This document shows positions 1 to 48,516 of a stretch of 48,516 bases of DNA, piece by piece (the stretch's first letter is position 1; every line of letters starts with the position of its first letter). Origin of the DNA: an uncultured Rikenellaceae bacterium (GTDB lineage Bacteria > Bacteroidota > Bacteroidia > Bacteroidales > Rikenellaceae). A model generated the notes under the pieces. The model made no database searches. It worked only from the letters and a program-made list of their open reading frames with translations, and had not been told where the DNA came from. Position numbers and translations under genes: made by a program. The stretch covers positions 1 to 48,516 of the forward strand of contig CALYBN010000127.1 of assembly GCA_944414825.1 (NCBI GenBank), read 5' to 3'.

Positions 1-1
1 C

Positions 2-9
2 TATTTTTG
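2..9 (+). promoter_or_regulatory. -7 promoter box of the DEAD-box helicase gene
   Basis: TATTTTTG matches the Bacteroidetes -7 consensus TAnnTTTG and lies 22 bases before the start codon. The -33 element would lie outside the window. Confidence 0.6.
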
Positions 10-31
10 CATCCGAATAAATTGTATTTTT

Positions 32-1435
32 ATGAGATTTGATGAACTCGCCCTGAATGAAGATATTCTTCGGGGCATCGAAACGATGAATTTCCAGGAG
101 ATGACGCCCGTGCAGGAGCAGACGATCCCGGTCATCATGGAGGGCCGCGACCTGATCGGATGTGCCCAGACCGGAACCGGAAAAACGGCTGCTTACACCC
201 TGCCGCTGCTCGATAAATTACTGCACGAGGGAAATCCCGATAATGTAGTCAAGTCGCTGATTGTCGTCCCGACGCGCGAACTGGCCCAACAGATTGATGT
301 ACAGTTCCAGGGATTCTCCTATTTTCTGCCCGTCTCCACTACGGTAGTTTACGGAGGCGGCGACGGGGCCGGCTGGGACGTTCAGAAACAGGGCATGCTC
401 ATGGGGGCCGACATCGTGATCGCCACGCCGGGCCGCCTGCTGGCTCATATCACCAATAGCGGCATCGACCTTTCGCATGTGGAGTATTTCGTACTGGACG
501 AAGCGGACCGGATGCTCGACATGGGCTTTTTCGACGACATCATGAAGATCGTAGCCGAACTGCCGAAAGAGCGGCAGACGATCATGTTTTCGGCCACGCT
601 GCCGCCCAAGATCCGGCAGATGGCCAAGCAGATCATGCACGACCCGGCGGAGGTGAATATCGCCGTATCAAAACCCAATGAGGCCATCCAGCAGGGGATC
701 TATGTTTGTTACGAGAATCAGAAGATGGAGTTGATCCGCGAGTTGTTCGGCACACCGGCCGACACCAAGACGATCATCTTCTCTTCGTCCAAGCAAAAAG
801 TCAAAGAACTGACCCACTCTCTCAAACGTATGAAGCTGAATGTTGCCGCCATGCACTCCGATCTGGAACAGGAGCAGCGCGAGGCGGTGATGCTCAACTT
901 CAAGAACGGCAAGATCGACATCCTCGTAGCGACAGACATCGTGGCTCGCGGCATCGACATCGAAGATATCGGGACCGTGGTCAACTACGATGTTCCCCAC
1001 GATCCGGAAGATTACATCCACCGCATCGGCCGGACGGCACGCGCTGCGGCTACGGGCCGGGCCATCACCTTCGTCAACGAAAAGGAACAGGGAAAGTTCC
1101 ACCGCATCGAGACCTTCATCGAACGGGATGTGGAGCAGTTGCCGTTGCCGGAACGGCTCGGAAAGGCTCCTGTCTATGAGCCTCGTACGGAACATGACGG
1201 TCGTAAACGGAGTCGCAACCGCAATGCCAACCGCAATCGCCGCAAAGGACAGGGAGGCGGAGGCCGTTCGCAAGGGAAACCGGCAGAAAATAACCCGCAG
1301 GAGCCAGCAACACAGGGCGCACAATCCGCTGCCACTACCTTCTCAGAGCCGACATCGGCATCGGAAGGCAGATCGACCAATCGCCGGCGTCGTAACCATC
1401 GGCGTCACCGGGCTCCGCGGAAGGTTGAGGAGTAG
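32..1435 (+). CDS. DEAD-box ATP-dependent RNA helicase (RhlE-like)
   Basis: ATP-dependent RNA helicase of the DEAD-box family, a cytoplasmic enzyme that remodels RNA during ribosome assembly or RNA decay. Seen: a Q motif around residues 21-33, Walker A AQTGTGKT (45-52), PTRELAQQ, TPGRL, the DEAD box at 156-159, the SAT motif, ATDIVARGID and HRIGRTAR, so both RecA-like domains are complete. The last ~75 residues are a low-complexity tail rich in Arg, Asn and Gly, as in RhlE-type helicases that use such tails for RNA binding. The start at 32 is supported by a -7 promoter box just upstream and by the position of the Q motif. The family is certain. The RhlE assignment is from overall length and tail type, and CsdA- or DbpA-like roles cannot be excluded. 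The gene is monocistronic and ends before a long hairpin. Confidence 0.95.
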   Translation: MRFDELALNEDILRGIETMNFQEMTPVQEQTIPVIMEGRDLIGCAQTGTGKTAAYTLPLLDKLLHEGNPDNVVKSLIVVPTRELAQQIDVQFQGFSYFLPVSTTVVYGGGDGAGWDVQKQGMLMGADIVIATPGRLLAHITNSGIDLSHVEYFVLDEADRMLDMGFFDDIMKIVAELPKERQTIMFSATLPPKIRQMAKQIMHDPAEVNIAVSKPNEAIQQGIYVCYENQKMELIRELFGTPADTKTIIFSSSKQKVKELTHSLKRMKLNVAAMHSDLEQEQREAVMLNFKNGKIDILVATDIVARGIDIEDIGTVVNYDVPHDPEDYIHRIGRTARAAATGRAITFVNEKEQGKFHRIETFIERDVEQLPLPERLGKAPVYEPRTEHDGRKRSRNRNANRNRRKGQGGGGRSQGKPAENNPQEPATQGAQSAATTFSEPTSASEGRSTNRRRRNHRRHRAPRKVEE

Positions 1436-1584
1436 CCCGCACGCCCCCTCCACGAAGGTTGTCTGACAGCGATCCGCAGAGCGGAGAAGGTGGAAATATG
1501 AAGGAACGTTCTTTTGGGGAGGGGCAGTGATCCCGATGAAGACCGTATCCGAACAGGCCGATTGCATCATATCAGACGTTATCG

Positions 1585-1634
1585 CAATACACAGGAAGAG
1601 GACTTCAGCAGTGAAGTCCTCTTCCTGTGTATTG
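1585..1634. terminator. Perfect 23-bp hairpin between convergent genes
   Basis: Arms at 1585-1607 and 1612-1634 are exact reverse complements around the loop GCAG. It sits between the convergent helicase and GH127 genes, so it could serve both. No T-run follows either arm, so it is not a textbook intrinsic terminator and may act as an RNA 3'-end stabiliser. The rest of 1436-1672 holds nothing I can recognise. Confidence 0.7.
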
Positions 1635-1672
1635 TTCTCACTTGCGGAATCGGGGACTCCCTCCCCGCCCCT

Positions 1673-3700
1673 CTATTTAGTGGCCGTAGGGAACGATGCA
1701 ATACGCAAACGTGCCGCACCCATCGGTACCAGTGTAATGTCGTCCACCGAGGCCGACCGCGGATCGCTCTCATAGGGCAGTACGCCACACAGTCCGTATT
1801 CGTCGATGGTCCATCCCGGTACGAGGCGTCCCTGCGCTTTGAACTGCAGCGGCACGGAGGCCAGTGTGAACGGATTGTCATCCTCAGGCCACGGACGACG
1901 CTCAACGGCAATAGGAGCATCCGTCACCAGAGCATAATTCCATGCCGAAGCCGGATGGATCTCGAACGTAGGCCAGGCCGAAGCATCGGCATCTGCCTGC
2001 CATTTTGCATCGTGGATTGCAGATTCACGGCTGTCCACCTGCCGGTAATCCTCCTCGATCCGCAGCGAAAGGGTCAGCGGGCCGTAGTCGACGCTCACGC
2101 TGTTCTTATTGACCTGCCACTGCCGCATGGAGATCTTCATCGGCATGTTCAGTTCGATCTGGTCGCCATCCTGCCAGGAACGCTCGATACGCAGATATTT
2201 CCCGGGGATGACATGTGCCGTAACTCTCTTGCCATTGATGGTCACCGAGGCATCCTTCGTCCAGGAGGGGATACGCAGGTAGAGCGGGAAGGTAGCCGGT
2301 TGCAGCGTGTTCAGGGTAAAGCGCACACTCTCCTCGAAGGGATAACGGGTCTGCTCGGAGAGGATTACCTCCTGACCGCCGGCGACCTTGGCCGTAGTCG
2401 TACAGCTGTTGTAGAGCACGGCAGCCAATCCGTTGTCCGGCGTCGCCATAACCAGATGCTGTGCATAGTAGGGCCATCCGAAACCGTGGTTGTGCTGGCA
2501 ACAGCGGCTGCTGAAGGGGTTCATGGCCAGGAACGGACCACGGTTGTTGATGCCGGGGTTATGATTCTTGCTGTCGCTCACCACCAGATTCGGGCTGGTG
2601 ATATAACGCAGCGCTTTGTAGTCGGGCATGAAGGCTGCAGGGAAACTGTTGAAGGTCACATCCTCGCAATTCTCAGCCCAATAAGGATCGCCTGTGATCA
2701 TGAGCATGATCTCATCCGAGGCCATCTGCTCAGCGAAGCCGCATGTTTCGGTTCCCTGCCGCGGATCGAAGAAACCGATACGGGCATTCTCGTCAGCGCC
2801 GAACATGCCGCCCGGCACCTGCCCGAAGGCGCGGCGGATCAGGCTCTGTACATTATAGCTGGCGCGCAACTGCGACGAATCGCCCGTAAACAGATAATAG
2901 GTGGCCGGTTCGCGGAAGCACTGTGCGATGTTGACATTATGCCAGTTGGGCAGTTGCGTTGACTTGGTCCAATCGGCCGTATTGCGATGGATTTTCTCGG
3001 CCAGTTCGAGCAGTTGCGGGTCGTCCGTGCGGTTATAGAGCCACACCACGCTCCACAGATTGTCACCGCCACGACTGTTCTCCCAATAACCCTCGAGGAA
3101 TTTGTCGTCGGGCAGCGTCAGGAGCCAATGGCAGTAGCGGGTCATGAAGTCGATCACACGCGGATCGCCCGTGGCCTCCTCATAATTCTGCATCAGCCAC
3201 AGCACGAGCATATTGGGCCACAGATCGCGTTCCGTCCCACGACCTTTCTGCATGGGGCCGAAATCACCGCTCTCACGTTGCCCGGCAATGATATGGTCGA
3301 TCCAGTATTTTGCTTCGGCCATCATCGCCTCGTCCTGCAACAACAGAGCAAGGTCGCTGTACCCGCGAAGCCAATAAGGTACCTCTTCCCATCCCCAGGC
3401 ACCGCCATTTTCGAGCCAGGCATTTCCCTCTTTTTGGAGCCAGGCGCTGATTTCACCCAAGTGACCGTTCAGACCGTCCTTTTGCAACTGGAGTTGTTTG
3501 AGCAACCAGCCCTCCGGACGAATACTCCCCAGCGGTAATTTTATGAAGGCTTGGGGTTGCAAGGGAGCTCGGTTGCTGGCATAGAATTCGTTTCGGGTAT
3601 CAGTGGCAGGTCGGTCGACAGATTCCACCTTGACGGAATCTCCGGTGCCACAGGAGGCTATAGCAACAATAGCTCCCAGTAAGATTAGTAGTTTTTGCAT
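1673..3700 (-). CDS. GH127-like beta-L-arabinofuranosidase (DUF1680 family), lipoprotein
   Basis: Predicted secreted glycoside hydrolase of the GH127/DUF1680 group, whose characterised members release beta-L-arabinofuranose from plant glycans. The product is 675 residues. A lipoprotein signal ends at Cys17 (IVAIASC), so it is membrane anchored. The cysteine and metal signature of HypBA1-type enzymes is present: E318-T-C320 and C400-C401 in SRCCQHN. Their spacing matches the Zn ligands and nucleophilic cysteine of that family, and E304 could be the acid/base. I chose the start at 3700 because it begins a signal peptide and lies 40 bases after a TATATTTG box; a longer frame to 3832 would run through that promoter. 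It is convergent with the helicase and upstream-adjacent to mutY. Related families such as GH146 share this fold, so the exact substrate is open. Confidence 0.85.
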   Translation of the reverse strand: MQKLLILLGAIVAIASCGTGDSVKVESVDRPATDTRNEFYASNRAPLQPQAFIKLPLGSIRPEGWLLKQLQLQKDGLNGHLGEISAWLQKEGNAWLENGGAWGWEEVPYWLRGYSDLALLLQDEAMMAEAKYWIDHIIAGQRESGDFGPMQKGRGTERDLWPNMLVLWLMQNYEEATGDPRVIDFMTRYCHWLLTLPDDKFLEGYWENSRGGDNLWSVVWLYNRTDDPQLLELAEKIHRNTADWTKSTQLPNWHNVNIAQCFREPATYYLFTGDSSQLRASYNVQSLIRRAFGQVPGGMFGADENARIGFFDPRQGTETCGFAEQMASDEIMLMITGDPYWAENCEDVTFNSFPAAFMPDYKALRYITSPNLVVSDSKNHNPGINNRGPFLAMNPFSSRCCQHNHGFGWPYYAQHLVMATPDNGLAAVLYNSCTTTAKVAGGQEVILSEQTRYPFEESVRFTLNTLQPATFPLYLRIPSWTKDASVTINGKRVTAHVIPGKYLRIERSWQDGDQIELNMPMKISMRQWQVNKNSVSVDYGPLTLSLRIEEDYRQVDSRESAIHDAKWQADADASAWPTFEIHPASAWNYALVTDAPIAVERRPWPEDDNPFTLASVPLQFKAQGRLVPGWTIDEYGLCGVLPYESDPRSASVDDITLVPMGAARLRIASFPTATK

Positions 3701-3739
3701 GGCTTTAGCTAAGTTTTGGGGTTCATCGTAACATGATCT

Positions 3740-3747
3740 CAAATATA
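3740..3747 (-). promoter_or_regulatory. -7 promoter box of the GH127-like gene
   Basis: On the minus strand this reads TATATTTG, a match to TAnnTTTG. A TTG lies 22 bases further upstream at 3770-3772. It supports the start codon at 3700. Confidence 0.6.
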
Positions 3748-3854
3748 CGAAATAAATCCGATAATCGTTCAAGTTTATCCAATTTGCTCGTGAGCGCAGA
3801 AAGGTGCGTTTTTTCTCTCTGACATAGGACACGGAACCGCTGCGATGAAGAGGT

Positions 3855-4928
3855 TTATTCGTATGTAACTTCTTCTGTTTTGAGGCGCTTCAAATAAGAC
3901 TCCGTGAGGCGCGACACGGCATAAGAATCAATATCGGCACTCTCAACGGCGACATAGTCAGTCCACTCGGCAGAAGGATATTCGATGCGGATTCGGTAGA
4001 AACACGATTCGATAGCCTGATGCGACAAGATATGCCGCGGAAGGGAGACCGTATCAAGGAGTTCCGTCTCACCGCAATCCGTGAACAGGGTGGTACAACG
4101 GGGATCTTCCCGTAGATTTTCCCATGTTGCAGGTCCATCAGTCTCGACTAGCGGAAATTCATACAATCCCTGCCAGATGTCTTTCCCTGCGCGACGGCGA
4201 AGCCATGTGGTATCTCCACAAAGAAGATGCAGGTAATGAAAATAACGGGTACGGCTAACACTCTTACCCGACTTGACCGGTAGCTGCAGAACATGACCGG
4301 CCGCCCGACCCTGACACAGACCGGACAGGGGACAGACCGAACAGTCGGGTTGCCCCGGCGTACACTGCATGGCTCCGAAATCCATGATGGCCTGATTGTA
4401 GATGCCTGGCTGTTGTCGGTCGAGTTGCCCCTGAGCCAAGGCTGCGAAGTGCTTTTTGCCCGCTCCGCTGTCGATCGGCAGATCACAGTCCCACAGCCGG
4501 GCCAACACACGGTAGACATTCCCGTCCACCACGGCGTAGGGCTGTCCGTAGGCAATCGAGCAGATTGCAGCAGCCGTATAGTCTCCCACACCCTTCAGTG
4601 CGCGAACCTCCGGATAGGACGCCGGGAAGATTCCGCCATAGGCCGTGACGACAGTTTTGGCTGCCGCATGAAGATTCCGAGCCCGGTTGTAATACCCTAA
4701 CCCCTGCCACAGTTTCAACACCTCGTCTTCGGAGGCTGCAGCCAATGAACTGACATCGGGAAAGCGCTCCATGAACCGGCGGTAATAATCCAACCCCTGA
4801 GCAATACGTGTCTGTTGAAGGATAATCTCCGAGACCCAAATCCGATACGGATCACACGTTTCACGCCAAGGTAATGTCCGTGCGTTCTGCCGATACCACT
4901 CCATCAATATAGTCCCGATGCCATCCAT
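3855..4928 (-). CDS. mutY: A/G-specific adenine DNA glycosylase MutY
   Basis: Base-excision repair glycosylase that removes adenine mispaired with 8-oxoguanine. The protein has 357 residues. Seen: WVSEIILQQT with the likely catalytic Glu34, the helix-hairpin-helix LKGVGDYTAAAI (111-122), catalytic Asp135 in VVDGNVYRVLARL, and the [4Fe-4S] cysteines C189-x6-C196-x2-C199-x5-C205. A C-terminal NUDIX-like recognition domain starts near residue 228 (LHLLCGDTTWLRRR...). Length and order of parts are normal for MutY. It has its own promoter box at 4960-4967 and is read in the same direction as the GH127-like gene, 154 bases before that gene's start. Functionally it is unrelated to the two glycosidases that flank it. 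Confidence 0.97.
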   Translation of the reverse strand: MDGIGTILMEWYRQNARTLPWRETCDPYRIWVSEIILQQTRIAQGLDYYRRFMERFPDVSSLAAASEDEVLKLWQGLGYYNRARNLHAAAKTVVTAYGGIFPASYPEVRALKGVGDYTAAAICSIAYGQPYAVVDGNVYRVLARLWDCDLPIDSGAGKKHFAALAQGQLDRQQPGIYNQAIMDFGAMQCTPGQPDCSVCPLSGLCQGRAAGHVLQLPVKSGKSVSRTRYFHYLHLLCGDTTWLRRRAGKDIWQGLYEFPLVETDGPATWENLREDPRCTTLFTDCGETELLDTVSLPRHILSHQAIESCFYRIRIEYPSAEWTDYVAVESADIDSYAVSRLTESYLKRLKTEEVTYE

Positions 4929-4959
4929 AAATCCTCCTCTTCGAGATTGAATATTGTCA

Positions 4960-4967
4960 CAAAAATA
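4960..4967 (-). promoter_or_regulatory. -7 promoter box of mutY
   Basis: The minus strand reads TATTTTTG, with a TTG 21 bases upstream at 4989-4991. This is a near-ideal Bacteroidetes primary promoter 32 bases before the mutY start. Confidence 0.65.
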
Positions 4968-5035
4968 GATAAATTTTTATCGTGGCGACAACACTTTTTT
5001 CACAGCAAAGAGAGAAGATATCTCCACATTTCGTT

Positions 5036-5043
5036 TAATTTTG
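5036..5043 (+). promoter_or_regulatory. Candidate -7 promoter box of the GH43 gene
   Basis: TAATTTTG fits TAnnTTTG and lies about 86 bases before the start at 5130, which would leave a long AT-rich leader. No clear -33 element is seen. Confidence 0.45.
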
Positions 5044-5129
5044 TTAAATTGAAAATCCCCGAAAGGATCGGGGGCAATCTCACAAAACCTTAACAACGTT
5101 CACCCACTACTACCTAAATTTCCATCAAC

Positions 5130-6605
5130 ATGAAAAGACATCCAATAATCTGCGGAATAACAACCCTTACCCTATTGAGCCTGACATGCTACGAATGCAA
5201 ACACGAGGAAAAATCTATCGATCCACCACAAATCGAGACGACCCTCCGCATGCCTCAGGATCAGCAGAAGATCGACCTGCACACTGTGACCGATCTGGAG
5301 TTCTCCTGGAACGTAAGAGCAGCTACGGAAGGGAGCAGCGCCCGTTACAAACTGCTGATCATCAAAGCTGACGGCAATTTCAATACGCCGCTGTTCGAAA
5401 TCGCATCTCGAAACGGAGGTCTTGGTACCTCAATCAGCCTATCGGCCCAGCAGCTCGACGAAATCGCCCTGCAGGCCGGAGCCCAGGCCCCTGCTTCCCA
5501 GGCACAGATAAAATGGAGCGTCAGCCTCACCACCGGAGGAAAAGAGACTCTGGCCGGCAACAGCCATACGCTGACCCTCACACGACTCAACACCTACGTG
5601 AATCCGGTCTACACACCGGATTTCCCCGACCCGACGGCCATTCGGGCCAATGACGGCTATATTTACGCCTACAGCACACAGAGCCGCCGCAACGGGAAGG
5701 TCCAATACGTACCGATCATCCGTTCGAAGGATCTCGTCACGTGGGAAGAGGTGGGTGGCGCCCTGCAAAAACTGCCCGACTGGAAAACCACGCCCGGCGG
5801 TGGCGTGTGGGCGCCCAACATCAACCTGATCAACGGGAAATACTATCTCTTCTACTCCTTTGCGGCGTTGGAAGATACCAACGAAGGGTGCGGACTGGCC
5901 ATCAGCGATACGCCGGGCGGACCGTTCACCGATTGTGGCAAGTTGTTCGACGTTTCGGAGATCGGCGTCGAAAACTGCATCGATCCGTTCTACATCTACG
6001 ACGAGGGGAAACATTACCTGTTCTTTGGCAGCCATCAGGGCATTTATGGCGTGGAGATGGATGCCGCCTTCTTTGCCAACCATGCAGGTCTGACACAAAA
6101 GGAGATCACGGGTTCAATCCTGAAAGAGACTCTGTTCCAGGTCGTCCCGAATGGGATCGAAGCCTCGTACATTTATAAGAAAAACGGTTATTACTATCTT
6201 TTCGGCTCCAATGGCAAAACCCTGAGCAGCGTGCCCGAAGAGATCACTTATAAAATAACGGTAGCCCGGTCGACCCATATCAAAGGGCCCTATGTAACGA
6301 AAGACGGCAAGGACTGGAGTTCCGGCCTATTCGTAGCAGTCCGCGACGCACAGCCGCTATTCGTAGGCAACGAGGTATTGAGAGGTCCCGGGCACAACGG
6401 CGAGATTCTGACCGATGCCAACGGCGACCAGTGGATCATCTACCACGCCGTGCTGGCAACGGAACCCTCGAAAAATCCGGACGGAACGGGCGGCGTCTGG
6501 CGCAGGCTTTGCATAGACAAAATTACGTGGACAGACGACGGCTGGTGTCAAATCGGGAACGGGACACCTGCTATTACCCTGCAACCTGCTCCCGTATGGA
6601 GATAA
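5130..6605 (+). CDS. Secreted GH43 arabinanase/arabinosidase with an N-terminal SusE-like domain
   Basis: Predicted arabinan-active glycoside hydrolase of family 43 with 491 residues. The N-terminus is a signal sequence; Cys20 or Cys23 may be lipidated, but neither sits in a perfect lipobox. Residues ~33-153 resemble the Ig-like N-terminal domain of SusE outer-membrane starch-binding proteins (PPQIETTLRMPQDQ..., LEFSWNV). Residues ~158-491 are a five-bladed GH43 domain: DFPDPT with base Asp167, GVWAPNINLINGKYYLFYSF, IDPFYIYDEGKHYLFFGS with Asp285, EASYIYKKNGYYYLF with acid Glu344, and GPGHNGEI carrying the conserved His. The pattern is nearest to endo-1,5-alpha-L-arabinanases. Together with the GH127-like lipoprotein across mutY it points to arabinose-containing plant glycans. 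No SusC/SusD pair or sensor gene lies nearby. Confidence 0.87.
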   Translation: MKRHPIICGITTLTLLSLTCYECKHEEKSIDPPQIETTLRMPQDQQKIDLHTVTDLEFSWNVRAATEGSSARYKLLIIKADGNFNTPLFEIASRNGGLGTSISLSAQQLDEIALQAGAQAPASQAQIKWSVSLTTGGKETLAGNSHTLTLTRLNTYVNPVYTPDFPDPTAIRANDGYIYAYSTQSRRNGKVQYVPIIRSKDLVTWEEVGGALQKLPDWKTTPGGGVWAPNINLINGKYYLFYSFAALEDTNEGCGLAISDTPGGPFTDCGKLFDVSEIGVENCIDPFYIYDEGKHYLFFGSHQGIYGVEMDAAFFANHAGLTQKEITGSILKETLFQVVPNGIEASYIYKKNGYYYLFGSNGKTLSSVPEEITYKITVARSTHIKGPYVTKDGKDWSSGLFVAVRDAQPLFVGNEVLRGPGHNGEILTDANGDQWIIYHAVLATEPSKNPDGTGGVWRRLCIDKITWTDDGWCQIGNGTPAITLQPAPVWR

Positions 6606-6646
6606 CGCCACACAAAGATAACACGCTGTATATAAACGAAAAATAA

Positions 6647-6690
6647 ACACAAAACGGAATTCGGTCCGTGGACCGAATTCCGTTTTGTGT
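6647..6690. terminator. Perfect 21-bp hairpin downstream of the GH43 gene
   Basis: Arms 6647-6667 and 6670-6690 are exact reverse complements with only GT between them, so in RNA the loop must open to about 4-6 bases. It starts 42 bases after the GH43 stop codon and ends 43 bases before the perR -7 box. A short AT-rich stretch follows, but no T-run. Confidence 0.7.
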
Positions 6691-6733
6691 AAAAATATTG
6701 AGCAAAAAATTTGGAAAACCGAATCAGAAACTC

Positions 6734-6741
6734 TATTTTTG
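6734..6741 (+). promoter_or_regulatory. -7 promoter box of perR
   Basis: TATTTTTG matches TAnnTTTG and lies 40 bases before the perR start at 6782. Its last four bases overlap the first operator palindrome, so a bound repressor would block RNA polymerase directly. Confidence 0.65.
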
Positions 6742-6769
6742 TAACGATTACAAAAATGTAATAATTACA
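6738..6769. promoter_or_regulatory. Two tandem PerR/Fur-type operator palindromes
   Basis: Site 1 (6738-6754) is TTTGTAACGATTACAAA, a perfect palindrome around CGA. Site 2 (6757-6769) is TGTAATAATTACA, also perfect. Their centres are 17 bases apart, close to two helical turns. The shape TGTAA-n3-TTACA is like known Fur/PerR/Zur boxes. The position over the -7 region and transcript start of perR argues for autoregulation, probably with co-control of the rubrerythrin gene. Binding by PerR is inferred from position. Confidence 0.65.
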
Positions 6770-6781
6770 AATAACACAAAG

Positions 6782-7210
6782 ATGCAGTCTGAAATCCGGA
6801 AATACCTCGAAAAACACGGCGTACGGCCTTCCCTGCAGCGGCTGGCCGTGATGGAGTATCTCCGTACGCATCGGACGCACCCCACGGTGGATGAGATCTA
6901 TGAGGCATTAAGTCCGCAGATACCAACCTTGTCGCGTACGACCGTTTATAATACGCTGAATCGGCTGGTTGAACAGGGGGCAATTCTGGTGATCGACATC
7001 GACAAGGGGAATCGGCGTTACGACGGTTTTACGGAATTTCATGCTCATTTTCTGTGCGACCGGTGTGGCGTCTTGGAAGATATTGCAGTGGAGGATTCCC
7101 ACTTTGTGGGGCAACACACGCCGCCGGGAGCCCAGATCCGGGATGTCCAATTGCTCTACAAGGGAGTATGTGCCGGCTGCCGGCAAAAAGAGAGTAAAAA
7201 CATTGCTTGA
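6782..7210 (+). CDS. perR: PerR-type peroxide-sensing Fur-family repressor
   Basis: Metal-dependent repressor of peroxide defence, 142 residues. A winged helix spans residues ~1-80 and a dimerisation domain ~81-142. The regulatory-metal ligands of Bacillus PerR (H37, D85, H91, H93, D104) all appear four positions earlier: H33, D81, H87, H89 and D100. The structural zinc site is C92-x2-C95 plus C130-x2-C133. In PerR-type proteins histidine oxidation by Fe and peroxide relieves repression. The start at 6782 follows the promoter and operators; a longer frame from 6668 would begin inside the upstream hairpin and cross the promoter, so I reject it. The rubrerythrin gene starts 46 bases downstream with no TAnnTTTG box between, which suggests one transcript. 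Fur or Zur is less likely given the ligand match and the neighbour. Confidence 0.92.
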   Translation: MQSEIRKYLEKHGVRPSLQRLAVMEYLRTHRTHPTVDEIYEALSPQIPTLSRTTVYNTLNRLVEQGAILVIDIDKGNRRYDGFTEFHAHFLCDRCGVLEDIAVEDSHFVGQHTPPGAQIRDVQLLYKGVCAGCRQKESKNIA

Positions 7211-7256
7211 AAACTCAAAAAAATAACAACACACACATTAAACAACACGTAAGATT

Positions 7257-7808
7257 ATGAAAAAGTTCAGATGTACAGTATGCGGATACATTCACGAAGG
7301 TGATGCCGCTCCCGAGAAATGTCCTCAGTGCGGTGTTCCCGCTTCGAAATTCGTAGAGGTTGAGGAGAGCGAAGGCGGTGCCCTGACCTTCGTAGACGAG
7401 CACGTGATCGGCGTAGCCAAAGGCGTCGACGAGGAAGTGCTCGAGGGACTGAAAGCACACTTCAATGGAGAGTGCACCGAGGTGGGTATGTATCTGGCCA
7501 TGAGTCGCCAGGCTGACCGCGAAGGCTATCCCGAAGTGGCCGAGGCTTTCAAGCGTTACGCTTGGGAAGAGGCCGAGCATGCTGCCAAATTCGCCGAACT
7601 GCTGGGCGAAGTGGTTTGGGATACCAAGACCAACCTCAAGAAACGCATGGAGGCTGAAGCCGGTGCCTGCGAGGACAAGAAACGCATCGCAACGCTGGCC
7701 AAGAAACTCAATCTGGACGCCATCCACGATACCGTACACGAAATGTGCAAGGACGAAGCACGCCACGGCAAAGGCTTCGAGGGACTCTATAACCGCTATT
7801 TCAAGTAA
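7257..7808 (+). CDS. Rubrerythrin with N-terminal rubredoxin domain (NADH peroxidase type)
   Basis: Non-haem di-iron peroxidase that reduces hydrogen peroxide in anaerobes, 183 residues. The domain order is reversed relative to classical rubrerythrin. A rubredoxin-like Fe(Cys)4 site comes first (C6-x2-C9 and C22-x2-C25 within residues 1-35). A four-helix di-iron domain follows, with [28 protein letters not shown] and [12 protein letters not shown] carrying the Glu and ExxH ligands. This matches the reverse-rubrerythrin peroxidases known from clostridia, which receive electrons from NADH via reductases. It lies directly after perR, so induction by peroxide is likely. An intrinsic terminator follows at 7846-7880. 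Confidence 0.93.
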
Positions 7809-7845
7809 TAAAGGTTAGTCGGTTTTTTTATAGTTTGGTTGATGC

Positions 7846-7880
7846 AAAGCGGCCGGGACGGGTTCCCGGTCGCTTTTTTT
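7846..7880 (+). terminator. Intrinsic terminator after the rubrerythrin gene
   Basis: A 13-bp G+C-rich stem (7846-7858 with 7864-7876, one G-U pair) and a 5-base loop, followed by an unbroken T-run to 7880. Confidence 0.85.
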
Positions 7881-7990
7881 GTGCCGGAAGGTCCGAGCTC
7901 CGTCTTCAACCATTCTGTCCGACTATCTCGACAGGCCCCCTTTCGAAGAGTTCGCAAGCGCACGGATTGCAGGATTTGCACAATTTTCGC

Positions 7991-7998
7991 TACTTTTG
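7991..7998 (+). promoter_or_regulatory. -7 promoter box of engB
   Basis: TACTTTTG, with a TTG at 7967-7969 (21 bases upstream), 18 bases before the start codon at 8017. The leader is very short. Confidence 0.6.
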
Positions 7999-8016
7999 CC
8001 CAAAATTCCTTAGACA

Positions 8017-8613
8017 ATGAACATTACCTCGGCCCTTTTCAAGTGCAGCAGCCAGAAATTGTCGCAGATTCCGGCAGATGGCCGGCCCGAATTTGCCTTC
8101 ATCGGACGCAGCAACGTGGGCAAGTCGTCGCTGATCAACCTGCTGACCGACCGGCCGTCGCTGGCCAAAGTCTCAGGGACACCAGGTAAAACCCGCCTGA
8201 TCAACCACTTCCTGATCAACGACCGCTGGTATCTGGTCGACCTGCCGGGATATGGCTATGCGCGTGTCTCGAAAAACCTGCGCGGCGAATTCGGCAAACT
8301 GATCACCGATTACGTCACTCGGTGCGAAAAACTGCACTTCTTGTTCGTACTGGTCGACTCGCGTCTCGAACCGCAGCGGATCGACCTGGATTTCATCCGC
8401 ATGCTGGGCATGGAAGGGGTGCCGTTCGGAGTGGTCTTCACCAAAAGCGACAAGTTGTCGTCCAACCAACTGGCATCGAACCTGGCCCGTTACAAACGGG
8501 TGCTGCTCGAGGAGTGGGAAGAGTTGCCGCCGTTTTTCGTCACCTCGTCCGAAAAAAAACAGGGCCGGGAGACCATTTTGGGCTTTATCGAGGAGTGTTT
8601 ACAGAATTGTTGA
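8017..8613 (+). CDS. engB: Ribosome biogenesis GTPase EngB (YihA/YsxC)
   Basis: Small TRAFAC-class GTPase needed for assembly of the large ribosomal subunit, 198 residues. Seen: P-loop GRSNVGKSS (30-38), the G2-region Thr in SGTPGKTR, G3 DLPGYG (75-80), G4 TKSD (142-145) and a G5-like TSSEKK near residue 174. It is a single G domain without extra domains, as usual for EngB. The start is fixed by the nearby promoter box and by the family's N-terminus. prs follows after 78 bases with its own promoter. Confidence 0.95.
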   Translation: MNITSALFKCSSQKLSQIPADGRPEFAFIGRSNVGKSSLINLLTDRPSLAKVSGTPGKTRLINHFLINDRWYLVDLPGYGYARVSKNLRGEFGKLITDYVTRCEKLHFLFVLVDSRLEPQRIDLDFIRMLGMEGVPFGVVFTKSDKLSSNQLASNLARYKRVLLEEWEELPPFFVTSSEKKQGRETILGFIEECLQNC

Positions 8614-8655
8614 AAAAAAGTAGCGTAAAAGCGTGTAAAAATGACGCTGAAAGAG

Positions 8656-8663
8656 TACTTTTG
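8656..8663 (+). promoter_or_regulatory. -7 promoter box of prs
   Basis: TACTTTTG lies 28 bases before the ATG at 8692. It excludes the in-frame ATG at 8641, which would be upstream of the transcript start. No good -33 element is seen. Confidence 0.55.
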
Positions 8664-8691
8664 TGTCGTTCAACCGTCCAACAATATTACA

Positions 8692-9633
8692 ATGGCTATT
8701 CATAAACTCAAAATCTTCGCCTGCCGGGAATCGCGTTACCTGGCTGAAAAGATCGCCAAAAGCTACGGAACCGAGATCGGAGACTCTTCCGTACTGGAAT
8801 TCAGCGATGGCGAGTTCCAGCCCGCCTTCAATGAAAGTATCCGCGGCTGCACCGTTTTCATCGTCCAGTCGACCTTCCCGCCCTCCGACAATCTGATGGA
8901 GCTGCTGCTGATGATCGACGCCGCTCACCGCGCTTCGGCTCACCGGGTAATCGCCGTGATGCCCTACTTCGGCTGGGCACGGCAGGATCGGAAGGATCGT
9001 CCGCGGGTATCGATCGGGGCTAAACTGGTGGCAAACCTGTTGCGCGCTGCCGGCGTGGACCGCATCATGACCATGGACCTGCATGCCGACCAGCTTCAGG
9101 GCTTCTTCGACATTCCAGTGGATCACATCTACGCCAGCGGAATCTTCATCCCCTATATCAGCAGTCTGAACATTGAGGATCTTTCGATCGCAGCTCCCGA
9201 CATGGGCGGCGCCAAACGGGCTCATGCCTATTCGCAATACCTGAACGCCCCGATGATTATCAGCCACAAGCAGCGCGAACGTGCCAACGTGATCGGCAGC
9301 ATGACGGCAATTGGTGACGTGGAAGGACGCAATATCATCATCCTGGACGACATGATCGACACGGCCGGGACGATCACCAAGGCGGCCGACATGTTGATGG
9401 AAAAGGGCGCCAAGAGTGTTCGTGCAGCTGCAACGCATGCCGTGCTGTCGGGCCCGGCCTATGACCGGATCAACAAGAGCAGCCTGCAGGAGGTGATCGT
9501 GACGGATACGATTCCGCTGAAGAAGGACGAAGACACGTCGAAATTCACCGTGCTGAGCGTGGCAGATATTTTTGCAGACGTGATGGAGCGCGTCCACAAT
9601 TACAAAGAGATCAGTTCGCGTTTTATCTTCTAG
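8692..9633 (+). CDS. prs: Ribose-phosphate pyrophosphokinase
   Basis: Makes PRPP from ribose 5-phosphate and ATP, feeding purine, pyrimidine, histidine, tryptophan and NAD synthesis. The 313-residue length is normal. Seen: DGEFQPAFNESIRG, the catalytic-loop region after DRPRVSIGAK, DLHADQLQGFF, and the PRPP-binding loop IILDDMIDTAGTI. The start at 8692 (MAIHKLKIF) matches the family and follows the promoter box. A 22-bp hairpin follows at 9669-9712. Confidence 0.96.
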   Translation: MAIHKLKIFACRESRYLAEKIAKSYGTEIGDSSVLEFSDGEFQPAFNESIRGCTVFIVQSTFPPSDNLMELLLMIDAAHRASAHRVIAVMPYFGWARQDRKDRPRVSIGAKLVANLLRAAGVDRIMTMDLHADQLQGFFDIPVDHIYASGIFIPYISSLNIEDLSIAAPDMGGAKRAHAYSQYLNAPMIISHKQRERANVIGSMTAIGDVEGRNIIILDDMIDTAGTITKAADMLMEKGAKSVRAAATHAVLSGPAYDRINKSSLQEVIVTDTIPLKKDEDTSKFTVLSVADIFADVMERVHNYKEISSRFIF

Positions 9634-9668
9634 GAACTTTTAATACCATTCGGCATGAATGGTGACTG

Positions 9669-9712
9669 CAATACAGCGATGGCGAGAAAATTTTCTCGCC
9701 ATCGCTGTATTG
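9669..9712. terminator. Perfect 22-bp hairpin after prs
   Basis: Arms 9669-9690 and 9691-9712 are exact reverse complements that meet at AAAA/TTTT, so the loop forms inside that AT tract. No T-run follows the right arm. The outer bases CAATACA and TGTATTG also close the hairpin at 1585-1634. From 9713 to 9815 I see nothing further. Confidence 0.65.
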
Positions 9713-9815
9713 TGCAGAGGGGCGCTGGAAGAGTGTGCGGGTCTGGCGACGAGCCGTAATCCCCTCTGTGGATACAATAAAATATGCGATGCGACGCGAT
9801 TTCGTCTTTCAAAAA

Positions 9816-9847
9816 TTTGCATGTTAGAAAACTAAACTATACTTTTG
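9816..9847 (+). promoter_or_regulatory. Promoter of the tRNA-Ser gene
   Basis: A -33 TTTG (9816-9819), a 20-base spacer, and a -7 TACTTTTG (9840-9847). This is among the best matches to the Bacteroidetes primary promoter in the window, as expected for a stable RNA gene. Confidence 0.75.
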
Positions 9848-9892
9848 CACGGTATTTAAACCAAGAAAGAATTTCTTTCAGTCCAGAGTACC

Positions 9893-9984
9893 GGAGAGGT
9901 GGGTGAGTGGCTGAAACCACCGGTTTGCTAAACCGACGTACTTCGCAAGGGGTACCACGAGTTCGAATCTCGTCCTCTCCGCCA
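9893..9984 (+). tRNA. tRNA-Ser (anticodon GCU)
   Basis: The acceptor arm GGAGAGG (9893-9899) pairs with CCTCTCC (9974-9980), followed by discriminator G and an encoded CCA (9982-9984). The anticodon arm CGGTTTGCTAAACCG presents GCT, which reads AGC and AGU serine codons. A long variable arm, typical of serine tRNAs, precedes the T arm ACGAG-TTCGAAT-CTCGT. It has its own promoter and an intrinsic terminator at 9993-10025, so it is a single-gene unit. Confidence 0.97.
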
Positions 9985-9992
9985 AAGAAAGA

Positions 9993-10025
9993 AAAGAGAG
10001 CTACAAAACATGTAGCTCTCTTTTT
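9993..10025 (+). terminator. Intrinsic terminator of tRNA-Ser
   Basis: A 13-bp stem (9993-10005 with 10011-10023) around AAACA, with a T-run that ends at 10025. Confidence 0.85.
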
Positions 10026-10080
10026 GTATCGTCTCTTTTCTCAAAAAGTAAGCAAGCGAAAGAGGGTTTTTTGTCAAGAC

Positions 10081-10111
10081 TTGGCAATCCAACAGATTAT
10101 CCATATCTTTG
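10081..10111 (+). promoter_or_regulatory. Promoter of the DUF418 gene
   Basis: A -33 TTG (10081-10083), a 20-base spacer, and a -7 TATCTTTG (10104-10111), 32 bases before the start codon. Confidence 0.65.
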
Positions 10112-10143
10112 ACCTCCTAACTTAACAGCCTGCATCATTTCCC

Positions 10144-11343
10144 ATGACGAATCACTACCAAAACCTAACCCATACCGACCGCATCGACGTGGTCGACGCC
10201 TTGCGGGGATTTGCCCTCTGCGCCATCGTCCTGCTCCACAATACGGAACAATATAACGTACTCCAAACTCCGGAATGGATTCCGGCCTTTCTGCACACGA
10301 TCGACAGCTGGCTGCTGAAGATCATGTTTTTTCTGTTCGGGGGCAAGGCCTATGCCATTTTCTCGCTGCTGTTCGGGTTCAGTTTCTACATCCAGATCCG
10401 GAATCAGGAACGACGAGGCGTCGACTTCCGGTGGCGATTTCTGTGGAGACTGGTTCTGTTGTTTGGCTTCGGGATGCTGCATTCGTTATTCTACCCGGGC
10501 GACATCCTGATACTCTACGCCACGGTCGGACTGGTCCTCGTGCCGCTAGCCCGCGTCAGCAACAAGGCGCTGCTGATCATCGCCGCCATTCTCATGCTGC
10601 AACCGCTGGAATGGGGACGCATCATCTACGCACTGTGCGATCCCTCCTACACACTACAGGGAGGTGCCTATTTGCCCTATTACCACAACGTCTGCACGGC
10701 CCTCACCGAGGGTACGTTCTGGGATGCCCTGCGAGCCAACGTGCCGGACGGCGTACTGTACAGCAATATCTGGGCCGCGGAGAACGGACGCTTCTTCCAA
10801 ACGGCCTCACTCTTCCTGTTCGGCATGCTGCTCGGACGGCTGGAGTTGTTCCGTAAATCGGAACAGAGCCTCCGGTTCTGGCGGCAGGCCCTCGTAGCCG
10901 GTATCATCGGGTTCATTCCGCTCTATGCTCTGCGGCTCACGCTCCCCGATCTGATCCACAACACCACCATCCTCACCCCAGCCAAAATTCTGGCCCTATC
11001 GCTCTCCAACTTTGCCTTCACGACCATTCTCGCATCGGGGTTCATTCTACTATGGTACCGGGGCGGAAAGATCGCCGACCGACAGTGGATTTTCGTACCC
11101 TTCGGGCGCATGAGTCTGAGCAACTACATCGGGCAGTCGATCGTAGGGGCATCCATCTATTATGCCTGGGGATTGGGAATGTACCGCTACTTCGGCACAA
11201 CGGCCTGTCTGATTACCGGCATACTGATCTTCGCAGCACAGCAGCGCCTGAGCGTATGGTGGCTCTCACGGTACCGCCAAGGGCCACTCGAATATGTATG
11301 GAAAAAAGGGACCTGGCTTTTCTCAAATCGAAAAGCCGCCTAG
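10144..11343 (+). CDS. DUF418/YeiB-like integral membrane protein
   Basis: Multi-spanning membrane protein of 399 residues that I recognise as a DUF418 (YeiB-like) protein. Features: an N-terminal R-x4-DALRGFALCAIVLLHN signature, a segment KAYAIFSLLFGFSFYIQ, about nine hydrophobic segments, and a C-terminal DUF418 region with FGRMSLSNYIGQSI. The DALRGFA start and the FGRMSLSNYI motif resemble membrane acyltransferase-type proteins, but no substrate is established for the family, so I give none. It has its own promoter and is convergent with the DUF486 gene, with only 18 bases between the two coding ends. Confidence 0.88.
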   Translation: MTNHYQNLTHTDRIDVVDALRGFALCAIVLLHNTEQYNVLQTPEWIPAFLHTIDSWLLKIMFFLFGGKAYAIFSLLFGFSFYIQIRNQERRGVDFRWRFLWRLVLLFGFGMLHSLFYPGDILILYATVGLVLVPLARVSNKALLIIAAILMLQPLEWGRIIYALCDPSYTLQGGAYLPYYHNVCTALTEGTFWDALRANVPDGVLYSNIWAAENGRFFQTASLFLFGMLLGRLELFRKSEQSLRFWRQALVAGIIGFIPLYALRLTLPDLIHNTTILTPAKILALSLSNFAFTTILASGFILLWYRGGKIADRQWIFVPFGRMSLSNYIGQSIVGASIYYAWGLGMYRYFGTTACLITGILIFAAQQRLSVWWLSRYRQGPLEYVWKKGTWLFSNRKAA

Positions 11344-11361
11344 GGACAGAATCCGGGGATT

Positions 11362-11730
11362 CTACTTCTTAAAGGCGAAATAGACCGCCAGAACGATAAA
11401 CATGAAAGAGTAGATATGGTTCACGCGGAAACTCTCCGTTCGGAAAATAAAGAGTGAGATCAGCGTAAAGACCGTTAGGGAGACCACCTCCTGAATTACC
11501 CGCAGTTCGATGAGCGAAAACGGACCGCCGTTGCCCTGAAAACCGATCCGGTTGGCCGGGATCATGAAGCAGTACTCAAACAGCGCTATTCCCCAACTGA
11601 GCAGAATCACCCCAATCAAGGGAGCTGAATCAAGAAACTTGAGCGATTTGAATTTCAAGTGGCCATACCAGGCAAATGTCATGAAGACATTGGAGACCAT
11701 CAGCAGAAGTATGGTATAAAGTCCTTTCAT
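11362..11730 (-). CDS. DUF486/DMT-like small membrane protein
   Basis: A 122-residue protein with four predicted membrane helices. It resembles the DUF486 family of half-size drug/metabolite-transporter-like proteins: SNVFMTFAWYGHLK near the start, a central SWGIALFEYCFMIPANRIG, then IELRVIQEVVSLTVF. The function of the family is unknown. Size and helix number suggest a dimer similar to EmrE-type transporters, which is inference only. It has its own minus-strand promoter box at 11766-11773. Confidence 0.87.
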   Translation of the reverse strand: MKGLYTILLLMVSNVFMTFAWYGHLKFKSLKFLDSAPLIGVILLSWGIALFEYCFMIPANRIGFQGNGGPFSLIELRVIQEVVSLTVFTLISLFIFRTESFRVNHIYSFMFIVLAVYFAFKK

Positions 11731-11765
11731 AGCAGTGGCGGATTAATCCCAAACAAAAATCGCCG

Positions 11766-11773
11766 CAAAGATA
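11766..11773 (-). promoter_or_regulatory. -7 promoter box of the DUF486 gene
   Basis: The minus strand reads TATCTTTG 36 bases before the start codon. No clear -33 is seen. Confidence 0.55.
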
Positions 11774-11826
11774 ACACTTTTCGACGTTTATTCTCCGCGC
11801 CGCCGGAAAATAATCCACCCACCACC

Positions 11827-11857
11827 TTGTTTCCCTGCGCCGGGATATATATCTTTG
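11827..11857 (+). promoter_or_regulatory. Promoter of the esterase gene
   Basis: TTG (11827-11829), a 20-base spacer, and TATCTTTG (11850-11857). The transcript would start near 11864. Confidence 0.65.
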
Positions 11858-11939
11858 TAGGGAAGGAGGCGGAGAAAAGGAAATCTCCGCTCCTCATTTG
11901 TCAACCAACATGCCTTCACAATCCGACAAACTACGAACC

Positions 11940-12773
11940 ATGAAAAAACTATTTATCCTCGCCCTGCTATTGTTCTCCAGCCTGAGGCTCAATGCCGCCA
12001 CTGTGGACACGGTGCTGGTCGAAAGCCCCTCCATGCATAAATCGGTGAAAAATCTCGTCATCCTGCCAGACGGCTACGATCCGCAACACGCCGATCGCTA
12101 CCCGGTTCTCTACCTGCTTCACGGATTCGGGAACGACTACTTGTGCTGGTCCCAGATCAAACCCAATCTACCGGAACTGGCTACTGAAAAAGGCATGATC
12201 ATCGTCTGCCCCGACGGTGCGCAAAGCTGGTACTGGGACAGTCCGAAAGACCCTTCGGTGCGTTACGAAACCTATATCACTCGGGAGCTGATCCCTTATG
12301 TCGACCGCCATTATACCTCCCGCGCCCGACGCGAAGGGAGAGCCATCTCGGGTCTGAGCATGGGCGGCCATGGGGCACTTTGGCTGGCTTTCCGCCACCA
12401 AGATCTGTTCGGGGCATGCGGCTCGACGAGCGGCGGCGTGGACATCCGCCCCTTCCCCAACAACTGGGAGATGAGCCGCCAACTGGGCGAGTATGCCGAA
12501 AATCCCGAGAACTGGGAGACCCATACCGTCATCAACCAACTCTGGAGATTAAAACCCGGTGCGCTGGCCATCATCATCGACTGCGGAACGGAAGATTTCT
12601 TCTACCAAGTGAACGAAGAACTACACCGGCAACTGCTCTATCGCAACATCCCCCACGACTATCTGACGCGTCCGGGATCACACAACTGGGACTATTGGAA
12701 CAACTCGATCGACTACCAGTTGATCTTTTTCGAGGAATATTTTCAACGCGCTCTTCGCCCCGCAGAGAAATAG
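11940..12773 (+). CDS. Secreted CE1-type esterase (feruloyl/acetyl esterase-like)
   Basis: Alpha/beta-hydrolase of 277 residues with a Sec signal peptide (MKKLFILALLLFSSLRLNA). The esterase-D/CE1 pattern is complete: YLLHGFGND for the oxyanion region, nucleophile Ser140 in GLSMGGHGAL, Asp219 in CGTEDFF, and His248 in GSHNWDYW. Members of this group include feruloyl and acetylxylan esterases as well as other short-acyl esterases, so the substrate is open. The export signal fits an activity on dietary or host glycans. I chose ATG 11940 over the in-frame ATG at 11898 because the signal peptide begins there. It is followed by a convergent NUDIX gene after 71 bases. Confidence 0.87.
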   Translation: MKKLFILALLLFSSLRLNAATVDTVLVESPSMHKSVKNLVILPDGYDPQHADRYPVLYLLHGFGNDYLCWSQIKPNLPELATEKGMIIVCPDGAQSWYWDSPKDPSVRYETYITRELIPYVDRHYTSRARREGRAISGLSMGGHGALWLAFRHQDLFGACGSTSGGVDIRPFPNNWEMSRQLGEYAENPENWETHTVINQLWRLKPGALAIIIDCGTEDFFYQVNEELHRQLLYRNIPHDYLTRPGSHNWDYWNNSIDYQLIFFEEYFQRALRPAEK

Positions 12774-12844
12774 CCGCTCCATTCGAGCAACCGGACATCA
12801 TCCAGACAGGGGCACTTTCACTTCCTGACCGAAAGGATCATGGG

Positions 12845-13468
12845 CTATGCACCAATGCCGTAGAAAGGTAGTCGCTCCAGCAGGCGGTCGAATCCCGTTC
12901 CGGCAGGCACCTCCTCCGGCAGCAGCCAACGCACGCCCTGCGACTCGGTCGGATTGATCTCCACCCTCCGGCCGCTGTTTTTCAAAGCAAAAAGAAAGCG
13001 GACATCATGATGGATGTGCGCATCTTCGCGCTTGACCTCGTTCGCCGGGATCGCATGGCTGTCCAGATCGAAGATCGGAAGTCCTGCAGCAAAGTCCTCC
13101 CCAGGATACCCAGCCATACAGCACCTCCGGAACCTAAACAACTCCAGGTCTTCCGGCCGCAGACCGGTCTCCTCGCGCACCTCGCGTTGCGCTGCGGCAA
13201 AGATCGAAGCATCGGATGCCTCCACGTGTCCTCCCGGCTGCAACCACCGTTGCAGTCCCCGATGGTAGAGCAGCAGAATGCGCCCGTCGGCCGGATTCCA
13301 AACGATACCGCTGGCCGTGATATGTCCCTCAAAGTTCCGGCGGTCGAACAGCCGGGTTCCTTCATACTGTTCCACGAAACGGCAGAAAGTCGCCAGCCGC
13401 TCCCGCTCGCCGGGGAAACACGTCAGATAACGCTCCACCGCCACCTGTATCTCCCGCTGTGAATCCAT
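12845..13468 (-). CDS. NUDIX hydrolase, last gene of the proline operon
   Basis: NUDIX-fold pyrophosphohydrolase of 207 residues. The NUDIX box is seen as GGHVEASDASIFAAAQREVREETGL split across the loop and helix, with the REVREETG core intact and one extra residue before it, as in a known NUDIX subgroup. The N-terminal ~45 residues are helical and not part of the domain. Its start lies one base after the proA stop, so it is surely co-transcribed and probably translationally coupled. The substrate is not predictable; a house-cleaning role or a link to proline synthesis is speculation. Confidence 0.88.
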   Translation of the reverse strand: MDSQREIQVAVERYLTCFPGERERLATFCRFVEQYEGTRLFDRRNFEGHITASGIVWNPADGRILLLYHRGLQRWLQPGGHVEASDASIFAAAQREVREETGLRPEDLELFRFRRCCMAGYPGEDFAAGLPIFDLDSHAIPANEVKREDAHIHHDVRFLFALKNSGRRVEINPTESQGVRWLLPEEVPAGTGFDRLLERLPFYGIGA

Positions 13469-13469
13469 G

Positions 13470-14717
13470 CTAATCGCGTGTCTGTCCGTCGCCGGAAATC
13501 AGGTATTTATAGCTGGTCAACTCCGGCAATGCCATCGGTCCTCGGGCATGCAACTTCTGGGTGCTGATCCCGATCTCGGCACCAAATCCGAACTGTGCCC
13601 CGTCGGTGAAGGCCGTCGAAACGTTCGTATAAACACAAGCCGCATCCACCCGCCGCGAAAACAGGGCTGCCGTCGCCGCATCCTCGGTCACGATAGCCTC
13701 GCTGTGGCGCGACGAATAGCGGTCGATATGTTCGATGGCCTCCTCGAAGCTGTCGACCGTCCGGATCGCCATCTTGTAATCCAGAAACTCGGTACCGAAG
13801 CTCCCCTCGTCGGCATGTTCCAACATGCGGATCGGATAGTGGCCGTCCAGGGCGGCATAAGCCCGCTTGTCGGCATAGATCACCACCTTCTTCACCGACA
13901 GCCGCTGGCACAGAGCCGGCAGATCGGCCAGGCGCTCCGAGTGAATGATCAGGCAGTCCAGTGCATTGCAGACACTCACGCGCCGCGTCTTGGCATTAAA
14001 AATAATTGCAGCTCCTTTCTGTACGCTGCCGGCCCGATCGAAATAGGTATGGCAGATTCCCGCTCCGGTCTCGATCACCGGCACGCGGGCATGGTCACGT
14101 ACATAGTTGATCAACGACGAACTGCCGCGCGGGATCAGGACATCGACATATCCCACCGCATCCAGCAACTGTGCCGTCGCCTCGCGATCGCTCGGCAGCA
14201 GCGTCACCACATCGGGACTCACGCCCTCCTCGGCCAACACACTCCGGATCATCGCCACGATGGCCTCGTTCGTATGCCGGGCATCGGACCCACCCTTGAG
14301 CACCGCAGCATTGGCACTCTTGAAACAGAGCGCAAAAACATCGAAACTTACATTGGGCCGCGCCTCATAGATCACGCCCACCACGCCGAACGGCACCCTT
14401 ACCTTTTTGATCTTCATCCCATTGGGACGGCTCCATTCGCTAAGGACTTTCCCCACGGGAGAGGATAATGCCGCCACATTACGCATATCGGCGACGATCG
14501 CATCCAGCCGATCCAGCGTCAGCATCAACCGATCATACATCGGATTACTCGACTCCATAGCCGCCAGATCAACTTGATTGGCCTCCAGAATCGAGGTACT
14601 ATTCTCGACGATTGCATCGGCCACCCGGTGCAACACAGCATTGATCTTCTCCGGAGCCAACATGTTCAACTCCCGCCCGGCGACCACCGCCCGCTCAAAA
14701 ACCTCCTTCAAATCCAT
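13470..14717 (-). CDS. proA: Gamma-glutamyl phosphate reductase
   Basis: Second step of proline synthesis: NADPH-dependent reduction of gamma-glutamyl phosphate to glutamate semialdehyde. It has 415 residues of the aldehyde-dehydrogenase superfamily, with [28 protein letters not shown] split over the cofactor-binding region, [19 protein letters not shown], and the catalytic cysteine in [11 protein letters not shown]. It lies 21 bases after proB and one base before the NUDIX gene in a leftward operon. Confidence 0.97.
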
Positions 14718-14738
14718 ACGCTACTCTCCGTGTTATCG

Positions 14739-15836
14739 TTAATCAAGATATAAATAATCGTAATGTATCAACGGCCGGGCGCCCTTCTGACCGATAGTCT
14801 GACGGGCCTTGTCGCTGTCGACGGCAATGCGGCCTACCCCAATCGCCTCCCCCGTAGGAGCCACGATCCGCACGATGTCGTCCTTTTCGAATTCACCCTC
14901 CACCCGGCTGACACCCACCGGGAGCAAGCTCACGGCCCGCGGAGCACACAGTGCCTCATAAGCCCCCTGATTGATATGCACCTCGCCCTTGGCAAAACCT
15001 TCGCAGTGGGCAATCCACTTCTTCACGCCAGAGATGGGCCGCGGCGAGGGCACGAACCGCGTGCAGGTCACCTCACGGTCGCCCAGCACCAGATCGACCA
15101 GAATGCCGTCGCGCTTGCCATTGGCGATGATCACTGTCACGCCTTCTGCAGCCACCTTGCGGGCAATGCGGCTTTTGGTCAGCATACCGCCGCGGCCGAA
15201 CTGCGAGCGTCCGGCACGCACATACCCTGCAATGTCGTCTCCCTCGGGCCGGATCTCGCGGATCACCTCCGTGGTCGGATCGGCCGGATCGCCGTTATAG
15301 ATCCCGTCCACGTTGCTCAGGATGATCAACGCCTCGGTATCCATCATCGTCGAAACCAGACCTGACAATTCGTCGTTATCGGTAAACATCAGCTCCGTAA
15401 CCGAGATCGTATCGTTCTCGTTGACAATGGGGATCACACCATTGGCGAGCATCGCTCCCATGCAATTCTTCTGATTCAGGTAATGGTCCCGCGTGGAGAG
15501 GCTCTCCTTGGTGGTCAGCACCTGCCCGCAGGCCAGGCCCCAATCACGGAACATATCGAAATAGCGATTGATCAGCTTCGCCTGCCCCACAGCCGAAAAC
15601 AACTGACGAGCCGACACCGGATCGAGTTTCCCGGTCCGCGCACCGATCTCACTGCGCCCCGACGCCACAGCACCGGACGACACGACGATCACCTCCACGC
15701 CAGCCCGATGCAAAACGGCAATCTGGTCAACCAGGGCCGACATGCGCGTCACATCCAACGTCCCATCAGGCCGCGCCAGTACATTGCTGCCGATCTTGAT
15801 AACTACTTTCTTATATCGTATGTTTTCCATCCTCAC
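14739..15836 (-). CDS. proB: Glutamate 5-kinase
   Basis: First step of proline synthesis: ATP-dependent phosphorylation of glutamate. It has 365 residues. The amino-acid-kinase domain covers ~1-260 (VVIKIGSNVLARPDG, VVSSGAVASGR, NENDTISV, GGMLTKSRIARKVAAEG). A C-terminal PUA domain follows from ~280. Feedback inhibition by proline is usual for the family. Its start lies nine bases after the proC stop; an alternative ATG two codons in cannot be excluded. Confidence 0.97.
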   Translation of the reverse strand: MRMENIRYKKVVIKIGSNVLARPDGTLDVTRMSALVDQIAVLHRAGVEVIVVSSGAVASGRSEIGARTGKLDPVSARQLFSAVGQAKLINRYFDMFRDWGLACGQVLTTKESLSTRDHYLNQKNCMGAMLANGVIPIVNENDTISVTELMFTDNDELSGLVSTMMDTEALIILSNVDGIYNGDPADPTTEVIREIRPEGDDIAGYVRAGRSQFGRGGMLTKSRIARKVAAEGVTVIIANGKRDGILVDLVLGDREVTCTRFVPSPRPISGVKKWIAHCEGFAKGEVHINQGAYEALCAPRAVSLLPVGVSRVEGEFEKDDIVRIVAPTGEAIGVGRIAVDSDKARQTIGQKGARPLIHYDYLYLD

Positions 15837-15845
15837 ACTCTCTCC

Positions 15846-16637
15846 TTATTTGCTGGCCAACAGTCCCTCGATCACGGCTTGCGAAAAACCGTTCCGCTCC
15901 ATAGCCTCCAGTCCCTTAAGCGTAATGCCACCCGGCGTGGTCACTTTGTCGATCTCCACCTGAGGCAGCGTTCCATTGGCCTCCAGCATCGCCAGTGCGC
16001 CCCGCACGGTGCGCAACACGATACGCAGCGATTCCTCACGCGGCAAGCCCAGCCGTTCGCCACCCGTCATGGCAGCATCCACATATTTAAAGGCATAGGC
16101 GATGCCGCACGATGCCAAAGCCGTCACAGCCGGCATCTGCGCCTCGTTCACCTCCATCGCCTCGCCCAACGCTCCGAACAACTGCATCACTGCCTCATCC
16201 TGCTGCGGCGTTGTACCGTGCCGCGCAATGAAGGTCATGCTCTGCCCGAGCGAAATCGCCGTATTGGGGATAATGCGGTAGAGCCCCACCGCACCCCGCT
16301 GGTCACACTCCAGATAGGCCGCCAGTTGCTCGAACGAGATCCCAGCTGCAACCGAAGCTACCGCCTGCCGCTGCCGATCCAAAACGGGAGCAATTTCGGC
16401 CAGAACCCCTTCCATGAGCCACGGCTTCACGGCAACGATCACGATGTCTGCCCCATGGACCACCTCCCGGTTATCCCGAGTCAGGCGCACCGTTACGCCT
16501 ATCTTCTCCAAATTCTCCACCAACAGCGGCCGCGCATGCGAAACCGCCACATCGGCCGCGGCAACCACCCCGGCAGCAATGGCTCCTGATGCTACAGCAC
16601 CCCCCATATTGCCGCCACCGATCACACCTATTTTCAT
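15846..16637 (-). CDS. proC: Pyrroline-5-carboxylate reductase
   Basis: Last step of proline synthesis: NAD(P)H-dependent reduction of pyrroline-5-carboxylate. It has 263 residues with an N-terminal Rossmann motif GVIGGGNMGGAVA and the C-terminal P5CR dimerisation segment (VTTPGGITLKGLEAMERNGF). It is the first gene of a leftward proC-proB-proA-NUDIX operon, so all three proline steps are made from one transcript. Two overlapping -7 candidates lie 30-46 bases upstream. Confidence 0.96.
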   Translation of the reverse strand: MKIGVIGGGNMGGAVASGAIAAGVVAAADVAVSHARPLLVENLEKIGVTVRLTRDNREVVHGADIVIVAVKPWLMEGVLAEIAPVLDRQRQAVASVAAGISFEQLAAYLECDQRGAVGLYRIIPNTAISLGQSMTFIARHGTTPQQDEAVMQLFGALGEAMEVNEAQMPAVTALASCGIAYAFKYVDAAMTGGERLGLPREESLRIVLRTVRGALAMLEANGTLPQVEIDKVTTPGGITLKGLEAMERNGFSQAVIEGLLASK

Positions 16638-16666
16638 ACCGTTTACGCTTTAAGATCGTTTTCGGT

Positions 16667-16683
16667 CAAAGTTAACAAAAATA
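16667..16683 (-). promoter_or_regulatory. Two candidate -7 boxes of the proline operon
   Basis: The minus strand holds TAACTTTG (16667-16674) and TATTTTTG (16676-16683), nine bases apart. Either fits the consensus, and I cannot tell which is used. From 16684 to 16863 I see no gene. Confidence 0.55.
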
Positions 16684-16863
16684 TCGTATACCCCCACCAC
16701 AATCCGATCTCTTGAGATGAATTTAACTCCGTGGACATACCAAATTTACCGCCCCGTTTGGCCCGCAAACAACGACACAAAACAGGGAATTTTCACCTCA
16801 AACGCTCCTTTTGGGCTTCGTAGAAAAATCGCTCCGGCAACGCCCTTCTCCAAATGATCGGAT

Positions 16864-16871
16864 TATCTTTG
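16864..16871 (+). promoter_or_regulatory. -7 promoter box of the XRE-cupin regulator gene
   Basis: TATCTTTG, 28 bases before the start at 16900. Confidence 0.6.
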
Positions 16872-16899
16872 TTTTGCGAAATTTTTAGTCAGCTAAACT

Positions 16900-17466
16900 A
16901 TGTCAGAAAATATTCCTTCCAAAATCAAACAACTCCGCGAGGCGGCCGGACTTTCTCTCGAAGAGCTGGCCCAAGCGGCAGGGATAGAAGTTCGGCTGTT
17001 GGAGCAGATCGAACGTGGCGAGGTCTCCCCCTCAATCTCTATCCTGATCAAACTGGCTCGCCGTATGGGAGTCCGTCTGGGGACGATTCTCGACGGAATC
17101 GAAGGGTGTGCTCCCGCCGTAACAGGCCGCAACCGTCTTCAACCCACGGTCAGCGCCCCCGCTACCGACGACCAGGGGCACCTCAATTTCCACTCCCTGG
17201 CGCCGCAGAAAAGCGACCGTAACATGGAGCCGTTCCTGATCAATGTCGAGTACACCGGTTGCGAAAAGGAGAACTTCTCCACACACGAGGGCGAAGAGTT
17301 CATCTACGTACTGGAGGGGAACATCGTAATCTACTACGGCAACGAAAAATACACGCTCGGAGCCGGAGAAAGCATCTACTACGACTCGATTGTCCCGCAC
17401 TGCATTACCACCCCCGATCTCAACACGCAGGCCAAGGTACTGGCCGTAACCTATACTCCCTATTAG
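16900..17466 (+). CDS. XRE-family regulator with C-terminal cupin domain
   Basis: Predicted transcription regulator of 188 residues. A helix-turn-helix of the XRE/Cro type covers ~8-62 ([20 protein letters not shown], then a recognition helix near [14 protein letters not shown]). After a linker, a cupin-2 domain fills ~105-187 ([37 protein letters not shown]), which in such proteins binds a small ligand or metal. It lies 28 bases before an acyl-CoA ligase gene and likely shares its transcript. I infer that it senses a product or substrate of the ligase and controls the pair, but the ligand is unknown. Confidence 0.92.
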
Positions 17467-17494
17467 TTCTGTCCAGCACGAGAAGTTTTTAGGT

Positions 17495-19144
17495 ATGGAA
17501 CTACTCAATTACACCATGGGGCAGTTGCTCGAGAAGTGGGCAACGGAGACCCCGCTGCATGATTTTCTGGTCTACCCGGACCGGGGCCTGCGCCTCACGT
17601 ATGCCGAATTCAACGAACGGGTCGACAACATGGCCAAAGCCTTTCTGTCTATCGGCGTCACGAAGGGCAGCAAGGTGGGCATGTGGGCCAAGAACGTACC
17701 CGACTGGCTGACCGTACTGTTTGCGGCCGCCAAAATCGGAGCGGTGCTGGTCACCGTAAACACCAATTACAAGAGTGCCGAAGTGGAGTACATCATGAAA
17801 AACGCCGACATCCACACGATGTGCCTGGTCAACGGCTACCGCGACAGCGACTACGTGGAGATGATGTACCAACTGGTCCCGGAACTCAAGACCCAGCCGC
17901 GCGGGAAGCTCCGCAGCGAGCGCTTCCCCGAACTGCGGAACGTGGTCTACATCGGGCAGGAGAAACTGCGCGGCATGTACACCTCGGCCGAACTGCTGCT
18001 GATGGGCTCCTACCTGGACGACCAGGCATTGCGGGCTGCCGAAGCACAGACCGATCCCTTCGACGAAGTGAACATGCAATACACCTCGGGCACTACCGGT
18101 TTCCCGAAAGGTGTCATGCTATCGCACCATAACATCCTGAACAACGGTATGGCCACGGGCGAATTTATGGCCTATACGGCTGCCGACAAACTGCTCACCT
18201 GCGTACCTCTGTTCCACTGTTTCGGGTGTGTGCTGGCTCTTTGTGCGGTCATCACGCATGGCTCTACGATGGTGATGGTAGAGGATTTCGACCCGTTGAA
18301 GGTATTGGCATCGGTCCACAAGGAGCGGTGCACGATTTTGTACGGCGTGCCGACGATGTTCATCGCCGAGCTGAACCACCCGATGTTCGACATGTTCGAC
18401 CTCACCTCGCTCCGCACAGGTATCATGGCCGGAGCCGTCTGCCCGATCGACACGATGAATCAGGTGATGGAGAAGATGCACTGCAACGTGATCAGCGTCT
18501 ACGGCCTTACGGAGAGTTCGCCGGGCATGACCGCCACGCGCGTGACCGACTCCACGGAGGTACGCGCCACAACCGTCGGCCGTCCCTACCCGTTCGTGGA
18601 TGTGAAGGTGCTCGACCCGGAGACCAATGAGGAGTGCCCGGTAGGTGTGCAGGGAGAGATGTGTTGCAAGGGCTACAACATCATGAAGGGCTACTACAAG
18701 AACCCGGAAGCGACAGCCGAAATTATCGACAGCAACGGTTATCTCCACTCGGGCGACCTGGGCATGCTCGGCGAGGACGGCAACTATCGTATCACGGGCC
18801 GCATCAAGGAGATGATCATCCGTGGCGGTGAGAACATCTACCCGCGTGAGATCGAAAACTTCCTGTTCAAGATGCCGCAAATCCAAGGAGTTGAAGTGGC
18901 CGGAATCCCGAGTCCGAAATACGGCGAAGAGGTAGGGGCCTTCATCCGCGTACAGGACGGGCAGACCCTCACCGAGGAGGAGGTCAAGACCTTCTGCCGC
19001 GGCAATATCGCCCGTTACAAGATTCCGAAATACATTTTCTTCGTAAAGGAGTTCCCGATGACGGCCAGCGGCAAGATCCAGAAATACCGCCTCAAGGAGC
19101 TCGGTCTGCAATTGCTGAAAGAGGCCGGCGTCGAAGTAATCTAA
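17495..19144 (+). CDS. AMP-dependent acyl-CoA synthetase (FadD-like)
   Basis: Adenylate-forming ligase of 549 residues that activates a carboxylic acid, probably a fatty acid, with ATP and CoA. Seen: A3 motif [11 protein letters not shown] from Tyr196, [10 protein letters not shown], the hinge region [29 protein letters not shown], and near the C-terminus [11 protein letters not shown] with the lysine used for adenylation. The full two-domain length is present. The closest known group is medium/long-chain fatty acyl-CoA ligases; no signal peptide is seen. It is paired with the XRE-cupin gene upstream. A run of nine G residues (19152-19160) follows the stop and may be prone to length variation. 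Confidence 0.92.
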
Positions 19145-19233
19145 CACCAAGGGGGGGGGAAGTCTCGGACGGAACGCTTATGAACAAGAGTTTTAAATCC
19201 GTTGTTTTTAGCCTCAACCCATACCCTCATAAC

Positions 19234-19282
19234 AAGAAAAAAGCGAAAGGCAGGAAAAACATCCTGCCTTTTCTCTTTTTTA
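19234..19282. terminator. Bidirectional intrinsic terminator
   Basis: The core stem is 19246-19255 with 19262-19271, flanked by an A-run on the left and a T-run (CTTTTTTAT) on the right. It can therefore end the rightward ligase transcript and the leftward acetyltransferase transcript that converge here. Confidence 0.8.
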
Positions 19283-19328
19283 TCATATAACAAAGCCCAT
19301 GGGGCTACTTCACGAACCACCCTCGGAA

Positions 19329-19895
19329 TTAACGGGAATCCGATTCCAAGCGGCGCTTAACCACGGCCGGATTACCCACTGCCAGCGAATCGGAAGGGAT
19401 ATCATGCACCACCACACTTCCCGCACCGATAATGCAACGGTCTCCGATAGTGACTCCGGGGCAGATCACCGTACCGCCACCAATCCAACAATCGTCGCCG
19501 ATCGTAACAGGCAATGCCCGCTCGATGGTCTGACGCCGAAGCCGGTAATCCATCGGGTGCTCCGGCGTATAGATCTGCACGGCCGGACCGATCAGCGTAT
19601 GCGCACCGACGCGGATGCCTCCGCCGTCCAGGAAACAGCAGTTATAGTTGATATAAACTCCCTCGCCCAGGTGGATATGGCGTCCGTGGTCGCAATAAAA
19701 AGGCGGGCAAATGATCGCCGTATCCGGCACATCGGGGATCACCTCCCGCAATGCCTCCCGGTACTCCTGCGAAGCAGGTGTCAAGCCGTTGAATCGGCGC
19801 AGGCGCTCCTGCGTCCCGATATAACTGTGCCACAGCTCCGGATCGCTCGTATCGGCAAACTCGCCGCTAAGCATCTTCTCTTGTTCGGTCTTCAT
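19329..19895 (-). CDS. Maltose/galactoside O-acetyltransferase-type enzyme (left-handed beta-helix)
   Basis: Acetyl-CoA dependent sugar O-acetyltransferase of the LacA/Maa/NodL group, 188 residues. Residues 1-55 are the helical Mac-type N-domain (MKTEQEKMLSGEFADTSDPE). After that come hexapeptide repeats of the left-handed beta-helix, with the probable catalytic His in YTPEHPMD and a C-terminal GNPAVVKRRL cap. I chose the start at 19895, which is the usual N-terminus of the family, over an in-frame ATG at 19922. It is the last gene of the leftward run that contains the S46 peptidase, 65 bases after that gene's stop. The natural acceptor sugar is unknown. Confidence 0.92.
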   Translation of the reverse strand: MKTEQEKMLSGEFADTSDPELWHSYIGTQERLRRFNGLTPASQEYREALREVIPDVPDTAIICPPFYCDHGRHIHLGEGVYINYNCCFLDGGGIRVGAHTLIGPAVQIYTPEHPMDYRLRRQTIERALPVTIGDDCWIGGGTVICPGVTIGDRCIIGAGSVVVHDIPSDSLAVGNPAVVKRRLESDSR

Positions 19896-19960
19896 ACGAT
19901 CAAATATTTTCAACCGCCACACACTCTAGGCCCAAGTCTGGCCACGGAGAACTGACCGGT

Positions 19961-22084
19961 CTATTTCAGTGTCATCTCCTCCAACAGATAGCCGGCACCG
20001 CCCACTTTCTCCACCACGAACAACAGGTAGCGGATGTCGAGTGCAATGTTGCGGCACATGGCCGGGTCGAACTCAATGTCGCTCATCGTACTGAGCCACG
20101 TCCGGTCGAAATTGATCCCCACCAGCTCCCCGCGGCCGTTCAGCACCGGGCTGCCCGAGTTGCCGCCCGTGGTGTGATTCGTGGCCAGGAAGCAGACCGG
20201 TACCGTATAGTGCGGATTCCGCTTCGTACCGACGTTGATCGCCCAGCGGCCATAATCCTTCGCGGCATACAGCTCGCGCAGACGCTGCGGAATGTCGTAA
20301 TCGTAGATCGAGGGATCGTCCTTGGCGATGATGCCGTCAAGCGTCGAGAGAGGCTTGTGCCATACGCCATCGGCCGGAGCATAACCGCCTACCTGCCCGT
20401 AAGCCACACGCAAAGTGAGGTTAGCATCGGGGAAAAAGTCACGCCCGGGTTCGAACTCGCGCTGTCCCCGCACATAAATGTTATAAAGGCTGTCGATCCG
20501 GTTCTGATAACGGGCATAAGGTCGGGCAATCTGCTCCGTGTAGAGTGTCGTGAAACCGTCGAGCAGTTTCATGGCCGGGTCCTCTTTCCGCAACGCCTCG
20601 AAAGCAACCGGATCAGCCGTCGCCGCAGCCAGCTTCTCGGCCGAGGTCAGCGCCGAATGGGAATACAGCCAATCCACATAAGCCGCCACGCCACCCAATG
20701 CCCGGACATTCCCGGCCAGCACCTCGGGCACGAACTCCTCCGGGACGTGTTCCATGTATTCCGACAACAGCAAGGTGGCGATCCGGCGGTCGATCTCCAC
20801 CGAATAGTCCTTATAGAAAGCCTCCAACTTCTCCCGGAACGCTCCATCCGAGGGTCCTGTCGCCTTGCGCACTTCACGGGCCGCACCCATGAGTTCGATC
20901 ACACTGAAGGCCTCATTATAGTAATCGCGCGCTTCGGCATATTTCCGCTGTCCGGCATAAGCCTCGCGCAAACGGTCAAGCACACCGGCATACTCCGGGT
21001 GCGAAGCAGCCCACGTGGCAAAACGCCGTTCATAATCACGTTTCTTGTCGATCGTTCCGAGGCGCTCCAGACCGAGGCTCTCACCCTGCCACTTCTTCCA
21101 GGCATTGGCGATCGAAGCCTGTTTGGCGGCATAGGCGATCCGGATCGCCGGGTCGCGCTGCTGCGCCTGCGCGATCACGTCGAGCCGCAGAGTGCGCAGT
21201 CCGATCTTGGTCGGGTCCGAAAAGTTGAGCACGAAGTCCACGGCATCCGAGGTAATGAACTGCTGCGTAGAGCCCGGGCAGCCATAAACCAGCGTAAAGT
21301 CGCCCTCCTTCACCCCTCGGGTCGAGATCGTGAAGTACTTCTTGGGGCGATACGGGACGTTCTCCTTCGAGTAGTCGGCCGGACGTCCCTCCTTATCGGC
21401 ATAGATGCGGAAAATGGAGAAGTCGCCCGTATGGCGCGGCCACATCCAGTTGTCGGTGTCGCCGCCGAACTTGCCGATCGAGGAGGGCGGTGCTGCCACC
21501 AGCCGCACGTCGCGGAACACCTCGCTCACAAACAGAAAATACTGATTGCCATAGTAGAACGACTCCACATCGGCCGTATAGTGCGTACCCTCCGTAGCCT
21601 GTTGCTTTACCCGCTCGATATTCGACCGCAGGAGCGCCTCGCGCCGCCCATAGGCCACCGTATCGAGACCTGCCGTCACACGATCGGTCACATCTTCCAT
21701 CCGCACCAGGAACGAGACAGTCAGCCCCGGATTGGGCAGCTCCTCGTCACGACTCATGGCCCAGAAGCCGTTGGTCAGGTAATCGTGTTCCACGCTGCTG
21801 TGGCTTTGGATCTGGCCGTAGCCGCAATGGTGGTTGGTCAGCAGCAGTCCCTGATCCGACACCAGTTCACCGGTACACCCCCGTCCGAAGAGCACCACGG
21901 CATCCTTGAACGAGGCTCGATTGACATCATAAATATCCCGGGCAGTCAGTCGTGCGCCCTTGCTTTTCATATCCCGGATACGGCTCCCGATCAGACTGGG
22001 CAGCCACATGCCCTGGTCGGCCCGCACACCGGGCAGCGACAGGAGCAGGCAGAGTAAAAAAATCAGCGTAAAACGGCTTTTCAT
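19961..22084 (-). CDS. S46-family dipeptidyl peptidase, DPP11-type (Asp/Glu specific)
   Basis: Secreted or periplasmic serine exopeptidase that cleaves dipeptides from peptide N-termini, feeding amino-acid fermentation. It has 707 residues with a Sec signal peptide (1-22). The chymotrypsin-fold halves show TNHHCGY (83-89) with the catalytic His, and GGNSGSPVLNGRGELVG with Ser643. The residue 18 positions after the serine is Arg661 (GINFDR). In Porphyromonas DPP11 the equivalent Arg673 gives preference for Asp/Glu at P1, whereas DPP7 has Gly there. I therefore call it DPP11-type. It lies 51 bases after maf with no promoter box between. Confidence 0.9.
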   Translation of the reverse strand: MKSRFTLIFLLCLLLSLPGVRADQGMWLPSLIGSRIRDMKSKGARLTARDIYDVNRASFKDAVVLFGRGCTGELVSDQGLLLTNHHCGYGQIQSHSSVEHDYLTNGFWAMSRDEELPNPGLTVSFLVRMEDVTDRVTAGLDTVAYGRREALLRSNIERVKQQATEGTHYTADVESFYYGNQYFLFVSEVFRDVRLVAAPPSSIGKFGGDTDNWMWPRHTGDFSIFRIYADKEGRPADYSKENVPYRPKKYFTISTRGVKEGDFTLVYGCPGSTQQFITSDAVDFVLNFSDPTKIGLRTLRLDVIAQAQQRDPAIRIAYAAKQASIANAWKKWQGESLGLERLGTIDKKRDYERRFATWAASHPEYAGVLDRLREAYAGQRKYAEARDYYNEAFSVIELMGAAREVRKATGPSDGAFREKLEAFYKDYSVEIDRRIATLLLSEYMEHVPEEFVPEVLAGNVRALGGVAAYVDWLYSHSALTSAEKLAAATADPVAFEALRKEDPAMKLLDGFTTLYTEQIARPYARYQNRIDSLYNIYVRGQREFEPGRDFFPDANLTLRVAYGQVGGYAPADGVWHKPLSTLDGIIAKDDPSIYDYDIPQRLRELYAAKDYGRWAINVGTKRNPHYTVPVCFLATNHTTGGNSGSPVLNGRGELVGINFDRTWLSTMSDIEFDPAMCRNIALDIRYLLFVVEKVGGAGYLLEEMTLK

Positions 22085-22135
22085 ATTTTTTCAGGTTTTG
22101 TGTGGGTTTTCATCATATTTTGCGAGGTGAGGGGT

Positions 22136-22732
22136 TTACCGCCCACCGAGCATCTCCTCGAGCCGGACATACAGCATCTGGATCGGCAGTCCCATCACAT
22201 TATAGAACGAACCGTCGATGCGTTCAATGCCGGCATAACCGATCCACTCCTGGATGCCGTAGGCCCCCGCTTTGTCATAGGGTTGATAAGTATCGACATA
22301 GTAATGGATCTCCTCAGGTGTCAGTGCCCGGAACCACACGCCGGTCTCCACCGAGAAGGCCTCCGTCCGGTCTGCCGTGCGGAGTACGACGCCCGAAACG
22401 ACCGTATGGCGCCGGTCCGAGAGTGAAGAGAGCATCTCCACGGCCATCTCCCGGTCGCGGGGTTTGCCCAGGATGCGGTCGTCGAGGATCACCACCGTGT
22501 CGGCCGTCACCAGAATCTCATCCGCCGCCAGCGGACGGGGATAGGCCAGCGACTTGAGTTGTGCCAGGTACTGCGGCACCTCATGCGACGGCATTTCGGG
22601 TGGGTAGACCTCCTCCACCTCGTAGCTGTCGGCCAGGGTGAAAGGCAGTCCGCACCCTGCCAACAAATCGCGCCGCCGAGGCGAGTGGCTGGCCAGAATC
22701 AGTCGTTTATTTTTCAGCTTATCGAGCAACAT
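22136..22732 (-). CDS. maf: Maf-family nucleotide pyrophosphatase
   Basis: Cytoplasmic nucleoside-triphosphate pyrophosphatase of the Maf/YhdE group that removes non-canonical or excess dTTP/UTP-type nucleotides. The length is 198 residues. Seen: LILASHSPRRRDLL at residues 11-24 and the catalytic-region TADTVVILDDRILGKPRD with its conserved Asp and Lys. It lies 27 bases after the FAH-family gene in the leftward run. The old name, septum formation inhibitor, reflects overexpression effects in other bacteria. Confidence 0.94.
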   Translation of the reverse strand: MLLDKLKNKRLILASHSPRRRDLLAGCGLPFTLADSYEVEEVYPPEMPSHEVPQYLAQLKSLAYPRPLAADEILVTADTVVILDDRILGKPRDREMAVEMLSSLSDRRHTVVSGVVLRTADRTEAFSVETGVWFRALTPEEIHYYVDTYQPYDKAGAYGIQEWIGYAGIERIDGSFYNVMGLPIQMLYVRLEEMLGGR

Positions 22733-22759
22733 GGTCTAGGCTTTTGCACAATTTCCATT

Positions 22760-23383
22760 CTACTTTATATCAAAGTCGAGCAGTGTCTGTCCTTCCAGTT
22801 CGGCCGTCAGGTGGTCGCCCGGCACAACAGGCCCAACGCCTGCCGGAGTTCCGGTATAGATCAGGTCGCCCATCTTGAGCGTGATGAAACGGGAGACATG
22901 GCTGATGATTTCATCCACGCTGAAGATCATCTGCGACGTATCGCCCTCCTGCCGCCGCTCCCCGTTGAGCGACATCATAAAGTGCAACCGTTGCACATCG
23001 CCGCCCAACTCCTCTAGCGAGAGGAACCGCGGCGAAAGGGCTGCCGAATAGTCGAACGCCTTGCAGACCTCCCAGGGTAATCCTTCAGCGATGCAACGGC
23101 GTTGCAGGTCGCGAGCCGTGAAATCGATTCCAAGCCCCACCTCGGCATAATAGCGATGGGCAAAGCGGCGGGCAATGCTGCGCCCCACGCGATTGATCCG
23201 GACCACCAGTTCGGTTTCATAATGCATATCGTTGCTGAACGACGGCACGTAGAACGGGTCGTTATTGCGCAGCAGCGCCGTATCGGGCTTGGTGAAAAAG
23301 ACCGGTTCTGCCGGACGGTTCCGATTGCCGTCCAACTCCACGATATGTTCCGCATAGTTGCGGCCAATGCAAATGATCTTCAT
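22760..23383 (-). CDS. Fumarylacetoacetate hydrolase family protein
   Basis: Member of the FAH superfamily, 207 residues. The metal site is visible in DMHYETELVVRI (two Glu) and GLGIDFTARDLQ (Asp), together with KAFDYSAALSP and YTGTPAGVGPV near the C-terminus. Characterised short members act as acylpyruvate hydrolases or oxaloacetate decarboxylases, and this is the likelier range for a lone gene outside an aromatic-degradation cluster. The exact reaction cannot be set from sequence. It lies downstream of lpxB after a 292-base stretch with only short frames. Confidence 0.9.
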   Translation of the reverse strand: MKIICIGRNYAEHIVELDGNRNRPAEPVFFTKPDTALLRNNDPFYVPSFSNDMHYETELVVRINRVGRSIARRFAHRYYAEVGLGIDFTARDLQRRCIAEGLPWEVCKAFDYSAALSPRFLSLEELGGDVQRLHFMMSLNGERRQEGDTSQMIFSVDEIISHVSRFITLKMGDLIYTGTPAGVGPVVPGDHLTAELEGQTLLDFDIK

Positions 23384-23429
23384 CTTCAGTTTCTTTTATT
23401 TAGGCGGGATACTCGATTCAATAACGGCA

Positions 23430-23543
23430 CTACAACGGTCCATATTGCATCCCCCTCTCCGGCATATCCGAGCTCCAACGGCCACCGAGAACCGACACGA
23501 TCAGCAAAGCCAGGCCTCCATTCACCCACCGGCGGATTCTCAT
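23430..23543 (-). other. Short unassigned frame (37 codons), second of a tandem pair
   Basis: A frame starting MRIRRWVNGG and continuing with the hydrophobic stretch LALLIVSVLGG, then a polar end. It begins two bases after the stop of another 37-codon frame. It could be a small membrane peptide, part of a decayed gene, or chance. I do not recognise it. Confidence 0.2.
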
Positions 23544-23545
23544 TC

Positions 23546-23659
23546 CTACCGCCCGCAGCAAGGCCTCGGCTGGGAATTCGACGCAATCAATTCTGGCCAA
23601 CCGTAAGCACCCACCGCCGCCAGCAACAGATCTCCTCCGATCACATTCTGTAGCATCAT
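23546..23659 (-). other. Short unassigned frame (37 codons) after lpxB
   Basis: Starts MMLQNVIGGDLLLAAVGAYG, 16 bases after the lpxB stop on the same strand, and ends two bases before the next short frame. No family is recognised. Together the two frames fill most of the 292-base gap between lpxB and the FAH-family gene. Confidence 0.2.
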
Positions 23660-23675
23660 CGACCCATGCCCGGTT

Positions 23676-24809
23676 TTATTTCTGTTTCAACAACTCCACC
23701 ATTCGGGCCGCGAACCGTTCCGAAGCGCCGGCTCCTCCGACCGCCTCGCGCAGCAAGGCATAATCGGCCAGCATCTGCTCGCGTTTTTCGCCGCCAGGCA
23801 GGATGGCCCGCAGTTCGGCCACGGCCTTGGGCATGGTCATATCCCACTGGATCAGTTCGCGCACCACCTCACGGTCCATGATGAGGTTCACCAGCGAGAT
23901 GAACCGGATGGTGAGGATCACGCGGCCGATGTTCATCGAGATCTTATTGGCGCGGTAGCAGACAAACTCCGGCGTACCGAGCAGTGCCGTCTCGAGCGTA
24001 GCCGTCCCCGAAGTGACCACCGCCGCCTGAGCATGGGCCAGCAACGGGTAGGTCTGATCACACACATAGCGGACATCGCTCTCACCGATCACCCGGTCAT
24101 AAACCTCCCGGTCAAGCCACGACACGCCACCCACCACAAAACGATACTCCGGGAATCGCCGCGAAAGCTCCACCATAAAGGGCAGGTTATAACCGATCTC
24201 CGTCACACGGCTGCCGGCCAGCAGTGCCACGATAGGCTTGTCGTCCGGAATGCCGTTCCGAGCCAGAAACTCCGCCCGCGGAGGAAGCGCTGCCCGTTGC
24301 TGCTCCACCACGTCGACCAGCGGATTGCCTTCGAAGATGGCGTCAATTCCCCGTTTGCGGAAATAATCCACCTCGAACGGGAAGATGATGAACAGTTTGT
24401 CGACATACTTGCGGATCAGCTTCACACGCGACTCCTTCCAGGCCCACACCTTGGGCGAGATGTAGTAGAACGTGCGCAGGCCGATCTTCTTGGCGTATCG
24501 CGCCACCTTGAAATTGAAGCCCGGGTAGTCGATCAGGATCAACACATCAGGGTGCCACGCCTTTACATCCTGCTTGCACTCGCGCAGTTGAGCAAAGATC
24601 TCGGGCAGGTGGCGAACCACCTCGGCAAAACCGAAAAACGAGGCCGTCTTGTAGTGCCGGGCCAAATTCTCCCCTCCGCCCACAGCGGCCATCTTGTCGC
24701 CGCCCCAGAAGCGGAACTCCGCCTGCGGATCGTGCTTGAGCAGCCCCTTCATCAGGTTGGCGCCATGGAGGTCGCCCGAGGCTTCGCCTGCAATCAGATA
24801 GTATCTCAT
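23676..24809 (-). CDS. lpxB: Lipid-A-disaccharide synthase
   Basis: Condenses UDP-2,3-diacylglucosamine with lipid X to the lipid A disaccharide on the inner face of the cytoplasmic membrane. It has 377 residues as a GT19 glycosyltransferase. Seen: YLIAGEASGDLHGANLMKGL at the N-terminus, FWGGDKMAAVGG, IDYPGFNFKVARYAKK, YYISPKVWAWKESRVKLI, and in the C-domain LLAGSRVTEIGYNLP and TSGTATLETALLGTPEFVCY. I chose the start at 24809 because the conserved N-terminus begins there; the frame stays open further upstream, but that extension is unlike the family and overlaps the end of trmD. It is the third gene of the leftward run. Confidence 0.96.
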   Translation of the reverse strand: MRYYLIAGEASGDLHGANLMKGLLKHDPQAEFRFWGGDKMAAVGGGENLARHYKTASFFGFAEVVRHLPEIFAQLRECKQDVKAWHPDVLILIDYPGFNFKVARYAKKIGLRTFYYISPKVWAWKESRVKLIRKYVDKLFIIFPFEVDYFRKRGIDAIFEGNPLVDVVEQQRAALPPRAEFLARNGIPDDKPIVALLAGSRVTEIGYNLPFMVELSRRFPEYRFVVGGVSWLDREVYDRVIGESDVRYVCDQTYPLLAHAQAAVVTSGTATLETALLGTPEFVCYRANKISMNIGRVILTIRFISLVNLIMDREVVRELIQWDMTMPKAVAELRAILPGGEKREQMLADYALLREAVGGAGASERFAARMVELLKQK

Positions 24810-24877
24810 AGGGTTTCCATTTGTTTCATGATTCCGGCACCGCCTCCGCTGTGGCCGTGACAGGGAGGCAATTGCCA

Positions 24878-25555
24878 CTACTTTTCGAGCAGATCGGGAC
24901 GCAGGCGGCGGGTCCGTTCCAGTGACTGCTCGTCCTGCCACTTCCGGATATTGGCCGCATGGCCCGACAAGAGCACCTCCGGCACCTCCCAGCCGTTGAA
25001 AACCGCCGGCCGCGTATATACGGGTGGGGCCAACAGGTTATCCTGGAAGCAGTCGGTCAGGGCCGAAGCCTCGTCGCCGATGGCGCCGGGGATGATCCGC
25101 ACCACGCTGTCGGTAATAATGGCCGCAGCCAGTTCGCCACCCGTCAGGACATAGTCGCCGATCGAAATCTCGCGCGTAACCAGATGCTCCCGAATACGGT
25201 AATCAAGCCCTTTGTAGTGGCCGCACAGGATGATGATATTCTCGAGCGTCGACAAGCGGTTGGCCTCATGCTGATCATAGCGGATACCGTCCGGCGAGGT
25301 ATAGATGATTTCGTCATAGTCGCGTTGCGAACGCAGCGCCTCGATGCAGCGGAACACGGGCTCGGGCTTCATCACCATGCCTGCCTCGCCGCCAAACGGG
25401 TAATCGTCCACCTGATGGTGCTTGTCGTAGGTGTAGTCGCGGATATTGTGCACCACGATCTCCACAAGCCCCTTGTTCTGGGCACGCTTAAGGATCGACT
25501 CGTTGAGCGGCGAGTCGAGCAGTTCGGGCACGACAGTCAGGATATCGATACGCAT
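24878..25555 (-). CDS. trmD: tRNA (guanine-N1-)-methyltransferase
   Basis: Methylates G37 of tRNAs to m1G and so prevents +1 frameshifting. It has 225 residues of the SPOUT class. Seen: [17 protein letters not shown], the flexible loop [14 protein letters not shown], and the knot segments [14 protein letters not shown] and [16 protein letters not shown]. It usually travels with rpsP-rimM-rplS in other bacteria. Here it lies two bases after an MBL-fold hydrolase and 68 bases before lpxB. Confidence 0.97.
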
Positions 25556-25557
25556 GA

Positions 25558-26232
25558 CTACACCTCTTTATAATTGACGTCGCCGCGCAGCACCTCCACG
25601 ATGAAAGGGTTGTAGAGCACCTCGTGTCCGATCGTACTCTTGGCCCCGTGACCGGGATAGAGTTCTACGTCGTCACCGAGCGGCACGATCTTTTTCAGGA
25701 TGCTGTTCATGATCCAGCTGTAATCGCCGCCGGGAAGGTCCGTACGGCCGATGCTCTCGCGGAACAGCGTATCACCACAGAAGAGCGCCTTGCTTTCCGG
25801 TTCGAAGAGACAGATATGGCCCGGCGTATGGCCCGGCGTGTGGATAATACGCAGAGTGGTCTGGCCGAAGGTCAACTCCGCCTGTCCCTTCAGGTCGATC
25901 TCCACGCTCGGGATCGCCCGCACACGCAGGCCGAACATCTCGCCCTGCTGCTGGGCCGAAGCAACCAGGAAAGCATCATCGCCGTGCAGAGCGAACGGCA
26001 CGCCGAAGGTCTGCTTGACCTGCTCGACGCCCAGCATATGATCCACATGGCCATGGGTATTGACCGCCATCACAGGTTTCAAGTTCTTATCGTTCAAATA
26101 ATTGACCAGTGCATTATCCTCCGCGGCCGAGTAGTTCCCGGCGTCGAGCACGATGCACTCCCCTGTGGCATCGGAGAGCACGTAGGTATTCTCCTGGAAG
26201 GGATTGAAAGCGAAAACAGCAATCTTGATCAT
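25558..26232 (-). CDS. MBL-fold metallohydrolase (glyoxalase II-like)
   Basis: Metallo-beta-lactamase-fold hydrolase of 224 residues. The zinc motif [10 protein letters not shown] (HxHxDH) is intact, as are the later ligands in [22 protein letters not shown] and [10 protein letters not shown]. Closest are glyoxalase-II-like thioesterases of unknown substrate. It is the first gene of the leftward run ending at 19329, with a promoter box at 26256-26263. Confidence 0.92.
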
Positions 26233-26255
26233 ACGGATTCTTGTTCAATTTGGAA

Positions 26256-26263
26256 CAAAGATA
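26256..26263 (-). promoter_or_regulatory. -7 promoter box of the MBL-trmD-lpxB run
   Basis: The minus strand reads TATCTTTG, 24 bases before the start at 26232. I found no other TAnnTTTG match in the gaps of the seven-gene run downstream, so it may drive all of them. Confidence 0.6.
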
Positions 26264-26361
26264 GGTAAAAAACCGAAAGAAGACATCCCGCACGGCGTCA
26301 TTTCGCGAACTTCGGTCTGGAAATCGGATCGAACCCACTGGCTCTTATGGCGAAATTTTCC

Positions 26362-26369
26362 TACCTTTG
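26362..26369 (+). promoter_or_regulatory. -7 promoter box of the lipoprotein gene
   Basis: TACCTTTG, 52 bases before the start at 26421. No clear -33 is seen. Confidence 0.55.
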
Positions 26370-26420
26370 TTGCGATAGTCGCCCCAGGTCCTATCTGATC
26401 ACTCAGAAAACCGCCGCCCG

Positions 26421-27572
26421 ATGAAACGACTTTTTCACATAGGAGTATTGGCAACCGCTGTGCTGTTGAGCAGTTGTTCTCTATTCAAATTCTCGGTCAA
26501 CACGGGCGACAAGCCTCTGCCGGCCGCCGACCTCAACATGCGGATGATGACCCGCGGTTTCTATTACGAATTCTGCCAGGCAATCGTATCGACGGCCGAT
26601 TCGCTGATCGCAGCCACGCCCGACGCCGACCTGAAAATCCGGGCGCTCCGCTGGAAGATCGAAGCCACGTCGGCTTGTACGGCCACGGCCATGCAGACCC
26701 TGCCGGAGGTGGCACTGCTCGACACATGGGTTCTCTGCCGACAGATGGATACGTTGTTCCGCACGGCTCCCGACAGTATGCTCTTCGGCCCACTGACGCC
26801 GATCGCCCGCCAGACAGCCTCCCGCCTCAATGCCAAAGCAGCCCGACTGGCAGCCGAAGTGCTGACACCGGAACGTTATACCCTGATGGCTGATTTCGTC
26901 GACGACTATTGCCGGAAACACCCGCCGGGAACGCCCGATCTGACAGGCGATAACCTGATGTTGGAATGGGTGCAATATCTGGGCGATGCGGGTAAAAATT
27001 ATGTCAAGACCGTAGGTGCCGTTTCGGAAGTGATGGCTGACATCGGAGAGCGGACAAGCAGCTATATGGGCCAACTGAGCAACAGCATCTCGTGGTACAA
27101 GGAGATGGTCGAACTGCGACTGGAGCAGGACAGCATCCGTGACCGCCTCGCTCTGCAACTGGACAGTCTGGCCAACGACTTCCGCAAAATGGTCCTCATT
27201 CTGGAGCACACGCCGGAGATTGCCGATGCCATCGGGGCAAACCTCAACACACAGATGTCGGCACTCATCGGGACCCTGAACCGAAGTGTCGACGATGCCT
27301 TCCGGGACATCGACCACCAGCGGACCGAACTCCAACGTTTCGTCGCCGAACAGCGTGCCCTGATCATGCAGGAGGCTCGCCAAGCGGCCGATGCCACGCT
27401 GCGCAGTGCGCTCGACGCCCTGCCGGGAATGATCGGGAGTATACTTTTTTATGTCATTCTGGGAGGTGTGGTACTATTCTCCATTCCGTTCGGACTGGGA
27501 TTCCTGCTGGGACACCTCCGTGGCCGGAGTAAAGGGCATCGTTCGGGAAATCAAGCTAAAGATCCGGAATAG
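26421..27572 (+). CDS. Unrecognised helical lipoprotein with a C-terminal membrane helix
   Basis: I do not recognise a family. The product has 383 residues. A lipoprotein signal ends at Cys19 (VLLSSC). Residues ~35-335 look almost wholly helical, with a heptad-like stretch around 225-335 rich in Leu, Gln and Glu. A strong hydrophobic helix follows at ~338-364 (GSILFYVILGGVVLFSIPFG), then a basic tail (HLRGRSKGHR). By the positive-inside rule the tail would be cytoplasmic and the bulk periplasmic. If the lipid is sorted to the outer membrane, the protein would bridge both membranes. The residues after the Cys (SLFKF) do not resemble the acidic surface-export signal of Bacteroidetes lipoproteins. 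The gene overlaps the 3' end of ispE by 22 bases and has its own promoter. Confidence 0.85.
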   Translation: MKRLFHIGVLATAVLLSSCSLFKFSVNTGDKPLPAADLNMRMMTRGFYYEFCQAIVSTADSLIAATPDADLKIRALRWKIEATSACTATAMQTLPEVALLDTWVLCRQMDTLFRTAPDSMLFGPLTPIARQTASRLNAKAARLAAEVLTPERYTLMADFVDDYCRKHPPGTPDLTGDNLMLEWVQYLGDAGKNYVKTVGAVSEVMADIGERTSSYMGQLSNSISWYKEMVELRLEQDSIRDRLALQLDSLANDFRKMVLILEHTPEIADAIGANLNTQMSALIGTLNRSVDDAFRDIDHQRTELQRFVAEQRALIMQEARQAADATLRSALDALPGMIGSILFYVILGGVVLFSIPFGLGFLLGHLRGRSKGHRSGNQAKDPE

Positions 27573-28411
27573 ACAAAAGCATCGGAATATTCATTTTTTA
27601 AACGCTCTGCAACCTGTGCCGCACGGGCCGTTCCGCTCTGCACTGCTTCCGACTTGCCGAACAGGCCAAAAAGGGCCGAACCGGAACCCGACATGGCCGC
27701 ATAATCCGCCCCCAGTGCATAGAGCCGCTCCTTGAGGGCCGCCAATTCAGGATGTGTGGCAAAAACGGAGGGTTCGAACGCATTGGTCACCGTCGCACGC
27801 CAAGACTCCATCCCCACAGCCAGCCGCTCCGCCAAAGGTTTTTTGGGTTGTCGGGGCGTCACTCCGGCATAGGCCTGTGCCGTAGAAACCGACACCGGGA
27901 GTTTCACGATCACAATACCGATTCCGGCCAACGGCAGCGCCAGCGGCTCCAACATCTCACCCCGTCCGCGCGCCATCTGCGGCTCATTGCGGACAAAGAA
28001 AGCCGTATCACTGCCTAGTTCGGCAGCCAATGCCTCCAAGGTCACTGTATCGAGTTCCAATCCAAACATCCGGTCAAGTCCCACCAACGCAAAAGCGGCA
28101 TCGGCCGATCCGCCTCCCAGACCAGCGCCAAACGGAATCACCTTGTGAAGATGCATACGGATGCCCCCGATCCCATACCGATCGGCCATCAGCTGCCAGG
28201 CTCGGAGGCAGAGGTTCTTCTCGGGCCGACAGTCCAGGGTCAGGCCTGAAGCGGTAAAGTCAACCCCGGAGCCCGACCGGGGCAGGATCTCCAATACGTC
28301 GCACAATCCACACACGGGGATCATGGCCGTCTCCAGATCGTGGTAGCCATCCTCCCGGCGACGCAGGATGTCGAGGCCGAGGTTAATCTTGCAATTCGGG
28401 AACAGAATCAT
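27551..28411 (-). CDS. ispE: 4-diphosphocytidyl-2-C-methyl-D-erythritol kinase
   Basis: GHMP kinase of the MEP isoprenoid pathway; it phosphorylates CDP-methylerythritol at the 2-hydroxyl. It has 286 residues, with NCKINLGLDILRRREDGYHDL at the N-terminus (split here by the substrate loop), the ATP-binding PFGAGLGGGSADAAFAL, and a C-terminal SGSGSALFGLF. The start at 28411 is the family start; an open frame continues to 28504 but crosses the promoter-side region and does not look coding. It is convergent with the lipoprotein gene and overlaps it by 22 bases. Confidence 0.95.
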   Translation of the reverse strand: MILFPNCKINLGLDILRRREDGYHDLETAMIPVCGLCDVLEILPRSGSGVDFTASGLTLDCRPEKNLCLRAWQLMADRYGIGGIRMHLHKVIPFGAGLGGGSADAAFALVGLDRMFGLELDTVTLEALAAELGSDTAFFVRNEPQMARGRGEMLEPLALPLAGIGIVIVKLPVSVSTAQAYAGVTPRQPKKPLAERLAVGMESWRATVTNAFEPSVFATHPELAALKERLYALGADYAAMSGSGSALFGLFGKSEAVQSGTARAAQVAERLKNEYSDAFVYSGSLA

Positions 28412-28501
28412 ACGCACCAAAACATTTCGGCGAAGCATCCATCCGGCGGCACATGGCCAGTACGGGGAAGGCCCAATTCCGGATTCCGCTTCGGTCCACG
28501 A

Positions 28502-28509
28502 CAAAAGTA
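28502..28509 (-). promoter_or_regulatory. -7 promoter box of ispE
   Basis: The minus strand reads TACTTTTG, 91 bases before the start. It faces away from the GSCFA promoter 15 bases to the right, so the two polymerase sites overlap. Confidence 0.45.
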
Positions 28510-28523
28510 GTAAAATATTTTCG

Positions 28524-28531
28524 TATCTTTG
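28524..28531 (+). promoter_or_regulatory. -7 promoter box of the GSCFA gene
   Basis: TATCTTTG, 22 bases before the ATG at 28554. It supports that start over the longer open frame. Confidence 0.6.
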
Positions 28532-28553
28532 CCGCCGGTCAAGCTACCGCCTT

Positions 28554-29549
28554 ATGGAATTCCGAACCCCGATAGAAAACACCTCGCTCTGCCGACCGAT
28601 CGACCACTCGCGCCAGGGTCTGGCACTGGGTTCCTGCTTTGCAGAACTCATCGCCGGACGCATGCGACGGGCCAAGTTACCGATCGTGGTCAACCCCTTC
28701 GGGACGCTCTACAACCCGATGTCGGTAGCCGACACGATCGAGACGCTGGAGGCCGGCAGAACATTTGGCCCCGAAGAACTTGTGCAGTGCGGCGAGTTGT
28801 GGTGCAGTTTCCGGTTCCATGGCGACTTCGACTCGCCCGACCCGGCAGCAGCGCTCGAAGCCATGAACCGAGCCGTGGAGGAAGGTTCGCAAGCCTTGTT
28901 GCAGGCCGATTACCTGATCGTGACCTTCGGCACGGCCTGGGTCTACGAACTGGCCTCGTCGGACTCACACACGTCCAAAGGCGTCGTGGCCAATTGTCAC
29001 CGGTTTCCGGCCGGGATGTTCCACCGCCGCAGGCTCTCCGTGCAGGAAATTGTTGACCGTTACGAAGCGTTGCTCCAAGGGCCGCTGGCCGGCAAGCAGC
29101 TGATTCTGACCGTCAGCCCGGTGCGCCACCTGCGGGACGGTCTGGCCGGCAACAGTCTGAGCAAGGCGACCCTCCTCGTAGCGGTCCACGAGCTGCAGGA
29201 GCGCCATCCGGAACAAGTGGATTACTTTCCCGCCTACGAGATGCTGATTGACGACCTGCGCGACTATCGCTTCTACGCCGCCGATATGACACACCCTTCC
29301 GAAACGGCGGCAGCGTATGTCTGGGAGCACTTTGCCCAGACGGCCCTCACACCCCGCAGCCGGGAAGCGGCTCGCGAAGCCGAGAAAATCATCGCAGCCG
29401 CAGCCCATCGTCCGTTCAATCCGCAGACCGAGAGCCATCGGCAATTTCTCGCCTCGATGGCGGATCGCATCCGGGAGCTGGAGAAGCAATACCCTGAACT
29501 GGATTTCGCGGAAGAGTCCGCCTATTTCAATATGACCCAACCAAAATGA
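28554..29549 (+). CDS. GSCFA-domain protein
   Basis: A 331-residue protein of the GSCFA family, named for the motif seen here at residues 26-30 (LALGSCFAELIAGRM). Further family features are VVNPFGTLYNP, LIVTFGTAWVY, ILTVSPVRHLRDGLAGNSLSKATL, and YFPAYEMLIDDLRDYRFYAADMTHPS. The fold is thought to be SGNH-hydrolase-like: the Ser of GSC and the His near DMTHPS could form a catalytic pair, but the substrate is unknown. There is no signal peptide, so it is cytoplasmic. It overlaps the next gene by four bases (ATGA), which implies translational coupling. Confidence 0.9.
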   Translation: MEFRTPIENTSLCRPIDHSRQGLALGSCFAELIAGRMRRAKLPIVVNPFGTLYNPMSVADTIETLEAGRTFGPEELVQCGELWCSFRFHGDFDSPDPAAALEAMNRAVEEGSQALLQADYLIVTFGTAWVYELASSDSHTSKGVVANCHRFPAGMFHRRRLSVQEIVDRYEALLQGPLAGKQLILTVSPVRHLRDGLAGNSLSKATLLVAVHELQERHPEQVDYFPAYEMLIDDLRDYRFYAADMTHPSETAAAYVWEHFAQTALTPRSREAAREAEKIIAAAAHRPFNPQTESHRQFLASMADRIRELEKQYPELDFAEESAYFNMTQPK

Positions 29550-29929
29550 AACGCCACCTGACATGTCCCTCCTGCAGTGCGCAGGTCAAGATTCCCTGGC
29601 TGTGGATACTGGGAGTGGAGATCGTCTTCTGCTGTCCGCAATGCCGACAACGATTCAAAACCGGATACAAGGCCGGAGCCGTTCTGTTTGCCCTAGGCCT
29701 GACCGGAGCCGTAGCAACGGTCAACCTGGGGGCATGGCTATTCTCGTCGCTGTCGATCCCCGTGATGGCTCTGGCCGTGATTCCGCTGTGGCTATTCTAC
29801 GGTTTCCTGCTGCGCCGATGGTGGCTGTTGCGCCGGGTCCGCCACGGACGTACGGCCCGTCGCGAACGCATGAGCCGTCGTGCCGAAATCCGCCAAAAAC
29901 AAGAGCAACAATCCCACTCGCAACAATAG
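29546..29929 (+). CDS. Small membrane protein with N-terminal zinc ribbon
   Basis: A 127-residue protein that I cannot assign to a named family. A probable zinc ribbon is formed by CPSC (7-10) and CPQC (30-33). Two hydrophobic segments follow at ~44-66 and ~68-90. The C-terminal 35 residues are highly basic and then Gln-rich (RRVRHGRTARRERMSRRAEI). It overlaps the GSCFA stop by four bases, so the two are made together. The arrangement suggests a membrane-bound adaptor with its metal site in the cytoplasm, which is inference. Confidence 0.8.
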   Translation: MKRHLTCPSCSAQVKIPWLWILGVEIVFCCPQCRQRFKTGYKAGAVLFALGLTGAVATVNLGAWLFSSLSIPVMALAVIPLWLFYGFLLRRWWLLRRVRHGRTARRERMSRRAEIRQKQEQQSHSQQ

Positions 29930-30018
29930 AATACGCAAAGGAATCGTTCTAGCACAAAACAAAAAACGAATATTGACGTCGAAAGACCCCGTTTGCTGGT
30001 TTTTCGATAGTTTCTTCG

Positions 30019-30026
30019 TATATTTG
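30019..30026 (+). promoter_or_regulatory. -7 promoter box of the PafA-like/sufE operon
   Basis: TATATTTG, 20 bases before the start at 30047. A TTTG lies 23 bases upstream (29992-29995), a slightly long spacer. Confidence 0.55.
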
Positions 30027-30046
30027 CAGATTCAAAAAAACGAGCC

Positions 30047-31660
30047 ATGAAACGTATCTTATCCATACTCTCCCTGACCTGCCTGCTGGCCTTGCCGGCC
30101 TTGGCCTCAACACCGCCCCGCTTGGTCGTAAATATCGTCGTAAGTCAAATGCGTTATGACTACCTGACCCGGTTCGGCAAGAACCTGTCGGAGAACGGAT
30201 TCAAGCAATTCGCCAAAGAGGGCATCGTCTTCTCTGACAGTCGGTACGACTTCATGCAGACAATCACGCCCGCTACGTTGGCCACCCTCACCACCGGAGC
30301 CGACCCCTCGACCCACGGCATCGTATCGGAACGCTGGATCGACTACACCAGCAACCGGACCATCGATCTGATCGCCGACACCAAAGTCATCGGACTGAAC
30401 TGCGACGCCGGCATCGGACAATATTCCAATGAGAATATCATCGTTCCCACGCTGGGCGACCGGCTGAAGGAACACAGTCCGGAGAGCCGCGTCATCACGA
30501 TCGCCACCGACCCGGTGTCGGCTATTGTCATGGGTGGAGAGAGCTCCGACGTTTATTGGATGGACAGCACACGCGGAATGTGGGTCTCCTCGACGGCTTA
30601 TATGCGCGAGTTGCCACAATGGGTGGTGCGCTATGACTCACTACGCGTGGCATCACAGTACCTGGACTACCAGTGGTTACCCACCACGTCGAAAGACCTC
30701 TATGTGAACAACGCCTATACGATTTTCGACTTCCAGGACAAAAGCCGGCTGCGGAAGCTGGTTTCGTTCGATTTTCTCCGCAAAAAGGATAACAACCAGA
30801 ATTTCCAACGACTACTCTATACACCGGTCGGGAACTCGCTGGTGACGGAGTTCGTCAAACAGGCCGTCATCTACGAAAACCTCGGCAAGGACGAATATAC
30901 CGACCTGCTTAACATTTGTTTCGACACTCCGCGCCGCGTGGCACAACGCTACGGCGGCGAATCGATGGAGGTCGAGGATATGTTCTACCGGTTGGACGAG
31001 GAGTTGGCTGAACTGCTCACGTTCCTCACGGCACAGGTACCCAAGGAGGAGATCGTGGTGGTGCTGACCGCAGACCACGGAGCCAGCGACTCGTACGATT
31101 ACGGAGAGAAACCGCGCGAACGGTTCAATACGGCCCAATTCAAGGTAATCCTCAACGGGTTCATGAATACGCAATACGGTCCGGGGGACTGGGTGATCGA
31201 CTATTGCGACCGGCAGATCTACCTGAACCGCAACCTGGTCTACACGAACAACCTCAGTCTGGAAGAGGTGCAGAACCGCGTGGCGGCCTTCGTGCTGCAA
31301 TTCCGCGGCGTGGCCCACGTGTTGACCTCCACAGCCCTGCAAACCAGTTCGTTCGGAGGCGGATATGCCAAGCAGATGCAGAACAGTTTCTATCCCAAAC
31401 GCTCGGGCGACCTGCTGATCAACCTCATGCCGGGATGGATCGAAGAGATCGAAGGACAGCGCACAGCCTCCGGTTCGATGTACGAGTATGACACCCACGT
31501 ACCCCTGATGATGTGGGGCGCCCGGTTCTACGGGCAGAAAATATCACGGCCGGTGGATCAGAAGGATGTCGCACCGACCCTGGCACGCATCATGCAGATC
31601 AGCCGACCGATCGCCTCGGAGGGAGAACCGATCGAAGAGGTCACTACGCTTTTCGAATAA
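30047..31660 (+). CDS. PafA-like alkaline-phosphatase-superfamily protein, probably inactive
   Basis: An exported protein (signal peptide 1-20) of 537 residues with the whole PafA-type fold. The regions around the active site are easy to align to PafA of Elizabethkingia, but most functional residues are changed. Zn ligand D38 is S33 (VVSQMRYDYL), D305 and H309 are R296 and Q300, H486 is S475, substrate residue N100 is E95, and the K162-x-R164 pair is T154-x-P156. The nucleophile position (T74) and one zinc pair (D343-H344 in TADHGAS) remain. It cannot bind two zinc ions in the normal way, so I call it a pseudoenzyme with a structural or binding role. sufE starts on the last base of its stop codon. 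Confidence 0.88.
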   Translation: MKRILSILSLTCLLALPALASTPPRLVVNIVVSQMRYDYLTRFGKNLSENGFKQFAKEGIVFSDSRYDFMQTITPATLATLTTGADPSTHGIVSERWIDYTSNRTIDLIADTKVIGLNCDAGIGQYSNENIIVPTLGDRLKEHSPESRVITIATDPVSAIVMGGESSDVYWMDSTRGMWVSSTAYMRELPQWVVRYDSLRVASQYLDYQWLPTTSKDLYVNNAYTIFDFQDKSRLRKLVSFDFLRKKDNNQNFQRLLYTPVGNSLVTEFVKQAVIYENLGKDEYTDLLNICFDTPRRVAQRYGGESMEVEDMFYRLDEELAELLTFLTAQVPKEEIVVVLTADHGASDSYDYGEKPRERFNTAQFKVILNGFMNTQYGPGDWVIDYCDRQIYLNRNLVYTNNLSLEEVQNRVAAFVLQFRGVAHVLTSTALQTSSFGGGYAKQMQNSFYPKRSGDLLINLMPGWIEEIEGQRTASGSMYEYDTHVPLMMWGARFYGQKISRPVDQKDVAPTLARIMQISRPIASEGEPIEEVTTLFE

Positions 31661-32106
31661 TGAACAACCCGCAAACGAAAATGACAACGGATAACATACA
31701 AGATCAGATCATCGAAGAATTTTCGGTCTTCGACGACTGGCTCGACAAGTACAACTACCTGATCGAGTTGAGTGCAGAGCTTCCGGCTATCGCGCCCGAA
31801 CACCGCACGGACAACTATATTATCAAAGGCTGCCAGTCGCGCGTGTGGGTCGACGCACGCGAGGAGGATGGCAAAGTCTATTACAGCGCCGACAGCGACG
31901 CCATCATCACCAAAGGGATCATCGCCCTATTGATCCGGGTGCTGAACGGCCGTACGCCGCAGGAAATCCTCGACACGGACCTCTACTTCATCGAGCGGAT
32001 CGGGCTGCGAGAGAACCTCTCCCCGACCCGTGCAAACGGTCTGCTGGCGATGATCAAACAGATGCGGCTCTTCGCTCTGGCGTTTGCAAGCAAAAAGGAG
32101 GCATAA
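31660..32106 (+). CDS. sufE: Cysteine desulfurase sulfur acceptor SufE
   Basis: Accepts sulfur from the desulfurase SufS for Fe-S cluster assembly. It has 148 residues. The active cysteine lies in the conserved loop IIKGCQSRVWV, followed by the family signature SDAIITKGIIALLIRVLNGRTPQEI and a C-terminal GLRENLSPTRANGLLAMI. The start ATG overlaps the upstream TAA by one base; a second ATG seven codons in (31681) is possible. No sufS, sufB, sufC or sufD lies in the window. A DUF59 gene follows after four bases, which supports an Fe-S role for this part of the operon. Confidence 0.94.
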   Translation: MNNPQTKMTTDNIQDQIIEEFSVFDDWLDKYNYLIELSAELPAIAPEHRTDNYIIKGCQSRVWVDAREEDGKVYYSADSDAIITKGIIALLIRVLNGRTPQEILDTDLYFIERIGLRENLSPTRANGLLAMIKQMRLFALAFASKKEA

Positions 32107-32110
32107 CAAC

Positions 32111-32434
32111 ATGGCCACACCACAGGAAATACTCCAGGCAGAACAGGACATTGTCCTGGTACTGAAGAATATATATGACCCGGAGATCCCGGTCAATATC
32201 TACGATTTGGGATTGGTCTACGAGATCGAGGTCGAACCGGGAGGCATCGCCACGATCCGGATGACCCTCACGGCTCCGAACTGCCCCATGGCCGAGCAAT
32301 TGGTCGAGGAGGTCAATGCACAAGTCGCTAAAGTAAAAGGAATCAGCGAGGTGAATGTTATTCTGACCTTCGATCCGCCCTGGGACAAAAACATGATGTC
32401 GGAAGAGGCCCTGCTGGAACTGGGACTGTTCTAA
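32111..32434 (+). CDS. DUF59/MIP18-family Fe-S assembly protein (SufT-like)
   Basis: A 107-residue MIP18-fold protein. Seen: ILKNIYDPEIP-type start (VLKNIYDPEIPVNIYDLGLVY), TLTAPNCPMAEQLVEEV with the conserved Cys, and a C-terminal VNVILTFDPPWDKNMMSEEA. Relatives (SufT, PaaD, the eukaryotic CIA factor MIP18) help mature Fe-S proteins. Its position four bases after sufE agrees. The start at 32111 gives the usual N-terminus. It is short enough to be a stand-alone MIP18 domain. Confidence 0.93.
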   Translation: MATPQEILQAEQDIVLVLKNIYDPEIPVNIYDLGLVYEIEVEPGGIATIRMTLTAPNCPMAEQLVEEVNAQVAKVKGISEVNVILTFDPPWDKNMMSEEALLELGLF

Positions 32435-32456
32435 CTCGCCAAACGCACCGCACGCC

Positions 32457-33731
32457 ATGACTCAAACCGAACTGCAAACGGAACTGCTGAAGATCCTCTG
32501 GACCGTACTCGACCGAAAAGACTACACGGCCGAGACCGGAGAACAGGTCTGCATTCTCCAGCCGGGAGAATACGACCCGGAAAACGATCGGTTTTGCAGT
32601 GCGGAGATCCGGCTGGACGATGCCGTATACCGGGGCGAGATCGTAATTCGCGCCGAGGCTCAGCCGGAGATCGAACGATACGACCACTGTATTCTGCACG
32701 TCGCACCGCAGACAACGTCACACCTCTGTCGGCAGGACGGAACGCTGTTGCCTCAGATCGTCGTGGAGTGCGACAAGGAGTGCCTGCGGCTCTACGAAAC
32801 CTTCCGACATGGACGGAGCAATGCCGTGTGCGGCAACTATCTCGCAGCATTGTCAAATTGCCACCGGGTGGATCTCTTTACGCGGCTGACGCTCGACCGC
32901 CTGCAACGGAAGTGCGGCGACCTGTTCCGGATCCACGACGAATGCGAGCGAAACTGGCATGAAACGATGTACGTCATGCTGCTGCGGACCATGGGCGACA
33001 GCCGCAACAAAGAGGCTTTCACGGAACTGGCCCGTCGCGTAGGCTATGCCGCCGTCTCACGTGAACGGGATTCGCTGCTGAATGTCGAGGCGCTGTTGCT
33101 GGGAACCTCCGGCCTACTGGAGAAGTACGAGGAGGACGGCTATATCCGCACGCTGAAAGAGGCGTTCGATTACCTGCGCAATAAATATTCAATCCGGCCG
33201 CTGCCGGCCGGACTCTGGGATACCAGCCGAAATAATCCTTTCAACCATCCGGTCATCAGGCTGGCCCAACTGGCGGCTTTCCTCTCGACGCAGGAGTTTC
33301 TGTTCGACAACCTGATCCGCTGCCGCACGGTGGAGGATGTACACAATCTGTTCCGGGCCGAAGCGTCGGAATACTGGTCGACACACTTCATCCCCTCCGG
33401 CTCGTCGGCTCCGCGTCCCAAACGGATCGGCTCCTCGAAGGCCGACCTGCTGGGGATCAACCTGGTGGTACCGATGCAGTTCGCCTATGGCGACTATCTG
33501 AACGACGAGGAGTTGAAAGACCGGGCGCTGGGACTGTTGGAGCGCATCTGGTGTGAGGACAACCGCATCGTGCAGTCTTGGCGCGAACGCGGCGTGGTAA
33601 TGGAGAGCGCTTTCGACACGCAGGCCATTCTGCAACTCAACAACGAATACTGTCTGAAAGGACGGTGCAGCGACTGCGCAGTGGGCCGCGGAATAATAAA
33701 AAACAGCTATATGCAAAGGTTTTCCAAATAA
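32457..33731 (+). CDS. DUF2851 family protein
   Basis: A 424-residue cytoplasmic protein that I recognise as DUF2851, a family seen mainly in Bacteroidetes, with unknown function. The N-terminal half carries CILHVAPQTT and several charged motifs. The C-terminus ends in a cysteine cluster, NEYCLKGRCSDCAVGRGI (C-x4-C-x2-C), that could bind a metal. It lies 22 bases after the DUF59 gene in the same operon. A metal or Fe-S link is suggested by this context only. Confidence 0.85.
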   Translation: MTQTELQTELLKILWTVLDRKDYTAETGEQVCILQPGEYDPENDRFCSAEIRLDDAVYRGEIVIRAEAQPEIERYDHCILHVAPQTTSHLCRQDGTLLPQIVVECDKECLRLYETFRHGRSNAVCGNYLAALSNCHRVDLFTRLTLDRLQRKCGDLFRIHDECERNWHETMYVMLLRTMGDSRNKEAFTELARRVGYAAVSRERDSLLNVEALLLGTSGLLEKYEEDGYIRTLKEAFDYLRNKYSIRPLPAGLWDTSRNNPFNHPVIRLAQLAAFLSTQEFLFDNLIRCRTVEDVHNLFRAEASEYWSTHFIPSGSSAPRPKRIGSSKADLLGINLVVPMQFAYGDYLNDEELKDRALGLLERIWCEDNRIVQSWRERGVVMESAFDTQAILQLNNEYCLKGRCSDCAVGRGIIKNSYMQRFSK

Positions 33732-33736
33732 ATTCG

Positions 33737-33744
33737 TATTTTTA
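33737..33744 (+). promoter_or_regulatory. Weak candidate -7 box of secA
   Basis: TATTTTTA differs from TAnnTTTG at its last base and lies 33 bases before the start. secA may instead be read from the operon upstream. Confidence 0.3.
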
Positions 33745-33777
33745 CGGGCCTAAGCAAGAAAATAACAAAGACACAAT

Positions 33778-36700
33778 ATGGACATTTTAGCAGGCATCAT
33801 CAAACTGTTCTTCGGAACCAAAAGCGACAAAGACCGCAAAGAGATACAGCCCTATGTCGACAAGATCCAGGCCGTGTATCCCGAAATCGAAAAACTCTCC
33901 AACGACGAACTGCGCGCTCGATCCGAGAGGCTGAAAAAAAGTATCGCAGAATACATTCAGGCCGACGAACAACGAATCGTGGAACTGAAAGAGAAACTGG
34001 AACTCCCCACCACATCGCTCGACGACAAAGAGGCTATCTCGAAAGAGATCGACAAACTGACCCAGAAGATCGACGATGACATCGAGACGAAACTCGACGA
34101 GATTCTGCCCGAAGCATTCGCCATCATGAAGGATACGGCACGACGTTTCGCTCAGAACGAAGAGGTCGTGGTGACGGCCAACGATTTCGACCGGGATCTG
34201 GCTGCCACGAAGGATTTCGTGCGGATCGAGGGCGACAAGGCCATCTATGCCAACCACTGGGAGGCCGGAGGAAATATCGTCACGTGGGACATGGTCCACT
34301 ACGACTGCCAGCTGTTCGGCGGTGTCGTACTACACAAAGGCAAAATCGCCGAGATGGCAACCGGTGAGGGTAAAACACTGGTAGCAACGCTGCCGGTCTT
34401 TCTGAATGCACTGGCCGGCAAGGGCGTGCACGTGGTGACGGTGAATGACTACCTGGCCCGGCGTGACTCGGAGTGGATGGGCCCGATGTATGAATTCCAC
34501 GGATTGTCGGTAGACTGCATCGACAAGCATCAACCCAACTCCGACGCCCGCCGCAAAGCCTACATGGCCAGCATCACGTTCGGAACCAACAACGAGTTCG
34601 GTTTCGACTACCTGCGCGACAACATGGCCACGGACAAGGACGAGCTGGTACAGCGCAAGCATCACTATGCCATCGTCGACGAGGTCGACTCCGTCTTGAT
34701 CGACGACGCGCGAACGCCGCTTATCATCTCGGGTCCGGTACCCAAGGGCGACGACCAGATGTTCGAACAGTACCGCCCCTATATCGAACAACTCTACAAT
34801 CTGCAGAAAGGATTGGTGACCCAGTTGGTGGCCGACGCCCGGAAGTTGATCAATGAGGGGAAGAACAACGAGGGCGGCGTGCTGCTCTACCGTGCCCACA
34901 AAGGTCTGCCCAAGTATAAGCCGCTGATCAAGTTCCTCAGCGAGCCAGGCGTGAAAACCCTGATGCAGAAGACCGAGAATATCTACATGCAGGACAACAA
35001 CCGCCGCATGCCGGAGATCGTGGATGACCTGTATTTCGTGATCGACGAGAAGCTGAACTCGGTGGAACTGACCGACAAGGGACACGATGTTCTTGCTCGG
35101 AACGTGGGCGACGACAAATTCTTCGTCCTGCCCGACATTGGCAGCGAAGTGGCAGATATCGAAAAAGAGGACATCTCTCCCGATGAGAAAGCCCAGAAGA
35201 AAGATGAATTGATCAACAGCTACGCCGTCATCACGGAACGCGTCCACACGATCAACCAGTTGCTGAAAGCGTACAGTATGTTCGAACGCGATGTGGAATA
35301 CGTGGTGATGGACAACAAAGTGAAGATCGTCGACGAGCAAACAGGCCGTATCCTCGACGGGCGGCGCTATTCGGACGGGTTGCACCAGGCCATCGAAGCC
35401 AAGGAGCGCGTAACGGTGGAGGCTGCCACGCAGACGTTCGCCACGATCACCCTGCAGAACTACTTCCGCATGTACCACAAGCTGGCAGGTATGACCGGTA
35501 CGGCCGAAACGGAAGCCAGTGAGTTCTGGAACATCTACAAACTGGACGTGGTGGTGATCCCCACCAACCGTCCGGTGATCCGCCAGGACTACGACGACCT
35601 GATCTATAAGACGAAACGCGAGAAATACAACGCCGTGATCGAGGAGATCGTCAAACTGGTGGGCGAAGGACGCCCCGTACTGGTGGGTACGACCTCGGTG
35701 GAAATTTCGGAATTGTTGAGCCGCATGCTGAAACTGCGCGGCATCAAGCACAACGTCCTGAACGCCAAGCAGCACCAGCTGGAGGCACAGGTAGTAGCCG
35801 AGGCGGGTCGCAGCGGCCAGGTGACGATCGCCACCAACATGGCCGGTCGTGGTACCGATATCAAGCTGACCCCCGAGGTAAAGGCCGCCGGCGGTCTGGC
35901 CATCATCGGTACGGAACGCCACGAATCACGCCGTGTGGACCGTCAGCTGCGCGGTCGTGCCGGACGTCAGGGTGACCCGGGATCGTCGCAGTTCTTCGTG
36001 TCGCTGGAGGACAACCTGATGCGACTGTTCGGATCGGAGCGTATCGCCGGCCTCATGGACCGCATGGGACTCAAGGAGGGCGAGTCGATCCAGGCCGGCA
36101 TGATGTCGAAAGCCATCGAACGCGCCCAGCGCAAGGTGGAGGAGAACAACTTCGGTACCCGGAAGCGGTTGCTGGAGTATGACGACGTGATGAACTCTCA
36201 GCGTGAGGTGATCTACACGCGCCGCCGCCATGCACTGTACGGCGAACGGATCGAGATTGACCTCAACAACATCATGCTCGACTTCGCCGAAACGTTCGCC
36301 GAGACCTATGGCAAGGAGGAGTTCGAAACCTTCTCGATGGAAATGATCCGCCAGGTGGCCATCCAACCCTCATTCGACGAGGCGGCCTACCGAAGCGCCA
36401 ACCGCGAGAAACTGGCCGAGATGATCGCAAAAGACCTTCAGGATACCTATGCCCGTCGGGCCGCACAGGTGGCCAACACGGCCAAACCGGTGATCGACAA
36501 GGTCTACATGGAGCAGGGGTCGCAATACGAGAATATCGTTATCCCGATCGTTGACGGCAAGCGGGGTTACAACGTACCGGTCGATCTGAAGAAATGTTAT
36601 GAAAGCCAGTGCGCCGAAATATATAAGACTTTCAGCAAGGTGCTGATGTTACTGAGCATCGACGACAACTGGCGGGAGCACCTGCGCGAGATGGACGACC

Positions 36701-37083
36701 TGCGTCAGAGCGTCCAGAATGCCGCCTACGAGCAGAAAGACCCGTTGCTGATCTACAAGTTCGAGTCATTTGAACTGTTCAGCAAGATGTTGGGCAAGAT
36801 TAACCGTGAGGTGCTCTCGACGCTGAACAAAGGTTATATCCCGGTACGGGACGCTAATACGGAAGAGGCCATGCGGCAACGCCAACAACAGCAGGAGCGT
36901 GCCAAGGTAGACATGAGCCGGCTTCAGACCTCACGCGCCGTGGATGCAGCACGCAACGCCAGCACGGCTGAAAAGAGCAAACCGGCTCCGGTGCATGCCC
37001 AACCCAAAGTGGGACGCAACGATCCATGTCCCTGCGGCAGCGGCAAGAAATACAAGAACTGCCACGGCCGCGGCGTTGCATAG
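33778..37083 (+). CDS. secA: Preprotein translocase ATPase SecA
   Basis: Motor ATPase of the Sec pathway that drives unfolded proteins through SecYEG. It has 1101 residues, about 200 longer than Escherichia coli SecA, as usual in Bacteroidetes; the additions lie in the first ~180 residues and around residues 340-490. Seen: Walker [10 protein letters not shown] (193-201), [85 protein letters not shown], and the C-terminal zinc tail [18 protein letters not shown] (CxCx8CH). The DEAD motor, preprotein cross-linking, helical scaffold and SEC-C parts are all present. No paralogue is in the window. Confidence 0.98.
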
Positions 37084-37259
37084 CGGGGAGGGGTATCGGG
37101 CGTGTGAGCGATCGGCCAGAGCCGAGAGAGCCGAGAAAGGAAGCGGCCAGAACAAAAGCCGATCCATCCGATCAGCAGTTGACAACCGAATCGCCCTGCT
37201 CGAAACGCTCCTGAGAACAGACGCTCACGAGACGCAAACCTATCGACCATAATACAAAA

Positions 37260-37301
37260 ACAGGACGGCCTCCTACGCCAATACATAGGAGGCCGTCCTG
37301 T
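37260..37301. terminator. 16-bp perfect hairpin between secA and the methyltransferase gene
   Basis: Arms 37260-37275 and 37286-37301 match perfectly around a 10-base loop. It lies between convergent genes (secA and the leftward methyltransferase) and lacks a T-run. The remaining intergenic bases (37084-37259) show nothing I can name. Confidence 0.7.
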
Positions 37302-37313
37302 ATATTACGCAAC

Positions 37314-38081
37314 CTAACGCTTCCGCACGAGATAGATAATCTCGCGACGAAGGCCATAACGAGCGACTTGTTCCTCGGTCAGATATTTCACATAATCAAT
37401 CTCCTCCACGTCAAATCCCGCCTCTACCAGTCGGTCGGCATAATCACGGCCATAATCTCGCACATGATCCGGCTGTCCGAAAGCTGCCAGTCGGGCCTCG
37501 GGCGTAGTGATCGACGAATCCTCGTAGGTATGCTCCCGGGCATAGTTCACCGGCGAAAGCATGATCCCCCAACCGCCGGGACGCAAAATCCGGAACATCT
37601 CACGCATAGCCCGCCGATCGTCCTCCACATGCTCTAGAATATGGTTGCAAAATACAACGTCGAACGAATTGGCCTCAAAGGGAATCTGCTGAATATCCAT
37701 CTTCACCTTAGCCAGCGGGCTCTCCAGATCGGCCGTCACATAGCGGTCACCCAGGACCCGTTCCAGACGGCGGATAAAGCAACGTTCGGGCGCAATGTGC
37801 AACAGTCGCGGGCACGCCTCGAACAGGTCAGTCTCATTGCAGAGGTAGAGCCACAACAACCGATGGCGTTCCAGCGCCAGGCACCACGGGCAGAGGGCAT
37901 TCTCACGCGAGACAGCATAGCCGTACGGCAGGAATTTGCGGTAATGATGCCCGCACACGGGACACTGTTCGCGCCGCCCGACATAGGCCAGACCCAGTAC
38001 CGGTGTCACAAAGTGCACTACCCGCTGGATATAGCGCCGCGGGACATGGTTCAACACATAACGGATTGCACCTTTCATCAC
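37314..38081 (-). CDS. Class I SAM-dependent methyltransferase with N-terminal Cys cluster
   Basis: A 255-residue methyltransferase. The N-terminal part has CPVCGHHYRKF followed by ALCPWCLALERH, two CxxC pairs likely to bind zinc. The SAM domain follows: LHIAPERC in place of a canonical motif I, then FDVVFCNHILEHVEDD, and the post-motif REMFRILRPGGWGIML. Its start (38081, or 38078 one codon in) is one base after the xseB stop, so it belongs to the xseA-xseB operon. The substrate is unknown; the type resembles methyltransferases of surface-glycan loci. Confidence 0.88.
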   Translation of the reverse strand: MMKGAIRYVLNHVPRRYIQRVVHFVTPVLGLAYVGRREQCPVCGHHYRKFLPYGYAVSRENALCPWCLALERHRLLWLYLCNETDLFEACPRLLHIAPERCFIRRLERVLGDRYVTADLESPLAKVKMDIQQIPFEANSFDVVFCNHILEHVEDDRRAMREMFRILRPGGWGIMLSPVNYAREHTYEDSSITTPEARLAAFGQPDHVRDYGRDYADRLVEAGFDVEEIDYVKYLTEEQVARYGLRREIIYLVRKR

Positions 38082-38082
38082 C

Positions 38083-38283
38083 CTACTCCTCCTTCAGTAT
38101 CTTTGCCACATCCTCCTCTGCCTTGCGGAGTTTCTCCCGGCACAGGCCGATCAGTTCCGTCGCCCGCTTCACCTGGGCCGCCAGCGTATCAACGTCAAAC
38201 TCCTCGCGGTTGAAGCGGTCGAGAATAGCCTCAACCTCGGCGATCGCCTCGGCATAACCCATTTTTTTCTTCTCCATAGTCAT
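38083..38283 (-). CDS. xseB: Exodeoxyribonuclease VII small subunit
   Basis: Small helical subunit of exonuclease VII, 66 residues. The family pattern YAEAIAEVEAILDRFNREEFDVDTLAAQVKRATELI is present in order (given here in parts: GYAEAIAEVEAIL, then DVDTLAAQVKRA). Its start lies nine bases after the xseA stop, the standard xseA-xseB arrangement. The last residues are acidic and lysine-rich (LRKAEEDVAKILKEE). Confidence 0.95.
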   Translation of the reverse strand: MTMEKKKMGYAEAIAEVEAILDRFNREEFDVDTLAAQVKRATELIGLCREKLRKAEEDVAKILKEE

Positions 38284-38292
38284 TATACGATT

Positions 38293-39627
38293 TTATCTTT
38301 TTCGTTCCATATCCGACCCATCCCATACATCGGTCACCTCGGCCGTCACACTTCCGCGAGCCAGCGTCACATCAATCTGCGAGCCGACGGTCAAACGAGC
38401 ACTCTCCTTCACGGCCCGACCCTCGGAGCGTACAATGGCAAAGCCAAGGGCCAGAATCCGTTCCGGACGCCGCCCATCGGTCAGTCCCACGGCATGCTCC
38501 AGCCGTACCCGCTGCCGCTCCAAGAGAGTTCGAACCCGGTCTCGCAGTTGTGCGTCCAAGGACTCCAGAGTAGCCGTACGGCGCATCAGAGCCGCATCCC
38601 GGCGCCGAGCGATCTCACCCGAGAGACGTTCCAGACGCACCTCCAAATTTCGGGTCAACTGGCCGGCCGTCTGCGAAAGCGAAAGGCCTGCCGTACGCAC
38701 CCGGCGCTTCTCGGCATCCAGGACCGCCACGCTCGACTGCAGCAGTTCCTCCTGCAGCGAATCAAGGTAAGCATCGAATTCAGCCATCCGATCCACCAGA
38801 TACCCCGCCACAGCCGTAGGCGTCTTCAACGCCACGGCAGCCACCAGATCGGCTACGCTCTGATCCTTGTCGTGCCCGATCCCGGTGATCACCGGCAGCG
38901 GAAATTGCGACAAGTGGCAGCACAACCGATAGGAGTTGAAACAGGCCAGATCGCTCTGCGAGCCGCCGCCTCGGATCACCACCACCACGTCGAACTCCTC
39001 GCACCGTTCGGCCACCGTCTCCAGTGCCGCAATGATCGACGCCTCGGCATCGTTCCCCTGCATGAAGGCATCGAAGAGTGTCACGGCAAAGGCATAGCCA
39101 CTCGCCCCCAGCTCCTTCATGAAATCCTGATAACCAGCCGCATTGCGCGATGACACCACGGCGATGCGTTGCACCACCAGAGGCATCTCCAGCGAACGGT
39201 TCATATCATAGACGCCATCCTCCTGCAACCGGCGGATGGTCTCCTGCCGCTGGCGTTCCATATCCCCCAGCGTATAGAGTGGGTCAATGTCGGACACAAC
39301 CAGCGAAAACCCATACAGTTCATGATAATTGACCGTCACACGCAGCAGCACCTTCATCCCGACCGCCAGCGGAGTCCCGGCCGTCGCGGAAAAATAGGCG
39401 CTCAGAGCCCCGTAGGTACTGCGCCAAATGACAGCATTGGCCTTGGCACGCGGCACCTGGTTGTCGCCGCCCTTCTCCACCAGTTCCAGGTAGCAATGGC
39501 CCGAGTAGTTGACCTTCAGCTCGCTGATCTCGGCCGTCACCCAATAGGGAAACGGAAAACTTTCGTCCAGCCGCTGTTTGACCAGCGACTGCAACTCGGA
39601 AAGCGATATGTATTCCTGAGCTGACAT
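38293..39627 (-). CDS. xseA: Exodeoxyribonuclease VII large subunit
   Basis: Catalytic subunit of the single-strand DNA exonuclease VII, 444 residues. An N-terminal OB fold (SLSELQSLVKQRLDESFP, VTAEISELKVNYSGHCYLEL) precedes the nuclease core with VVSSRNAAGYQDF, VVVIRGGGSQSDL, and ITGIGHDKDQSVADLVA, then a long coiled coil. The IRGGG and GIGHD motifs identify the family. It starts the leftward xseA-xseB-methyltransferase operon, with a promoter box at 39667-39674. Confidence 0.96.
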   Translation of the reverse strand: MSAQEYISLSELQSLVKQRLDESFPFPYWVTAEISELKVNYSGHCYLELVEKGGDNQVPRAKANAVIWRSTYGALSAYFSATAGTPLAVGMKVLLRVTVNYHELYGFSLVVSDIDPLYTLGDMERQRQETIRRLQEDGVYDMNRSLEMPLVVQRIAVVSSRNAAGYQDFMKELGASGYAFAVTLFDAFMQGNDAEASIIAALETVAERCEEFDVVVVIRGGGSQSDLACFNSYRLCCHLSQFPLPVITGIGHDKDQSVADLVAAVALKTPTAVAGYLVDRMAEFDAYLDSLQEELLQSSVAVLDAEKRRVRTAGLSLSQTAGQLTRNLEVRLERLSGEIARRRDAALMRRTATLESLDAQLRDRVRTLLERQRVRLEHAVGLTDGRRPERILALGFAIVRSEGRAVKESARLTVGSQIDVTLARGSVTAEVTDVWDGSDMERKR

Positions 39628-39666
39628 TCTCTCTCATAAGGGTTCGGTTCTCGAAACCGCGCTTCA

Positions 39667-39674
39667 CAAAGGTA
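39667..39674 (-). promoter_or_regulatory. -7 promoter box of the xseA operon
   Basis: The minus strand reads TACCTTTG, 40 bases before the start at 39627. Confidence 0.55.
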
Positions 39675-39707
39675 CGAATTTTCCGACAACGCCGCCTGCC
39701 TCGTCAT

Positions 39708-40772
39708 CTAAAAATACTCCTGCCTGTAGGGGTATCCATTCCGGATGGCCTCGAAGTTCTCCGGAGTCGTTTTCAGGGCTTGCGTCTCGGCCGCGATATC
39801 GAAACGACTGCCGATCGTCCGGCACATACGATCCCACTCGATCGCTGCCGGCTCCACTTTGGACACAGCATCGTAGGGATACCACTCCGTCAGCGGAAAT
39901 CCGAACTCTGCAGCCACAGCCTGCACCGCCATCGACGCAGCATTGGCCTTACCCTGAGCCGTGTAGCCTGCAATATGGGTTGTAGCCACCAGTGCCCGGG
40001 ACAGCAGATCGCGATCAATCGCAGGTTCATGCTCCCAGGTATCAATGCAACACGAGCATCGCCCGGCCTGCACGGCAGCCAGCAGTGCCGTGGTATCGAC
40101 CACCTCTCCACGCGAAGAGTTCAACAGCAAAGATCCCGGCCGCAACGCATCGAAGAAACCTGAATCGGCCAAGTGAAACGTAGCATCCTGTCCGGTGCGC
40201 GTCAGTGGCGTATGGAACGTCACTATATCGGCCTGCGAGGCTACCTCTGCCAGCGAAACGAATTCATGGGAACCAGACCCCATTCTTTCCGACAGTTTCT
40301 CTCCCCACCGTTCCCCGGCCCGCTGACGCGGAGGATCGCAACATACCACGCGAAAACCCCATGCCGCCGCATATTGCGCCACAAGCGAGCCCACATGGCC
40401 CACGCCGACAACCCCCAGACAACGCTCCTCCGGAATCCAATGTTGTTCCCGTGACGCCAGTGCCAGTGCCGCAGCGACCCATTGCAGCACCCCACGGGCA
40501 TTGCACCCTGCGGCAGTCACCACACGAATCCCCGCCGTACGACAATAATCGAGGTCGATATGGTCGAATCCGATGGTAGCCGTAGCAATCATCCGCACAC
40601 GGCTCCCCTGCAACAATGCTCGGTCACAACGCGTCCGTGTACGCACAATCAGTGCATCAGCCTCGGCCACATCGGCCGGAGAAATCTCCACCCCTTTACG
40701 GTACACCATCTCGGTATAAGGCTCAAGCACCCCTTTCAGATAAGGGATATCACAGTCGGCAACGATCTTCAT
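39708..40772 (-). CDS. pdxB: 4-phosphoerythronate dehydrogenase
   Basis: Oxidises 4-phosphoerythronate in the DXP-dependent route to pyridoxal phosphate. It has 354 residues of the D-2-hydroxyacid dehydrogenase family. Seen: ATIGFDHIDLDYC, the NAD-binding LGVVGVGHVGSLVAQ, FHTPLTRTGQD, LLNSSRGEVVDT, and WEHEPAIDRDL with THIAGYTAQGKANA, which carries the catalytic His and is typical of PdxB. A C-terminal PdxB-type dimerisation region is also present (YDAVSKVEPAAIEWD). The start at 40772 (MKIVADCDIPYL) follows the family, and a promoter box lies just upstream. Confidence 0.95.
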   Translation of the reverse strand: MKIVADCDIPYLKGVLEPYTEMVYRKGVEISPADVAEADALIVRTRTRCDRALLQGSRVRMIATATIGFDHIDLDYCRTAGIRVVTAAGCNARGVLQWVAAALALASREQHWIPEERCLGVVGVGHVGSLVAQYAAAWGFRVVCCDPPRQRAGERWGEKLSERMGSGSHEFVSLAEVASQADIVTFHTPLTRTGQDATFHLADSGFFDALRPGSLLLNSSRGEVVDTTALLAAVQAGRCSCCIDTWEHEPAIDRDLLSRALVATTHIAGYTAQGKANAASMAVQAVAAEFGFPLTEWYPYDAVSKVEPAAIEWDRMCRTIGSRFDIAAETQALKTTPENFEAIRNGYPYRQEYF

Positions 40773-40791
40773 GATCCGGTTTGTTTTTCGG

Positions 40792-40799
40792 CAAAGATA
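40792..40799 (-). promoter_or_regulatory. -7 promoter box of pdxB
   Basis: The minus strand reads TATCTTTG, 20 bases before the start at 40772. It lies downstream of the terminator at 40844-40882, so pdxB does not depend on transcription from further upstream. Confidence 0.6.
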
Positions 40800-40843
40800 C
40801 GGAAATATTAGAGGCACTACTCTTCCCGAGGACAACCCGGCAC

Positions 40844-40882
40844 AAAAAAATCCCCCGCAGCGACATCACGTCGCAACGGAGG
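40844..40882 (-). terminator. Orphan minus-strand intrinsic terminator
   Basis: Read on the minus strand, a 13-bp G+C-rich stem (one T-T mismatch, two G-U pairs) with loop GTGAT is followed within a few bases by seven T. No annotated minus-strand gene ends here. Confidence 0.7.
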
Positions 40883-41010
40883 ACACCCAACTTAATGTAT
40901 TGATTATGAAAAAAACTAAAAATCCGGCGGCCTGCGTCATCCCGACCATACCGCAGATTCCCTGTTATAACGCACTCCAACGGGCTTTTGTTGTGAAAAA
41001 ATATTATAAA
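40844..41010 (-). ncRNA. Candidate small RNA upstream of pdxB
   Basis: This 349-base gap between pdxB and the ureohydrolase gene (40773-41121) has no convincing protein gene. The minus strand carries a -7 box TAGATTTG at 41016-41023 and a clear intrinsic terminator at 40844-40882, predicting a transcript of about 165 bases. Inside, CTGCG and CGCAG around 40932-40955 can pair as a second stem. I recognise no known RNA family (not tmRNA, SRP RNA or RNase P). The -33 region is poor, so expression is uncertain. Confidence 0.35.
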
Positions 41011-41015
41011 ATCTA

Positions 41016-41023
41016 CAAATCTA
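41016..41023 (-). promoter_or_regulatory. Candidate -7 box of the putative small RNA
   Basis: The minus strand reads TAGATTTG. No good -33 element is seen in this AT-rich stretch, where chance matches are likely. Confidence 0.3.
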
Positions 41024-41064
41024 TAAGCAAATATTATAACACACTGGCTACCAACGGCGATTTT

Positions 41065-41096
41065 TTTGCAGGCCCAAAAGGATTTTACTATTTTTG
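41065..41096 (+). promoter_or_regulatory. Promoter of the ureohydrolase-nhaA operon
   Basis: TTTG (41065-41068), a 20-base spacer, and TATTTTTG (41089-41096), 25 bases before the ATG at 41122. It is a full consensus match and fixes the start. Confidence 0.7.
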
Positions 41097-41121
41097 TTTA
41101 TTATTCATATTTTGGCACATA

Positions 41122-42159
41122 ATGAATACGGAAAACTTCGATCCCAACGGCACGGGACAGGATAACGGGAACTACTTCGGTCTGCCCTTCACGCCCGATG
41201 AGGCAAAGCTGGTCCTGCTCTCCATCCCATGGGACGTCACGGCCTCTTACGGAGGCGGTGCGGCATTCGGTCCCGATGCCATCATCGGTGCCTCCACACA
41301 ACTCGATCTATACGATGCCTTCAATCCCCAAGGTTGGCGATGCGGAATCGGCACCATCGGTATCGACTATTCAATTCAAGACCGTAGCTCGTTCCTTCGG
41401 GAAGACGCCGTGAAGGTCATGAAACACCTCGAACAGGGAGGTTCTCTCTCCAACGAAAGCATCCGGCGTCGAACGGAACGAATCAACGAAGCCTGTCGCA
41501 CGCTGAACGAAACAGTCTACGAAGAGGCCAAAGAGTGGCTGGCCCAAGGGAAACGGCTCGGACTGGTGGGCGGCGATCACAGCACTCCGCTGGGAATGAT
41601 CCGCGCCATAACAGAACACGACGGTCCGATGGGAATCCTGCATATCGACGCTCATGCTGACCTACGTATAGCTTACGAAGGGTTCGAATACTCGCATGCC
41701 TCGATCATGTACAATGTAATGACTCAGGTCGAAGGCATCGAAAAGTTGGTACAGGTCGGCGTGCGCGACTATTGCGATGCCGAACAAGAATTCGCGCAAC
41801 AGGACCCACGCATCAAAACGTTCTACGACGATCTGCTGGCCTCGCGAGCCGCCGAAGGCATGACCTGGCAGGCTCAATGCGCCGAAATTCTGGAGAAGCT
41901 TCCGGAACGGGTCTACATCAGTTTCGACATCGATGGGTTGTCTCCGGAGAATTGTCCACATACGGGGACTCCCGTGCCGGGTGGTCTGTCGTTCCGCGAA
42001 GCGGTGTACCTGCTCCACAAAGTAGCCGATTCGGGCCGACGGATCGTGGGATTCGACTTGTGCGAGGTGGCCCCGGCACATGATAATGAGTGGGATGCGA
42101 ACGTTGGTGCACGCATTTTGTATAAATTATGTAACGTCACCCTAAAAACAGATTTATAG
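41122..42159 (+). CDS. Arginase/agmatinase-family ureohydrolase
   Basis: Binuclear manganese hydrolase of the ureohydrolase superfamily, 345 residues. The metal ligands are all seen: His153 in GGDHSTPLG, D176-A-H178-A-D180 in HIDAHADLR, and D269-I-D271 in SFDIDGLSPENCPHTGTP. The substrate could be arginine, agmatine or formiminoglutamate; the sequence alone does not decide, although the PHTGTPVPGG stretch is agmatinase-like. I reject the longer open frame back to 40771 because it crosses the promoter and the start of pdxB. nhaA starts two bases after its stop, so the two form an operon. Confidence 0.9.
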   Translation: MNTENFDPNGTGQDNGNYFGLPFTPDEAKLVLLSIPWDVTASYGGGAAFGPDAIIGASTQLDLYDAFNPQGWRCGIGTIGIDYSIQDRSSFLREDAVKVMKHLEQGGSLSNESIRRRTERINEACRTLNETVYEEAKEWLAQGKRLGLVGGDHSTPLGMIRAITEHDGPMGILHIDAHADLRIAYEGFEYSHASIMYNVMTQVEGIEKLVQVGVRDYCDAEQEFAQQDPRIKTFYDDLLASRAAEGMTWQAQCAEILEKLPERVYISFDIDGLSPENCPHTGTPVPGGLSFREAVYLLHKVADSGRRIVGFDLCEVAPAHDNEWDANVGARILYKLCNVTLKTDL

Positions 42160-42161
42160 AC

Positions 42162-43517
42162 ATGGCTGAAACGACAAAATTCAGTCGCGCACGGAGTTGG
42201 TATCTGATCCGACGCCGACGCAAAAAAATGCTCGAAAACCAGTGGGCCGGTGGAGCCGTTTTATTGATATTCACTGCCGTCGCACTGCTACTGGCCAATC
42301 TCGACTGCACGAAAGAGGCTTACCACCATATTTTGGAGACACCTCTAGGCTTGACTGCAGGCAACTCCATCTTCTCGATGAGCATCGAGCAGTGGGTCAA
42401 TGATGCACTGATGGTGGTCTTCTTCTTCGCCGTGGGTCTGGAAATCAAACGCGAAATCATCGCCGGACATCTTTCAAATATCAAACATGCCGCCTTACCC
42501 GTAGCCGCCGCTCTTGGAGGCATGATCGTCCCGGCGATTATCTATTCCTCCCTGAATGCCGGGACCCCTTTCGAAGCAGGTTGGGGAATCCCAATGGCAA
42601 CCGATATCGCCTTTGCCATCGGCATTCTCTCGCTGCTGGGCGACAAAGTGCCCGTATCGCTCAAAGTCTTCCTGACGGCCCTGGCCATCGTAGATGATCT
42701 GGGAGCGATCCTCGTGATCGCCCTCTTCTACACTACGCAAATCAATCTCCTTATGTTGGGAGCAGGAATCGCCATTCTGATCGCTCTGGGCATAATGAAT
42801 CGACAGGGAGTGAAATCCGTACCGTTGTATATCCTGCCCGGAATAGCCGTCTGGCTGCTGTTTCTCAATTCGGGAGTACACGCCACGATCGCCGGCGTGC
42901 TACTGGCAATGATGATCCCGACCAAACCCCGGTTCCACAAGAAATATTTTTCCTACAAAGTCGGATATTTCCTCAGCGAATTCAAACTTCGTGACCACGC
43001 AGGCGTGGAGGTTCTCTCCAACGACGGACAAAGAGACTCTCTTACCAAAGTTTCGCAGATCGCCAAGGAAACGATCAGTCCGGCATTACGACTTGAGTAT
43101 CGGCTTAGTCCGGTAGTAACGTTTATCATTATGCCGATCTTCGCCTTGGTCAATGCCGGGGTGAACATCACCTCCATCTCCGACCTTCACATATTCGGTA
43201 CGACACAAGGGATGGGCGTCTTCCTGGGCCTGGTACTGGGCAAACCGATCGGGATTCTGCTGTTCTGCTGGCTGACGATACGGCTGAAACTCGGACTCCT
43301 GCCCGAACAGGCAAACTGGAGCACCCTGGCAGGCGTAGGCTGCTTGGGCGGTATCGGCTTCACGATGTCCATCTTCATTGACAACCTCGCCTTTGGCGGC
43401 ACCCCGTATGTTGATCCGGGCAAAATCGCCGTCTTGATGGCCTCACTGACCGCAGCCATTTTCGGAACGGTAGTCCTCACGATTTTGTCAAAAAAGGGAA
43501 AAACTGCAACAAATTAA
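42162..43517 (+). CDS. nhaA: Na+/H+ antiporter NhaA
   Basis: Inner-membrane sodium/proton antiporter for pH and Na+ control, 451 residues with about twelve membrane helices. Seen: AVGLEIKREIIAGHLSNIKHA, GWGIPMATDIAFAIGILSLLG, and the ion-binding pair D178-D179 in LAIVDDLGAILVIALFY. A hydrophilic insert is present near residues 250-300, longer than in the enterobacterial protein. It lies two bases after the ureohydrolase gene, suggesting joint regulation. Confidence 0.96.
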   Translation: MAETTKFSRARSWYLIRRRRKKMLENQWAGGAVLLIFTAVALLLANLDCTKEAYHHILETPLGLTAGNSIFSMSIEQWVNDALMVVFFFAVGLEIKREIIAGHLSNIKHAALPVAAALGGMIVPAIIYSSLNAGTPFEAGWGIPMATDIAFAIGILSLLGDKVPVSLKVFLTALAIVDDLGAILVIALFYTTQINLLMLGAGIAILIALGIMNRQGVKSVPLYILPGIAVWLLFLNSGVHATIAGVLLAMMIPTKPRFHKKYFSYKVGYFLSEFKLRDHAGVEVLSNDGQRDSLTKVSQIAKETISPALRLEYRLSPVVTFIIMPIFALVNAGVNITSISDLHIFGTTQGMGVFLGLVLGKPIGILLFCWLTIRLKLGLLPEQANWSTLAGVGCLGGIGFTMSIFIDNLAFGGTPYVDPGKIAVLMASLTAAIFGTVVLTILSKKGKTATN

Positions 43518-43571
43518 ACTCAGTGATAAAAAATAATATAGCAAAAGGCTCTTTTTTCACATTTTATTGAT

Positions 43572-43579
43572 TAAGTTTG
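43572..43579 (+). promoter_or_regulatory. -7 promoter box of the FKBP gene
   Basis: TAAGTTTG, 65 bases before the start at 43645. The leader is AT-rich. No clear -33 is seen. Confidence 0.45.
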
Positions 43580-43644
43580 CATGTTCGTACAAAAAGAGAG
43601 TGTATAACAACTAAATATTAATTTTTTAACCAAAGACTTTAACA

Positions 43645-44328
43645 ATGAAAAAGTTTTTTATTCTTGCGGCAGGAGTAGCTGTTGCCTTGAGTTCTTGCAA
43701 CGGCGGCGGTGGCAGTCTTAAATCAGAACAGGATTCCGTAGCTTACGCCGTAGGTCTCCAGTGCGGTGATTTCATCAAGAGCGTCGACAGCACGATGAAT
43801 CTGAATGTAGTGATGGGTGCCGTTAAGGATGTCATCAACAACAAACAGAAAATGGACAACGAAGCTGCCATGGCTTTCATGCGCGAATACTTCATGGTTC
43901 GTAAACCGGCCCGTGCAAAAGTAGCTTCGGAGGAGTTCCTCGCCAAGGTTGAGAAGGAAAACCCCAACGTAAAGAAAACCGAAAGCGGCCTGCTTTATGA
44001 AATTATCAAAAACGGTAGCGATCTGAAAGCAGTCAGCGATTCCGACGAAGTAAAAGTCATCTACGAAGGCCGCCTGAAAGAGGGTAAGGTATTCGACTCG
44101 TCGAAAGAGCGTGGCGATACGGTACAGTTCGCACTGAATCGCGTGATCAAAGGCTGGAGCGAGGGTATGAAACTCGTGGGCAAAGGCGGTACGATCAAAC
44201 TGTGGATCCCGGCCGAACTGGCTTACGGAGCACAGGGTGCCGGTAACGTAATCGGCCCGAACGAAGCGCTGGTATTCGAAGTGGAACTGGTCGACGTGAT
44301 TCCCGCAGATTCTGCAAAAGCTGAATAA
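43645..44328 (+). CDS. FKBP-type peptidyl-prolyl isomerase lipoprotein (FkpA/Mip-like)
   Basis: Envelope prolyl isomerase that assists folding of exported proteins, 227 residues. A lipoprotein signal ends at Cys18 (AVALSSC) and a glycine-rich linker follows. Residues ~25-115 are the helical dimerisation domain (SVAYAVGLQCGDFI). The FKBP domain fills ~118-222: VKVIYEGRLKEGKVFDSSKERGD, VIKGWSEGMKLVGKGGTIKLWIP, and the end ALVFEVELVDV. This is the Mip/FkpA architecture. It has its own promoter and an intrinsic terminator. Confidence 0.94.
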   Translation: MKKFFILAAGVAVALSSCNGGGGSLKSEQDSVAYAVGLQCGDFIKSVDSTMNLNVVMGAVKDVINNKQKMDNEAAMAFMREYFMVRKPARAKVASEEFLAKVEKENPNVKKTESGLLYEIIKNGSDLKAVSDSDEVKVIYEGRLKEGKVFDSSKERGDTVQFALNRVIKGWSEGMKLVGKGGTIKLWIPAELAYGAQGAGNVIGPNEALVFEVELVDVIPADSAKAE

Positions 44329-44351
44329 GCGTTTCCTTACATAAGAAACTA

Positions 44352-44392
44352 AACGAGGCGTGACCATTTGAGGTTTCGCCTCGTTGTTTTTT
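44352..44392 (+). terminator. Intrinsic terminator after the FKBP gene
   Basis: A 9-bp stem AACGAGGCG (44352-44360) with CGCCTCGTT (44377-44385), then G and six T. Confidence 0.8.
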
Positions 44393-44395
44393 CGC

Positions 44396-44425
44396 TTGCC
44401 GCCTTGCGACTTTTTCGTATCTTTG
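44396..44425 (+). promoter_or_regulatory. Promoter of prfA-pyrF
   Basis: TTG (44396-44398), a 19-base spacer, and TATCTTTG (44418-44425), immediately after the FKBP terminator. It supports the ATG at 44446. Confidence 0.65.
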
Positions 44426-44445
44426 CAAGCGAAAACTCTACTTCT

Positions 44446-45531
44446 ATGGCAGAAAATAGTATACTCACCCGACTGGACGGTCTGAAACTCAAATACGAAG
44501 AGATCGGTCAGCAGATGACCGACCCCGAAGTGATCGCCGACGTCAAGAAATTCGTGGCTCTGAACAAGGAATACAAAGAACTGGAACCCATTGTCGAAAC
44601 CAGCGAGAAATACCGCACGGCACTGGCCAACCTCCAGGAAGCTAAGGATGTTCTGGCCAATGAGAAAGACGAGGAGATGCGCGAAATGGCCCGTGAGGAG
44701 ATCACGCATCTGGAACCGGCCCTGGTTGAGATGGAGGAGCAAATCAAGTTGCTGCTCATCCCGAAGGACCCGCAGGATGAAAAGAATGCCATCCTCGAAA
44801 TCCGAGGCGGTACGGGAGGTGACGAAGCAGCGATCTTCGCCGGGGACTTGTTCCGCATGTACACGAAATACATCGAGCGGAAGGGCTGGAAGTACGAGGT
44901 AAACAGCATGAGCGAAGGGGCTGCGGGCGGTTTCAAGGAGATCGTGCTGAAGGTGACCGGCGACAATGTCTACGGTACGCTCAAATACGAAAGCGGCGTA
45001 CACCGCGTGCAACGTGTGCCGCAAACCGAAACGCAGGGCAGGGTCCACACCTCAGCCGCATCGGTGGCCGTTCTGCCCGAAGCCGAAGAGTTCGACATCG
45101 ACCTCAACATGAACGACATCCGCAAGGATACGTTCTGCTCGTCAGGCCCGGGTGGTCAGTCGGTCAACACAACCTATTCAGCAATCCGACTGACACACAT
45201 CCCGACCGGAATCGTCGTCCAATGTCAGGACCAGAAGTCGCAACTCAAGAACTTCGACAAGGCATTGGAGGAGTTGCGGACCCGTATCTTCAACCTGGAA
45301 TACTCGAAGTATCTGGACGAGATCGCCAGCAAGCGCAAAACGATGGTCTCCACGGGCGACCGCAGCGCCAAGATCCGCACCTACAACTATCCGCAGGGGC
45401 GTATCACGGACCACCGCATCAACTACACGATCTACAACCTCGCAGCCTTCATGGACGGCGACATTCAGGACTGCATCGACCATCTGATCGTGGCCGAAAA
45501 TGCCGAACGCCTCAAGGAGAGCGAAATTTAA
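44446..45531 (+). CDS. prfA: Peptide chain release factor 1
   Basis: Release factor for UAA and UAG codons, 361 residues. The stop-codon reading loop keeps the P-x-T form (VPQTETQGRVHTS). The GGQ motif that triggers peptidyl-tRNA hydrolysis is at G236-G237-Q238 (SSGPGGQSVNTTYSAIRLTH). The N-terminal helical domain and the C-terminal tail (YNYPQGRITDHRINYTIYNL) are normal. I chose the ATG at 44446, since the open frame further upstream crosses the promoter. pyrF follows after 12 bases. Confidence 0.98.
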   Translation: MAENSILTRLDGLKLKYEEIGQQMTDPEVIADVKKFVALNKEYKELEPIVETSEKYRTALANLQEAKDVLANEKDEEMREMAREEITHLEPALVEMEEQIKLLLIPKDPQDEKNAILEIRGGTGGDEAAIFAGDLFRMYTKYIERKGWKYEVNSMSEGAAGGFKEIVLKVTGDNVYGTLKYESGVHRVQRVPQTETQGRVHTSAASVAVLPEAEEFDIDLNMNDIRKDTFCSSGPGGQSVNTTYSAIRLTHIPTGIVVQCQDQKSQLKNFDKALEELRTRIFNLEYSKYLDEIASKRKTMVSTGDRSAKIRTYNYPQGRITDHRINYTIYNLAAFMDGDIQDCIDHLIVAENAERLKESEI

Positions 45532-45543
45532 CACAGAAAGACA

Positions 45544-46368
45544 ATGAAAGCTGCCGAACTTTTCGCACAGATCCAACGCAAGCGCAGTTTCCTCTGCGTG
45601 GGACTGGACACCGATCTGCGGAAAACCCCTGCCTGCCTCTCCGGCACAGAGGATCCGCAATTTGAATTCAACCGCGCCATCATCGACGCCACGGCCGATT
45701 ATGCTGTCTGCTACAAACCCAACCTGGCTTTCTACGAGGAGAACGGGCCGAAAGGCTGGGAAAGTTTCGAGAAGAGTTGCCGTTACATCCGGGAACATTA
45801 TCCCGAGATCTTCATCATTGCCGACGCCAAACGTGGCGATATCGGCAATACCTCGAAGATGTATGCCCGCGCCTTTTTCGAGAGCAATCTGGTGGATGCC
45901 GTGACGCTCTCGCCCTACATGGGTCGCGATACGGTCGAGCCCTTCTACCAATATGACGGGAAGTGGGCCGTGATCCTGGCTCTCACGTCGAATCCCAGTT
46001 CGGACGATTTCGAAATGCAACGTCTCGAGAGCGGCAAACGCCTCTACGAACAGGTGATCGAGACATCGAGCCGTTGGGGTAGCCGGGACAATACGATGTA
46101 TGTCGTAGGAGCCACGAAAGCATTCATGTTAAACGATATACGCAAGCTAATACCGGAGCATTTCCTGCTCGTACCCGGTGTCGGAGCCCAGGGTGGCAGT
46201 CTGCAGGACGTAGCAGCCTACGGCATGAACCGTCAGTGCGGCCTCTTGGTCAACTCCTCGCGCGGGATCATCTATGCCAGCTCGGGCGACGACTTCGCTG
46301 AAGCAGCCGGCCGCAAAGCATTCGAAATGCAACAGGAAATGGACAAACTGCTGACGATGTATCTATAA
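45544..46368 (+). CDS. pyrF: Orotidine 5'-phosphate decarboxylase (type 2)
   Basis: Last step of UMP synthesis. It has 274 residues, the length of the longer, type 2 group. Seen: RKRSFLCVGLDTDL near the start, the catalytic IADAKRGDIGNTSKMYARAFF with Lys96 (split here by context), VTLSPYMGRDTVEPF, and the phosphate-binding VPGVGAQGG. It lies 12 bases after prfA and shares its promoter; a terminator follows. Confidence 0.96.
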   Translation: MKAAELFAQIQRKRSFLCVGLDTDLRKTPACLSGTEDPQFEFNRAIIDATADYAVCYKPNLAFYEENGPKGWESFEKSCRYIREHYPEIFIIADAKRGDIGNTSKMYARAFFESNLVDAVTLSPYMGRDTVEPFYQYDGKWAVILALTSNPSSDDFEMQRLESGKRLYEQVIETSSRWGSRDNTMYVVGATKAFMLNDIRKLIPEHFLLVPGVGAQGGSLQDVAAYGMNRQCGLLVNSSRGIIYASSGDDFAEAAGRKAFEMQQEMDKLLTMYL

Positions 46369-46390
46369 AAAAGAATCGATCTTAAGAACT

Positions 46391-46429
46391 AAAACCGCCT
46401 ACGGAGTTTCCGCAGGCGGTTTTCTTTTT
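46391..46429 (+). terminator. Intrinsic terminator after pyrF
   Basis: Stem AAAACCGCCT (46391-46400) with AGGCGGTTTT (46414-46423), followed by CTTTTT. From 46430 to 46579 I see only a short G+C stem and no gene. Confidence 0.85.
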
Positions 46430-46579
46430 GCAAAAGGAAGAAAAGGAGTCTCCATGTGCTCTGTCTGCACACCCCGAGCCAAACCCGGGGATGATAGAAA
46501 ACCAACCTTCCCGCACTTACTTCTGGGCTCATGATTCCAGCCCCAAATTCAACGGCTAACACAAAAACATCAGTCGTCC

Positions 46580-48157
46580 CTAGAATTCCGACGTGAAATG
46601 GAAACGGATGTCCGGGAACTTCTCCTGCGCCAGCGACAAGGCATAACTCGTATCGGCCAGGAACACATCTCGCCCATGCTTATCGAGGGCCATGTTGTTG
46701 TATTTCCGTTTCATGAAATCGGCCATCTGCTCGCGATTGTCACTCTCGATCCAGCAAGCCTTATAGATCTGGATCGGTTCGTAGCGGCACTTGGCCCCAT
46801 ACTCATGTTCCAGGCGGTACTGGATCACCTCAAACTGCAGAGCGCCCACCGTTCCGATGATCTTGCGGCCGTTCATCCGGTTGACGAACAACTGCGCCAC
46901 TCCTTCATCCATCAGTTGGTCGATTCCCTTGGCCAATTGTTTGAACTTCTGCGGATCGGCATTCTCTATATAGCGAAACAACTCCGGCGAGAAGGAGGGA
47001 ATACCCGTAAACTTCAACTGTTCGCCCTCGGTAAATGTGTCGCCAATCTTGAAGTTACCCGTATCATGCAGACCCACGATATCGCCCGGATAGGCAAAGT
47101 CGATCACCGATTTCTTTTCGGCCATGAAGGCTGTCGGAGCCGAAAACTTCATCTGCTTGCCGCTGCGCACATGCAGGTAGTTCTTGTTGCGCTCAAACAC
47201 TCCCGAACAGATCTTCAGAAACGCAATGCGGTCACGATGATTCGGGTCCATGTTGGCATGGATCTTAAAGACAAAGCCTGTCATCTTGGGCTCATACGGG
47301 TCGATCGGACGCTGCTCGGTCATCGAAGGCCGCGGCGAAGGCGCGATCCGCACGAAACATTCGAGTAGTTCCTGCACCCCGAAATTGTTGATGGCGCTAC
47401 CGAAGAAGACCGGAGCCAGCTCACCACGCAAGTACGCCTCCCGGTCAAACGGATCGTAGACCCCTTCAACCAGTTCGAGATTCTCCTTCAACTTATCGGT
47501 AAAGGGGGCAATATATTGGTCAAGCCGGGGATCATCCAGCGTAATATCGACCACTTCTCCTTCGGCCGTCTGGCGGCTCTCCGAGAAGAAGAGCGACAGG
47601 CGGTCCTCATACAGATTGTAGACCCCCTTGAACGTCGGGCCGTCGCTGATCGGAAAAGCCAGTGGCCGCACCCGGATCTTCAGTTCTCGCTCCACCTCGT
47701 CCATCAGGTCAAACGGGTCCCGGGCCGGGCGGTCGAGTTTATTGAAGAAAACCATGACGGGGGTTTTCCGCATGCGGCATACCTCCATCAACTTACGGGT
47801 CTGCGTCTCGACACCCTTGGCGCTGTCGATGACGATGATCACGCTATCGACCGCCGTCAGCGTACGATAGGTATCTTCCGCGAAGTCTTCGTGGCCCGGC
47901 GTATCCAGAATATTGATCTTCTGTCCATTGTATTCAAACCCCATCACGGAGGTCGCTACGGAGATCCCGCGCTGGCGTTCGATCTCCATGAAATCCGACG
48001 TAGCGCCTTTCTTGATCTTGTTGCTTTTCACGGCTCCTGCCACGTGGATCGCGCCACCGAACAGCAGAAGTTTCTCCGTGAGCGTCGTCTTTCCGGCATC
48101 CGGGTGGCTGATGATGGCGAACGTGCGCCGGCGATCGATCTCGCTTCGTAAATCCAT
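46580..48157 (-). CDS. prfC: Peptide chain release factor 3
   Basis: Translational GTPase that recycles release factors 1 and 2 after termination, 525 residues. Seen: P-loop [15 protein letters not shown] (18-32), [25 protein letters not shown] split over the switch region, [26 protein letters not shown], and the RF3 C-terminal domain. Its sequence order separates it from EF-G. It starts four bases after the nadB stop and is read leftwards with it. Confidence 0.97.
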
Positions 48158-48161
48158 ATTA

Positions 48162-48516
48162 TTATTCCTCGATTTTTGTCAACGGATAGTCCAATGAATA
48201 GTGCAGGCCGACGCTCTGTTTGAGTTGCTGCGCCTGTTTGATGATGAGATAACCCACGGCGATCATGTTACGCAATTCGCAGAGATTCTGGCTCAGCGTC
48301 GACTTGAGGTACAGTTCCTCGGTTTCTTGGAAAATGATCTCCAGGCGGCGCATGGCGCGCTCCAGGCGCAGGTTGCTGCGCACGATGCCGACATAGTTAC
48401 TCATGATCTGCTGCATCTCCTTGTAGTTCTGCGTAATGAGCACCATCTCCTCCGGATTGCTCGTACCCTCGTAGTCCCAATCCGGAATGGCCTCGGCAAA
48501 GGGGATCTCCCGGAAA
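48162..48516 (-). CDS. nadB: L-aspartate oxidase, 3' part (runs off the right edge)
   Basis: Only the last 117 codons are in the window; the 5' part lies beyond base 48516. The C-terminal helical domain of L-aspartate oxidase is seen: [39 protein letters not shown], and [18 protein letters not shown] followed by [11 protein letters not shown]. The enzyme makes iminoaspartate for quinolinate and NAD synthesis. The FAD domain is outside the window. A start at 48446 would be a false truncated gene, as the frame stays open and family-like to the edge. prfC follows after four bases. Confidence 0.92.

Follow-up and report, generated by a model that had tools for sequence, protein, structure and literature searches.

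A predicted pseudoenzyme derived from the phosphatase PafA, with a conserved gene neighbourhood in Rikenellaceae

The window analyzed here, a 48,516-nucleotide stretch of DNA from an uncultured Rikenellaceae bacterium (contig CALYBN010000127.1), carries on its forward strand at 30047-31660 a single intact open reading frame, from ATG to TAA, for a PafA-like protein of 537 amino acids. A match to the Bacteroidota-type promoter (TTTG-N23-TATATTTG, 29992-30026, forward strand) lies 20 nt 5' of the start codon, with a spacer slightly longer than the N19-21 usual in Bacteroidota. Five matches to this type of promoter were found in the window versus 0.39 expected; the other exact ones, of the form TTTG-N18-24-TANNTTTG, are located at 6710-6741, 9816-9847 and 41065-41096 on the forward strand and at 6518-6552 on the reverse strand. 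The product begins with a signal peptide (MKRILSILSLTCLLALPALA, 30047-30106, forward strand), judged by eye to be of type I and lacking a lipobox, and similar N-termini are present in homologues. Apart from this signal peptide the protein has no transmembrane domain of its own.

The surrounding genes, all on the forward strand, are organized in a conserved manner. Upstream, a GSCFA-family gene (28554-29549; PF08885, E 1e-79) is a conserved neighbour according to synteny. Downstream follow sufE (31660-32106; PF02657, E 1e-46), whose ATG overlaps the stop codon of the PafA-like gene (TAATG), a SufT/MIP18-like (DUF59) gene (32111-32434; PF01883), a DUF2851 gene (32457-33731; PF11013, E 4e-81) and secA (33778-37083), recognized by its SecA domains. 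The same arrangement recurs in Rikenellaceae relatives, in the order ispE (on the opposite strand), GSCFA, often a small TRASH-like gene, the PafA-like gene, sufE, the SufT-like gene, DUF2851 and secA, and in most of the loci examined sufE starts between 20 nt before and 55 nt after the stop codon of the PafA-like gene. A previous sequence-only reading of this DNA had placed the gene at the head of an operon with sufE and secA. The promoter match and the TAATG overlap fit such an arrangement, but secA is the fifth gene and not the next one. Around half of the Rikenellaceae loci have the small gene between GSCFA and the PafA-like gene; in the window (29546-29929) it encodes a 127-amino-acid protein with a CxxC zinc-ribbon-like start, transmembrane segments and a sub-threshold TRASH match (PF24273). 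Further upstream, at 26421-27572, lies a lipoprotein-like open reading frame of 383 amino acids that has stretches resembling coiled coils and matches nothing in Pfam. Open frames of 834-891 amino acids around some Rikenellaceae copies were considered as GSCFA fusions and rejected as read-through in another frame.

Along its whole length the protein matches Elizabethkingia PafA (5TJ3; phmmer, E 1e-65), a well-studied, phosphate-insensitive alkaline phosphatase. It scores 82.9 bits (E 4e-23) against Pfam family PF01663 (Phosphodiest), which has a gathering score of 23 bits, and matches PF00884 weakly; against the PafA equivalog of NCBIfam (NF042991) it reaches 398.7 bits, under the cut-off of 650 bits. 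An AlphaFold2 model built from 12 sequences (the window and related loci) has a mean pLDDT of 68, with a strong core and weak regions at residues 212-249 and 420-481. In Foldseek (E 1e-35), the best solved matches of this model are 5TJ3/5TOO, followed by PhoK, and VIA-align superimposes model and 5TJ3 with a Z-score of 47.4 over 429 residues at 5.5 A, compared to 39.0 for 5xwk and about 26 for NPPs. Retention of the AP-superfamily fold, in its PafA form, is predicted with confidence. In addition to full-length homology, predicted fold and export, the two proteins share the succession of their core motifs (VVSQMRYDYL, THGI, EVEDMFYRLD, ADHG and YDTHVPL). PhoK/SPAP (3Q3Q, 5XWI) ranks second among the solved relatives, both in sequence and in the model comparison (Z 39), but, unlike the window protein, it retains every catalytic residue.

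The active site is where the window protein departs from PafA. Residues were aligned to 5TJ3 with HMMER and, together with PhoK and 43 homologues, with MAFFT; the ligand table spans 42 intact and 95 degenerate homologues, and the counts for Rikenellaceae refer to 31 distinct sequences, of which 30 are aligned at D38 because of one gap. Zinc site 1 of PafA we take to be formed by D305, H309 and H486, and zinc site 2 by T79, D352/H353 and D38. No PafA ligand is left in the first site: D305 has become R296 (30932-30934; Arg 28, Lys 2 and Ala 1 of 31), H309 has become Q300 (30944-30946; Glu 23, Gln 3, Arg 3, Ser 1 and Lys 1 of 31) and H486 has become S475 (31469-31471; Ser 24, Thr 4, Ala 2 and Trp 1 of 31). 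In the second site D38 is lost to S33 (30143-30145; Ser 23 and Gly 7 of 30), whereas T74, at the position of nucleophile T79 (30266-30268; Thr in 24/31), and D343-H344, corresponding to D352-H353 (31073-31078; Asp in 28/31 and His in 30/31), are retained. The phosphate clamp is absent as well, with E95 (30329-30331) in place of N100 and D155-P156-V157 (30509-30517) in place of K162-D163-R164. Compared to PafA, four of the six zinc ligands and all three clamp residues (N100, K162 and R164) are thus replaced, and only the equivalents of T79, D352 and H353 remain of the six ligands plus the Thr nucleophile. All codons named are on the forward strand. The sequence-only reading had arrived by eye at the same replacements for D38, D305, H309, H486 and N100 and at the same survivors, and both alignments reproduce them. 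It also had T154 and P156 for K162 and R164; this placement stems from a gap, and the ungapped MAFFT alignment gives D155 and V157, yet the clamp is lost under either placement.

That the catalytic columns are lost is not a matter of chance, for they are invariant or nearly so across the 42 intact Bacteroidota PafAs. Because overall conservation is equal in both kinds of proteins (identity to the group consensus is 0.585 for the intact group versus 0.57-0.61 for the degenerate groups), constraint has gone from the PafA chemistry and not from the protein. There is good support for the view that the window protein does not belong to the zinc phosphatases of the PafA type. What would count against a pseudoenzyme had been named beforehand, namely close relatives with intact ligands or other Asp and His residues taking over the zinc sites. 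The former do not occur among the Rikenellaceae sequences, since D305, H309 and H486 are missing in 31/31 and D38 in 30/30, and the replacements are themselves shared across the clade. With regard to the latter, Arg, Glu/Gln and Ser occupy the columns of D305, H309 and H486, but a new conserved acid has appeared at D293 (30923-30925, forward strand; acid in 27/31 Rikenellaceae, Ser in 40/42 intact PafAs). As it lies three residues before R296, an altered single-metal site is conceivable from the sequence.

Of 120 Rikenellaceae genomes 113 carry the gene, and of the 89 high-quality ones 87 do. The carriers have a single full-length copy each, as the second matches found in two genomes cover only about 90 residues. 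A genome of the same genus (G001) contains neither the gene nor secA, and the absence of the former is therefore probably an assembly gap. For pairs of close relatives with dS near 1, dN/dS (Nei-Gojobori) ranges from 0.03 to 0.11; pairs that include the window gene give 0.08-0.16, with saturated dS. Clade-wide catalytic loss (31/31 degenerate) is thus combined with purifying selection. The idea of one decaying gene copy, or of a misalignment, draws on nothing other than the missing active-site residues; it is contradicted by family-wide presence, a dN/dS far below 1 and consistent columns across independent alignments. Decay is ruled out by the first two of these, and the explanation as a whole has a negligible probability. 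Purifying selection and near-universal presence in the family uphold the earlier judgement of a conserved, exported pseudoenzyme that is not decaying. Within the limits of sequence evidence, the data support an AP-superfamily pseudoenzyme with an unusually conserved gene neighbourhood.

Relatives of this protein are widespread in the order. The PafA-like family occurs in 173 of 247 Bacteroidales genomes (order-level survey, weak matches counted), and the copies read are mostly degenerate, with the greatest degeneracy where the gene lies directly 5' of secA. Outside Bacteroidales, the top hits in Bacteroidota are all intact (29/29, of which one is gapped at D38; phylum survey). In 20 loci of other families the degenerate copy directly precedes secA, with a gap of 4-217 bp. 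These homologues, an unnamed family, resemble the window protein in being degenerate, exported and located near secA. Unlike the Rikenellaceae pseudoenzymes, in which T74 and D343/H344 survive and whose gene partner is sufE, they have lost even T79 and D352/H353, the latter being replaced by Thr-Gly, and are paired with Lnb. The lipoprotein N-acyltransferase gene lnb, on whose product Armbruster et al. reported in 2024 (as cited in PMC13103446), is found immediately 5' of the secA-adjacent copy in 19/20 loci. Its identity was confirmed by Pfam (PF25221/PF13387) on two of these homologues. Coordinate comparison places the end of lnb no more than about 250 bp 5' of the pseudoenzyme gene in 37 order-level genomes.

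An exported protein encoded directly 5' of secA in one clade recalls a SecM-like secretion monitor, in which translation pausing controls secA, and Bacteroidota arrest peptides upstream of secA do exist and end in Pro-stop (PMC10987492). No arrest motif was detected: the window protein ends in EEVTTLFE-stop and the secA-adjacent relatives have no shared Pro-stop end. Three genes separate the pseudoenzyme from secA in Rikenellaceae, and constraint spans the whole domain of 500 residues. We rejected this candidate as highly improbable.

The lnb-pseudoenzyme-secA order also brings up a role in lipoprotein maturation, as a subunit or a regulator working with Lnb or Sec, its function being kept in Rikenellaceae with another putative acyltransferase. 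The pair of lnb and pseudoenzyme gene persists without secA in one locus (L225), and in one MAG of a related family (genome G064) both are naturally fused in a single frame of 926 amino acids (L116, 8140-10917, reverse strand). Here, the periplasmic domain of Lnb is followed by five transmembrane helices, the former signal peptide, which is likely a sixth transmembrane helix, and the pseudoenzyme, a topology that fits a pseudoenzyme in the periplasm. Yet, the fusion stems from that one MAG, adjacency is not interaction, and in many Bacteroidales both genes are on different contigs. Moreover, lnb is absent from Rikenellaceae (0/61 genomes, PF13387), so the link with Lnb cannot explain the copy in this family and a partnership of the window's own protein with Lnb is ruled out. 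We regard this explanation as rather improbable. Neither is the secA link universal, since in many environmental Bacteroidales the gene is far from secA and lnb; there a GGGPS-PPTase-gldD-gldE-ssb-mutY block runs towards it on the other strand, ychF and an M14 peptidase gene precede it (names read from the sequences and not from Pfam), and the genes upstream of secA are unrelated. The convergent block was seen in seven loci (L130, L132, L140, L147, L149, L157 and L158).

The sequence-only reading had suggested a binding, scaffolding or checkpoint role. Our preferred reading, to which we assign a probability of roughly 0.5, is that of a catalytically dead, PafA-derived periplasmic protein that would serve binding or scaffolding in the export or maturation of envelope proteins; we infer the role in export from the gene neighbourhood alone. 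A pure scaffold fits less well, as T74, D343 and H344 are conserved though a scaffold would not need them. The old pocket of the Rikenellaceae proteins may have acquired a new arrangement of conserved charges, made up of D293, R296 and E/Q300 along with the kept T74, D343 and H344. The arginine R296 could replace the positive charge once given by zinc, and the refitted pocket would bind an anionic ligand, a peptide or a partner in a metal-free manner and without hydrolysis. In the secA-adjacent clade the pocket appears to be abandoned, with Thr-Gly at D352-H353, which would suit a role of the protein surface. The two groups may be doing different things. A broader version, in which pseudo-phosphatases derived from PafA act across Bacteroidales in the export of envelope proteins and lipoproteins, as a periplasmic partner of Lnb and Sec in gut Bacteroidales and with a metal-free anion pocket in Rikenellaceae, is possible, though we hold it to be doubtful.

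The same retained residues are the basis of the main rival for the Rikenellaceae protein, that catalysis persists: as a hydrolase or transferase with one metal, the protein would rely on T74, D343 and H344, perhaps helped by D293 or E300, and act on something other than phosphomonoesters. Conservation of T74, D343, H344 and D293 within the family argues for it, and so does the precedent of YejM/PbgA/LapC, whose AP-fold domain was judged by one group to be without catalytic residues, while another reported Mg-dependent phosphatase activity (PMC7576196, PMC7018646). As this dispute shows, a sequence by itself cannot decide such cases. Similar to the pseudoenzyme, YejM/PbgA/LapC combines a periplasmic AP-superfamily domain and disputed catalysis (in YejM) with a link to envelope biogenesis, and its five transmembrane helices followed by an AP-fold domain resemble the single Lnb-pseudoenzyme fusion. 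It is, however, a gammaproteobacterial protein of another subfamily with another transmembrane domain, and the comparison is made at the level of the shared superfamily. Against one-metal catalysis speak the Ser or Gly at D38, the other ligand of the nucleophile-side zinc site, the arginine in place of D305 and the lost phosphate clamp. Furthermore, the secA-adjacent clade has been retained despite the loss of T79 and D352/H353, and one homologue (L015) is without most of the retained set. We therefore consider this rival unlikely, and favour the catalytically dead binding or scaffolding protein.

Genes of this kind match phosphatase models and are likely annotated as 'alkaline phosphatase', while the PafA site is gone in most Bacteroidales copies read. 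A survey of PafA left out sequences in which key residues were altered (PMC8812569), and such proteins would therefore have escaped notice; a limited literature search found no report of degenerate PafA homologues beside secA. A conserved exported protein encoded between lnb and secA, or heading a secA operon, is a candidate for an unrecognized part of envelope export in abundant gut bacteria. In addition, related families with intact, half-lost and fully lost active sites form a good series for the change from enzyme to pseudoenzyme.

Intact members in Bacteroidales fall into two sets. The first comprises true PafAs, four of which (L044, L104, L120 and L124) occur together with a degenerate copy in the same genome (L045, L103, L119 and L075), while L029 and L128 were read alone. 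In some of these genomes the degenerate copy is the secA-adjacent one and a separate intact PafA is encoded elsewhere (L044/L045, L103/L104, L119/L120), so that the degenerate copy is not the PafA of those genomes. The second set consists of a few members within the degenerate clade (families f60, f62 and f85; L072, L076-L079 and L088). A tree with masked catalytic columns unites the degenerate proteins with the four inner intact ones that were sampled (SH-aLRT 98), and it also unites the Rikenellaceae (SH-aLRT 100). A single clade of the copies linked to secA is compatible with the data (AU p 0.446), so this link may have arisen once or twice. The tree shows four changes between the intact and degenerate labels; a single loss of the active site is compatible with the data (AU p 0.092), but the tree and family f85 suggest several independent losses. 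In family f85, an intact copy (L076, on L139) and two degenerate ones (L074, on L149, and L081, on L151) adjoin the same M14 peptidase gene.
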